Shown: positions 1 to 39,508 of the stretch, one piece after another
Layout: the number at the start of each line of letters is the position of its first letter
Position numbering within the stretch: the stretch's first letter is position 1
DNA from: Dehalococcoidia bacterium
GTDB lineage: Bacteria > Chloroflexota > Dehalococcoidia > Lucifugimonadales > UBA1127
NCBI GenBank assembly: GCA_029936935.1
Contig: JAPYRQ010000012.1
Coordinates: 1 to 39,508 of the forward strand
Length of the DNA: 39,508 nt
Reading direction: 5' to 3'
Position numbers and translations under genes: made by a program
Notes under the pieces: model-generated
Seen by the model: the letters and a program-made list of their open reading frames with translations, nothing else
Database searches by the model: none
Told to the model about the DNA's origin: nothing

Positions 1-2
1 GC

Positions 3-1340
3 CCTGAAGAGGTCTTTGACCCCTCTCCCTATGCAGTAGCCTACGTTCGCCAATTTGTGCGACAGGAATACACGCACAACATGCCCAGGAAATGGAAGGC
101 AGCGTTCAGCGGTTGTACCCATGACTGGGTCATGACAGCCATCCACGACATCGGTTTCCATTCAGTCATCCGCGAAGAGAACGGTGTGGAGCGCAAGGGC
201 TTCCGCATCGTCGTCGGCGGTGGCACCAGCATCCAACCGCTTATTGCTCAGGAGTTGTATGACTTCGTACCGGTAGAGGATTTCCTCAAAGTGTCCGAAG
301 CCTGCCTGCGCGTCTTCAACAACGCCAGCGAACTTCGGAAAAACAAGATGAAGGCACGCGTCAAGCTCCTGGTCAACCGCCTGGGCATCGATGAGTTCCG
401 CAACATGGTGGAAAAGGTTATGCGAGAGGAGCTTGCCGATGTCACCTACGACATGGATGCTCTGACCGCCGGTGAGTATGAGGATCCAACTCCTCCGCCT
501 CCCACGGCCTACCCGGCACTGCCAACGGACGATAAGAACTTCGATAGGTGGCGGAACAGCAACGTCGTCCAACAGAAGCAGGACGGCTACAGCGCCGTTT
601 TCATCAAGCTTCGGCTGGGCAACGTCACTGACGAGCAGTTCTTCCAGCTTGCAGACATCGCCCGAGCCCTGGCAGGCAGCATCCGAATGACCGTTCGACA
701 AGACATGGCCCTCCAGTGGGTGCCAAACGGAGGCCTATACGCGCTGTACCAGAAGCTTTCAGCCGTGGACATGGTTGAATCGGGGGCAAACGAGCTCAGC
801 GACGTTGTTTCCTGCCCCGGCACTGAAAGTTGCGCTCTGGGTATCACTTCATCCCAAGGGATGGCTGGGAACCTCTGGGACGCACTGAAGGGCTACAAGG
901 CTGACGATAAGCTGGCGAGTGCTATCCGTATCAACGTCTCCGGCTGCCCGGACGGCTGCGGCCACCACCACATGGGGAACATCGGGTTCCAGGGTGCCGC
1001 AACCAAGAACGGCAACGCCCAGGTACCTTCCTATGAGGTTTACATGGGCGGAAGCCAGATAGCTCCCGTTCGTATCGGCAAGCGACTGAAGGTGAAGATT
1101 CCTTCGAAGCGCATTGAGGAAGCCGTTCACGTCATCGTGGACGACTACGTGGCAAACCGTAAGGCTGACGAGATTTTCAACGACTATGTGGACCGCATCG
1201 GCGTTGAATCATATGAAGGCCTTCTGGCACCGGTCTCCACTGTGCCGCCTCTGGATAAGGATTCCATCCGGTACTACATTGACTGGAACCGGGACGTGCT
1301 CTACAAGGTGGAGCGCGGCGAGGGCGAGTGCGCAGCCTAA
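3..1340 (+). CDS. Ferredoxin-type nitrite/sulfite reductase (siroheme), 5'-truncated by window edge
   Basis: The frame is open from base 3 to a TAA at 1338-1340 (445 residues seen); the GTG at 57 is internal, so the true start lies upstream of the window. The protein shows the siroheme/[4Fe-4S] signature of the nitrite/sulfite reductase family: C-x5-C (Cys codons at 813 and 831) and C-x3-C (945 and 957, in GCPDGCGHHHMG). An early segment, HNMPRKWKAAFSGC, is typical of the first ferredoxin-like half-domain. Family members are about 550-600 residues, so roughly 100-150 are missing. They catalyse six-electron reduction of nitrite to ammonia or sulfite to sulfide in the cytoplasm. The sequence here does not decide the substrate. 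A strong bidirectional terminator follows directly. Confidence 0.93.
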   Translation, partial: PEEVFDPSPYAVAYVRQFVRQEYTHNMPRKWKAAFSGCTHDWVMTAIHDIGFHSVIREENGVERKGFRIVVGGGTSIQPLIAQELYDFVPVEDFLKVSEACLRVFNNASELRKNKMKARVKLLVNRLGIDEFRNMVEKVMREELADVTYDMDALTAGEYEDPTPPPPTAYPALPTDDKNFDRWRNSNVVQQKQDGYSAVFIKLRLGNVTDEQFFQLADIARALAGSIRMTVRQDMALQWVPNGGLYALYQKLSAVDMVESGANELSDVVSCPGTESCALGITSSQGMAGNLWDALKGYKADDKLASAIRINVSGCPDGCGHHHMGNIGFQGAATKNGNAQVPSYEVYMGGSQIAPVRIGKRLKVKIPSKRIEEAVHVIVDDYVANRKADEIFNDYVDRIGVESYEGLLAPVSTVPPLDKDSIRYYIDWNRDVLYKVERGEGECAA

Positions 1341-1380
1341 CAACCACTGGCAACTAGGGCGCCCGCAACTAGGGGAGTAA

Positions 1381-1413
1381 AAAGAGTCCCGCCCAAATTG
1401 GGCGGGACTCTTT
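1381..1413. terminator. Bidirectional intrinsic terminator
   Basis: A perfect 14-bp stem (1381-1394 with 1400-1413) encloses the loop AAATT. It is GC-rich at its core (GTCCCGCCC) and flanked by T-rich and A-rich ends on both sides. It lies between the convergent reductase gene (plus) and the NTF2-like gene (minus) and can serve both. Confidence 0.93.
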
Positions 1414-1434
1414 TCATTTGGTTCGTTCTGTGGC

Positions 1435-1875
1435 CTAGCCTTTGACGTACGTGAGCCTCTCTGCAACTTTTCCGTCCCTGACCAGCATCACATCAACCCC
1501 TCTGATATGACCGAGCTTGCCCCTATTGTTTTCCCAGTCATACGACCATCGCACCACACACCGGTCTCCCGTGGCTATCACTTCTTCCGTGGTAAATGTC
1601 GATGTCACGGAACCGGCAAAGAATTCTTGCCAGAGGGTTCGCACATCTTCCTGGCCTTCAAAACGCGAACCGTCCGGCGGGGCTGTGCTCTCGAACACGC
1701 AGTCGTTCGTCATGGCCTCCATGATTGCGTCGACATATCGAAGTGAGAAAGCTTCATTGAATCGATCAACTGCTTCAATGGTTGCTGCTGTCTCGGAGTC
1801 CGAATCGGCTGCATCGCCCGTGCATAGCCCCTTTGAGTGGAGCTGAAGTAAGAAGGAGTCGCGGAAACATAGCAC
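1435..1875 (-). CDS. SnoaL/NTF2-like domain protein
   Basis: This 146-residue protein has the SnoaL-like (NTF2 superfamily) pattern from about residue 30. An EAVDRFNEAFSLRYVDAIMEAMTNDCVFES opening is followed by an FEGQEDVRTLWQEFF helix and strand-rich WSYDWE and GVDVMLVRDGKVAERLTYVKG segments. Such alpha+beta-barrel proteins include isomerases, cyclases and ligand-binding proteins; the substrate cannot be read from sequence. The start is uncertain. GTG at 1875 lies just after an in-frame stop, has no clear Shine-Dalgarno, and no other ATG/GTG/TTG precedes the domain. The first ~28 residues are low-complexity and may not be translated. It is convergent with the reductase gene. Confidence 0.75.
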   Translation of the reverse strand: MLCFRDSFLLQLHSKGLCTGDAADSDSETAATIEAVDRFNEAFSLRYVDAIMEAMTNDCVFESTAPPDGSRFEGQEDVRTLWQEFFAGSVTSTFTTEEVIATGDRCVVRWSYDWENNRGKLGHIRGVDVMLVRDGKVAERLTYVKG

Positions 1876-1934
1876 AATCTATGACACAAGCATAGTTCAG
1901 GAGTCAGAGCGAAGAAGCTTAGTTGAACGGGCTA

Positions 1935-2324
1935 TTACAGGTTGAACCGCTTACGGAAACGATCCCACCCCGTAGGCCCGCTGGGGTTCTCGTCGTATTC
2001 AACAAATTTGCCACGCCAGTGAGGCCTGGATGAGGCTTTATCGGCGCGAACAAAGAAGAGGGCGTATCCGGAGATACCGAGGATCAGCCCACCCCAGAGG
2101 AAGAGCGTCTGCCAGGTGCCGTTGACTATCATAGCAAACGTGAGAAGGAGTAGTACCCCAAGGACAATGGCGCGTCCAGTGGTGAGCGAACCCTTCAGCC
2201 CGAATGAAGGTGGGCGTGAGGAGTCGTTCTGTTCTTTGGGCAGCTTTTCAGGTTTGCTAGGCGGAGGAAGATCCTCCGTCTGTTCCAGGATTTTTTCGAT
2301 CTCCTGCTGAAATCGCTCCGGCAT
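1935..2324 (-). CDS. Small two-helix membrane protein, unknown
   Basis: I do not recognise this 129-residue protein. ATG at 2324 is chosen over upstream starts because GGAGGTGG sits 3-10 nt before it on the coding strand. The N-terminal ~50 residues are charged (MPERFQQEIEKILEQTEDLPPP, rich in Glu, Lys and Pro), probably a short helix plus a flexible cytoplasmic tail. Two hydrophobic segments follow (AIVLGVLLLLTFAMIV and LFLWGGLILGISGYALFFV) and then a basic, aromatic C-tail ending RFRKRFNL. It could belong to one of several small membrane-protein families. It is transcribed divergently from thyX. Confidence 0.75.
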   Translation of the reverse strand: MPERFQQEIEKILEQTEDLPPPSKPEKLPKEQNDSSRPPSFGLKGSLTTGRAIVLGVLLLLTFAMIVNGTWQTLFLWGGLILGISGYALFFVRADKASSRPHWRGKFVEYDENPSGPTGWDRFRKRFNL

Positions 2325-2605
2325 CGTCCACCTCCGGACTTCCCGTCTGCTACGCGTTTCTGTCCCCACAGTTGTCGCTGTAAACAACAATAATGCCGTG
2401 ACTACAGAAGATCATTGGAGCCTGAGCTCCACTACGAAATAGCTACTGCCCGCTACGGGCACCAACTACTGTTTAAAGAATGCTACCGACTCTATGCAGG
2501 GGTGTCAAGATTGTGCAGAATCTAACGATTATCGGCGATGCGTTTGTCCGGGGCATGCAGTACCATAATTCTCAACAACAGCCTATATCCAAACGGGGCA
2601 GAACT
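2325..2605. other. Divergent intergenic region upstream of thyX
   Basis: About 280 bp separate the divergent small membrane-protein gene and thyX. The thyX frame stays open back to 2480, but nothing upstream of ATG 2606 resembles ThyX, so I treat 2480-2605 as non-coding. A CATAAT at about 2563 could be a -10 element, but I find no convincing -35 at the right distance. No RNA element is recognised. Confidence 0.4.
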
Positions 2606-4024
2606 ATGGAAGCCACAGAACAGAGTTCGTTCCTCCGCCGTGTCTATCCCCTCGATCCTCGAGAGGTGACTGAGGAGGAGTTGGCCGTCATATTCGCAAT
2701 GACCTCTCGTAGGCCGGAAGCCTTTGACGCCATCAAGGAAATGGTCACTGCTGAGAAGGCAGCGGATTTCCACGAGCGTTGGGTTCTGGGCTACGGTCAT
2801 GCCTCTGTTGCAGAGCACGCAATCATCCATCTGGCTGTGGAAAACGTGTCCCGGTTGGCCTGCGATACCCTAGAGGACAACCGCCTGGGCTCCTACACGG
2901 AAAAATCCTCACGCTATCAACTCCTTGAGCGCAACGCCTTCTACACCCCTAAAGAGCTAGATGCGGACCCGGAGGCCAAATCGGTCTATGTGGCAGCATG
3001 CCAGACACTGTTTGATGTGTATCAGCGGCTTGTAGACGGCACCATGGCCTACCTGGCAACCATCCACCCACAGAATGAAGGCGAGCGTGACGGCGCATAC
3101 AAACTGCGACTTCGACGTGAAGCCACGGATACCTGCCGGTTCGTGCTCCCCGCATCGGCCCTGACCAACGTAGGCGTGACCATGAACACCCGGACGCTGG
3201 AGCACGCAGTACGCAAACTCCTCTCGTCGGCCCTTGATGAAGAGCGGACGTTGGGCGAGGAGTTCAAGGAGCAGGCAAAGTCCATTACGCCAACCCTCGT
3301 CCGGCACGCAGAGCGCAACGACTACCTGGAGCTAAGCCGGACGGGATTGGAAGAGCAGTCAGCAACGCTCTTGCCAGCCTCGCCATCGTCAGACCCCGGC
3401 GCTCGTTCTGTGTCGGCGCTACTGGTGGACTACGACCACGATGCCCAGACCCGACTGGTGGCAGCGCTCCTGTATCGCAACGCCCACGCCCCATTCGACG
3501 ATGTCTGGAAGCAAGCAAAGAACCTCTCGCCCTCACAGCAGGAAGAGGTCATCACAGCAGCATTGGGCTACCTAGGGCCCCACGACTCCACGGTGCGGGA
3601 GTTGGAGCAGGTTGAGTACACCTTTGAGTACCTGATGGATTACGGCGCGTACCGGGAATTCAAGCGACATCGCATGCAATCGTATCTGCCACAATCGCTC
3701 ACAGTAGTTGAGGGGTTTGTGGAGCCTGAACTCATTGTCGATAGCGGTCTGTCGGAGACCTATCGCGAGGCCATGGATGCCTCAGCCGATGCGTACAACA
3801 AACTTGCAGCTAGGTCGCCACGCCTCGCCGAGTATGCAGTGACGCACGCGCATCTTCGACGTGTGGTGACGCGCATGAACCTGCGTGAGTGCTACCATTT
3901 CTTCAAGCTCCGTGTTCAACCGGAAGCGCACTTCACCATCCGTGGCGCCGCTCAGCAGGCCATGGATCTGGTCAAAGAAGTCCACCCTCTGCTGTTGAAG
4001 TTCATAAATCTCCGGCAGAGCTAG
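2606..4024 (+). CDS. thyX: Double-domain ThyX-like flavin-dependent thymidylate synthase
   Basis: The 472-residue protein consists of two tandem ThyX-like halves (about residues 1-230 and 260-472), roughly twice the length of classical ThyX (about 220-250). ATG 2606 was chosen because GGGG precedes it and the family-like sequence starts just after. The first half has GYGHASVAEHA and then DNRLGSYTEKSSRY, aligning with the ThyX motif RHRxxSxNExSxRY; S-x-R-Y is kept but the leading RHR is DNR. The second half keeps RHR (354-356, KRHRMQSYLPQSL) but loses S-x-R-Y. The fusion therefore carries complementary halves of one motif. Classical ThyX is a homotetramer making dTMP from dUMP with FAD, NADPH and methylene-tetrahydrofolate. 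No thyA is seen here. sfsA follows after 11 bp. Confidence 0.85.
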   Translation: MEATEQSSFLRRVYPLDPREVTEEELAVIFAMTSRRPEAFDAIKEMVTAEKAADFHERWVLGYGHASVAEHAIIHLAVENVSRLACDTLEDNRLGSYTEKSSRYQLLERNAFYTPKELDADPEAKSVYVAACQTLFDVYQRLVDGTMAYLATIHPQNEGERDGAYKLRLRREATDTCRFVLPASALTNVGVTMNTRTLEHAVRKLLSSALDEERTLGEEFKEQAKSITPTLVRHAERNDYLELSRTGLEEQSATLLPASPSSDPGARSVSALLVDYDHDAQTRLVAALLYRNAHAPFDDVWKQAKNLSPSQQEEVITAALGYLGPHDSTVRELEQVEYTFEYLMDYGAYREFKRHRMQSYLPQSLTVVEGFVEPELIVDSGLSETYREAMDASADAYNKLAARSPRLAEYAVTHAHLRRVVTRMNLRECYHFFKLRVQPEAHFTIRGAAQQAMDLVKEVHPLLLKFINLRQS

Positions 4025-4035
4025 CCGGAGGTTAC

Positions 4036-4824
4036 ATGCAATTCCCTCCCCTCCTTGAGGCCCAGTTCCTCACGCGACTCAACCGGTTTGCTGCGTTGGT
4101 GCTGTTGGATGGCAAAGAGGTCATGGTGCATGTGGCCAACTCCGGTCGTATGCGAGAATTGCTTCAACCCGGCAATCCCTGCTACCTATCCGACCAGCCT
4201 GGCGAACATCGCAAAACGGCCTACGACCTTGTTTTGGTGTCCATCGACAGGAATCCCGCAAACGCCATAGCAGAAGAACGCCTTAGTTACGATAGCAAGC
4301 CTAAGTCGCCACAGGATTCCCCACTCGTACAGAAGGGTACAGGGCCCGCCCTGTCCCTTGTTTCGGTTGATTCACGGGTGCCCAACGCCCTCATCTGGGA
4401 GACGTGGCGTGAAGGCCTGCTTCCGCATTTTGATGGATATACCGATGGTAGACGTGAAGTCACGTTCCAGGACAGTCGATTCGACATGATGCTCCAAGGC
4501 CCAACGGGGCTGTGCTACATAGAGATGAAATCGGTCACCCTGGTGATGGACGGCATTGCGCGCTTTCCGGACGCCCCCACAGAACGAGGTCGCAAACATA
4601 TAGGCACGCTCATGAAGGCCGTGGAAGAAGGGCACCGCGCCGCCGCGATCTTCGTGATTCAGCGCGACGATGCTGCGGGCTTGTCCCCCTACGATAACAA
4701 CGACCCCGAGTTTGGGGCTGCGCTGCGGGAGGCAGTTGATGCAGGGGTGGAAGCATACGCTTTCACGTGCACGTTGACCCGAGAGGCCATCACCATAGCT
4801 GGCGAAGTACCTGTGCTGCTATAG
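4036..4824 (+). CDS. sfsA: SfsA family protein (DNA/RNA nuclease SfsA-like)
   Basis: This 262-residue SfsA homologue is 11 bp downstream of thyX and likely co-transcribed. ATG 4036 has GGAGG 4-8 nt upstream; the longer open frame is out-of-frame thyX sequence. Family marks are the N-terminal OB-like HVANSGRMRELLQPG, SRFDMMLQ, the core CYIEMKSVTLV (E-x-K of a restriction-endonuclease-like fold), FPDAPTERGRKHI and a late VIQRDDA. SfsA was named for stimulating sugar fermentation in E. coli; homologues are thought to bind or cut nucleic acid. It is somewhat longer than usual (about 230-245) because of a Ser/Pro/Lys-rich insert near residues 80-100. Confidence 0.9.
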   Translation: MQFPPLLEAQFLTRLNRFAALVLLDGKEVMVHVANSGRMRELLQPGNPCYLSDQPGEHRKTAYDLVLVSIDRNPANAIAEERLSYDSKPKSPQDSPLVQKGTGPALSLVSVDSRVPNALIWETWREGLLPHFDGYTDGRREVTFQDSRFDMMLQGPTGLCYIEMKSVTLVMDGIARFPDAPTERGRKHIGTLMKAVEEGHRAAAIFVIQRDDAAGLSPYDNNDPEFGAALREAVDAGVEAYAFTCTLTREAITIAGEVPVLL

Positions 4825-4846
4825 CGCGATAAGGCATAATGCAGCG

Positions 4847-5719
4847 ATGACAGAGGACAATCTACCTAAAACGGCACTACGTCCTGACTCTTTGGTTGGC
4901 AATAGGCTGACGGAGTTAGCCCGAACGCAGCGAATGGTGTTCTTCGCCGGGCTGCCGGGCGTTGGCAAGAGCCTGTTGATTCGGGAGTTAGCCAACATCG
5001 CCCACGGCCTCGGTCGACGCCTACATCTACTCCAGTGGGACGTGGTTCGCCAGGGCTTTGTCTCCAGCGCCGTCCTGGCCAAGTACCCCGATGTGAACGG
5101 CGTTACCCACGCAGCCATCCGCAAGGCGATGGGAGTATGGTCGAGGAGCGCGGTGGCTCGGTGGCACGTCGACAACCCCGACGCTACCGAGATGCTTATC
5201 GGCGAGGCACCCCTCATCGGCAACCGCTTCATTGAACTCGCAGCGCCCAAGGCCGACGACGCTGAGCCGTTGCTCACTGCGCCCACCACCACGTTCCTTG
5301 TACCAGTACCGTCACGGGTAGTCCGCCAGGCCATTGAGGGCGCTCGTGAAGCCAGCACCGCTGACCCAGGGCACGAACGGGAAGCAGGCGATGCCCGACC
5401 GAACGTGATGCACGCGATATGGGCTGATTTGGTAGAAACTGCGTCGGTCATGGGGATCGGTAGCCAGCGCGACGGCAATTACAACCCATACACCTACCGG
5501 GGTGTCTACTCGGCGGTGCTCAAGCATCGTCGCAGTGAAATCCTGCCCATCGAAGAGGTACTTCCGGCGAATGGCCGTTCAGTCTACGATTTAGCTGTTC
5601 CGTACCAGGATGTAATGCCAACCGATTCAGAAGTGGAGGCGTTCATTCAACAAGTAGAGCAAAGCTACCCCGATTTCAAAGTCCTTGAGGAAGAGGTCGC
5701 CCAGTGGTACGAAGTATAG
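4847..5719 (+). CDS. P-loop NTPase of unknown role
   Basis: The 290-residue protein carries a clear Walker A (GLPGVGKS, residues 35-42) after a hydrophobic strand MVFFA, so it should bind ATP or GTP. A QWD after a hydrophobic strand (about residue 64) may supply the Mg-binding Asp, as in small P-loop kinases. The central part (IRKAMGVWSRSAVARWHVDNP and MLIGEAPLIGNRF) resembles the lid/substrate region of kinase-like P-loop proteins. The C-terminal third ends in an acidic helix. I cannot assign it to a named family. It lies 22 bp after sfsA and overlaps the next gene by 16 bp, consistent with one operon. Confidence 0.8.
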   Translation: MTEDNLPKTALRPDSLVGNRLTELARTQRMVFFAGLPGVGKSLLIRELANIAHGLGRRLHLLQWDVVRQGFVSSAVLAKYPDVNGVTHAAIRKAMGVWSRSAVARWHVDNPDATEMLIGEAPLIGNRFIELAAPKADDAEPLLTAPTTTFLVPVPSRVVRQAIEGAREASTADPGHEREAGDARPNVMHAIWADLVETASVMGIGSQRDGNYNPYTYRGVYSAVLKHRRSEILPIEEVLPANGRSVYDLAVPYQDVMPTDSEVEAFIQQVEQSYPDFKVLEEEVAQWYEV

Positions 5720-6399
5720 GCACAGGAACCGCCAAAACATTGCTGCCAGAGGTCTATGACCGACTCTTCACCGCATATGGCACACAACATTGGTGGCCGG
5801 GGGCAACGAACCCGTTTGAGGTGTGCGTTGGCGCCATCCTCACCCAATCCACCGCGTGGACCAACGTGGAAAAAGCGATGGAGAAGCTGAAGACCGCTGG
5901 GGTCGTCTCCCTTGAAGGTATCCAGCAAACGCCGGTAGAAGAGCTGGCAGTGCTGGTGCACTCCTCCGGCTACTTCAACGTGAAGGCCCGCAAACTCAAA
6001 GCTCTGACGCAACACGTCTATGACCAACACGGGGGGGACCTCTCGGCGATGCTAAGCCAACCGTGGGAGGAATTGCGCTCTGAATTGCTCTCGGTGTACG
6101 GCATAGGTGAAGAGACGGCTGACGATATCGTCCTTTACGCCGCCGACGCCCCAAGCTTCGTGTCAGATGCCTACACCAAACGCATCGTGGATAGGCTCGG
6201 CATCCCGCCGAAGAAAGATCGCTATGAAGACTACCGCGCCCTGTTTATGGGTGCTTTACCCGCTGACGTTTCCGTTTTCAACGAGTACCATGCACTTATT
6301 GTGAAGTTGGGCAAGGACGTCTGCAAGAAATCCAAACCCCTTTGCCAGGAGTGCCCATTGATTGAGATATGCATAACTGGAGCCAGGGAGGCATCGTGA
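5704..6399 (+). CDS. Endonuclease III-related HhH-GPD DNA glycosylase (COG2231/MagIII-like)
   Basis: This 231-residue HhH-GPD protein has the ILTQSTAWTNVEKAMEKL opening, SGYFNVKARKLKAL, the helix-hairpin-helix YGIGEETADDIVLYA, the catalytic-Asp strand FVSDAYTKRI and a [4Fe-4S] loop with spacing C-x6-C-x2-C-x5-C near the C-terminus. At the position of the catalytic Lys120 of E. coli Nth (GRKTA) there is Glu (GEETA). It should therefore act as a monofunctional glycosylase, like the 3-methyladenine glycosylase MagIII, rather than as an AP lyase; this is inferred from the family. The GTG start at 5704 overlaps the upstream gene by 16 bp, and the stop overlaps the next gene's start (GTGA). Confidence 0.9.
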   Translation: MVRSIGTGTAKTLLPEVYDRLFTAYGTQHWWPGATNPFEVCVGAILTQSTAWTNVEKAMEKLKTAGVVSLEGIQQTPVEELAVLVHSSGYFNVKARKLKALTQHVYDQHGGDLSAMLSQPWEELRSELLSVYGIGEETADDIVLYAADAPSFVSDAYTKRIVDRLGIPPKKDRYEDYRALFMGALPADVSVFNEYHALIVKLGKDVCKKSKPLCQECPLIEICITGAREAS

Positions 6400-6791
6400 A
6401 ACTCATCGCGCTACTGATTCTCGGAGTCCTGTTCGTTGCCGCATGTGAAGAAGGTGGTGCAGGCAACGGGGGCGCCTTGTCGATTCCGGCTGTGCCAAAC
6501 GACATACGCAGGACGGAGTACAGTAGTGTGCAAAATGCGGTAATGCTGGCGATGATCGATAACGGGTTGGGTAGCATTACCCCTGTTTGCGCGTCCACAA
6601 ACGACATGTCAGCATTCCCGGACACCACATGGAGGGACGGCTTACGGTTTGCCGCCCCAGACACTGCGGGGCTCCTGCTTTCCCGACATGACCTGGTGAA
6701 AGATGACCGCGAACCCGGGTACACTGACTATATGTCAGACCAGTTCACCAGGTGTAAATATCTGGTCAAAGCAAACGGCGATGTATTCTAG
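6396..6791 (+). CDS. Predicted lipoprotein, unknown
   Basis: GTG 6396 is chosen because AGGGAGG lies just upstream and the GTGA overlap with the glycosylase stop implies translational coupling. The 131-residue product has a lipoprotein signal peptide (MKLIALLILGVLFVAAC, lipobox VAAC, Cys17) followed by a Gly-rich acidic linker. The mature part has two further cysteines and no recognised domain. The frame ends at TAG 6789-6791, but the same frame continues for 17 codons with a DINGN motif before the next TAG at 6840-6842, so the end may be a recent nonsense change. It should be anchored on the outer face of the membrane. Confidence 0.7.
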   Translation: MKLIALLILGVLFVAACEEGGAGNGGALSIPAVPNDIRRTEYSSVQNAVMLAMIDNGLGSITPVCASTNDMSAFPDTTWRDGLRFAAPDTAGLLLSRHDLVKDDREPGYTDYMSDQFTRCKYLVKANGDVF

Positions 6792-6860
6792 GCCGACATC
6801 AACGGGAATACTACAGCCGACCCGGAACTAGCAGACTGCACTTAGTTAGCGCTGCTCCAC

Positions 6861-7262
6861 CTAGGGTTTGCTCAACTCAATCACATCCCGATAGGACTTT
6901 GGTTTTATCGGGAACAGCCAGAAGCTATCGAAGCGGATGTTGGACAGCTTGATTCGGTCATCGGGGTGGAGGGCAAGTCGCAACTCGTCCAGCGGAACCC
7001 GATTCTCAAGCCTCCGGTAATCGAAGAAGAATCGATAGTTCTCATGGTCCACCTCTTGGACAACGCCAATGCCCGGCACCGATTTTGGATAAAGGCGATA
7101 GCTCCCGGTGCAATACAGCAAGACACGGTCACCCTCAGCCAGCCCGCGGGGCCAGCCAGCGTTCACGCCAAAGTGACCCTCCTCCACCGTCACATGGTCC
7201 GGCAGAGTAGGGTCACCGAATACAGCCAGGTAATATCGAGGTTTATCGGTCACGCTCCTCAC
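6861..7262 (-). CDS. EVE/PUA-like domain protein
   Basis: This 133-residue, one-domain protein resembles EVE (PUA-like/YTH-related) proteins. It has an initial RYYLAVFGDP strand, then FGVNAGWPRGLAEGDRVLLYCTGSYRLYP (the typical 'GDRVLLY' strand), GIGVVQEVDHENYRFFFDYR and a final SFWLFPIKPKSYRDVIEL. EVE domains bind modified or unmodified nucleic-acid bases and often sit in restriction or RNA-modification contexts; no such neighbours are seen here. The start is GTG 7262 or GTG 7253; spacing does not decide. It lies about 100 bp downstream of the Sec-rhodanese on the same strand, after a small hairpin. Confidence 0.7.
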   Translation of the reverse strand: MRSVTDKPRYYLAVFGDPTLPDHVTVEEGHFGVNAGWPRGLAEGDRVLLYCTGSYRLYPKSVPGIGVVQEVDHENYRFFFDYRRLENRVPLDELRLALHPDDRIKLSNIRFDSFWLFPIKPKSYRDVIELSKP

Positions 7263-7342
7263 TCCAACAAGACTTTCCCATCCTTCATCAGGCTAGTATG
7301 AACAGTCCTAGTATTCCTTAGTAACCGTCAGGTCATATGGGT

Positions 7343-7359
7343 GCAGGGTGATACCCTGC
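7343..7359 (-). terminator. Hairpin after the rhodanese stop
   Basis: GCAGGGT and ACCCTGC form a 7-bp perfect stem around a 3-nt loop, starting at the first base after the extended rhodanese stop codon (TAG at 7362-7360). No U-run follows, so termination is uncertain. Its position supports the extended reading rather than the TGA at 7488 as the gene end. Confidence 0.4.
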
Positions 7360-8193
7360 CTACTTGACTAGCAGCGTGTCGTCCAGGTTGGCCCATTCGG
7401 CAAAGGAACCATCGTAGTTCCTGACACGGTCATAGCCCATCAGCCTCAGGGTCAGCAGTCCGTGCGCCGCACGGATACCACCCTGTCAGTACGTTATGAC
7501 CTCTCTATCGGGCGTCACTCCTGCAGCATCAAGCAATACCTTTAGCTCCGCCGCGGACTTCCATGTCCTGTTCGGCTCAGCGTTCATAAAGTTGGTCCAC
7601 TCCAGATGAACAGCCCCGGGAATATGTCCGCTTCGCTTGTTCCCTCTGGTGACCTCTCCTGCCCACTCGCCGTCAGAGCGCATGTCCAGATAAAGCACCT
7701 TGGAGTCCTCAACGTGGGATTTACCGTAGTCCAGGGGACACAAGAGGTCTTCGTTGACAGCGGGCGTGAACCCCGGCGCAGAAACCTTCGGGATATCTCG
7801 AGAGACGGGTCGCCCTTCATGGAACCACTTCTCCCATCCACCGTTCAGCACCTTGGTATTGGTGTGGCCGTAGTAGTTCAGCGCCCACCACATCCGGGAT
7901 GCGGGCACACCGCCGGCAGTGTCATACGTGACCACAGTGGTATCGGGGCCAACACCCAGATCGCCCATCAACTTAGCAAACTGATCAGGCGGCATCACAT
8001 GCAGAGTGTCATCAGCGTCCTTGAGGTACGGGTTTACGCGCAGCCCTACGGCATTCTTGATATGCGCCTTCTGATAGAGATCAAACGTCGCGCAGTCGAT
8101 GACTCGTACATTCGCGTCATCTAAATGGGCTTCAAGCCAATCGGCATCGGCAAGGAGTTCTGGTCGAGCGTATTGGGTGGATGACTGGGTCAT
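7360..8193 (-). CDS. sseA: Two-domain rhodanese (thiosulfate/3-mercaptopyruvate sulfurtransferase), predicted selenoprotein with UGA = Sec236
   Basis: The frame runs from ATG 8193 (CAGGAGG 7 nt upstream) to an in-frame TGA at 7488-7486 and continues without a stop to TAG 7362-7360: 277 residues, normal for SseA-type enzymes (about 280). Residues ~10-125 form the inactive N-terminal rhodanese domain (RVIDCATFDLY, DTAGGVPASRMWW, NGGWEKW). Residues ~145-277 form the catalytic one (YLDMRSDGEW, SGHIPGAVHLEW). The TGA is exactly at the active-site cysteine: EVITY-U-QGGIRAAHGL, against the family's YCxxGxRA. The continuation RLMGYDRVRNYDGSFAEW is textbook rhodanese C-terminus. A SECIS-like hairpin begins right after the TGA. 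The family transfers sulfane sulfur to cyanide or thiols through a Cys persulfide; here Sec would replace it. Automatic annotation would truncate the gene at 7486. Confidence 0.9.
7447..7485 (-). promoter_or_regulatory. Predicted bacterial SECIS element of the Sec-rhodanese
   Basis: On the minus strand, directly after the TGA: CAGGGT (7485-7480) pairs with ACCCTG (7452-7447). An internal loop GGTA/CTGCTG leads to a perfect 7-bp stem TCCGTGC/GCACGGA (7475-7469 with 7465-7459) capped by GGC (7468-7466). The first apical G is 17 nt after the TGA. This fits the known bacterial rule: a small apical loop with G in its first two positions, about 16-37 nt from the UGA, to be bound by SelB. Confidence 0.8.
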
Positions 8194-8222
8194 ACGTCAG
8201 CCTCCTGAGTGGAATGGGCACA

Positions 8223-8228
8223 AGTATA
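8223..8228 (-). promoter_or_regulatory. Probable -10 box of the Sec-rhodanese promoter
   Basis: TATACT on the minus strand lies about 30 nt upstream of the ATG, leaving room for a short leader with the CAGGAGG ribosome site. No good -35 hexamer is visible at 16-18 nt, so confidence is limited. Confidence 0.4.
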
Positions 8229-8305
8229 CTCCACGACTGAACGCTTTATGCGTTATGATGTGAAGTAGAAATCAACGAATTCTATCGGAAACTCCAGGAG
8301 GGCTG

Positions 8306-8965
8306 ATGCTCTACGATTTTCACACCCACACGTTCCTAAGCGATGGCGTCCTGTCTCCCGTTGAACTCATCCGAAGGGCTGTATCCAACGGCTACACGGC
8401 CATTGCAGTCACAGATCATGCCGGACTTGGCGATCAGGAACGCGTGTTGGACATCCTGGTCAAAGAGTGCGAGATGGCATCGGCAGAGATGGGGATCATG
8501 GCGTTTCCGGGCGTTGAACTCACCCATGTACCGCCCAAGCGCATTGCCGAGGCTGCCCGTAAAGCGAAATCGTTAGGTGCGAAAATCGTCCTGGTGCATG
8601 GCGAGACCATCAAAGAGCCGGTAGCAGAGGGGACAAACCGGGCGGCATTGGAGTCTCCGGACGTAGACATCCTGGTACATCCGGGGATGTTGACCGAAGA
8701 GGAAGCGGAAATGGCAAAGAAGGCGGGCATCTACCTTGAACTGACAGCCCGAGCAGGCCACAGCCTGACGAACGGACACGTCGCACGAACCGCCATAGCC
8801 GTGGGAGCTAACCTGGTTGTCGACTCCGACGGGCACAAGCCTGAGGATCTGCTCACGGAGCAGCTAGCTCAGCAAGTAGCAATTGGTGCAGGACTCAGCC
8901 ATGAGGCGCTGACGACAGTGCTCCATACCAACCCGCAGGCGATTATCGCAAACATGGCGGGCTAG
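8306..8965 (+). CDS. PHP-domain metal-dependent phosphoesterase
   Basis: A 219-residue PHP-family protein, close in length to stand-alone histidinol-phosphatase-type members. Metal ligands are visible: DFHTHTFLSDG (H-x-H) at the start, VTDH near residue 36, PGVELTH, VHGE, LVHPG and DSDGH near 175. ATG 8306 follows AGGAGGGCTG, a strong ribosome site. PHP proteins hydrolyse phosphoesters such as histidinol phosphate or nucleotides using a di- or trinuclear metal centre; the substrate cannot be told from sequence. It is divergent from the Sec-rhodanese gene and followed by a terminator hairpin. Confidence 0.88.
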   Translation: MLYDFHTHTFLSDGVLSPVELIRRAVSNGYTAIAVTDHAGLGDQERVLDILVKECEMASAEMGIMAFPGVELTHVPPKRIAEAARKAKSLGAKIVLVHGETIKEPVAEGTNRAALESPDVDILVHPGMLTEEEAEMAKKAGIYLELTARAGHSLTNGHVARTAIAVGANLVVDSDGHKPEDLLTEQLAQQVAIGAGLSHEALTTVLHTNPQAIIANMAG

Positions 8966-8982
8966 TACGGAGCACCTATGAA

Positions 8983-9006
8983 AACCGCCCCTGTGTAGGG
9001 GCGGTT
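8983..9006. terminator. Bidirectional intrinsic terminator
   Basis: A perfect 10-bp stem, AACCGCCCCT (8983-8992) with AGGGGCGGTT (8997-9006), and a 4-nt loop lie between the convergent PHP gene and the zinc-ribbon gene. On the minus strand the stem is followed by a T-rich stretch, and on the plus strand by CTTGTT. Confidence 0.88.
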
Positions 9007-9010
9007 CTTG

Positions 9011-9151
9011 TTAAGCCTTGCCGATTCTGAAAATCTTTGTTCCGCACGTTGGGCAAACACCCTGGTTGGCGGGTCTACCGTTCTTCAACGTGACCGCCTG
9101 CGGATCCTTCATTTCCTTCTTGACCCTGCACTTAAAGCAATAACCTTCCAT
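9011..9151 (-). CDS. Small zinc-ribbon protein, DUF5679 family
   Basis: A 46-residue protein. It starts at ATG 9151, preceded by GGAGG at 7-nt spacing, and ends at TAA 9011. Two CxxC knuckles (YCFKC and VCPTC) flank a conserved basic core with ATG-KNGRPANQG-type sequence, giving a zinc ribbon. I recognise it as the DUF5679 family, common in Chloroflexota and related phyla; the function is unknown to me, but nucleic-acid or ribosome association is plausible. It has its own promoter (TTGACA-17-TAATTA at 9186-9214, minus). Confidence 0.88.
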   Translation of the reverse strand: MEGYCFKCRVKKEMKDPQAVTLKNGRPANQGVCPTCGTKIFRIGKA

Positions 9152-9185
9152 TTGAACACCTCCGATTTAAATACGATTACATTCA

Positions 9186-9214
9186 TAATTAGCTACGGCG
9201 AGTAGCTTTGTCAA
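9186..9214 (-). promoter_or_regulatory. Sigma-70-type promoter of the DUF5679 gene
   Basis: Reading the minus strand, TTGACA (9214-9209) is followed by 17 nt and TAATTA (9191-9186). The predicted start of transcription is about 30 nt upstream of the ATG at 9151. Confidence 0.65.
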
Positions 9215-9321
9215 TAGGTAAATCGGCTTTCTGCCCAAAGCTGAACCTTTCAGTCCATCAGATTAGACGGAATATGAATTCCAAACGATATTCATTTAAC
9301 GATTACCATTTGTTTAACAGT

Positions 9322-9349
9322 TTGACTTTTTGCGTTATGTCTGTATACT
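9322..9349 (+). promoter_or_regulatory. Sigma-70-type promoter upstream of the Gly-rich membrane protein
   Basis: TTGACT (9322-9327), a 16-nt spacer and TATACT (9344-9349) lie in an AT-rich divergent region. The transcript would carry a leader of about 90 nt containing a small hairpin (CGACC/GGTCG, 9360-9373) before the gene at 9445. No known riboswitch was recognised. Confidence 0.7.
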
Positions 9350-9444
9350 AGCTTTCGTTCGACCTTGTGGTCGTTCAGCGGTTCTGAATTACGCCGCGGG
9401 GCAATCCCGTGAGCGCCTGAGTTTAAGTAGATATGGAGGTAACT

Positions 9445-9951
9445 ATGTACCAGCCTCGTCCAGAGCCCACGTTTTCTCGAGCACGTTCAGCCCCCTCAGC
9501 TTCATCCGTAATGGCACAGCATCTCTCAGACCAAATCCATGAGCCTTTGGATTTTAAAGATGCCATCCCGGAGCCGGTCATTCCCTCGTCGCCACCTCGA
9601 TACCGCCCGCAGCCTCAGCAACAACAGGCCCGTCGTACAGACATGGACTGGGCTGGCTGGGCCGCTCGTTCCCAGCAGGTACAAGAAAGACTTGCCGTTG
9701 GGTTTGAGCGTGTAGTCTGGGGTGGCGTTGGCGCCCTGGCTGGCGCAGCCGCAGGCGGAGTACCTGCCCTTATCGATAACATGAGGCCCGGTTACCCCTT
9801 CGTTTTCTCCCAGTCACTGGGCGCAACAATAGGAGCGATTGGTGGCATTCTGATCATGGGCTGGCTTCGGTCACGAGCAACCACTCCACGTCGCCGACCT
9901 GAGCAGCAAGAAAATTGGTCTCCCAGGAATCAAGACGCGTCCTGGGGTTAA
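9445..9951 (+). CDS. Pro/Gln-rich membrane protein with glycine-zipper-like helices, unknown
   Basis: ATG 9445 is chosen because GGAGGT (9435-9440) is 4 nt upstream. The 168-residue protein has a ~95-residue polar N-terminus rich in Pro, Ser, Arg and Gln (PPRYRPQPQQQQARR), probably disordered and cytoplasmic. Two small-residue-rich hydrophobic segments follow (VVWGGVGALAGAAAGGVPALI and a later LGATIGAIGGILIMGWL) with GxxxG spacing as in glycine zippers, then a basic Pro/Gln C-tail. I do not recognise a named family. A hairpin at 9963-9997 separates it from the convergent DUF3090 gene. Confidence 0.75.
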   Translation: MYQPRPEPTFSRARSAPSASSVMAQHLSDQIHEPLDFKDAIPEPVIPSSPPRYRPQPQQQQARRTDMDWAGWAARSQQVQERLAVGFERVVWGGVGALAGAAAGGVPALIDNMRPGYPFVFSQSLGATIGAIGGILIMGWLRSRATTPRRRPEQQENWSPRNQDASWG

Positions 9952-9962
9952 TCTGCTTAGAT

Positions 9963-9997
9963 AGTCGGTAGAAGCCGGTCATCGGTTGCTACCGACT
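9963..9997. terminator. Hairpin between convergent genes
   Basis: AGTCGGTAG (9963-9971) and CTACCGACT (9989-9997) form a perfect 9-bp stem around a 17-nt loop that can itself pair (CCG/CGG). The right arm overlaps the stop codon of the minus-strand gene. There is no clear U-run, so this is a probable rather than certain terminator. Confidence 0.5.
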
Positions 9998-10513
9998 TGG
10001 TAGATCGTCCAAAAGCTCTTTATGGTAACCGTTGGTCCTGACGCACTGATGCCCCTCCGGCCCCATCGCCACGCCACAAAGCGGACATCTAGGACGCCCA
10101 GCGGCACAGACGATCAACGCCTCTTCCGATAAAGACTTTAGCTGCTTCAGGTCCAGGAGCGTTCCCAACGTAGGCGTGCGAGGGTCGGTCTCTTCCTGGT
10201 CATTGGCCTGGAGCTGAAGGATCGACCCCCTGGACTCATCGTTGATCATGAGTTGACCAACCTGAAAATCAAATTCCATGTCGCCGGCGCGGTCTGGTGC
10301 AATACTCGGCACATCAGACGCACTCATATCAGCGGTTGAGAGCAACCGTTGGATTGTAGTAGCCAACTGAAAGAGTTGCTCCTTCTCCATCCACAGGCTA
10401 GCACTGCCAAATTCAGCCTCTATCAACAATCGGAATCGTCGATTCCCCGGTTCCCCCACGGCGTCTGCATTGACCTTGAAAGCCCGCCCTAACTGGTTTT
10501 TTGGGTCAGGCAC
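9989..10513 (-). CDS. DUF3090 family protein
   Basis: The 174-residue protein starts at GTG 10513, with GGAGGGG a few nt upstream; TTG 10525 is a less likely start. It matches DUF3090 as I know it: an early GEPGNRRFRLLIEAE strand, WMEKEQLFQLATTIQRLL helix, FQVGQLMINDE, a central LEALIVCAAGRPRCPLC segment and the C-terminal zinc-knuckle-like CPLCGVAMGPEGHQCVRTNGYH. The family occurs in Actinobacteria and Chloroflexota, often beside a histidine-phosphatase-like protein; its biochemical role is not established. That partner is not adjacent here. Confidence 0.85.
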   Translation of the reverse strand: MPDPKNQLGRAFKVNADAVGEPGNRRFRLLIEAEFGSASLWMEKEQLFQLATTIQRLLSTADMSASDVPSIAPDRAGDMEFDFQVGQLMINDESRGSILQLQANDQEETDPRTPTLGTLLDLKQLKSLSEEALIVCAAGRPRCPLCGVAMGPEGHQCVRTNGYHKELLDDLPSR

Positions 10514-10637
10514 ATACCCCTCCAACGTTGCCGATTGTCAGAGCATCATAGCATAAGGTCACGGTTGCATGGGACATGGTTTGATGCATATGATTCCACC
10601 TACAGGCGAACGAAATCACCGGGCGGGTAGGGCACTC

Positions 10638-11912
10638 ATGGCTGAAAACTCCATTCATCATCCCAAGCTACGGCCCCTCGACATCCGAAGGGTCGAACAG
10701 GGCGGACAACATCTCCTCTCCGTCAATGATCCTATGAGGTTGACCGACCAGGCTATGCTCATAAACCATCGGCAGGCATCGGTTTTGGCTCTCTGCGATG
10801 GCACACGGGACGCACTGACGCTGGTTGCTGACCTGGGATCGCGCTACGGCATCCACGTACTCCTCCCGGAGATGGAGCAACTACTTCAGGATTTGGACGA
10901 GAACCTGCTGTTGGAAGGCCCACGATTCCAAGAAGCATGTCAGCGTGCATTAGTGGCGTATCGACAGGCCCCGTATCGACGACCGTCCCTTGCGGGTGCT
11001 GTTTATCCAACCGAAGCAATCGACGTGCAACGAACCCTCGACGATTTTTGCGCCCAGTCACCTCCGGCGGACCTGCTAGGCCAACGGCAGGGGGAAGTCG
11101 TCGGCATCCTAACACCCCACATCGACTACGCTCGGGGCCACCAGGTGTACGCAGGAGTTTGGCAGCAGGTCATCCCCGACTTGAGCGACTACGACCTTAT
11201 CGTGGTGCTAGGCACGGATCACGCTGGCGGACCGGGGAAGCTGACCCTCACTCGACAGCACTACGCCACACCTTGGGGTACTCTCCCAACCGACCTGGAA
11301 GTCGTTGAGGCTCTCATCCGTGGCCAGGGAGCCGCCGTAGCCCTAGAAGAAGAGCTACACCACGTTAGAGAGCACTCCATAGAGCTGGCTTTGGTGTGGT
11401 TGCACTATGCACTCCATCGAGGAAACGGTTCGCCACTACCGGAAAACAAGCTGCCTCCGGTGGTGCCCATACTGTGTGGCCACATGGAGCCCTTCATCCA
11501 AAACCAGGGCTCTCCGGAATCACATCGTGAGTTCGCAACGCTGTTAGACACCCTGCGGTTCACAATGGAGCGGAGACGAACGCTGGTTGTAGCATCCGGC
11601 GATCTGGCTCATGTTGGACCTGCCTTTGGCGATGCGGCTCCGCTTGGAGCACAAGAACGCACCAGCTTGCAGGAAGACGACGCAGGCTCATTAGCGGCCA
11701 TTAGTCGCGGAGATGCACCAGCCTTCTTCCAGGGTCTCCAGGCAGAGGACGACCGGCGGCGTGTCTGTGGCTTGACTCCAATCTACCTGGCCATGCAGCT
11801 GCTCGGTGGCAACGTGTCAGGCACCGTGACCGATTACGCCCAATGCCCGGCAGATATCGACGGCGGTTCACTGGTATCCATCGCGGGAGCCGTTTGGCGC
11901 CGGAATCCTTAG
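10638..11912 (+). CDS. Memo-like protein (AmmeMemoRadiSam system protein B family) with N-terminal extension
   Basis: The 424-residue protein has an N-terminal ~120-residue region resembling a PqqD/winged-helix-like domain (LRPLDIRRVEQGGQHLL, VLALCDGTRDALTLVADL). It is followed by a Memo domain: LTPHIDYARGHQVYAGVW, VVLGTDHAG, VREHSIELALVWL, VASGDLAHVGPAFGD. These correspond to the metal-site His/Asp positions of Memo/ring-opening-dioxygenase-like enzymes. ATG 10638 is the best start by content, with only a weak ribosome site. In other genomes Memo genes pair with AMMECR1 and a radical-SAM gene; neither is present here. The function remains unknown, and metal-dependent redox or dioxygenase-like chemistry is inference. 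Confidence 0.82.
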   Translation: MAENSIHHPKLRPLDIRRVEQGGQHLLSVNDPMRLTDQAMLINHRQASVLALCDGTRDALTLVADLGSRYGIHVLLPEMEQLLQDLDENLLLEGPRFQEACQRALVAYRQAPYRRPSLAGAVYPTEAIDVQRTLDDFCAQSPPADLLGQRQGEVVGILTPHIDYARGHQVYAGVWQQVIPDLSDYDLIVVLGTDHAGGPGKLTLTRQHYATPWGTLPTDLEVVEALIRGQGAAVALEEELHHVREHSIELALVWLHYALHRGNGSPLPENKLPPVVPILCGHMEPFIQNQGSPESHREFATLLDTLRFTMERRRTLVVASGDLAHVGPAFGDAAPLGAQERTSLQEDDAGSLAAISRGDAPAFFQGLQAEDDRRRVCGLTPIYLAMQLLGGNVSGTVTDYAQCPADIDGGSLVSIAGAVWRRNP

Positions 11913-12093
11913 GCCTCCAGAGCGCACATTTTAAGGCCTCTAGCTGAACCGCAAAACTCCGTCCTGCCGCACCCCATGCCCTAATTTCATCGAATTCCCC
12001 CACGCCTAAGATGACTCCGCAACCACATCATATCAAGCCTACGATTATCGTAATAATATGGACTTTGTGAAGCTGTGCACATACGGATTTTTG

Positions 12094-12121
12094 TTGACAA
12101 CGTCTGCTCTTCGATGATACT
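12094..12121 (+). promoter_or_regulatory. Strong sigma-70-type promoter of korAB
   Basis: TTGACA (12094-12099), a 16-nt spacer and GATACT (12116-12121). The predicted transcript begins about 180 nt before the chosen korA start. Confidence 0.75.
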
Positions 12122-12127
12122 TTGGAG

Positions 12128-12307
12128 GGCGGAATTCGCCTTGGTGACAAGGCATACTTTTGTGCCCGGAGATATTCATACAAGGACAGTAACCACGATA
12201 GCAACGGCAAGCACAAGCGATTCGCTCCAAGCAAACAACACCATCGTGCTGCCATTACGAAAAACACCACCCCACAAATAAGACTAGAAGTTGAACGGGA
12301 GGTCCAA
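12128..12307 (+). other. Long 5' leader of korAB
   Basis: The Memo-korA gap is 395 bp. From 11913 to about 12090 I see nothing recognisable. The predicted leader begins with two short hairpins (GGCG/CGCC and CCTTG/CAAGG within 12128-12152), then an A/C-rich unstructured stretch. The korA frame stays open back to a TTG at 12122, but the encoded residues are not KorA-like. No known riboswitch was recognised. Confidence 0.45.
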
Positions 12308-14023
12308 TTGAAGCGGGAAGATTTCATCATCCGATTCGCGGGAGAGGGCGGCCAGGGAATGGTCACCTCCGCAGATGGGCTAGCACAGGCAGCTTCTATG
12401 GCTGGCTTTCACGTTCAAACATTCTCCACATTCCCTTCCCAGATCCTTGGCGGTCCTACCTGGACACAGACACGTATCTCCACCACCCCCGTGCGTAGCT
12501 CCGGTGACGCTATTGACGTCCTGGTCTGCTTCAACCGGGAGGCGTATGACAATCATAAGAGTGAAGTCCGGGACGATGGCGTCATCATCTACAACTCCGG
12601 CGATTTTGAACTTAATTCAGACGGCAAGAGCTTCGGACTCCCCTTCGAGGAGCTAGCCAAGTCCACCGGTAACGCCCGGGCAGAGAACATGGTCGTCATC
12701 GGGGCTTTCGCCCACCTGGTGAACATGCCTCAGGAGTACCTGGACGATTTCGTGACCAAGCGGTTCAGCCGAGGTCGCACCGGTGACGAAGAGATAATCC
12801 GCTCCAACATTGAAGCCATGAACCTTGGCCGTGCTGAAGCGGCTTCCAGCGGCTTTAGCCTGGCAGAGATGGCTGAACCAAAGAAGCCCGATTACGAACA
12901 GATACTGATTAAAGGCAATGAGGCTGTCTCCGCTGGCGCCCTTGCTGCTGGCATTAACTTCTACGTCGGCTACCCCATCTCCCCAGCCACGCCCATCCTT
13001 ATTGCAATGGAACGTTCCCTGGTGGGAGAAAACCAATTCGCCTACCAAGCAAGTTCCGAGATTGAAGCGATCAACGCCATCATCGGCGGAAGTTACACAG
13101 GGAAGAAGGCCATGACGGCCACTTCCGGACCAGGTCTCTCGCTCATGAGCGAGGCCATTGGCATGGCATGGATGACAGAGGTTCCTTTCGTAGTAGTGAA
13201 CGTCCAACGTGGCGGCCCTGCAACAGGACTGCCTACCAAGACAGAGCAGTCTGACTTCCAGTTGGCGCTCCACCCGGCCCATGGTGACTCGGTACTCCCC
13301 GTCATCGCTGCCGGAACGGTAGAAGAATGCTTCTACGCCACTGTAGCTGCCTTCAACTGGGCAGAGCGGTATCAAGGCCCGGTCATCTTGCTGACTGAGA
13401 TGATGCTGGCAGAGCGAGCGCAGAACATCCCTCGCCCGGATTTGGACAAACTCAAGGTAGAGAACAGAGATGTCTACAAAGGCCCAGAAGGGTACCTCCG
13501 CTACGAGGCGAAGGAGCTTTCTCCCATGCCTCTGCCGGGGACTCCTGGCTCCTACATCGCCAATGCCAGCGAGCATGACCCCTACGGTGACACCACTCAC
13601 CTTGCTGAGCGCCACATCCACATGATGGAACGTCGGTTCTCCAAGTTGAAGCTGTTGGAAGATGGCGAGTTTGAAAGCAAGAATACCGAGGCTTCAGTGG
13701 CAATCATGTCCTGGGGTGGCTCCAAGGGCCCTTCAGAAGAAGCATATGAACTCATCCTGGAGCACGGCAAGCAGATGGCTTGGTACTACACCATGTTCCT
13801 TCATCCCCTGCCAGCCAAACTCCTGGAAGAACTCCTACAAAAGGACCTTGTGATTGTTCCTGAGTTGAACTTCCAAGGTCAGTTCTCGGGTTACCTACGG
13901 TCTCTGGGCGTTAAAGCCGAATCCATCACACAGTACACCGGCCTTCCCTTCAACGTTGAAGACCTAGCGCAACGCATAGAAGAGCGCTTGGGAGCCGGAA
14001 CCAAAGGAATGGTGAACGTATGA
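12308..14023 (+). CDS. korA: 2-oxoacid:acceptor (ferredoxin) oxidoreductase, fused gamma-alpha subunit
   Basis: TTG 12308 is chosen because GGGAGGT (12297-12303) is 4 nt upstream and the family sequence (KREDFIIRFAGEGGQGM) begins there. The 571-residue product joins a gamma domain (residues ~5-185: GEGGQGMVTSADGLAQAA, FPSQILGGPTWTQTRIS, DVLVCFN) to an alpha domain (~205-560: GNEAVSAGALAAGINFYVGYPISPATPI, ATSGPGLSLMSEAIGMAWMTEVP, VNVQRGGPATGLPT). With KorB it decarboxylates a 2-oxoacid, typically 2-oxoglutarate, to an acyl-CoA and reduces ferredoxin. Substrate choice cannot be decided from sequence alone. The stop overlaps the korB start (ATGA). Confidence 0.93.
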   Translation: MKREDFIIRFAGEGGQGMVTSADGLAQAASMAGFHVQTFSTFPSQILGGPTWTQTRISTTPVRSSGDAIDVLVCFNREAYDNHKSEVRDDGVIIYNSGDFELNSDGKSFGLPFEELAKSTGNARAENMVVIGAFAHLVNMPQEYLDDFVTKRFSRGRTGDEEIIRSNIEAMNLGRAEAASSGFSLAEMAEPKKPDYEQILIKGNEAVSAGALAAGINFYVGYPISPATPILIAMERSLVGENQFAYQASSEIEAINAIIGGSYTGKKAMTATSGPGLSLMSEAIGMAWMTEVPFVVVNVQRGGPATGLPTKTEQSDFQLALHPAHGDSVLPVIAAGTVEECFYATVAAFNWAERYQGPVILLTEMMLAERAQNIPRPDLDKLKVENRDVYKGPEGYLRYEAKELSPMPLPGTPGSYIANASEHDPYGDTTHLAERHIHMMERRFSKLKLLEDGEFESKNTEASVAIMSWGGSKGPSEEAYELILEHGKQMAWYYTMFLHPLPAKLLEELLQKDLVIVPELNFQGQFSGYLRSLGVKAESITQYTGLPFNVEDLAQRIEERLGAGTKGMVNV

Positions 14024-14886
14024 GTAAGAAAAATCCAGAGTACGATTTCAAGTGGTGCCCCGGCTGTGGAGACTTCGGTGTCCGTAGGGCTATTGAGATG
14101 GCTATGCAGAAGTGGAACATCAAGACTGAGATGCCGCCAGAGCAGAGCGTGGTAGTTGCGGGAATCGGCTGTTCCGGTAACACCGTTCACCTTCTGGAAG
14201 GCCCGCAGCCTTACGGCTTCCACGGGATCCATGGTCGATCCCTGCCATTGGCAATGGGCGTAAAGATGGGCAACCCTGACCTGAACGTCGTCGTGGTTGC
14301 AGGCGATGGTGACTTCCTGAGTATTGGTGGCGAACACATCTCACCGCAAGCAGCCAGAAACCTCAACGTCTGCGTAGTTGTCATGGACAACGGCGTGTAC
14401 GGCCTCACCAAAGGCCAGAGTTCCCCAACCACTGAAACCGGCACGGTGACGTCATCTACACCTTTCGGCAAGATAGAGACTCCCGTACATCCGCTGAACC
14501 TGTTCATGACGCTTGGCGTGTCTTTTGTCGCCTCCAGCTTCTCCGCAAAGGTGAAGGAGATGGCAGACCTGATACTCCAGGCTATGGAGCACCCGGGGTT
14601 TGCTATAGTCCACGTAAACTCACCGTGCACCACGTACAACAACACGTACGACATCCTGAAGGGTGATGCCAAGAACAATATCGCTCCGGTGGTGTATGAC
14701 ATTCCTGAAGAGCACAACTCCGCTGATCGTGATGCAGCATTCGCCCTTGTTCAGGCGAAAGGCGTCCCTCTTGGTCTGGTTTACAAGGATCCTGAGGCTG
14801 TCTCCTTTGAGCAACGGGTGGCAGGTACGCTCGCAAACGCCAAAGGCCGGACTGCCGATGACGTGTTCAACTCCCTCGTCATCTAA
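14020..14886 (+). CDS. korB: 2-oxoacid:ferredoxin oxidoreductase beta subunit
   Basis: A 288-residue TPP-binding beta subunit, translationally coupled to korA by an ATGA overlap. Marks are WCPGCGDFGVRRAIEMA near the N-terminus, GIGCSGNTVHL, the GIHGRSLPLAMGVKMGNP strand-turn and the TPP/Mg motif GDGDFLSIGGEH with VVVMDNGVYGLTKGQ. Together the pair forms a complete small OGOR/KOR-type enzyme. The CPGC with later cysteines could bind an [Fe-S] cluster as in related enzymes. A 14-bp terminator follows immediately, so korAB is a two-gene operon. Confidence 0.94.
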   Translation: MSKKNPEYDFKWCPGCGDFGVRRAIEMAMQKWNIKTEMPPEQSVVVAGIGCSGNTVHLLEGPQPYGFHGIHGRSLPLAMGVKMGNPDLNVVVVAGDGDFLSIGGEHISPQAARNLNVCVVVMDNGVYGLTKGQSSPTTETGTVTSSTPFGKIETPVHPLNLFMTLGVSFVASSFSAKVKEMADLILQAMEHPGFAIVHVNSPCTTYNNTYDILKGDAKNNIAPVVYDIPEEHNSADRDAAFALVQAKGVPLGLVYKDPEAVSFEQRVAGTLANAKGRTADDVFNSLVI

Positions 14887-14907
14887 CGCAGCGAACTAAC
14901 GAACACA

Positions 14908-14939
14908 AAGAGAGCGCGACCGATTGGTCGCGCTCTCTT
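14908..14939. terminator. Bidirectional intrinsic terminator after korB
   Basis: A perfect 14-bp stem (14908-14921 with 14926-14939), GC core GCGCGACC, loop GATT. It lies between korB (plus) and the sigma-factor gene (minus). Confidence 0.92.
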
Positions 14940-14960
14940 CATTTCATCGATGTCCTGAAT

Positions 14961-15486
14961 CTAGTCGGTCTTCGTAGTAACGTACCCCTCAAGGTATTTG
15001 CGCAGTATCACTCGACCGCGATGGAGCCTTGCTTTCAACGCCGACACACTGATACCTAGCCGCCTCCGCAGCTTCATCGTTCTCCAGGCCCTGCACGTCA
15101 CGTATCACTACTGCTGACCGAAGGTCCGCAGGGAGTTGGCTTATACCATCAGCCAAGGTGGTCTTCAGCTCCTGGTTCAATGTCCATCGTTCGGGGTTCT
15201 CAGCCCAGTCCGGCACTTCTCGGTCTTCGTAGCCGGTATCGGACAAAATCGGCGCACGCTTCATTTTGCGGATGCGCATCAGACACACATTGGTGGCAAT
15301 ACGATAGAGCCAGGTACTCACCACAGCATCGCCACGGAACCTATCCCACGCCTTGTATGCAGCTATGAACGCCTCCTGGGTAGCGTCCTCTGTCTCCTGC
15401 GGGTCCTTCATCATGCGGTAAGCAACGTTGTACACAAAATCTGTGTACTGTTCTACGATCTCACCAAATTCCTGTTTGGTCTCCAC
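14961..15486 (-). CDS. ECF-type sigma factor with a 3' frameshift
   Basis: From ATG 15486 the protein reads as an RpoE-like ECF sigma factor: region 2 (FVYNVAYRMMKDPQETEDATQEAFIAAYKAWDRFRGDAVVSTWLYRIATNVCL) and region 4 start (LPADLRSAVVIRDVQGLENDEAAEA). The uninterrupted frame then diverges and ends at 14989. One extra base in GGAGGCGGCTAG (about 15059-15064) explains this: skipping it gives LGISVSALKARLHRGR and a natural end at TAG 14963-14961. That helix-turn-helix is the -35-binding part of region 4, so the gene is either disrupted or carries a sequencing error. I give the full original extent. The anti-sigma-like gene is divergent, about 210 bp away. Confidence 0.85.
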
Positions 15487-15678
15487 CTAGCTCCTTTGGA
15501 GTTGTGCCAACCTCGCGATGCATCCACATGCTAACTCATGCATCAAAGAAAGTGCAGGGTCAACCAGCCCTAACTATTGACCATTGATACATGATTCACT
15601 AGAGTGCAGTATAGGGTAGTGAGTAGGAGCCTGGTTTTAAACTTCGTTTCTGGCCTTTCAAGTCTGACGATTGCGTAG

Positions 15679-15700
15679 ATTTTCTTGACGTCAAGAAAAT
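15679..15700. repeat. 22-bp perfect palindrome
   Basis: A perfect inverted repeat with no spacer, 11 bp per arm, centred on GACGTC with arms of the form ATTTTCTTGAC. It overlaps the ATG at 15699 of the zinc-finger gene. It could be an operator, or could be chance within coding sequence, because upstream codons look zf-HC2-like. Confidence 0.6.
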
Positions 15701-15902
15701 GGCCTCAGCGTACATCGAACAAGATGGGGACATCTCCCGGGAGATGATTGACGAGTTGACGATCCACCTTGATGACTGCCAGCCATGTGGCGCGTTCGTC
15801 CAGTCTCTCCGGGCAACCATTGAAGGTCTTAAAGACCTGCCCAAGGAAAAAGCGCCCGACAGGCTCAAAGAAGAACTCAGGAAGCTGGTCAACTCAGACT
15901 GA
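15699..15902 (+). CDS. zf-HC2 anti-sigma-factor-like protein, start uncertain or truncated
   Basis: From ATG 15699 the 67-residue product shows the H-x3-C-x2-C half of a zf-HC2 zinc finger (IHLDDCQPC) followed by an amphipathic tail ending LKEELRKLVNSD, with no transmembrane helix. In-frame codons upstream (15660-15698) read KSDDCVDFLDVKK and would supply the missing first Cys of the motif. They contain no ATG/GTG/TTG before the TAG at 15624, though AGGAGCC lies at 15626-15632. Either an unusual start codon is used or the 5' end is damaged. Such proteins bind ECF sigma factors; the neighbouring frameshifted sigma gene is the likely partner. Confidence 0.6.
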   Translation: MASAYIEQDGDISREMIDELTIHLDDCQPCGAFVQSLRATIEGLKDLPKEKAPDRLKEELRKLVNSD

Positions 15903-15931
15903 CCTGTCCTTTTGTAACCTCTCGATAATGC

Positions 15932-15963
15932 AGAAAGGGTTTCCACAAGTGGAAACCCTTTCT
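15932..15963. terminator. Bidirectional intrinsic terminator
   Basis: A perfect 14-bp stem, AGAAAGGGTTTCCA (15932-15945) with its complement (15950-15963), loop CAAG, followed by TTG. It lies between the convergent zinc-finger gene and ccmE. Confidence 0.9.
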
Positions 15964-15983
15964 TTGTTGATTCAATAATCTGA

Positions 15984-16445
15984 CTACGCCTCTGATGCGT
16001 ATTTAGACGGGCACTTCACAATGATCTGGTCTGCGTGGAACACACCCTCAGGGCTATAGCTGCCTTCTGCAATGATCTCCGAGTGGTCGTTGAAGAAGAG
16101 GTCCGGCACAACGCCGTCAAAGCTCGCGTTCATGACGTACTGACCATCCTCGTCAGCCAGGGCAAAACTAGCAACCGTCCCTTCGGTCTCTCGCAAGAAG
16201 CTGCCGGGCACCAGTTTCCCGGAAACCCTATTCTGCACGCCGTACGCTGCGCTTCCCTTGTCTTGGAGCTCATCCACCGTGAGGTAATAGACCGTGGAAC
16301 CCTGGAACGACAGGAACGCAAAATAAAACAGAGCCCCAAAGAACAGGACTCCGCCTATGATGAGTCGCCCACGACCTCGAAACAGCGAGACGCTTTCTTG
16401 GAATTGTTCTTCTTCTGGAAAGGCATCGTTGTCTGTAGATTCCAT
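15984..16445 (-). CDS. ccmE: Cytochrome c maturation protein CcmE, CxxxY variant
   Basis: The 153-residue product has an acidic cytoplasmic N-terminus, one transmembrane helix (RLIIGGVLFFGALFYFAFLSF) and the CcmE OB-fold: YYLTVDELQD, RVSGKLVPGSF, ASFALADEDGQYVMNASFDGVVPDLFFND, IIAEGSYSPEGVFHADQIIVKCPSKY. CcmE carries haem through HxxxY in the classical form; here the motif is C-x3-Y (CPSKY, Cys145/Tyr149), the variant known from some archaea and sulfate reducers. ATG 16445 gives AGGTGA a 4-nt spacing; the adjacent ATG 16448 would be too close. No other ccm genes are nearby. Confidence 0.9.
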   Translation of the reverse strand: MESTDNDAFPEEEQFQESVSLFRGRGRLIIGGVLFFGALFYFAFLSFQGSTVYYLTVDELQDKGSAAYGVQNRVSGKLVPGSFLRETEGTVASFALADEDGQYVMNASFDGVVPDLFFNDHSEIIAEGSYSPEGVFHADQIIVKCPSKYASEA

Positions 16446-16559
16446 CATTTCACCTGGGAAAAGTATATCGCGTAGCTGGTAGCAGCGCAACGAATTTGGG
16501 ATTCGATGCGGGCCTCTATCGCTCTATACGCAATAGCTACAAAAATGGTTCTTGGTGAC

Positions 16560-17126
16560 CTAGGCCGCATCAAAGGGAACGCCCCAAAGGGCAAACCACT
16601 TATCAAGCTTCTTTTCCATGGGGAGCAACTTGCTGATTCTTCCAGAGAGGTCAATCTCTGTTTTGTTGTCTCTATGCTGCCCGTCCGGATCCGAGACAAA
16701 GGGGTAGAACGTGCCGCGTTTGTAGGTGTATATCCACTCTACGGATTTCCCCTCATGGGTGAAGGGGAAGACAGCCGCCAGCAACTGGTCTCTACAGCCA
16801 TGTTCGTTGAAGCTCTGACCCACGGCATATATCGCCATTGCCAGGTCTTCAAACTGGTCGTCCGCCATGATGATCCACCGATAGCCGTACTCGTCCGTGA
16901 CGATGTTGTAGCGCGTCCCGGTCATCTTTTCCCCGGCAGCCAATAGCCCCCGCATCTCGTTCTCAAGGTCAGAGAAGAACTCGCTATCGTTCGGCTTGAA
17001 GGTCAGTCCAACCTTGCCGGTGGTGAACATCTGGTGAGTCGAGGACAGGGTCGGCTCCGCTATAGCGATGGCCAGGATAGCATCGTCAGCCTTTGCAGCA
17101 CCCCGGCCCTTACGGAAGAGGGCCAC
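16560..17126 (-). CDS. pspAB: PspA-associated protein PspAB family
   Basis: A 188-residue soluble protein that I recognise as PspAB: FRKGRGAAKADDAILAIAIAEPTL start, GLTFKPND, the TDEYGYRWIIMADDQFEDLAMAIYAVGQSF block, LLAAVFPF, YTYKRGTFYPFV and MEKKLDKWFALWGVPF at the end. In Actinobacteria this protein occurs with HtpX and the phage-shock protein PspA in envelope-stress loci; its activity is unknown. Its GTG start shares one base with the htpX stop (TAGTG), so the two are translationally coupled. No pspA is present in this window. Confidence 0.85.
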   Translation of the reverse strand: MALFRKGRGAAKADDAILAIAIAEPTLSSTHQMFTTGKVGLTFKPNDSEFFSDLENEMRGLLAAGEKMTGTRYNIVTDEYGYRWIIMADDQFEDLAMAIYAVGQSFNEHGCRDQLLAAVFPFTHEGKSVEWIYTYKRGTFYPFVSDPDGQHRDNKTEIDLSGRISKLLPMEKKLDKWFALWGVPFDAA

Positions 17127-18055
17127 TAGCGACCTCGCTCCATCTGCAGCTCAAACTCACGCAACTTTGCAATGCGTTTTTGCATAGGAGGGTGGGAAGC
17201 GAACAGACCCGCAAACTTCTCGCCCTTCAGCGCCGAGACGATGAAGAATGCGTTGGCCGTCTCCACTTTGCGAAGGTCGTCGGTTGGTATTTGGGCAATA
17301 ATGCCAGAGATCTTCTCAAGCGCCGATGCCAGCTTGGACGGAGCCCCGGTAAGCATCGCAGCGCCACGATCAGCCGCGAACTCCCGGTACCGCGACAATG
17401 CCAGAATGAGCAACGTTGCCAGGAAGTAAACCAGGATGGACACAAAGTACGCCATCATCAATGCACCGGCAGCACTATTCCCATGGCTTCCCCCGCGATG
17501 TCTACCCATACCACCGAAGAGGGTCATCCACATGAGCATGTTCATCAGCATGGCCGCTATGGTGGAGAAGAAGCTGGCGAGCATCATTGCACGGACGTCG
17601 CCGTTCTTGATGTGGCTTAGCTCGTGAGCGATAACGCCCTCAAGCTCATCATCGTCCAATCGACGGACCAATCCGTCCGTGACACAGATCATTGCCTTCT
17701 TCTGGTTCCTACCGGAGGCGAAGGCATTAGGCACATCGGTCATCGCCAGGGCCACTTTCGGCTTGGTCATATCCGCGATGGCAACCAGCTTGTCCACCAT
17801 GGCATGGAGCTTCGGCTGCTCCTGCTCGGTCACCACCTTGGCGTGCATCGATCTGAGCACCAGCTTTTCAGACCCAAACCATTGGAACATGAACATTGCG
17901 CCTGCAATGATCGTGACAAGGATTATCGGCACACCTAGAGCCATCATCACGGTCACAAAGAACAGATACAACGCTGCCAGCATGAACATCACCAGGTACA
18001 TCCGCAGCGTGAGCGATGTGTCTTTGCCGTAGGTCCATCGTGGATTCATGCCCAT
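17126..18055 (-). CDS. htpX: HtpX-type membrane zinc metalloprotease
   Basis: The 309-residue protein has two N-terminal transmembrane helices (about residues 20-60), a linker domain (LHAMVDKLVAIADMTKPKVALAMTDVPNAFASGR) and the HExxH site HELSHIKNGD. Two further hydrophobic segments and EFAADRGAA, which supplies the third zinc ligand Glu, follow. The C-terminus SHPPMQKRIAKLREFE is typical. ATG 18055 is chosen over 18070 because GGGAGGC lies 6 nt upstream. HtpX degrades damaged membrane proteins with its active site facing the cytoplasm. pspAB follows directly. A TATAAT on the minus strand at 18117-18122 may be its -10 box. Confidence 0.95.
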   Translation of the reverse strand: MGMNPRWTYGKDTSLTLRMYLVMFMLAALYLFFVTVMMALGVPIILVTIIAGAMFMFQWFGSEKLVLRSMHAKVVTEQEQPKLHAMVDKLVAIADMTKPKVALAMTDVPNAFASGRNQKKAMICVTDGLVRRLDDDELEGVIAHELSHIKNGDVRAMMLASFFSTIAAMLMNMLMWMTLFGGMGRHRGGSHGNSAAGALMMAYFVSILVYFLATLLILALSRYREFAADRGAAMLTGAPSKLASALEKISGIIAQIPTDDLRKVETANAFFIVSALKGEKFAGLFASHPPMQKRIAKLREFELQMERGR

Positions 18056-18116
18056 TTGGTTGCCTCCCATCCCCTCGTTGTCTTAGTGTAGCCACACTGT
18101 AGTAAAGGGTTCAGTG

Positions 18117-18122
18117 ATTATA
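18117..18122 (-). promoter_or_regulatory. Probable -10 box of htpX-pspAB
   Basis: A consensus TATAAT on the minus strand, about 60 nt upstream of the htpX start. The -35 region is not convincing. Confidence 0.4.
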
Positions 18123-18144
18123 CTTCAAGGGCTCTGGAACGGTT

Positions 18145-18582
18145 TTATTGGGGAAGCTGTATCGTCGCACCAAGTTGTTGCAGCAGCCCCAGGTCGTCAT
18201 CGCTCACCATGCTGCTGGCGATTCTGCCGTCCTTGATGACCAGTATCGCGATGATGTCACACTCAAAGCTGTTCCCGGTGGGCGGGATTCCCATGAACTC
18301 CCGTGTGCCTTTGTGGGTGCCGGTAGCCCTCATGCGGTTCACCACCGTATCGCCCTCTGCAATCTGGTCGATGATTGTGAATGTCGCGTCAGGGAAGGCC
18401 TCTTTGAAGCGAGTAATGACACCCTTCTGCACATCGGGTGTGATGGGTGCGCCGTATATCTGCCGGCCACCCATCCTGACATAGCCCGGGTCGAGTAGCT
18501 CATCGATCAGATCCAGGTTCGTCTCGTTCCAGACCTCCAAGAAATACCGACGTGCTACTGTTTTGTTCTCTTCGATGGTCAT
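18145..18582 (-). CDS. SnoaL-like ester cyclase family protein
   Basis: A 145-residue protein with the SnoaL/ester-cyclase pattern: EENKTVARRYFLEVWNETNLDLIDELLDPGYV, then ITRFKEAFPDATFTIIDQIAEGDTVVNRMRATGTHKGTREFMGIPPTGNSFECDIIAILVIKDGRIAS. The GTHKG-FMGIPPTG segment is characteristic. Related proteins catalyse intramolecular aldol cyclisation in polyketide pathways, but many environmental homologues have unknown roles and no polyketide genes are nearby. It lies upstream of htpX on the same strand with its own gap, so co-transcription is uncertain. Confidence 0.85.
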   Translation of the reverse strand: MTIEENKTVARRYFLEVWNETNLDLIDELLDPGYVRMGGRQIYGAPITPDVQKGVITRFKEAFPDATFTIIDQIAEGDTVVNRMRATGTHKGTREFMGIPPTGNSFECDIIAILVIKDGRIASSMVSDDDLGLLQQLGATIQLPQ

Positions 18583-18602
18583 GACAACTCCTTATATGAA
18601 GG

Positions 18603-19058
18603 TTATACGTTGCGGCCCAGGCTAATGATAATGACGCCAACGACTACCAGAAGCGCTCCCACGAAAATGCGAGGCGTCAGTCGTTCAATGTTCCGAATGA
18701 ATATCTGCCCGAACAGGATAGCCGTCAATGGGTTCACGGCAATCATAGGCGCTACAACAACCACCGGTGCTTTGGACATGGCCAGAAACATCAATGCGAT
18801 GCCACCACCCGCTGCCAGCCCTGACAAACCGGCCCACACGAACGAACGGCGGGAGGATTTGCGGTCACCTACCATGTTCTTCGCCGCGAGGGCTCCCAAC
18901 ACCAACATCCCAAAAATCATGCCAATGCTTGAACCTACCAGTGGCGGCACATCCTCCACCACTTGTTTGGCCAGCACAAGGCTCGCGCCATAGGAGATCG
19001 ATGCCCCAGTCGCCAGCATGTACCCGATGACGTGGGTGCGGTTCAGTCCGTCCCTCAT
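18603..19058 (-). CDS. Half-size EamA/DMT transporter subunit (second half)
   Basis: The 151-residue protein is one EamA repeat of five predicted helices: VIGYMLATGASISYGASLVLAKQVV, LVGSSIGMIFGMLVLGALAA, FVWAGLSGLAAGGGIALMFLAMS, VVVVAPMIAVNPLTAILFG and IFVGALLVVVGVIIISLG. Classical DMT permeases have two such repeats (about 300 residues, 10 helices). Its ATG overlaps the stop of the other half (ATGA at 19058-19055). The pair either works as a heterodimer or derives from one gene split by a one-base shift in the inter-repeat linker. The substrate is unknown. Confidence 0.85.
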   Translation of the reverse strand: MRDGLNRTHVIGYMLATGASISYGASLVLAKQVVEDVPPLVGSSIGMIFGMLVLGALAAKNMVGDRKSSRRSFVWAGLSGLAAGGGIALMFLAMSKAPVVVVAPMIAVNPLTAILFGQIFIRNIERLTPRIFVGALLVVVGVIIISLGRNV

Positions 19059-19480
19059 CGACGTTCCGTCACGATCAGCATGATGCCGCCCATCACAATC
19101 ACGGTTCCAAGGATGATAAGTGCGTTCACGCTCTCGTCCAGGAAGATGACAGCGAGCGTCAGTGCAAAAACAGGCGATGAGGCCACAATGGGAATAGCTT
19201 TGTTCAAGCCAATCCGGCTGATGCTTGAGTAGTTCAAGAAACGCCCGGTGAGGAAGTTAGCCATTCCGTAGAAGAAGATGGTCAGAATCACGCCGGAGGT
19301 GATGCCGGTCACATCGTCCCAGTGCAGTATCAGAGCCAGCGGGAACAGCAGTAGTAAGCCAATAAAAAGGGAGAATACCGAGACCGTAGTTGGGCGCATT
19401 CCCTGTAAGGCCAAACGGACCCAGACGTTGCCGATGCCCCAGACGAACGCTGCCGCCAGGGCCAGGAGGATTCCCGTCAT
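19055..19480 (-). CDS. Half-size EamA/DMT transporter subunit (first half)
   Basis: The 141-residue protein is one EamA repeat: MTGILLALAAAFVWGIGNVWVRLAL, TVSVFSLFIGLLLLFPLALIL, VILTIFFYGMANFLTGRFLNY, KAIPIVASSPVFALTLAVIFL and ALIILGTVIVMGGIMLIVTERR. ATG 19480 overlaps the purQ stop (ATGA), so purQ and the two EamA halves form a tightly coupled three-gene unit. The longer open frame upstream is out-of-frame purQ sequence. Exporter or importer activity cannot be decided. Confidence 0.85.
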   Translation of the reverse strand: MTGILLALAAAFVWGIGNVWVRLALQGMRPTTVSVFSLFIGLLLLFPLALILHWDDVTGITSGVILTIFFYGMANFLTGRFLNYSSISRIGLNKAIPIVASSPVFALTLAVIFLDESVNALIILGTVIVMGGIMLIVTERR

Positions 19481-20181
19481 CCGGTAGCGCCGGTCAGTCT
19501 TGTCCCCATAATGGACTGGAACAACCGCAGGCCGTCTTCGCCGCCAAGGAGGGGTGTGCAAGCCCGTTCAGGGTGGGGCATCATGCCCAGCACGTTGCCC
19601 CTCTTGTTGATGATCCCAGCAATGTTGTTGAAGGAACCGTTGGGGTTGGACTCCTGAGTGGGTACGCCATCAGCATCGCAGTAGCGGAACACCACCTGGT
19701 TGTTCAGTTCCAGATCAACAAGGTCCTCCGGTGTGGCGTAGTATCGGCCTTCGCCGTGGGATACCGGGATGTACAACGGTTTGTCCTGCTCACAGGCAGT
19801 AGTGAAGGCCGTGTCCGTGTTCTCCACCTTCAGATGGTTCCAACGGCATCTGAACTCCAGGTGGTCGTTGCGGAGGAGCGCGCCGGGCAACAATCCTGTC
19901 TCGCAGAGTATCTGGAAGCCATTGCAGCTCCCGAACACCAGGCCACCGGCCTCGGCATACGTCACCACAGACTCCATGACTGGTGATAGGCTTGCGATGG
20001 CTCCGGTGCGCAGGTAGTCACCGTAAGCGAACCCGCCGGGTAGGATGATGCAATCGAATCGACTCAGGTCACGGTCTTTGTGCCAGACATACTCCACGTC
20101 CTGCTCCAACACTTCGCCAAGCGCAATGCCAAAGTCACGGTCGCTCCATGTGCCAGGGAATACCACTACGCCGAATCGCAT
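19477..20181 (-). CDS. purQ: Phosphoribosylformylglycinamidine synthase subunit PurQ
   Basis: A 234-residue class-I glutamine amidotransferase: MRFGVVVFPGTWSDRDF at the start, ILPGGFAYGDYLRTGAIA, the nucleophile elbow GSCNGFQIL (catalytic Cys), GEGRYYA and the late HPERA with Glu. PurQ supplies ammonia to PurL for conversion of FGAR to FGAM in purine synthesis. ATG 20181 matches the family's usual start; GTG 20196 is an alternative with GAAAG upstream. No purS or purL is adjacent in this window. It is coupled to the EamA halves by ATGA. Confidence 0.94.
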   Translation of the reverse strand: MRFGVVVFPGTWSDRDFGIALGEVLEQDVEYVWHKDRDLSRFDCIILPGGFAYGDYLRTGAIASLSPVMESVVTYAEAGGLVFGSCNGFQILCETGLLPGALLRNDHLEFRCRWNHLKVENTDTAFTTACEQDKPLYIPVSHGEGRYYATPEDLVDLELNNQVVFRYCDADGVPTQESNPNGSFNNIAGIINKRGNVLGMMPHPERACTPLLGGEDGLRLFQSIMGTRLTGATG

Positions 20182-20223
20182 TCCTGCTACATTCACCTTT
20201 CGCTGACGCTATCTGAAGTCTAT

Positions 20224-20248
20224 CCTTCGACAGGCTCAGGGTGAACGG
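20224..20248. repeat. Possible dispersed intergenic repeat (REP-like)
   Basis: The segment beginning CCTTCGACAGGCTCAGG and ending GTGAACGG lies between purQ and yqeY. From memory it resembles a short motif scattered between genes in many bacterial genomes and metagenome bins. Only this one copy occurs in the window, so the call rests on recall. Confidence 0.35.
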
Positions 20249-20289
20249 GGTTTGGTCACTTTATTCACCCAGTTCTCAGAAATAAAAAT

Positions 20290-20313
20290 CCCCAACCATT
20301 CTATCGGCTGGGG
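20290..20313 (-). terminator. Intrinsic terminator of rpsU-yqeY
   Basis: On the minus strand CCCCAGCC pairs with GGTTGGGG (one G-U pair) around an 8-nt loop and is followed by ATTTTT. It lies 30 nt downstream of the yqeY stop. Confidence 0.88.
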
Positions 20314-20342
20314 TCGTCCCTATCTGGTTTTCACCGTTGCGG

Positions 20343-20789
20343 TCACGCTCCAAGAAGCTCAGTCACCGTTGTGTTTATCAGGCCGCCGTCCGCCTGTCCT
20401 TTGAGCTGCTGCATAAGGGGGCCCATGACCTTGCCCTTATCGCCGGGGCCAGTCGCACCGACTTTCTCGATGACGGTCTTGGCTGCGGCTTCAACATCTT
20501 CCTTGCTCATCTGGCTTGGAAGGTACTCTTCAATTATGGCCAGCTCCGCAGCTTCCTGGGCTTCAGCTTCCGCACGCCCCACTTCGTGGAACGCCTCAAT
20601 GCTGTCCTTGCGTTGCTTGGCTTGCTGCTGCAGGGCTACCAGTTCTTCCGCATCGTCCAGAGGTTTCCCCTTGGCCTTCTCGGCATAACCGATAGCATTG
20701 ATAGCCATTCGAACGGTGTCTCTACGGAGTGTGTCTCCGGAGCGCATCGCCGACTTCATATCCTCTGTCAGCTGCTCCTTAAGGCTCAT
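20343..20789 (-). CDS. yqeY: GatB/YqeY domain protein
   Basis: A 148-residue stand-alone GatB/YqeY protein, typical length. Marks are the start MSLKEQLTEDMKSAMRSGDTLRRDTVRMAINAI, the AELAIIEEYLPSQMSKEDVEA helix and the C-terminal DKGKVMGPLMQQLKGQADGGLINTTVTELL. The C-terminal fold resembles the tRNA-binding tail of GatB, and the family is thought to act in tRNA or translation-related processes without firm proof. It follows rpsU by about 10 bp and the pair ends at a terminator, a gene order common in bacteria. Confidence 0.93.
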   Translation of the reverse strand: MSLKEQLTEDMKSAMRSGDTLRRDTVRMAINAIGYAEKAKGKPLDDAEELVALQQQAKQRKDSIEAFHEVGRAEAEAQEAAELAIIEEYLPSQMSKEDVEAAAKTVIEKVGATGPGDKGKVMGPLMQQLKGQADGGLINTTVTELLGA

Positions 20790-20800
20790 ACGTTTCGCTT

Positions 20801-20983
20801 CTACGAGTTCTTGCGGCTCTTGCGGCGTTTGGCAGCTTCCTTCTTTTTTCGAGTCACACTCGGGGGCTCGAAGTGGGCCCGGCGTCGCGCCTCCGAAAGA
20901 ATGCCGTCCTGCTGCACGCGCTTGTTAAAGCGGCGAAGCATGCTCTCGAAGGTCTCGCCTTCCATCTGGTGTACTTCAGACAA
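20801..20983 (-). CDS. rpsU: 30S ribosomal protein bS21
   Basis: A 60-residue basic protein with the bS21 pattern: GETFESMLRRFNKRVQQDGILSEARRRAHFEPPSVTRKKKEAAKRRKSRK. The TTG start at 20983 has GAGGT about 6 nt upstream. bS21 sits on the 30S platform near the anti-Shine-Dalgarno helix and helps initiation. yqeY follows on the same strand. Confidence 0.95.
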   Translation of the reverse strand: MSEVHQMEGETFESMLRRFNKRVQQDGILSEARRRAHFEPPSVTRKKKEAAKRRKSRKNS

Positions 20984-21061
20984 TCCATTACCTCACAGGC
21001 ATAGCTTGGAAATCAACACAAATTATAGGAGTTATCCCTAGGGAGTGTCAAGGTGCGCGCC

Positions 21062-21090
21062 TTGGCAGTCACAGATACAAAGCCTATAGT
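21062..21090 (+). promoter_or_regulatory. Promoter giving a leaderless rlmD-maf mRNA
   Basis: TTGGCA (21062-21067), a 17-nt spacer and TATAGT (21085-21090). The ATG at 21099 lies about 8 nt after the -10 box, so transcription should begin at or next to the start codon. Confidence 0.7.
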
Positions 21091-21098
21091 ATTGAGTG

Positions 21099-23018
21099 AT
21101 GGAACGCACCACAACCATAGAACCTGCTGTTGGCGACCGCCTTGAGTTGATACTCGAGGGCATGGTCTCATCCGGAGAATGCGCTGCAAGGTGGAACGGA
21201 GAAGTCGCCACGGTGTTTGGCGGCATTCCCGGCGAGCGTGTTGTTGCCGAGTTGGTTCGCAAGCAACGCGACCGTATCGCCGCGCGGGTCGTCGAAGTGT
21301 TGGACGCATCGCCCCATCGCGTAACCCCAAAGTGCGAGTACTTCTGGCCGTGCACCGGGTGCCAGTGGCAACACATCTCGTATGAACATCAACTTGAACT
21401 GAAGCGAGAGTGGATTGAAGCCAGGCTCGCTGAGAAACCGGGTTTGGACGGGCTTACCGTGCTCCCGCCTGTCGCAAGCGTAAACACCACCGGCTACCGG
21501 AACCACGCCCGGTTCACCATTGGCCCTGGCGGCACGTTGGGCTACGTGAACCACACCACACGTAGGTTCCTTCGAGTGGATAAGTGCGACCTGATGCACC
21601 CCGGCATCAACGATGCCCTTGCCAAGCTGCAAGAGCACGCTTCGGAAACTACCCAACTCTCAATACGCTACGGAGTGAACACCGGCGATTACCTCATACA
21701 ACCCAAGCTGGTCGGCTGGAATATCGGGCTGGAAAGCGGCCAGAAAACCTATCAGGAATCAATATTGGGACGGGAGTTCCGCGTGGCCTCGCCCTCCTTC
21801 TTCCAGGTCAACACACCCACAACTGAAGGCATGGTCAAACTTGTCGGCGAGCAGCTACAACTCACGCCCGACGATGTGTTGGTTGACGCTTACGCAGGCG
21901 TAGGCGTGTTCGCATCGCTGCTGGCGGATCGCTGCAAACAGGTGCTGGCCATTGAAGAGTCGTCTGCGGCAGTGAAAGACGCTCGATTCAATGCAGAGGG
22001 CATCCCCAACATCGAGTTCCGGCTGGGCAAGACAGAGGACGTTATGGGCACGTTGGACATTGTGCCTGACGCCGTCATCCTTGATCCCTCACGGGCAGGG
22101 TGCGACAAACGCGCGTTGGATGCCATCATCAAGCTTGCCCCCAAACGTATAGCCTATATCTCCTGTGAACCGGAAGCTCTGGCCCGTGACCTGGCCATCC
22201 TGGTTGCAGGCCCGTTTCAGGTCGACATGGTGCAGCCCGTCGACCTATTCCCCAACACGCATCACACGGAGTGCATCGTGATACTTTCGCTGAGAGGGGA
22301 CTCCGCTGCATCGGATGATCTGTCCCTTCCGGAGGAGACTGCTGCGGCAGACGATAAGACCCAAGCAACTACGAACTTAATCCTGGCATCGGAGTCGCCA
22401 CGACGGCGCGAGTTGCTGAAGGACCTGGGTGTCGAGTACGACATCCAGGTCTCCAGCGTTGATGAAACACCGGAAAACCCTGCTGTCACCCCGGAAGCCC
22501 TGGCGGAAGAGTTGGCGTTGAAAAAGGCCCGGGCGGTTGCTGCGGGCCAAATGAGCGGCATTATCCTGGGCGCTGACACTGTGGTCACGCTGGACAGGCG
22601 CATCTACGGCAAGCCCGCCGATAGCCAGGAAGCGATATCCATGCTGGGTGAACTTCGCGATAAAACGCACACGGTGGTCACCGCCGTTGCCATAGTCAAC
22701 ATCGACGCCGGAACCAGCACCGTTACCCACGATGCCACGCAGGTCACGATGCGCGACTACACCGACGATGAGATAGCGGACTACGTGGCTACCGGAAGTT
22801 GTATGGACAAAGCAGGATCCTACGCTATCCAAGACCCTACGTTTCACCCCGCTGCCACAGCCGATGGTTGCTACACCAACGTCATCGGATTGCCGTTATG
22901 TCGAGTCGCGAAAATGCTGGCGACAGATGGCGTAGACGCGCCCCAGGCTAGCAATTGGGGTGGCCCAGCTAACTGCTCTGGTTGTACCTCTTTGAAATCC
23001 GAGGGGCGTCAACAATGA
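21099..23018 (+). CDS. Fusion of RlmD-like rRNA m5U methyltransferase and Maf nucleotide pyrophosphatase
   Basis: The 639-residue protein joins two enzymes. Residues 1-~397 are a TRAM-containing RlmD/TrmA-type SAM methyltransferase: [4Fe-4S] ligands Cys79, Cys85, Cys88 and Cys163 (C-x5-C-x2-C...C as in RlmD), DAYAGVGVFASLL for SAM and catalytic YISCEPEAL (Cys356). An acidic linker (~400-425) leads to a Maf domain (~427-605): LILASESPRRRELLKDLG, GADTVV, GKPADSQEAISML, MDKAGSYAIQD. Maf removes non-canonical or modified NTPs. A short tail has a CSGC pair. The family reading predicts m5U in rRNA or tRNA plus pool sanitation. The stop overlaps tatA (ATGA). The gene appears leaderless. Confidence 0.92.
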   Translation: MERTTTIEPAVGDRLELILEGMVSSGECAARWNGEVATVFGGIPGERVVAELVRKQRDRIAARVVEVLDASPHRVTPKCEYFWPCTGCQWQHISYEHQLELKREWIEARLAEKPGLDGLTVLPPVASVNTTGYRNHARFTIGPGGTLGYVNHTTRRFLRVDKCDLMHPGINDALAKLQEHASETTQLSIRYGVNTGDYLIQPKLVGWNIGLESGQKTYQESILGREFRVASPSFFQVNTPTTEGMVKLVGEQLQLTPDDVLVDAYAGVGVFASLLADRCKQVLAIEESSAAVKDARFNAEGIPNIEFRLGKTEDVMGTLDIVPDAVILDPSRAGCDKRALDAIIKLAPKRIAYISCEPEALARDLAILVAGPFQVDMVQPVDLFPNTHHTECIVILSLRGDSAASDDLSLPEETAAADDKTQATTNLILASESPRRRELLKDLGVEYDIQVSSVDETPENPAVTPEALAEELALKKARAVAAGQMSGIILGADTVVTLDRRIYGKPADSQEAISMLGELRDKTHTVVTAVAIVNIDAGTSTVTHDATQVTMRDYTDDEIADYVATGSCMDKAGSYAIQDPTFHPAATADGCYTNVIGLPLCRVAKMLATDGVDAPQASNWGGPANCSGCTSLKSEGRQQ

Positions 23019-23329
23019 ACATCATGGGCATCGGCCCCATTGAACTGGTCGTCGTGATGGTCATCGCGTACCTCGTGCTTGGCCCGGAACGCATGACCTC
23101 AACGATGCGTTCACTGGCAAAAGTAGTCCGTGACTTGAAAGAGCAGACCGCAGGGTTGCCCAAAACCTTGGACGAACTCCTTGAGCCGCCCAAGGATGAG
23201 GAAGACAAGGAATCCGAGGCACCCGGGGTAGCAAGACCAAGGCGCACGCGGGCCGCCGCCCAAGCGGACGAAAAAGATGATGATGACGATGAGGAACCCA
23301 CCACCAACGTCCCAGAGTCGAAGGAGTAG
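23015..23329 (+). CDS. TatA/TatB-family twin-arginine translocase subunit
   Basis: A 104-residue protein: one N-terminal helix (IGPIELVVVMVIAYLVLGPERM), a Gly-Pro hinge, the amphipathic helix MTSTMRSLAKVVRDLKEQ and a long acidic, low-complexity tail (EKDDDDDEE). GPERM with an acidic tail is closer to TatB than to TatA, but one TatA-type protein may serve both roles. ATG 23015 has GAGGGG upstream and overlaps the fusion gene's stop by ATGA. tatC follows after 3 bp. Confidence 0.92.
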   Translation: MNIMGIGPIELVVVMVIAYLVLGPERMTSTMRSLAKVVRDLKEQTAGLPKTLDELLEPPKDEEDKESEAPGVARPRRTRAAAQADEKDDDDDEEPTTNVPESKE

Positions 23330-23332
23330 TCC

Positions 23333-24088
23333 GTGGCTGACGCGGCCAAACCATTACGCAAACACCTAGAAGAGCTGCGATGGCGGCTGATGATTGTTGT
23401 CATCGCCGTGGTTATCGGTGCTGGTGTCAGCGTGGTCTACTTCAAACCGCTGGTTGAGATTCTGATTGAACCGGCTGAAGGCTACCTATCAAGTACCGGC
23501 GGTCCCATCTACACGGAGGTCACGGAGCTACTGGGTGTGACGGTGAAAGTCGCCATGCTTGGCGGGCTTATCCTTTCCCTGCCTATTCTGACGTACCAGA
23601 TTGTCGCGTTCGCAGCCCCGGGCCTAACACGACGTGAAAAAGGCTACCTACTTTTCATGGTGCCAGGGGCGCTGGTCAGCTTCGCCATAGGCGCAGCATT
23701 CGCTTACTTCGTGCTCCTGCCACCCATGCTCAAGTTCCTGCTGACCTACGCTAACGATGTTGCTGTGCCCATGATCCGAATCAGCACCTACATCAATCTG
23801 GTGGTGATGCTCATCTTCTGGATGGGTCTCATCTTTGAGACGCCTCTCGTCATGTTCACTGCCGCTAAAGCAGGGGTAATCAGCGCCGACACGATGGCCA
23901 AGGGACGACGCATCATCATTGTTGTGGCGTTTTTACTTGGAGCCGTCATCACTCCGACCTTCGACCCGGTGAACCAGACGATGGTAGCTATACCGTTCCT
24001 GGTTCTCTACGAGATTGGTCTGAGGCTTGCCCGCTTCGCTAGGCCTAGAGAGGTGCCGGAAGAAGCCTCGGACAGCACCACGTCTTAG
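23333..24088 (+). CDS. tatC: Sec-independent protein translocase TatC
   Basis: A 251-residue, six-helix membrane protein starting at GTG 23333. It has the TatC N-terminal signature RKHLEELRWRLMIVVIAVV, the periplasmic loop FKPLVEILIEPAEGYLSSTGG...YTEVTE, then FAAPGLTRREKGYLL and a conserved F-E-TPLV (LIFETPLVMFTAAKAGVIS). The TPTFDPVNQTMVAIPFLVLYEIGL end is typical. TatC binds twin-arginine signal peptides of folded cofactor proteins. It is co-transcribed with the upstream tatA/B gene. Confidence 0.95.
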   Translation: MADAAKPLRKHLEELRWRLMIVVIAVVIGAGVSVVYFKPLVEILIEPAEGYLSSTGGPIYTEVTELLGVTVKVAMLGGLILSLPILTYQIVAFAAPGLTRREKGYLLFMVPGALVSFAIGAAFAYFVLLPPMLKFLLTYANDVAVPMIRISTYINLVVMLIFWMGLIFETPLVMFTAAKAGVISADTMAKGRRIIIVVAFLLGAVITPTFDPVNQTMVAIPFLVLYEIGLRLARFARPREVPEEASDSTTS

Positions 24089-24157
24089 CCCGCTGCATCG
24101 GCGAGGCTTCCTGAGCATCGTAAAATAGTCCAGAAACTGATACCTGTGGGGGGAATC

Positions 24158-25540
24158 ATGGCTGAATACGACGTTGTGGTCATTGGCGCGGGACCGGGTG
24201 GATACGTTGCCGCAATCAGGGCTGCTCAACTCGGCATGAAGACGGCGGTGGTTGAGCGTGACGAGCTTGGAGGCACGTGCCTCAACTGGGGCTGCATACC
24301 AAGCAAATCGCTCATACGAAACGCCGAGGTGGTCAACCTGTTCAACCGCGCCGAGTCCTGGGGTGTAGAAGTAGGTGAGGTCAAACCTGACTTTGGCGTC
24401 GCGGTCGATCGCAGTCGACAAGTTGTGAAACGCATGACCCTGGGCGTGGGCTACCTGTTCAAGAAGAACAACATCGATCTCATTAAGGGGCAGGCCGTAC
24501 TCCAAAGCGCCACGGAGATTGTTGTGGAGGGGGCGGAGGAGAACCTGACCGCAAAGACCATCATTCTGGCCACAGGCGCCCGACCCCGCAGCATCCCCAC
24601 CCTACCCATCGACGGCACGTTAGTCATGACTAGCCGCGAGGCCCTTGAAGCCAAGACTATGCCGAAGTCGGCCATCTTCGTAGGCGGTGGCCCTATCGGT
24701 TGTGAGCTTGCATACGTGTACAACGCGTACGGCGTGGACGTCACCATCGTGGAAGTGCTGCCGCATCTGCTACCCAACGACGATGAGGAGATCGGCGCGG
24801 AGGTTGAGCGTTCCTTCGAGAAGCAGGGCATCAAGACCATGACCGGTGCAATGCTCACAGCGATGACCCAGGAAGGCGACCAGGCAAACGTTACCATCAA
24901 GACCGGAAACGGCGAGCAACAACTCACGGCAGACCGCATCATCGTGGCCATCGGCGTCCAGGCCAACTCGGAGGGGTCGGGTCTGGAAGAGGTGGGTGTT
25001 ACTACGGAACGCGGGTTCATAACCATAAACGAACGGATGCAGACCAGCGTGCCAAACATCTACGCAGTAGGAGACATCACCGGCAAGCTACTGCTGGCCC
25101 ACGTTGCATCGGCCCAGGGAGTGGACGTTGTTGAGCGATTGGCAGGCCTCACCCCCCCGGAACTCGATTATTCACTTATGCCAAAGGCAGTCTACTGCCA
25201 ACCCCAGGTGGCCAGCTTCGGAATCACTGAGAGAGAAGCTATAGAGTCCGGCATTGAGGTCAAGGTGGGCAAGTTTCCCTTCCGCGCCAATGGCAAAGCC
25301 CTGGCCATGGGCGATTACAATGGCTTCGCCAAGATCGTCATGGAAGTAGGCACCGAGAAGATCCTGGGCGCTCAGATGGTTGGCCCGGAAGTCACTGACC
25401 TGCTGGGAGAACTCTCCATGAACCGGATGCTGGAAGGCACCGTCCGGGAGCTTGGAACCATGGTGCACGCCCACCCCAGCCTCTCAGAGGTGGTCAAAGA
25501 AGCTGCCCTCGCATGCGTGGATGAAGCCATTCACATGTAG
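24158..25540 (+). CDS. lpdA: Dihydrolipoyl dehydrogenase (E3)
   Basis: A 460-residue pyridine-nucleotide disulfide oxidoreductase: FAD-binding VVVIGAGPGGYVAAIRAAQLG, redox-active disulfide GGTCLNWGCIPSK, NAD-binding VGGGPIGCELAYVYNAYG, the second FAD motif NIYAVGDITG and the C-terminal active-site HAHPSLSEVVKEA (His-x4-Glu). ATG 24158 follows a run of G (GGGGGGAA), a good ribosome site. It reoxidises dihydrolipoamide of 2-oxoacid dehydrogenases or the glycine system with NAD. The E2 gene follows after 85 bp; no E1 gene is in the window. Confidence 0.96.
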   Translation: MAEYDVVVIGAGPGGYVAAIRAAQLGMKTAVVERDELGGTCLNWGCIPSKSLIRNAEVVNLFNRAESWGVEVGEVKPDFGVAVDRSRQVVKRMTLGVGYLFKKNNIDLIKGQAVLQSATEIVVEGAEENLTAKTIILATGARPRSIPTLPIDGTLVMTSREALEAKTMPKSAIFVGGGPIGCELAYVYNAYGVDVTIVEVLPHLLPNDDEEIGAEVERSFEKQGIKTMTGAMLTAMTQEGDQANVTIKTGNGEQQLTADRIIVAIGVQANSEGSGLEEVGVTTERGFITINERMQTSVPNIYAVGDITGKLLLAHVASAQGVDVVERLAGLTPPELDYSLMPKAVYCQPQVASFGITEREAIESGIEVKVGKFPFRANGKALAMGDYNGFAKIVMEVGTEKILGAQMVGPEVTDLLGELSMNRMLEGTVRELGTMVHAHPSLSEVVKEAALACVDEAIHM

Positions 25541-25625
25541 CGGACTCCCCCCAAGCCTGTGGTAGAATCTGGCTCCAAGCAGGGTTACAGCCAACTGGTT
25601 GCGCCCAAACACCAAGGAGGAAGTC

Positions 25626-26846
25626 GTGGCCATCACCGTCCTCTTGCCCCGTATGGGCTACGACATGCAGGAAGCCAGAATCGTCCAGTGGTTGAAGGCC
25701 GAGGGCGATCAGGTCAACCTTGGCGATGAGATTGCTGAGATAGAGACCGACAAAGCCATTATTCCGATGCCTTCCATTGGTTCCGGCACGCTGCTCAAGA
25801 TCGTCGCTCCGGAAGGCGATACAGTGCCGGTTGGTCAGCTGATCGCGGTGCTGGGTAAGCCGGGAGAGGACATCTCCGCAAGTCTGGCCGCTGCCACTCC
25901 ACCTCCAAGCCCCGCTGCGCCGTCAGTCACTTCAAACGCAGGGGCCGCGCCCACACAAGCCGCACCGCCCGCTGCAACAGGTGTAGTCCGCGCCTCTCCC
26001 CTCGCCAAGAAGTTAGCCTCGCAAAAGGGAATCGACATATCTCTTGTCGCCGGTACGGGACCGGGAGGGCGCATTACAGAGGGCGATGTGAACGCCCACG
26101 CGGACAACGCCCCCCAGGACAGCGGATTGGCAGCTTCCGCCCCCGGCACTGAGCGAGTGCCGCTCAGCAGGATGCGACAGGCAATCGCCAAGCTCACCAC
26201 TCATAGTAAAGGCGAGATACCCCACTTCTACATGTCCGTTGATGTCTCAATGGATGCCGCTGCGGACATGCGCAGCGTGGTGAACCCCAAGCTTCAACCC
26301 CAGGGCATTCGGCTCAGCATCCATGACATGATCGTCCGGGCCTGTACGCTTGCTTTGCAAAAATACCCCACCATCAACGCCAGCTTCACCGGCGATGCAC
26401 TGGAATACCACTCGTTCATCAACATCGGCGTAGTGATAGACATCGATGGCAAGGGCATCATGGTACCTGCCATCATGGGATGCCAGGATATGTCGATTTT
26501 GGAGATTTCTCAGGCAGGTAGGGATTTGGCAGCCCGGGCAAAAGAAAACAGACTCAAACCTGAAGAACTGACAAGCTCTACCTTCAGCATCAGTAACCTG
26601 GGCAGCCTGGGCGTAACCAGTTTTGCCGCTGTCATCCATCCCCCCAACGCCGCAGTGCTTGCCATAGGGACGATTCGGCAGGTACCGGTAGTCCACAACG
26701 ATGAGATAGTCGTCGGCAAAATCATGGACATTACACTTTCCGGAGACCATCGCGTCGAAGACGGCGTGATTGCCGCAAAGTTCCTTGCAGAGCTCAAACG
26801 GATATTTGAACACCCCTGGGAACTAGTCCCGGAGGAGTTGCGGTAG
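25626..26846 (+). CDS. Dihydrolipoamide acyltransferase (E2) of a 2-oxoacid dehydrogenase complex
   Basis: GTG 25626 follows AAGGAGGAAGTC. The 406-residue E2 has, in order, one lipoyl domain (EIAEIETDKAII, the Lys being the lipoylation site), a Pro/Ala-rich linker, an E3-binding domain (VRASPLAKKLASQKGIDISLVAGTGPGGRITEGDV) and a catalytic domain with PHFYMSVDV, FSISNLG and the active site DHRVEDG. Whether it takes acetyl, succinyl or branched-chain acyl groups is not evident. Pairing with lpdA is clear; E1 must be elsewhere. KorAB in the same window is a second, ferredoxin-linked 2-oxoacid route. Confidence 0.94.
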   Translation: MAITVLLPRMGYDMQEARIVQWLKAEGDQVNLGDEIAEIETDKAIIPMPSIGSGTLLKIVAPEGDTVPVGQLIAVLGKPGEDISASLAAATPPPSPAAPSVTSNAGAAPTQAAPPAATGVVRASPLAKKLASQKGIDISLVAGTGPGGRITEGDVNAHADNAPQDSGLAASAPGTERVPLSRMRQAIAKLTTHSKGEIPHFYMSVDVSMDAAADMRSVVNPKLQPQGIRLSIHDMIVRACTLALQKYPTINASFTGDALEYHSFINIGVVIDIDGKGIMVPAIMGCQDMSILEISQAGRDLAARAKENRLKPEELTSSTFSISNLGSLGVTSFAAVIHPPNAAVLAIGTIRQVPVVHNDEIVVGKIMDITLSGDHRVEDGVIAAKFLAELKRIFEHPWELVPEELR

Positions 26847-26947
26847 AACCACTCAGCTAGCCCGTTCCTTGTTCCCTACTACGTACGCATGTATGATGGG
26901 TAACGGAAAGTCTGGTTGTTCATGGAAAATTTACCAAGGAGGCGCCG

Positions 26948-27991
26948 GTGCGACCAAAGGCCGGACCCGCCTTTCTCCTCACCGCCATCGTCGTCGCCCT
27001 TGTTGCGACGTTCAGTTCTGCGGCGCTGGCTCAAGAGATTTCACCCACCATCTATTCCGGCTCTGTGACTATCGGCGGTAACCCCGCTCTTGACGGCCTC
27101 GCGCTGGTTGCACGCATCAACGACTACGAGTCTGAGAGCGTCGTCACCAAGAACGGACGATACAGCTTCCTCATCGTTGCGCCACCTAGTGGCGATTACT
27201 TCATTGAAACAATCACATTCCACATCCCAGAACTTGAAATCCAGGCCCATGAAACAGATGTTTTCCGGGGTAGCACCGCGCAGTTTGAGAAGGCATTGAC
27301 CTTTCCTGCCGTTGACGGCCTGGGTTCAGGCCCGACGCCCACTCCTGCCCCCACTGGCGCAGCTACACCTACCCCGGTTCCAACGCAGCCCGCTGCACAA
27401 CCGTCATCACCTCCCGTGGTGTACTTTGGCAACGTCACTGTCAACGGCCAACCGGCTCCTGACGGCCATGTCATCGTGGCGCGCGTGGATGACTATGAAT
27501 CACAGCCCGTTACCACCACCAACGGGACTTACGCACGGCTGGCAGTCAGTCCTCCATCCGCATCGTATCTGTTTAAAAACACAACGTTCCACATCCCAGC
27601 CTTCGGCGTTCAAGCACTTGAAACGGTGTTGTTCCTCGGAGGCCCGGCAGAACGCCCCCTCAATCTGACATTCCCAGCTCTACCTGAGCCGACGCCTACA
27701 CCACTACCCACAGCACCGCCGACACAGGTTCCGGTACCCACGCCAACTCCAGCACCACCACCAACGGTGACACCAACCAGGGTGAGTCCGACGCCGACAA
27801 CCGTTAGGCCGCCGGCAACGCCAGATATCAACGGCGATGGCTCGGTCAACGGGAGAGACCTGGCACTGCTGAGCGCGGCATACGCCACCGACACGGGTGA
27901 CAGGAACTACGACCGCAGGGCAGACCTGAACAATGACGGCCTTGTGGACTACCGGGATCTCGCGATTTTGGGGGCCCGGTATGAGAGGTAA
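26948..27991 (+). CDS. Secreted repeat protein with C-terminal dockerin domain
   Basis: GTG 26948 has AAGGAGG upstream. The 347-residue protein has a Sec signal peptide (cut after SAALA near residue 28), then two copies of a ~85-residue beta-rich repeat (SGSVTIGGNPALDGLALVARINDYESE... and FGNVTVNGQPAPDGHVIVARVDDYESQ...; both have TFHIP and end TFPA). Pro/Thr linkers follow each copy, and a type-I dockerin-like domain ends the protein: two Ca-binding loops DINGDGSVNGRDL and DLNNDGLVDYRDL. Dockerins bind cohesins. The next gene, which overlaps by 11 bp, encodes a cohesin-like lipoprotein. The repeat resembles carboxypeptidase-regulatory-like or Ig-like modules; its ligand is unknown. Confidence 0.85.
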   Translation: MRPKAGPAFLLTAIVVALVATFSSAALAQEISPTIYSGSVTIGGNPALDGLALVARINDYESESVVTKNGRYSFLIVAPPSGDYFIETITFHIPELEIQAHETDVFRGSTAQFEKALTFPAVDGLGSGPTPTPAPTGAATPTPVPTQPAAQPSSPPVVYFGNVTVNGQPAPDGHVIVARVDDYESQPVTTTNGTYARLAVSPPSASYLFKNTTFHIPAFGVQALETVLFLGGPAERPLNLTFPALPEPTPTPLPTAPPTQVPVPTPTPAPPPTVTPTRVSPTPTTVRPPATPDINGDGSVNGRDLALLSAAYATDTGDRNYDRRADLNNDGLVDYRDLAILGARYER

Positions 27992-28565
27992 CAAGCACCT
28001 ATGGTTGTTGCTGGTCGTGTCGATAGTCGCCCTTATCGCGGCATGCGGTAGCGATGATGACACGGATGACGTACCCCGGGCGACGGCAACGTTCTCAACG
28101 CCCGTCCCAACGGCCGCTCCTGTGGGCACGCAAGTACCGTCGACGCCGCCAACATCGTCTCAGCCTAGCGTCTTCCTCTGGCCCCCGGAGATTGTGGCGG
28201 ACGGCAACGGAATGGCCACATTCAATGTGTGGGTGAACACCGGGAGCTTCGGTATCAGTGGTGGTGAGGTGACTCTGAACTACAGGGACTCCGGCTGTTC
28301 AGTGCAGGCCTTCGCATCCGGGACACTTCTGGGTGAAAACCCGATCGTTGGTCACGGCGCCATCGATAACGACGCTGGCGTAGCTGTACTAGCTCTGGCT
28401 AGAATAGGGACGACGAACGCGCCAAGCCCATCTGGCAGCTTTGCCACCGTGACTTTGGGTTGCCCTGCCAACGTTACCATCGATATCCCCTCATTGGGAT
28501 TAAGCGCACTCATGGCTGACCACCAGTTCAAGAAAGTCCCTCTTGTTGGAGGCTCTGCGGGTTAG
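27981..28565 (+). CDS. Lipoprotein with cohesin-like domain
   Basis: ATG 27981 overlaps the dockerin gene by 11 bp. The 194-residue product has a lipoprotein signal (WLLLVVSIVALIAAC, Cys22), an acidic Asp-rich start, a Pro/Thr/Ser spacer and a ~130-residue beta-rich domain. That domain's spacing (FNVWVNTGSFGISGGEVTLNYRD, LLGENPIVGHGAIDNDAGVAVLALARIG, GSFATVTLGC) resembles cohesin modules. Placed on the membrane surface, it could dock the dockerin-bearing protein encoded just upstream. The cohesin assignment rests on pattern and context; a generic Ig-like domain is the alternative. Confidence 0.75.
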   Translation: MRGNKHLWLLLVVSIVALIAACGSDDDTDDVPRATATFSTPVPTAAPVGTQVPSTPPTSSQPSVFLWPPEIVADGNGMATFNVWVNTGSFGISGGEVTLNYRDSGCSVQAFASGTLLGENPIVGHGAIDNDAGVAVLALARIGTTNAPSPSGSFATVTLGCPANVTIDIPSLGLSALMADHQFKKVPLVGGSAG

Positions 28566-28696
28566 CTGCCAGGCTCCATCACGAGGTTTACATGAACCCT
28601 AATGTGTTTTCTACCCTCTCTGCTTGTCATTCCCACTTTAAAGCAAAAGAGGCGAAGGCTCATCATTGCGCATCCCATGGCATTTCCTATACCGTA

Positions 28697-28724
28697 TTGT
28701 GCGGCAATCAAATCATGATATATG
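28697..28724 (+). promoter_or_regulatory. Weak candidate promoter of the TPP-enzyme gene
   Basis: TTGTGC (28697-28702), a 16-nt spacer and TATATG (28719-28724) lie about 50 nt upstream of the TTG start at 28776. The 210-bp gap after the cohesin gene otherwise holds only a short, unconvincing open frame. Confidence 0.35.
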
Positions 28725-28775
28725 AGGCGACGTCTCCCGCAGCAAAAGCGGCAGTGCCGCCTCTGGAGGTGTTTC

Positions 28776-30416
28776 TTGGCTGATATGACCGGCGGTAAAG
28801 CAGTAATCCATTCATTGATGGCGCAGGGCGTGGATACGGCGTTCGGTGTGATATCCATCCACATGATGGCCGTTTACGATGCCCTCTACGACGTTCAGGA
28901 AAAGTTCCGTTTCATTAGTGCCCGCCATGAGCAGGCGGCAGTCTACGAAGCCGACGGCTATGCGAGGGCCACCGGAAAGCCCGGAATCTGCTTCACCAGC
29001 ACAGGGCCGGGTGCGGCAAACACCCTGGGAGCCATGGGCGAGGCCTGGTCCGCATCGTCGCCAGTACTTCAGGTGACCAGCAACATCGCCCTGGACATGA
29101 TCAACCAGGGCAAAGGCGTTTTGCACGAGCCCTACAACCAGCAGCAGATGTTTGAGTCGGTCACCCGATGGACGGCTCAGCCCCACACCCATCAAGAGAT
29201 ATCCCAGACCATGCTGGATGCGTTCACGCGATTCAAATCGGAGCGTCCTGGGCCCATCGAGATCGAGGTGCCCACGGACATCCTACACTCCTCCGCCGAT
29301 GTGGAGGTGCTGGGGCAACGTGACGAGCCACGGATGGCCGGCGACCCCAAGGCGATCGAGCAGGCCGCCGAACTCTTGGCGAATGGCAAGCGCGTCGTCA
29401 TATGGGTCGGCGGTGGTGTCATCTCTTCTGCGGCAAACGCAGAGCTTCAGCGAGTGGCTGAAAAGCTGGGAGCCGTCGTCGTCACCACGTACGGAGGCAA
29501 AGGCGGGTTCGCAGCGGACCATCCCCTCTTTGCCGGTGTGACCTGGGGAGGCCGAGCACCGTATGGACTGAACCCCATCCACGCATATCTTCCAACTTGC
29601 GATGCTGTATTGATGGTGGGCAGCAGGATGCCGCACCACATGACCAAGCAGGTAGGCCTGGAGCTTCCTGAGAACCTGGTGCAGATCGATCTGGACAAAG
29701 AGGAACTCGGCAAGAACTACCCGGCAAAGGTCGGCATCCACGGCGATGCCAAGGCAGTGCTTGAACAACTTTCAGCCGCCCTTGAAGCCAAGAATGTGAA
29801 TCGAGGCGACGCCCAGGCAGGAGAGGCAGCAGGTCTACAACAGCAGGTACGTGACACCTTCGCGGCCAACGAGCCAGGCCATCAGCGCGCGCTGGACGCA
29901 TTGCGACGTGTCATCCCCCGGGAGGCCGTGGTGGTCTGCGATGCCACTCTTGCGGCGTACTCAGCAGTCCAGGCGTTCCCGGTTTACGAGCCACGCACCT
30001 ACATCGGCCCCCATGGCTGGGCGGACATCGGCTTCGGGTTCCCTGCGGCGCTGGGTGCTGCAGTCGGTCGACCCGACGTGCCGGTGGTGCTTATGAGCGG
30101 CGATGGCGGTTTTCAGTTGAACCTGCAGGAGCTTGGCACCGCCGCCCAGTACAACATCCCCATCGTGGCCATCATCTGGAACAATAACGCCTGGGGTGTA
30201 TTGAAAGGGACACAGAAGGCAACCTTCGATAATCGACTCATCGCCTCCGAGTTGGTGAACCCGGACTTCGTGAAGCTCACAGAGTCGTATGGCCTCAGGG
30301 CCACGCGAGTCGCCACGGTAGCGGAGTTGGAGAAGACCGTTGCCGCTGCAGTAACCAAGAAGGAGTTCCACCTGATTGAGGTGTCACTCCCCAACGAACT
30401 GGCAGGTTTCCAGTAG
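28776..30416 (+). CDS. TPP-dependent acetolactate-synthase-like enzyme
   Basis: TTG 28776 is chosen for GGAGGT at 5-nt spacing (28765-28770). The 546-residue protein has the three-domain layout of the acetolactate synthase large-subunit family: PYR domain with catalytic Glu in SARHEQAAVYEADGYARATG, central domain (ERVVIWVGGG-like KRVVIWVGGGVI) and PP domain with the TPP/Mg motif GDGGFQLNLQELGTAAQYNIPIVAIIWNNNAWG. This family includes acetolactate synthase, glyoxylate carboligase, oxalyl-CoA decarboxylase and sulfoacetaldehyde acetyltransferase. No ilvN-like small subunit is next to it, so branched-chain synthesis is not assumed. A terminator follows. Confidence 0.9.
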   Translation: MADMTGGKAVIHSLMAQGVDTAFGVISIHMMAVYDALYDVQEKFRFISARHEQAAVYEADGYARATGKPGICFTSTGPGAANTLGAMGEAWSASSPVLQVTSNIALDMINQGKGVLHEPYNQQQMFESVTRWTAQPHTHQEISQTMLDAFTRFKSERPGPIEIEVPTDILHSSADVEVLGQRDEPRMAGDPKAIEQAAELLANGKRVVIWVGGGVISSAANAELQRVAEKLGAVVVTTYGGKGGFAADHPLFAGVTWGGRAPYGLNPIHAYLPTCDAVLMVGSRMPHHMTKQVGLELPENLVQIDLDKEELGKNYPAKVGIHGDAKAVLEQLSAALEAKNVNRGDAQAGEAAGLQQQVRDTFAANEPGHQRALDALRRVIPREAVVVCDATLAAYSAVQAFPVYEPRTYIGPHGWADIGFGFPAALGAAVGRPDVPVVLMSGDGGFQLNLQELGTAAQYNIPIVAIIWNNNAWGVLKGTQKATFDNRLIASELVNPDFVKLTESYGLRATRVATVAELEKTVAAAVTKKEFHLIEVSLPNELAGFQ

Positions 30417-30451
30417 GCAGGGCTAGCCTTTCACCGATACTTCAGCACACA

Positions 30452-30484
30452 AAGAAGGGGCGGATTTGAAACCCGCCCCTTCTT
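30452..30484. terminator. Bidirectional intrinsic terminator
   Basis: A 12-bp perfect stem, AAGAAGGGGCGG (30452-30463) with CCGCCCCTTCTT (30473-30484), followed by CTTTTT. It lies between the TPP-enzyme gene (plus) and fabI (minus). Confidence 0.92.
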
Positions 30485-30511
30485 CTTTTTGATACGTATT
30501 ACTTGAGGTTG

Positions 30512-31285
30512 CTAAAGCCCCATGATGCTGTAGCCAACGTCCACCGGGATGATTGCGCCGGTGACGCCTGACGAAAGCTCGCTGGCGAGGTACAAAGCCG
30601 TGCCGCCCACGTCTTCGTGCGTAATGTTCCGAGCCATCGGTGCGCGCTCCTGGTGGATGCGCTTCATATCGCGATACCCGGTAATGACCCGAGACGACAG
30701 CGTGTCCAGAGGCCCTGCAGATATCGCGTTCACCCGGATGTTGCTTGGCCCGAACTCCGCCGCAAGTTGCTTGACGCTGTTCTCAAGCGCGGCCTTGGCC
30801 ACACCCATCACGTTGTAGCCAGGAAATACCTTCTCTCCCGCAAGGAAGGTCATGGCGATGACATTTCCGCCATCCTTCATCAGGGGTGCTGCATATCGCA
30901 CAACGGGGATAAGAGAGAATGCGCTAACGTCTAGGGCCATCCGGAATCCCTCCCGCTCCGTCTTGGAGAAATCGCCACCAAGGTCGTCGCGGTGGGCGAA
31001 GGCGATGCTGTGCACCACCGTTGAAAGCGAACCCATGGTCTCACCGACCTTCTTGTAAAGCTCCTCCACCTCGCCGTCGACGGAGACATCGCACTGGAAA
31101 AGCGGCGCATCGCCAATCTCTTTCGCCAGCTCCTCTACCCCTTCTTTGAGTCGATCCGTTTGGTAGGTGAGTGCCACCTTCGCCCCGGCGCTGTACAGGG
31201 CTTGAGCGATGGCCCACGCGATGCTGCGATGGTTGGCGACTCCAAAGATGAGGGCGTTCTTGCCGGTCAGGTCAACGGTGTACAT
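30512..31285 (-). CDS. fabI: Enoyl-[acyl-carrier-protein] reductase (NADH), FabI
   Basis: A 257-residue SDR of the FabI subtype: the split dinucleotide motif GVANHRSIAWAIAQAL, CDVSVDGEVEELYKKV, VVHSIAFA, the catalytic Tyr-x6-Lys in YNVMGVAKAALE and ISAGPLDTLSSRVITGY. FabI reduces trans-2-enoyl-ACP in fatty-acid elongation. At the position of E. coli Tyr146 there is Phe (FLAGE), as is also the case in InhA-like enzymes, while the essential Tyr is kept. ATG 31285 is the natural start. It is divergent from the MFS gene across a 134-bp region containing an inverted repeat. Confidence 0.95.
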   Translation of the reverse strand: MYTVDLTGKNALIFGVANHRSIAWAIAQALYSAGAKVALTYQTDRLKEGVEELAKEIGDAPLFQCDVSVDGEVEELYKKVGETMGSLSTVVHSIAFAHRDDLGGDFSKTEREGFRMALDVSAFSLIPVVRYAAPLMKDGGNVIAMTFLAGEKVFPGYNVMGVAKAALENSVKQLAAEFGPSNIRVNAISAGPLDTLSSRVITGYRDMKRIHQERAPMARNITHEDVGGTALYLASELSSGVTGAIIPVDVGYSIMGL

Positions 31286-31322
31286 TCAGCCTCCAGAAGC
31301 GATTGATAGATATAACGAAGTC

Positions 31323-31340
31323 CTGTGGATAATACCACAG
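31323..31340. promoter_or_regulatory. Inverted repeat in the fabI/MFS divergent region
   Basis: CTGTGG and CCACAG flank a 6-nt centre ATAATA. The repeat lies between the fabI start and the MFS promoter, where an operator for a dimeric regulator would be expected. No regulator gene is next to it. Confidence 0.45.
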
Positions 31341-31363
31341 CGGTTGGGCGATAAAAGGGTTTC

Positions 31364-31392
31364 TTGACGCCCATATTGTGCGATGCTCTAAT
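31364..31392 (+). promoter_or_regulatory. Promoter of the MFS gene at 31420
   Basis: TTGACG (31364-31369), a 17-nt spacer and TCTAAT (31387-31392), about 27 nt before the ATG. Confidence 0.6.
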
Positions 31393-31419
31393 GCAGACGC
31401 AGAAAGGCCTCACACATCT

Positions 31420-32700
31420 ATGCCCACACGCCCGGACTCCAGCACCAAACAACGTAACCCCGTATTCTTTGGTTGGTGGATTGTCCTCTCCGGCATGACC
31501 CTCAGCATCTACACCAGCGGCGTCTTCTTCTATGGGTTCACAGCCCTCTTCAACCCGCTTCGAGCCGAGTTCGGTTGGTCCCGTGCCGCCACTTCCCTGG
31601 CCTTCACCCTTCAGCGTGGCGAGACTGGCATAGCCGCACCCGTCGTCGGCATCCTGGCGGACCGCTACGGACCACGTCCCATCATGGTGGTAGGGGTTGT
31701 CATCGCAGGCCTTGGAATGCTGCTGCTGAGTCGTATCAACAGCCTCCCAACGTTCTATGCAGCGTTCTTCATTGCCGCAGTAGGATTCAGCGCAGCAAGC
31801 CCCAACGTTGGCTACATCGCTATAGCAAGCTGGTTCCGAAAGAAGCGTTCCAGGGCGATGGCCCTCCTTGCCACCGGCGCGGGCATCAGCGGGTTCATGG
31901 TAGGGATACTGGTCTGGCTGATAGACCTCACCGGATGGCGAAACGCCCTGGTGATATTGGGGGTCATCCTCTGGATCATCGGTATTCCTTTGAGCCTGAT
32001 GTTCAGACATCGCCCAGAACAGTACGGTCTGCACCCGGATGGAATTGAACCGGAACACATTTCCTCAGGTGTGTCCAAAACACCCGAGGCCCCTTTCAGC
32101 TACTCGCGGATCGTACGCATGGAGGCCTTTTGGATCCTTGGGACGGTGAACTCGCTGTGGATATTCGCCCACACCGGCGTCGTAGCCCACATCATCCCGG
32201 CGCTGACGCTGGACGCCAATGCCAGCCTGGCCCTTGCCGCAGTAGCAGCTTCTGCCATCCCCATCTTCAGCATAGCTGGGCGGTTGGTCATGGGAACCGT
32301 GGCCGATTTCATAGACAAGCGTCTCATCATGATCATCTCTATGTTGACGCAGTTAATCGGACTCGTCGTGCTAGCCATGGGCGTAGGGAGCGCGTGGGGA
32401 ATCATGATTGCAATGGCCTTCTACGGCTTTGGTTTCGGCGGTTATATTCCGGTCAGGAGAGCATTACAAGCGGACATCTTCGGCAGTAGGGATTTCGGAA
32501 AGGTCATTGGCTCTATGGAGATCATCTCCCTGGCTGGAGGTCTCGGGGGGCCGGTCTTTGCAGGGTGGGTTGCCGATGTCCGAGACAGCTACCAGCTGGC
32601 GTTCTGGGTGTTCAGCATCGGGATTATTGCCGCCATAACCCTCATGCTCAGGGCAAAGCCTGTCAGTAGTTATGAGCCTGAAACGATCACATCAGCGTAG
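31420..32700 (+). CDS. MFS transporter (OFA/monocarboxylate-like)
   Basis: The 426-residue protein has about 12 hydrophobic segments and the MFS motif A-like loop ADRYGPRPIMV after helix 2. The pattern GWWIVLSGMTLSIYTSGVFFYGFTALFNPLRAEFGWSRAATSLAF near the N-terminus is common in the OFA/monocarboxylate-porter-like group. ATG 31420 is chosen over the longer open frame because it follows the predicted transcription start and because the MFS N-terminus begins there. The substrate is unknown; small organic anions are likely. Its 3' end overlaps the convergent uridine-kinase-like gene by 31 bp. Confidence 0.88.
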   Translation: MPTRPDSSTKQRNPVFFGWWIVLSGMTLSIYTSGVFFYGFTALFNPLRAEFGWSRAATSLAFTLQRGETGIAAPVVGILADRYGPRPIMVVGVVIAGLGMLLLSRINSLPTFYAAFFIAAVGFSAASPNVGYIAIASWFRKKRSRAMALLATGAGISGFMVGILVWLIDLTGWRNALVILGVILWIIGIPLSLMFRHRPEQYGLHPDGIEPEHISSGVSKTPEAPFSYSRIVRMEAFWILGTVNSLWIFAHTGVVAHIIPALTLDANASLALAAVAASAIPIFSIAGRLVMGTVADFIDKRLIMIISMLTQLIGLVVLAMGVGSAWGIMIAMAFYGFGFGGYIPVRRALQADIFGSRDFGKVIGSMEIISLAGGLGGPVFAGWVADVRDSYQLAFWVFSIGIIAAITLMLRAKPVSSYEPETITSA

Positions 32701-33257
32701 CCAGATGGAATGATGTTGGTGTTGTACCACTCCTCAGCCTCTGCCCATCGCACTACCCATGCCGGGTTATCACTCCGCTTGCTGAGACGGTCTAGCCTTG
32801 TGTCTTTAGGCGTCTCAACGTACACCGTCACGTCATAGAGTTCCCGAAGCTGCGGACGCATGGCGTATACGCCTTCAAAGACGATGACTCCCCGGGGCTC
32901 CACCGTTACCCACTCATCAGGCTTCTGCGCTATCCAGTCATAGAGCTGATAGAAGCCGGGGTCGCCATCCACCAGCGGGTCTATCACCAACTCCAGAAGT
33001 GCCATCCAATCAACATACTCATCGCACCCCTCCTCAGGTGTGAGGTGGCTCGATGGGTCTGCGCCTTCTTTGCTGTAGAAGTCGTCAACGTGCACGACGG
33101 TCGCGGCCAAGTCCGATGCCTGAAGCGCTTCGGAAAGAGCGGTCTTTCCCGCGCCGCTGGGCCCATCGATTGCCACGAGGGTCATGCCGCGCTTTCCTTT
33201 TTTCCCTTGCGCCTGTATGAACTCTATAAGTTGTTCAACCGTTAATTGCTCAGCCAT
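32670..33257 (-). CDS. Uridine-kinase-like P-loop kinase
   Basis: The 195-residue protein has Walker A in VAIDGPSGAGKTALSEAL, the HVDDFY Asp motif typical of uridine kinase/phosphoribulokinase-like proteins, VIVFEGVYAMRP and an Arg-rich lid near TRLDRLSKRSDNPAWVVRW. The family phosphorylates uridine or related small hydroxyl substrates using ATP or GTP. It is shorter than Udk of E. coli (213), and similar stand-alone proteins are annotated (d)CMP/uridine-kinase-like. Its 3' end overlaps the convergent MFS gene by 31 bp. Confidence 0.85.
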   Translation of the reverse strand: MAEQLTVEQLIEFIQAQGKKGKRGMTLVAIDGPSGAGKTALSEALQASDLAATVVHVDDFYSKEGADPSSHLTPEEGCDEYVDWMALLELVIDPLVDGDPGFYQLYDWIAQKPDEWVTVEPRGVIVFEGVYAMRPQLRELYDVTVYVETPKDTRLDRLSKRSDNPAWVVRWAEAEEWYNTNIIPSGYADVIVSGS

Positions 33258-33339
33258 TATTGTTGCAATTCCTATTTGTCCGTTTGGTTACAGCAATTCT
33301 GTATATCGCGAAGTGGAATGTGGGTGATGGGCTAGCCCA

Positions 33340-34272
33340 TCACCACCAGGCGACATCGTCAGGGCCACCTTCCGGTCGCTCCTGATGCGACATCCATGGA
33401 AAGGCGTTCACGTACTTCCACCCCTGATCGGCAAAGGTCATCACCACGTTGCCACTGTCCATACCTTCCGCCACACGCAACGCCGCATGGAGCACCGCCC
33501 CGGAGGAGATACCCGCAAAAATACCTTCCACCTCCACCAGCCGCCTTACCGCATCGAGCGCCGATGGGCTATCCACGATAAACCGTCGATCCAATAACGA
33601 CATATCCAATAACGGAGGGATATAACCCTCTTCCAGGCTACGTAGTCCCTGGAGTCGTTCACCGAACTTGGGCTCAACACCCACGATAATGGTGTTGGGG
33701 TTCTGCTCTTTCAGTCGCCTACCGACACCTGTGACCGTACCGCCGGTGCCGATGCCAGCCACAAAGGCATCCACCTGGGGCAATACTGCAAGGATTTCCG
33801 GGCCGGTAGTCTCATAGTGGGCTTGTACGTTGGCGGGGTTGGCAAACTGCTGCGCAAACCACCAGCCGTTCTCCGTGGCCAATCGCTGCGCTTCTTCGAT
33901 GGGGCCAAGCATGCCCAATCGTGGCTCCATCCACGTGATCTCCACACCAAATAGCGTCAACAGGTCAGGTATTCCCGGTGCTACTTGCGGAGGTACTACT
34001 GCCAGCATCTTGTACCCGCGTTGTTTGGCGGCAGCAGCCAGGGCCAGGGCCATGTTGCCTGTGCTGGCCTCCACAATGGTCTGGCCGGGCGTCAACTCAC
34101 CCTTCTCTTCACCGCTACGGATGATGTAGGACGCCACCCGGTCTTTGATGCTGCCGCTGGGGTTGTTCCCCTCCAGCTTGGCAAAAAGGCGCACGTCCTT
34201 CTCCGGGCTCAAGTGCGCAAGCTCCACAAGTGGCGTGTTGCCAACAGCTGAGAAGAAATCCAAGCGTTCCAT
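33340..34272 (-). CDS. cysM: PLP-dependent cysteine synthase (CysM/CysK family)
   Basis: A 310-residue fold-type II PLP enzyme: GNTPLVELAHLS, the Schiff-base Lys in NPSGSIKDRVA, the substrate loop EASTGNMALALA, the phosphate-binding GIGTGGTVTGVGRRLKE, and GISSGAVLHAAL. The NPSGSIKDR and EASTGN wording is nearer CysM than CysK. It makes cysteine from O-acetylserine and sulfide or thiosulfate, or uses another O-substituted serine. ATG 34272 is the natural start. It fits the sulfur-metabolism genes elsewhere in the window but is not in an operon with them. Confidence 0.93.
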   Translation of the reverse strand: MERLDFFSAVGNTPLVELAHLSPEKDVRLFAKLEGNNPSGSIKDRVASYIIRSGEEKGELTPGQTIVEASTGNMALALAAAAKQRGYKMLAVVPPQVAPGIPDLLTLFGVEITWMEPRLGMLGPIEEAQRLATENGWWFAQQFANPANVQAHYETTGPEILAVLPQVDAFVAGIGTGGTVTGVGRRLKEQNPNTIIVGVEPKFGERLQGLRSLEEGYIPPLLDMSLLDRRFIVDSPSALDAVRRLVEVEGIFAGISSGAVLHAALRVAEGMDSGNVVMTFADQGWKYVNAFPWMSHQERPEGGPDDVAWW

Positions 34273-34411
34273 ACATGCCTCAAAACCCGGGAGATATGAG
34301 CGAATCAGACACGTTCATCTTAGCAGGCAGGGGTTGGCGACACCACAGACGCCACCGTGCTAGAGTTTAGCCCGGCCCCACATACGGGCCTGATTACGAC
34401 TAAGGAGTGAC

Positions 34412-34726
34412 ATGACAAACCAACCTGGCAACGGGCCGTACAACGACCTCATGCCTCGATTAGGTGAGCTGACGCGAGAGTTGGTGTACGTCGATATTTG
34501 GGAGCGACCTGGCCTCTCCAAGCGGGATCGCAGCCTCATCACCATCGCGTCCCTGACGGCCCTATACCGCACCAACCAGATCCGCAGCCACATGCGTCGC
34601 GCTCTGGCGAACGGCGTCACCAAGGAAGAGATCGGCGAGGTGCTCATGCACATGGCCTTTTACGCCGGCTGGCCCTGTGCGGTCAATGCATTCGAGGTTG
34701 CCAAAGAGGTCTTCGACCAAGGTTAA
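34412..34726 (+). CDS. Carboxymuconolactone-decarboxylase (CMD/AhpD-like) protein, copy 1
   Basis: The 104-residue protein starts at ATG 34412 with AAGGAG upstream. It is a single CMD domain: ELTRELVYVDIWERPGLSKRDRSLITIASLTALYRTNQI, RRALANGVTKEEIGEVLMHMAFYAGWPCAVNAFEVAKEVF. It lacks the CxxC of AhpD peroxidases, so a decarboxylase-like or other non-redox function is more likely. A near-copy lies 81 bp downstream, indicating tandem duplication. The role is unknown; related proteins are often near aromatic-acid degradation genes, not seen here. Confidence 0.92.
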   Translation: MTNQPGNGPYNDLMPRLGELTRELVYVDIWERPGLSKRDRSLITIASLTALYRTNQIRSHMRRALANGVTKEEIGEVLMHMAFYAGWPCAVNAFEVAKEVFDQG

Positions 34727-34807
34727 CCCTGGACCAAAGTACCTAGAGATCGACCCAAACAAATAGCATCGTTCTTGGAACACGAGAAAAACATAGTAAG
34801 GAGCGTC

Positions 34808-35125
34808 ATGGCATCAGTACACGGAGTTGGCCCATACAACGAGATCATGCCACGGTTCGGTGAGATCACCAGGGACATCCTCTTCGACGAGGTCTGGGAG
34901 CGCCCTGGCCTTTCCAAGCGCGACCGCAGTCTCATCACCATCGCGGCCCTGGCAGCGCTGTATCGCACCAACCAGTTGGAGATGAACACACGTCGAGCGC
35001 TGGAGAACGGCGTCACCAAGGAAGAGATTGGCGAAGTGTTCATGCACATGGCCTTCTACGCAGGGTGGCCAACCGCCGTCAACGCCTTCGAAGTAGCCAA
35101 GAAGGTCTTCGACGAGCAGGGCTAG
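34808..35125 (+). CDS. Carboxymuconolactone-decarboxylase-like protein, copy 2
   Basis: The 105-residue paralogue of the preceding gene shares long identical blocks, including WERPGLSKRDRSLITIA, NGVTKEEIGEV and MHMAFYAGWP. ATG 34808 has AAGGAG upstream; the longer open frame from 34775 is not needed. It also lacks CxxC. The two copies differ mainly near the N-terminus and around residues 55-62, which could tune the substrate pocket or allow hetero-oligomers. A 16-bp palindrome overlaps the stop codon. Confidence 0.92.
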   Translation: MASVHGVGPYNEIMPRFGEITRDILFDEVWERPGLSKRDRSLITIAALAALYRTNQLEMNTRRALENGVTKEEIGEVFMHMAFYAGWPTAVNAFEVAKKVFDEQG

Positions 35126-35131
35126 CCCTGC
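35116..35131. repeat. 16-bp perfect palindrome over the stop of CMD copy 2
   Basis: GCAGGGCTAGCCCTGC is self-complementary, with the TAG stop at its centre. A similar but separate element, CCAGGGCT-A-AGCCCTGG, lies at 35225-35241. They may be hairpins or cruciforms; no poly-T follows either. Confidence 0.55.
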
Positions 35132-35224
35132 ACCCATATGACCAAACGATTAGAAGTGTTTATATCGGTGTGTCCGGTTCCGCCCTACCAACATACAATT
35201 GTCGGTCCCACAGGGAGAGTGGAT

Positions 35225-35241
35225 CCAGGGCTAAGCCCTGG
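35225..35241. repeat. 17-bp interrupted palindrome
   Basis: CCAGGGCT, one centre base, AGCCCTGG. It lies just upstream of the candidate promoter (TTGACA at 35246) of the small membrane-protein gene, so it may be an operator or a weak terminator for the CMD pair. Confidence 0.5.
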
Positions 35242-35245
35242 TGCC

Positions 35246-35274
35246 TTGACATCCAAATGGCGCGGTAATACGTT
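35246..35274 (+). promoter_or_regulatory. Candidate promoter of the small membrane-protein gene
   Basis: TTGACA (35246-35251), a 17-nt spacer and TACGTT (35269-35274), about 32 nt before the GTG at 35307. The -35 is perfect and the -10 weak. Confidence 0.45.
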
Positions 35275-35306
35275 TTATCTAAAGGTAGATAAAGCGGGAG
35301 CATCCT

Positions 35307-35525
35307 GTGGAAAAGACAACGGAGACACTTGAACAGCAGCCTAAACTTACGTGGGGCATATTGGCCTTCGCCGGCATGTTGTTCGTGCCCTTTGTGGCGG
35401 CAATCGTCATCTACATCGGGGCGTTCGTCGTCTCCGGCGATGTTTACGCCGCAGAGGCCTCAGGCCAGGACGGCGACGTTGCCAGTTGGAAACACAGCCT
35501 CGTCGGCGTCTGCCCTCTCCACTAG
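35307..35525 (+). CDS. Small single-helix membrane protein, unknown
   Basis: The 72-residue product of GTG 35307 (GGGAG about 8 nt upstream) has a short polar N-terminus, a hydrophobic segment of about 30 residues (ILAFAGMLFVPFVAAIVIYIGAFVV) and an acidic soluble tail with one Cys near the end. I do not recognise a family. It has its own likely promoter and terminator, which supports a real gene. Confidence 0.6.
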   Translation: MEKTTETLEQQPKLTWGILAFAGMLFVPFVAAIVIYIGAFVVSGDVYAAEASGQDGDVASWKHSLVGVCPLH

Positions 35526-35549
35526 CAGGGCTGTGCAAAATGCCATTTA

Positions 35550-35579
35550 AAAAGCACCCATCAGTTGACGGGTGCTTTT
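35550..35579. terminator. Bidirectional intrinsic terminator
   Basis: AAAAGCACCC (35550-35559) pairs with GGGTGCTTTT (35570-35579), followed by CTTTTTG. It lies between the small membrane-protein gene (plus) and an MFS gene (minus). Confidence 0.88.
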
Positions 35580-35617
35580 CTTTTTGCTCTTGCTTGCAAC
35601 TCTGAGCCTGTGCCTCG

Positions 35618-36937
35618 CTAGTCTTTTGCCTGCTTCGGTGGGCGTAGGAAGAACATCAACACCCCAGCCGCAACCGCTGAGATAGCGAAGCTGTTAAACG
35701 CAATCGTGTAGCTCGCCGTCCTATCGAACACAAACCCAGCGAAGACCGGCCCAAGCACCAATCCGAACATCTGCACGAAGTCCATGCTGCCGGATATCGT
35801 GCCGAATGCGCGCCTGCCGAAGTATGCCCCACGGGTGGCATTCATCGTAGTGGCACCGCCACCCCACCCAATGGCATATACGGCGATGTACAGGAGCAGC
35901 ATGCCCATCCCTTCAGTAACGTGACTCAGGATGAATGCACCCAGTCCCACCATCATCATGCTGAAAGCCATGATGTAGCGCGGGGGAAAGTGGTCAGTCA
36001 GCGTCCCGAACCCGAGACGACCTATGATGCTGGTCAGTGTCACTGCCGCCAGGATGACGGAAGTGGTCTCCAAACTCCGACCCGTGTCCACCAGGTACGG
36101 AACCTGGTGTAGCGATATGGCACCTACGGCGAACTGTCGGAGCCCAAACGCTATTGCCAAAAACCAGAAGACCGGCAATTTCAGCGCATCACGTAGGCTG
36201 AAATCAGCTTCGCCATCAACCGTGCTAGGAGCTTCCGGGGTTGATGGCGTCGCAAGCCTCGTTGCCTCTACCGGCGCATCCTCTACGATCTGAGGCTTCG
36301 AAACGGGCTTCTCGCCGTCTGGCAGCAGCCCGTACTCCTCCGGTCGTCTGCGCATAACTCTCGCGATAGGGAAACCCAAAACCCAAATAGTCAAACCCGC
36401 GATAACCATTGTTGGACGCCAGCCGTAACTGGCAATCAGCCAGCCGATGATAGGAAGGAAGAGTCCCCCAAGCCCACTGCCGGTCATCGCGATACCAAGA
36501 GCTCTCCCGCGCTTTTTGATGAACCAGTTAGCCGGGGCCACCATAGCCGGAACCCGGATGCCGATGGACATACCAACAGAGATGACCGCCAAAAACACTA
36601 TGTAGAACATGACCAGGGAGCTGACCATGCTCATCAGTACATAGCCGATGCCCATCATGACGACTCCGATGGTCATCATCCGACGAGGACCGTAGCGCTC
36701 TACCAGATACCCGCCGACTGGGCCCAACATGCCCCCTTCCAACTGCGAAAGGGAAATGGCACCTGAGAGGGCTGCTCTGTTTGAGGAGAATTCACCTTGA
36801 AGTTCTGGGAAGAAGAGGCTGAAACCTTGCCAGTAGAACACGCTGGCTATCACCATGGCGCCCATGGATGCCAGGACAATCCACCAGCCGTAAAAAAGGC
36901 CTGTATCTTCTGATTGTTCTAGGTTCTCTGTGCTCAT
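35618..36937 (-). CDS. MFS transporter (OFA/monocarboxylate-like)
   Basis: The 439-residue protein has about 12 hydrophobic segments and resembles the MFS gene at 31420 in its start (GLFYGWWIVLASMGAMVIASVFYWQGFSLFFPELQGEF) and motif A-like ERYGPRRMMTIGVV. A hydrophilic central loop of about 50 residues (PDGEKPVSKPQIVEDAPVEATRL) separates the two halves. ATG 36937 is preferred over 36967 by MFS start position, but neither has a good ribosome site. The substrate is unknown. It lies close downstream of an EamA gene on the same strand. Confidence 0.88.
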   Translation of the reverse strand: MSTENLEQSEDTGLFYGWWIVLASMGAMVIASVFYWQGFSLFFPELQGEFSSNRAALSGAISLSQLEGGMLGPVGGYLVERYGPRRMMTIGVVMMGIGYVLMSMVSSLVMFYIVFLAVISVGMSIGIRVPAMVAPANWFIKKRGRALGIAMTGSGLGGLFLPIIGWLIASYGWRPTMVIAGLTIWVLGFPIARVMRRRPEEYGLLPDGEKPVSKPQIVEDAPVEATRLATPSTPEAPSTVDGEADFSLRDALKLPVFWFLAIAFGLRQFAVGAISLHQVPYLVDTGRSLETTSVILAAVTLTSIIGRLGFGTLTDHFPPRYIMAFSMMMVGLGAFILSHVTEGMGMLLLYIAVYAIGWGGGATTMNATRGAYFGRRAFGTISGSMDFVQMFGLVLGPVFAGFVFDRTASYTIAFNSFAISAVAAGVLMFFLRPPKQAKD

Positions 36938-36988
36938 CCTGTATCCGTTGAATATATCTTGTAGCATGAGCTACAGAGAATTGAAGCG

Positions 36989-37954
36989 TTAGTTGATGCC
37001 AAGCGCCAGCAGGATCGCACCCACGGCGGAGATCACAATCCCTATCAGCACTCGAGGGCTGAAACTCTCAAGGTATCTGTTGACGAAGAAGCCAAACGTG
37101 GGCGTAAACACAACTCCAAGGCGAGTCAGCGGGGTCACCACCGTTACCGGGGCGATGGCCAGGGCTGCGAATCGAAACATCTGCGCCAGGAACACGCTGA
37201 CTGTGCTCACAAGGAAGTACGGCAGCACCTTTACATCCACGGTGCGTATCTCCCGGAGCTTGCCCGGTATGACGAACGATAGTACCAGAACGGCCGCCGC
37301 CGCTGAGTAAGCCACCAGGCCGCCTGCAATCCCAAGGCCTGTGTCATCCAGGGCAGACCTGATCATCACTGGACTTGTGCCGTACGCCGCTGCCGACATG
37401 AAGCCAAATAGGTAGCCCTCTTTGTATCGAGGTGACGTGGCGGCGTTGCGAGGGGCTGCCACCTCCGGTTCTGAGTTTTGTTCATCGTCAGAAGTCGCTG
37501 CAGCGGCCACAGGCGAGGGCTTCGGTTTGTTCGATCGCTCGACCATGATAATCGGGCCGATCATGATGAACCCGATGCCGATGCCCATCAAGAGCGTCAA
37601 TTCCTCGCCCAGTAATACGATGGCAACAGCAATGGCGTAGACCGTGTTGGTCATCTGGATAGGCTGGGTACGGTTTGCGCCAATCGCATCGATAGCGCGG
37701 AAGTTGCAGTAGCGGCCTATAAGGAAGTGCAGGACTCCCGCAGAACTCAGGAGCATCCAGGCTCTGGCAGATAGGTCAAAGATGTTCAGTAATTGGCCCG
37801 TTGCGGCAGCCGCCACCACAAAGAGCGGGACACCGAGAATGACTGTTATGTAAAGACCAAAGGACGCAGAACTGCCCACTACACCACGTCTGGTTGCTAC
37901 ATTGCTGATTCCAAAGGTAGCCGCGGACAGCACGGCAAAGAGGGCGCCAAGCAT
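36989..37954 (-). CDS. EamA/DMT-family permease, full length
   Basis: The 321-residue protein has two EamA repeats of five helices each (residues ~1-140 and ~180-321) joined by a charged loop with Ser/Glu/Lys (ERSNKPKPSPVAAAATSDDEQ). It contrasts with the split pair at 18603-19480. DMT permeases export or import amino acids, metabolites or drugs; the substrate is not readable. The upstream region is divergent from the Sec-OsmC gene. Confidence 0.88.
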   Translation of the reverse strand: MLGALFAVLSAATFGISNVATRRGVVGSSASFGLYITVILGVPLFVVAAAATGQLLNIFDLSARAWMLLSSAGVLHFLIGRYCNFRAIDAIGANRTQPIQMTNTVYAIAVAIVLLGEELTLLMGIGIGFIMIGPIIMVERSNKPKPSPVAAAATSDDEQNSEPEVAAPRNAATSPRYKEGYLFGFMSAAAYGTSPVMIRSALDDTGLGIAGGLVAYSAAAAVLVLSFVIPGKLREIRTVDVKVLPYFLVSTVSVFLAQMFRFAALAIAPVTVVTPLTRLGVVFTPTFGFFVNRYLESFSPRVLIGIVISAVGAILLALGIN

Positions 37955-38025
37955 GAACTATCCTTTATCGAAGCGGGTTTAGCCCCTAGTGGCCTCCCAA
38001 ATGGGTGAGCAGAGGCGCACCGCTA

Positions 38026-38055
38026 TTGAGGGCTGGCTAGGAACTGCTCTATTAT
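38026..38055 (+). promoter_or_regulatory. Candidate promoter of the Sec-OsmC gene
   Basis: TTGAGG (38026-38031), an 18-nt spacer and TATTAT (38050-38055), about 60 nt before the ATG at 38118. Confidence 0.4.
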
Positions 38056-38117
38056 AGGCACAGATTCAGCGGCGTGGGGGTATTGGTAGCCTTACGTGCT
38101 GATAGGCAGGAGTGAAT

Positions 38118-38636
38118 ATGGCAGACGCAACCCAGAGGCAGAAGACCCCTACACGGTACTTCACCGCCGAGGGAGTCGGCGAGACTCTGGACAAACACAT
38201 GAAGAAAGTCACAGTGAAGGGCAGAGAATTCCTGTGCGATGAGAGCGTAGCTTTCGGCGGCAGCGATTCCGCGCCAGGATCTATGGACTACTTTGTTGCG
38301 GCGATCCTCTTCTGAAAGATGTCCCAAATCGGCAGGTTTGCCGATATGTTCAAAGTAGAACTCACCAAGGTCCGTTCCCACATCATTGCCCATGAGATGG
38401 CTGAGGGATCCGCTATCGAGGAATCGATATATGGCATATGCACCAGCATCGAGACGACCTACGAGATTGAGTCACCATCCAATCCTGCCCTTGTGGCAAA
38501 GGTGATTCGAAACGCTCGCAAGGCATGCATGATTGGCAACACGGTCAGTGTAGGCGTGCCCATCGAGGATTCGTTCACCCTGAACGGTGCCGTGTTTGAT
38601 TCAGAATCCTATCCAAAGACACAGGCCTCGGCGTAA
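38118..38636 (+). CDS. OsmC-family protein, predicted selenoprotein with UGA = Sec66
   Basis: ATG 38118 has AGGAG at 6-nt spacing. The frame reaches an in-frame TGA at 38313-38315 and continues without a stop to TAA 38634-38636: 172 residues, normal for OsmC. The TGA falls at the first catalytic Cys of OsmC/Ohr proteins: GGSDSAPGSMDYFVAAILF-U-KMSQIGRF, where Cys follows the 'P...LL.A...' helix. The second conserved Cys is present as Cys137 in RNARKACMIGNTV. A SECIS-like hairpin follows the TGA. OsmC/Ohr proteins reduce organic hydroperoxides with a Cys pair; a Sec-Cys pair would be the redox centre here. Automatic annotation would split this into two ORFs. An MFS gene follows after 11 bp. Confidence 0.9.
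38316..38345 (+). promoter_or_regulatory. Predicted bacterial SECIS element of the Sec-OsmC gene
   Basis: After the TGA, 12 nt lead to a perfect 7-bp stem ATCGGCA (38328-38334) with TGCCGAT (38339-38345) and the apical loop GGTT. The first loop G is 19 nt after the TGA, within the 16-37 nt range expected for bacterial SECIS elements read by SelB. Confidence 0.8.
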
Positions 38637-38647
38637 CAGGAGTCAAC

Positions 38648-39508
38648 GTGGCAAAGAGTAAAACCAAAGCCCCGATCCCGCCGCTTATTAAGCGAAACAC
38701 GGTATACCTAGCATCATCCCAGGCTTTCACCGGCGCAGGCGGCCAGATGGTTCCTACGTTGGGGCCGGTGCTGGTCACTCAGATGATTGGTAACGCAGCC
38801 CTCGCGGGCATCGGCACCAGCATCACCGGGCTCAGTCGATTGATTATCGCCTATCCAATCGGTCGACTCACGGACGCCTATGGCCGCAAGGCTGGAGTCA
38901 TGCTCGGCCTGCTTCTGGTAGGTATCGGGGCATCCATTACCGGCATCGCCGCCATGCTCGAGTACTTTCCGATTTTCCTCCTTGGCATCCTGGTCATGGG
39001 GCTGGGTACCGGCGCTGTGCAGCAACTCCGTGTGGCGGCTGCCGATATGTTCCCGCCCAGCCGACGCGCTGAAGGGCTCGGCTACGTTCTGACAGGTTCT
39101 CTTGTGGGCGCCATGATCGGTCCTATTCTCATACGAACGGCAGAAGCCCTTTCCGATAGTGTCAATGTGGAGCCCATTGCCCTTGCATGGTTTTTCGTTC
39201 CCATAGCCGTGATGTTCAGTATGGCGATGGTGATGCGCGTCAGACCGGATCCCAAGGAGATTGCTGCAAACCTTGGTGACTATTATCCCGATTATGTCCC
39301 GTCACCGGCGCAGCAGAGACCTACGGGCAAGGTGGGCATCCTCCACTTCCTCAACCACTACCCAAAGCTGACCGCCTTTGTGTCCATGTTCTGCGTCCAG
39401 GGCAACATGAACATGATGATGGCCATGACCGCCCTGGCCCTGCGTCGCCACGACTTCTCGCTGTCCGCCATTTCGCTATCGGTGGCCATTCACGTCATGG
39501 GCATGTTC
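38648..39508 (+). CDS. MFS transporter, 3'-truncated by window edge
   Basis: GTG 38648 follows AGGAG, 11 bp after the Sec-OsmC stop, so the two are likely co-transcribed. The frame is open to the window end (287 codons). It shows MFS structure: a TM1 segment after MAKSKTKAPIPPLIKR, the motif A-like GRLTDAYGRKAGVM after helix 2, MGLGTGAVQQLRVAAADMF and a central loop (PDPKEIAANLGDYYPDY) before the second half. The substrate is unknown. The pairing of an exporter-like protein with a hydroperoxide-reducing selenoprotein may hint at stress or xenobiotic export, but this is speculative. Confidence 0.85.
   Translation, partial: MAKSKTKAPIPPLIKRNTVYLASSQAFTGAGGQMVPTLGPVLVTQMIGNAALAGIGTSITGLSRLIIAYPIGRLTDAYGRKAGVMLGLLLVGIGASITGIAAMLEYFPIFLLGILVMGLGTGAVQQLRVAAADMFPPSRRAEGLGYVLTGSLVGAMIGPILIRTAEALSDSVNVEPIALAWFFVPIAVMFSMAMVMRVRPDPKEIAANLGDYYPDYVPSPAQQRPTGKVGILHFLNHYPKLTAFVSMFCVQGNMNMMMAMTALALRRHDFSLSAISLSVAIHVMGMF

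Follow-up and report, generated by a model that had tools for sequence, protein, structure and literature searches.

An OsmC-family gene with a predicted selenocysteine at its first active-site position in a Dehalococcoidia genome, and two further OsmC clades with in-frame TGA

Known OsmC-family selenoproteins and the gene at 38118–38636

OsmC-like selenoproteins carrying a UxxT motif have been known from the Sargasso Sea since 2005 (PMC1088965) and also appear in the GOS survey (PMC2398784). A 2026 catalogue lists them in its Table 1 as "OsmC-like protein, UxxT"; this is its one OsmC entry, and different Sec positions are treated there as distinct subfamilies (PMC13188914). Among Cys-form relatives, the organic hydroperoxide reductases (Ohr) work through a cycle in which oxidation of the peroxidatic Cys is followed by its resolution through a second Cys, the resulting disulfide being reduced by a lipoylated protein (PMC5962072). 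The Ohr catalytic triad includes a Glu that precedes the peroxidatic Cys by 10 residues (Glu51 and Cys61 in XfOhr; PMC5962072). By sequence, the closest solved relative of the protein described here is the Jannaschia OsmC-like protein (PDB 3cje; 2.1e-18 with the family profile), which has a Cys where our protein has the predicted Sec.

The gene lies in a 39,508-nucleotide stretch of Dehalococcoidia DNA (the window). Positions 38118–38636 (+) form a single read-through frame for a 172-residue OsmC protein, running from an ATG at 38118 to a TAA that ends at 38636 and interrupted solely by a TGA at 38313–38315; a Shine–Dalgarno-like AGGAG (38108–38112, +) lies upstream of the ATG. An earlier, sequence-only reading had proposed that two same-frame ORFs (38112–38315 and 38319–38636), separated by the TGA plus one AAG codon, together make one complete OsmC protein. 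Both the frame and the profile matches bear this out, as the read-through protein matches Pfam PF02566 (1.1e-13) and NCBIfam NF041052, "OsmC-related (seleno)protein" (2.2e-34; 118.5 bits, above the curated cut-off of 95 bits). The TGA is codon 66 and coincides in the alignment with the first active-site Cys, where NF041052 expects either Sec (TGA) or Cys. The second (resolving) Cys column, nearly invariant across the family, is kept as Cys137 (TGC, 38526–38528, +), so that the family alignment agrees with the placement of both residues first made from the sequence.

The window protein is 23–39% identical to aligned family members outside its own genus. It shares with the NF041052/UxxT family the Sec at the first active-site position and a downstream SECIS-like hairpin, and differs in its motif: UKMS (UxxS) in the window protein and its closest relative, UxxT in most others. 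Since Ser replaces Thr within one clade, we assign the gene to NF041052, as a member with a variant motif. By sequence comparison, the window gene is a divergent UxxS member of the catalogued NF041052 selenoprotein family; its reading as a selenoprotein is predicted with good support, and is not new. The proposal that this OsmC-family protein is the second selenoprotein of the window stands, though the family had already been catalogued (NF041052; PMC1088965; PMC13188914), which makes the gene less surprising than first suggested.

Relatives show the alternation expected of a Sec/Cys position. Across 98 related genomes, 33 NF041052 matches exceed the cut-off, 32 with TGA and one (L069) with Cys; TAA or TAG, whose presence at the site would have spoken against Sec, occurs in none of these 33. 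In the alignment, TGA occupies the column in 31 members and Cys in two paralogues and in PDB 3cje; one of these two paralogues (C97, L053) belongs to the same genome as the window and scores just below the NF041052 cut-off. A second family copy in another genome (L067, G034:C3:4035–4451) has an extra TGA, a second Cys changed to Ser and an altered hairpin loop, and looks like a decaying paralogue. The EamA and MFS transporter genes next to the OsmC gene recur at the single further same-genus locus (L049/L052); more distant loci, compared over 1.5 kb to either side, gave no match for them.

The SECIS-like hairpin and the selenocysteine machinery

Downstream of the TGA, positions 38328–38345 (+) form a 7-bp hairpin with a GGUU loop (AUCGGCA-GGUU-UGCCGAU). 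The hairpin had been noted before at 19 nt past the TGA; the element itself holds, but the 19 nt run to the start of the loop, and the stem already begins at 12 nt. A hairpin close behind the UGA with a small, G-bearing apical loop is how bacterial SECIS elements are described (PMC1088965), and the window hairpin has this form. The two strands of the window together contain 1392 TGA trinucleotides, and just two of these, at 38313 (+) and 36036 (−), are followed at SECIS distance by a GGTN loop on a stem no shorter than 6 bp. The 51-nt stretch containing the hairpin folds at −11.5 kcal/mol (z of −2.0 against shuffles); this folding energy by itself is modest and unremarkable, and the comparative evidence carries the case.

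TGA and hairpin keep their place throughout the 31 aligned family genes, and the stem shows compensatory base changes. In the common register 80% of cells are paired and both-sided changes are seen in 31 cells, against a shuffle mean of 11; because the stem overlaps conserved codons, part of this conservation possibly comes from the protein, making it good evidence that is not protein-independent. The window and a few other members pair one base shifted relative to the common register. A single 7-bp register for the whole family was rejected: that of the window fits a subgroup only (45% of cells paired), and the one shifted by one base fits most others. Counting against the element, no more than a short stem forms in a few members, such as L024, L026, L029, L030 and L067.

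The genome (2.05 Mb, 94.6% complete, 105 contigs) encodes the set that bacterial selenoprotein synthesis requires, namely a tRNA-Sec (70.8 bits, anticodon TCA) together with SelB (341 bits), SelA (555 bits) and SelD (380 bits), all over their cut-offs in family profile searches. Absence of this machinery would have told against the selenoprotein reading; it is found in full. SelA exceeds its cut-off in 84 of the 98 genomes of the order. The SelD gene (L018, G000:C99:11065–11988, minus) carries an in-frame TGA, and SelD of this genome is probably itself a selenoprotein.

The window holds a further candidate at 7360–8193 (−), a two-domain sulfurtransferase of the 3-mercaptopyruvate type with a TGA (7486–7488) at the catalytic Cys (U-Q-G-G-I-R, within UQGGIRAAH) and, after it, a stable hairpin (−24.6 kcal/mol). 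Rhodanese-type selenoproteins with a UxxG motif have been catalogued (PMC13188914). A sulfurtransferase paralogue at G000:C101, 40% identical, also has one TGA inside the match.

Proposed chemistry and alternative readings

From gene, relatives, hairpin and machinery we conclude with high confidence that the product of the OsmC-family gene would contain Sec, UGA66 being read by SelB and tRNA-Sec with the aid of the downstream hairpin; machinery and element are identified in the sequence, and from them we infer the decoding. An AlphaFold model of the protein (pLDDT 92) has OsmC structures as its best structural matches, and would place Sec66 at the first active-site position, in a long helix, and Cys137 at the other. 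If it works as Ohr/OsmC do, Sec66 may attack a peroxide, or another small oxidant of that sort, to give a selenenic acid, which Cys137 would resolve to a selenenylsulfide; a cellular thiol reductant would then reduce the latter. Both chemistry and substrate are proposed here by homology.

The most durable alternative differs in this chemistry only: a true selenoprotein that is not a peroxidase, acting instead as a Sec-dependent reductase or on another electrophile. The window protein has the fold and both active-site positions of Cys-form Ohr/OsmC enzymes, which argues for peroxidase activity. However, it has Sec at the first position and lacks the Ohr triad Glu at its place: the alignment shows Met56 there, and in most relatives a Leu or a Met. 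The residues invariant in the window's family (D41, E42, P53, Y58, R73, N156, G157) also differ from those of the Cys-form enzymes, and characterised Ohr proteins are no more than distant relatives of the family. Lacking the triad Glu, the Sec family may not share the peroxidase activity, and we regard a non-peroxidase function as a tangible possibility, albeit the less favoured one. Hence, the earlier description of the TGA-encoded residue as "peroxidatic" survives as a match of columns, made by alignment only, with a putative substrate.

The remaining alternatives concern whether Sec is inserted at all. Translation could stop at the TGA and restart two codons on, at the ATG of 38319, to give two proteins; TGA-GAG-ATG is indeed common among relatives. 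Many members, however, read TGA-CTG-CTN, where CTG is the one codon that could serve as a start, neither half would make up a complete OsmC domain, and the hairpin covaries, so that a restart seems very improbable. In a fragmented assembly such as this one single-base errors are possible, and the TGA could reflect one of these, or a nonsense mutation in a pseudogene. Yet the same TGA is found in a separate same-genus assembly (L049/L052; protein 91–95% identical) as well as in the 31 aligned family genes. Compared with the same-genus assembly, the sequence downstream of the TGA gives a dN/dS of 0.041/0.55, with 28 of 38 changes at third positions; the codons past the TGA are under purifying selection. 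A TGA conserved across independent assemblies, with purifying selection behind it, refutes an error or pseudogene, to which we give next to no credence, in line with the earlier judgement that chance or sequencing error was very unlikely. Finally, that TGA is a sense codon such as Trp throughout the organism is suggested by nothing beyond the in-frame TGA itself and is extremely unlikely, given that Cys-form relatives align a Cys and not a Trp at the site, that only two TGA read-through frames flanked on either side by a protein-family match were recognised in the window, each with its TGA at a catalytic Cys, and that the full Sec machinery is present.

Other OsmC clades with in-frame TGA

Selenocysteine in the OsmC superfamily appears to extend beyond the family of the window gene. 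A PF02566 search of the window's genome returned four OsmC genes, two of which contain a TGA, and the search for two further clades covered the window's own phylum. Clade 2 comprises 11 loci with TGA at the first Cys column and the motif U-T-A-M-T, one of them in the window's genome (L074; C15 = G000:C15:4326–4634, minus) and the others being L054–L057, L059–L063 and L065. In clade 3 the arrangement is the opposite: the first column holds Cys, and the TGA falls where the second, resolving Cys would be (motif C...UPLY). Its 22 loci, all in other genomes (L058, L064, L077–L095 and L099), divide into 2 among the order relatives and 20 in the 25 matching genomes of the phylum search; Cys forms are also present (L096, L098). 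SelA is over its cut-off in 24 of these 25 genomes and in both order relatives that hold clade 3.

Clade 3 genes carry a hairpin of their own, GGUYGC-NGUN-GCRACC, located 14 nt past the UGA and pairing in 21 of 21 aligned sequences. A C-G to U-A exchange occurs in five sequences, and the same stretch is conserved at the codon level as well; the two Cys-form homologues lack the VAVAT codons that make up this hairpin. In a quick tree, one with long branches, the three TGA clades stand apart (L066 being a TGA member of the first), and the two Cys members of clade 3 nest within it. The one clade 2 and two clade 3 proteins tested did not reach the NF041052 cut-off, nor do they match the lone OsmC entry of the 2026 catalogue.

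Because the 2026 catalogue has a single OsmC entry, UxxT, and classes Sec positions separately, clades 2 and 3 are probably unlisted there, and a literature search of open-access papers found no OsmC or Ohr protein described as containing Sec outside the known family. Both clades may represent new OsmC selenoprotein groups. We consider it likely that no fewer than three separate OsmC clades have taken up Sec, and that between them it occupies either catalytic position: the first in the window family and clade 2, the resolving one in clade 3.

Naming the window gene aids annotation of the selenoprotein-rich Dehalococcoidia, where ordinary annotation splits such genes in two. The clades beyond the window matter more than the window gene itself, a divergent and well-supported addition to a catalogued family. 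If they are what they seem, the OsmC fold lends itself naturally to comparing selenium in the attacking role with selenium in the resolving one, and clade 3, which combines a resolving Sec with an attacking Cys, would allow the chemical reason for Sec to be tested within one fold.
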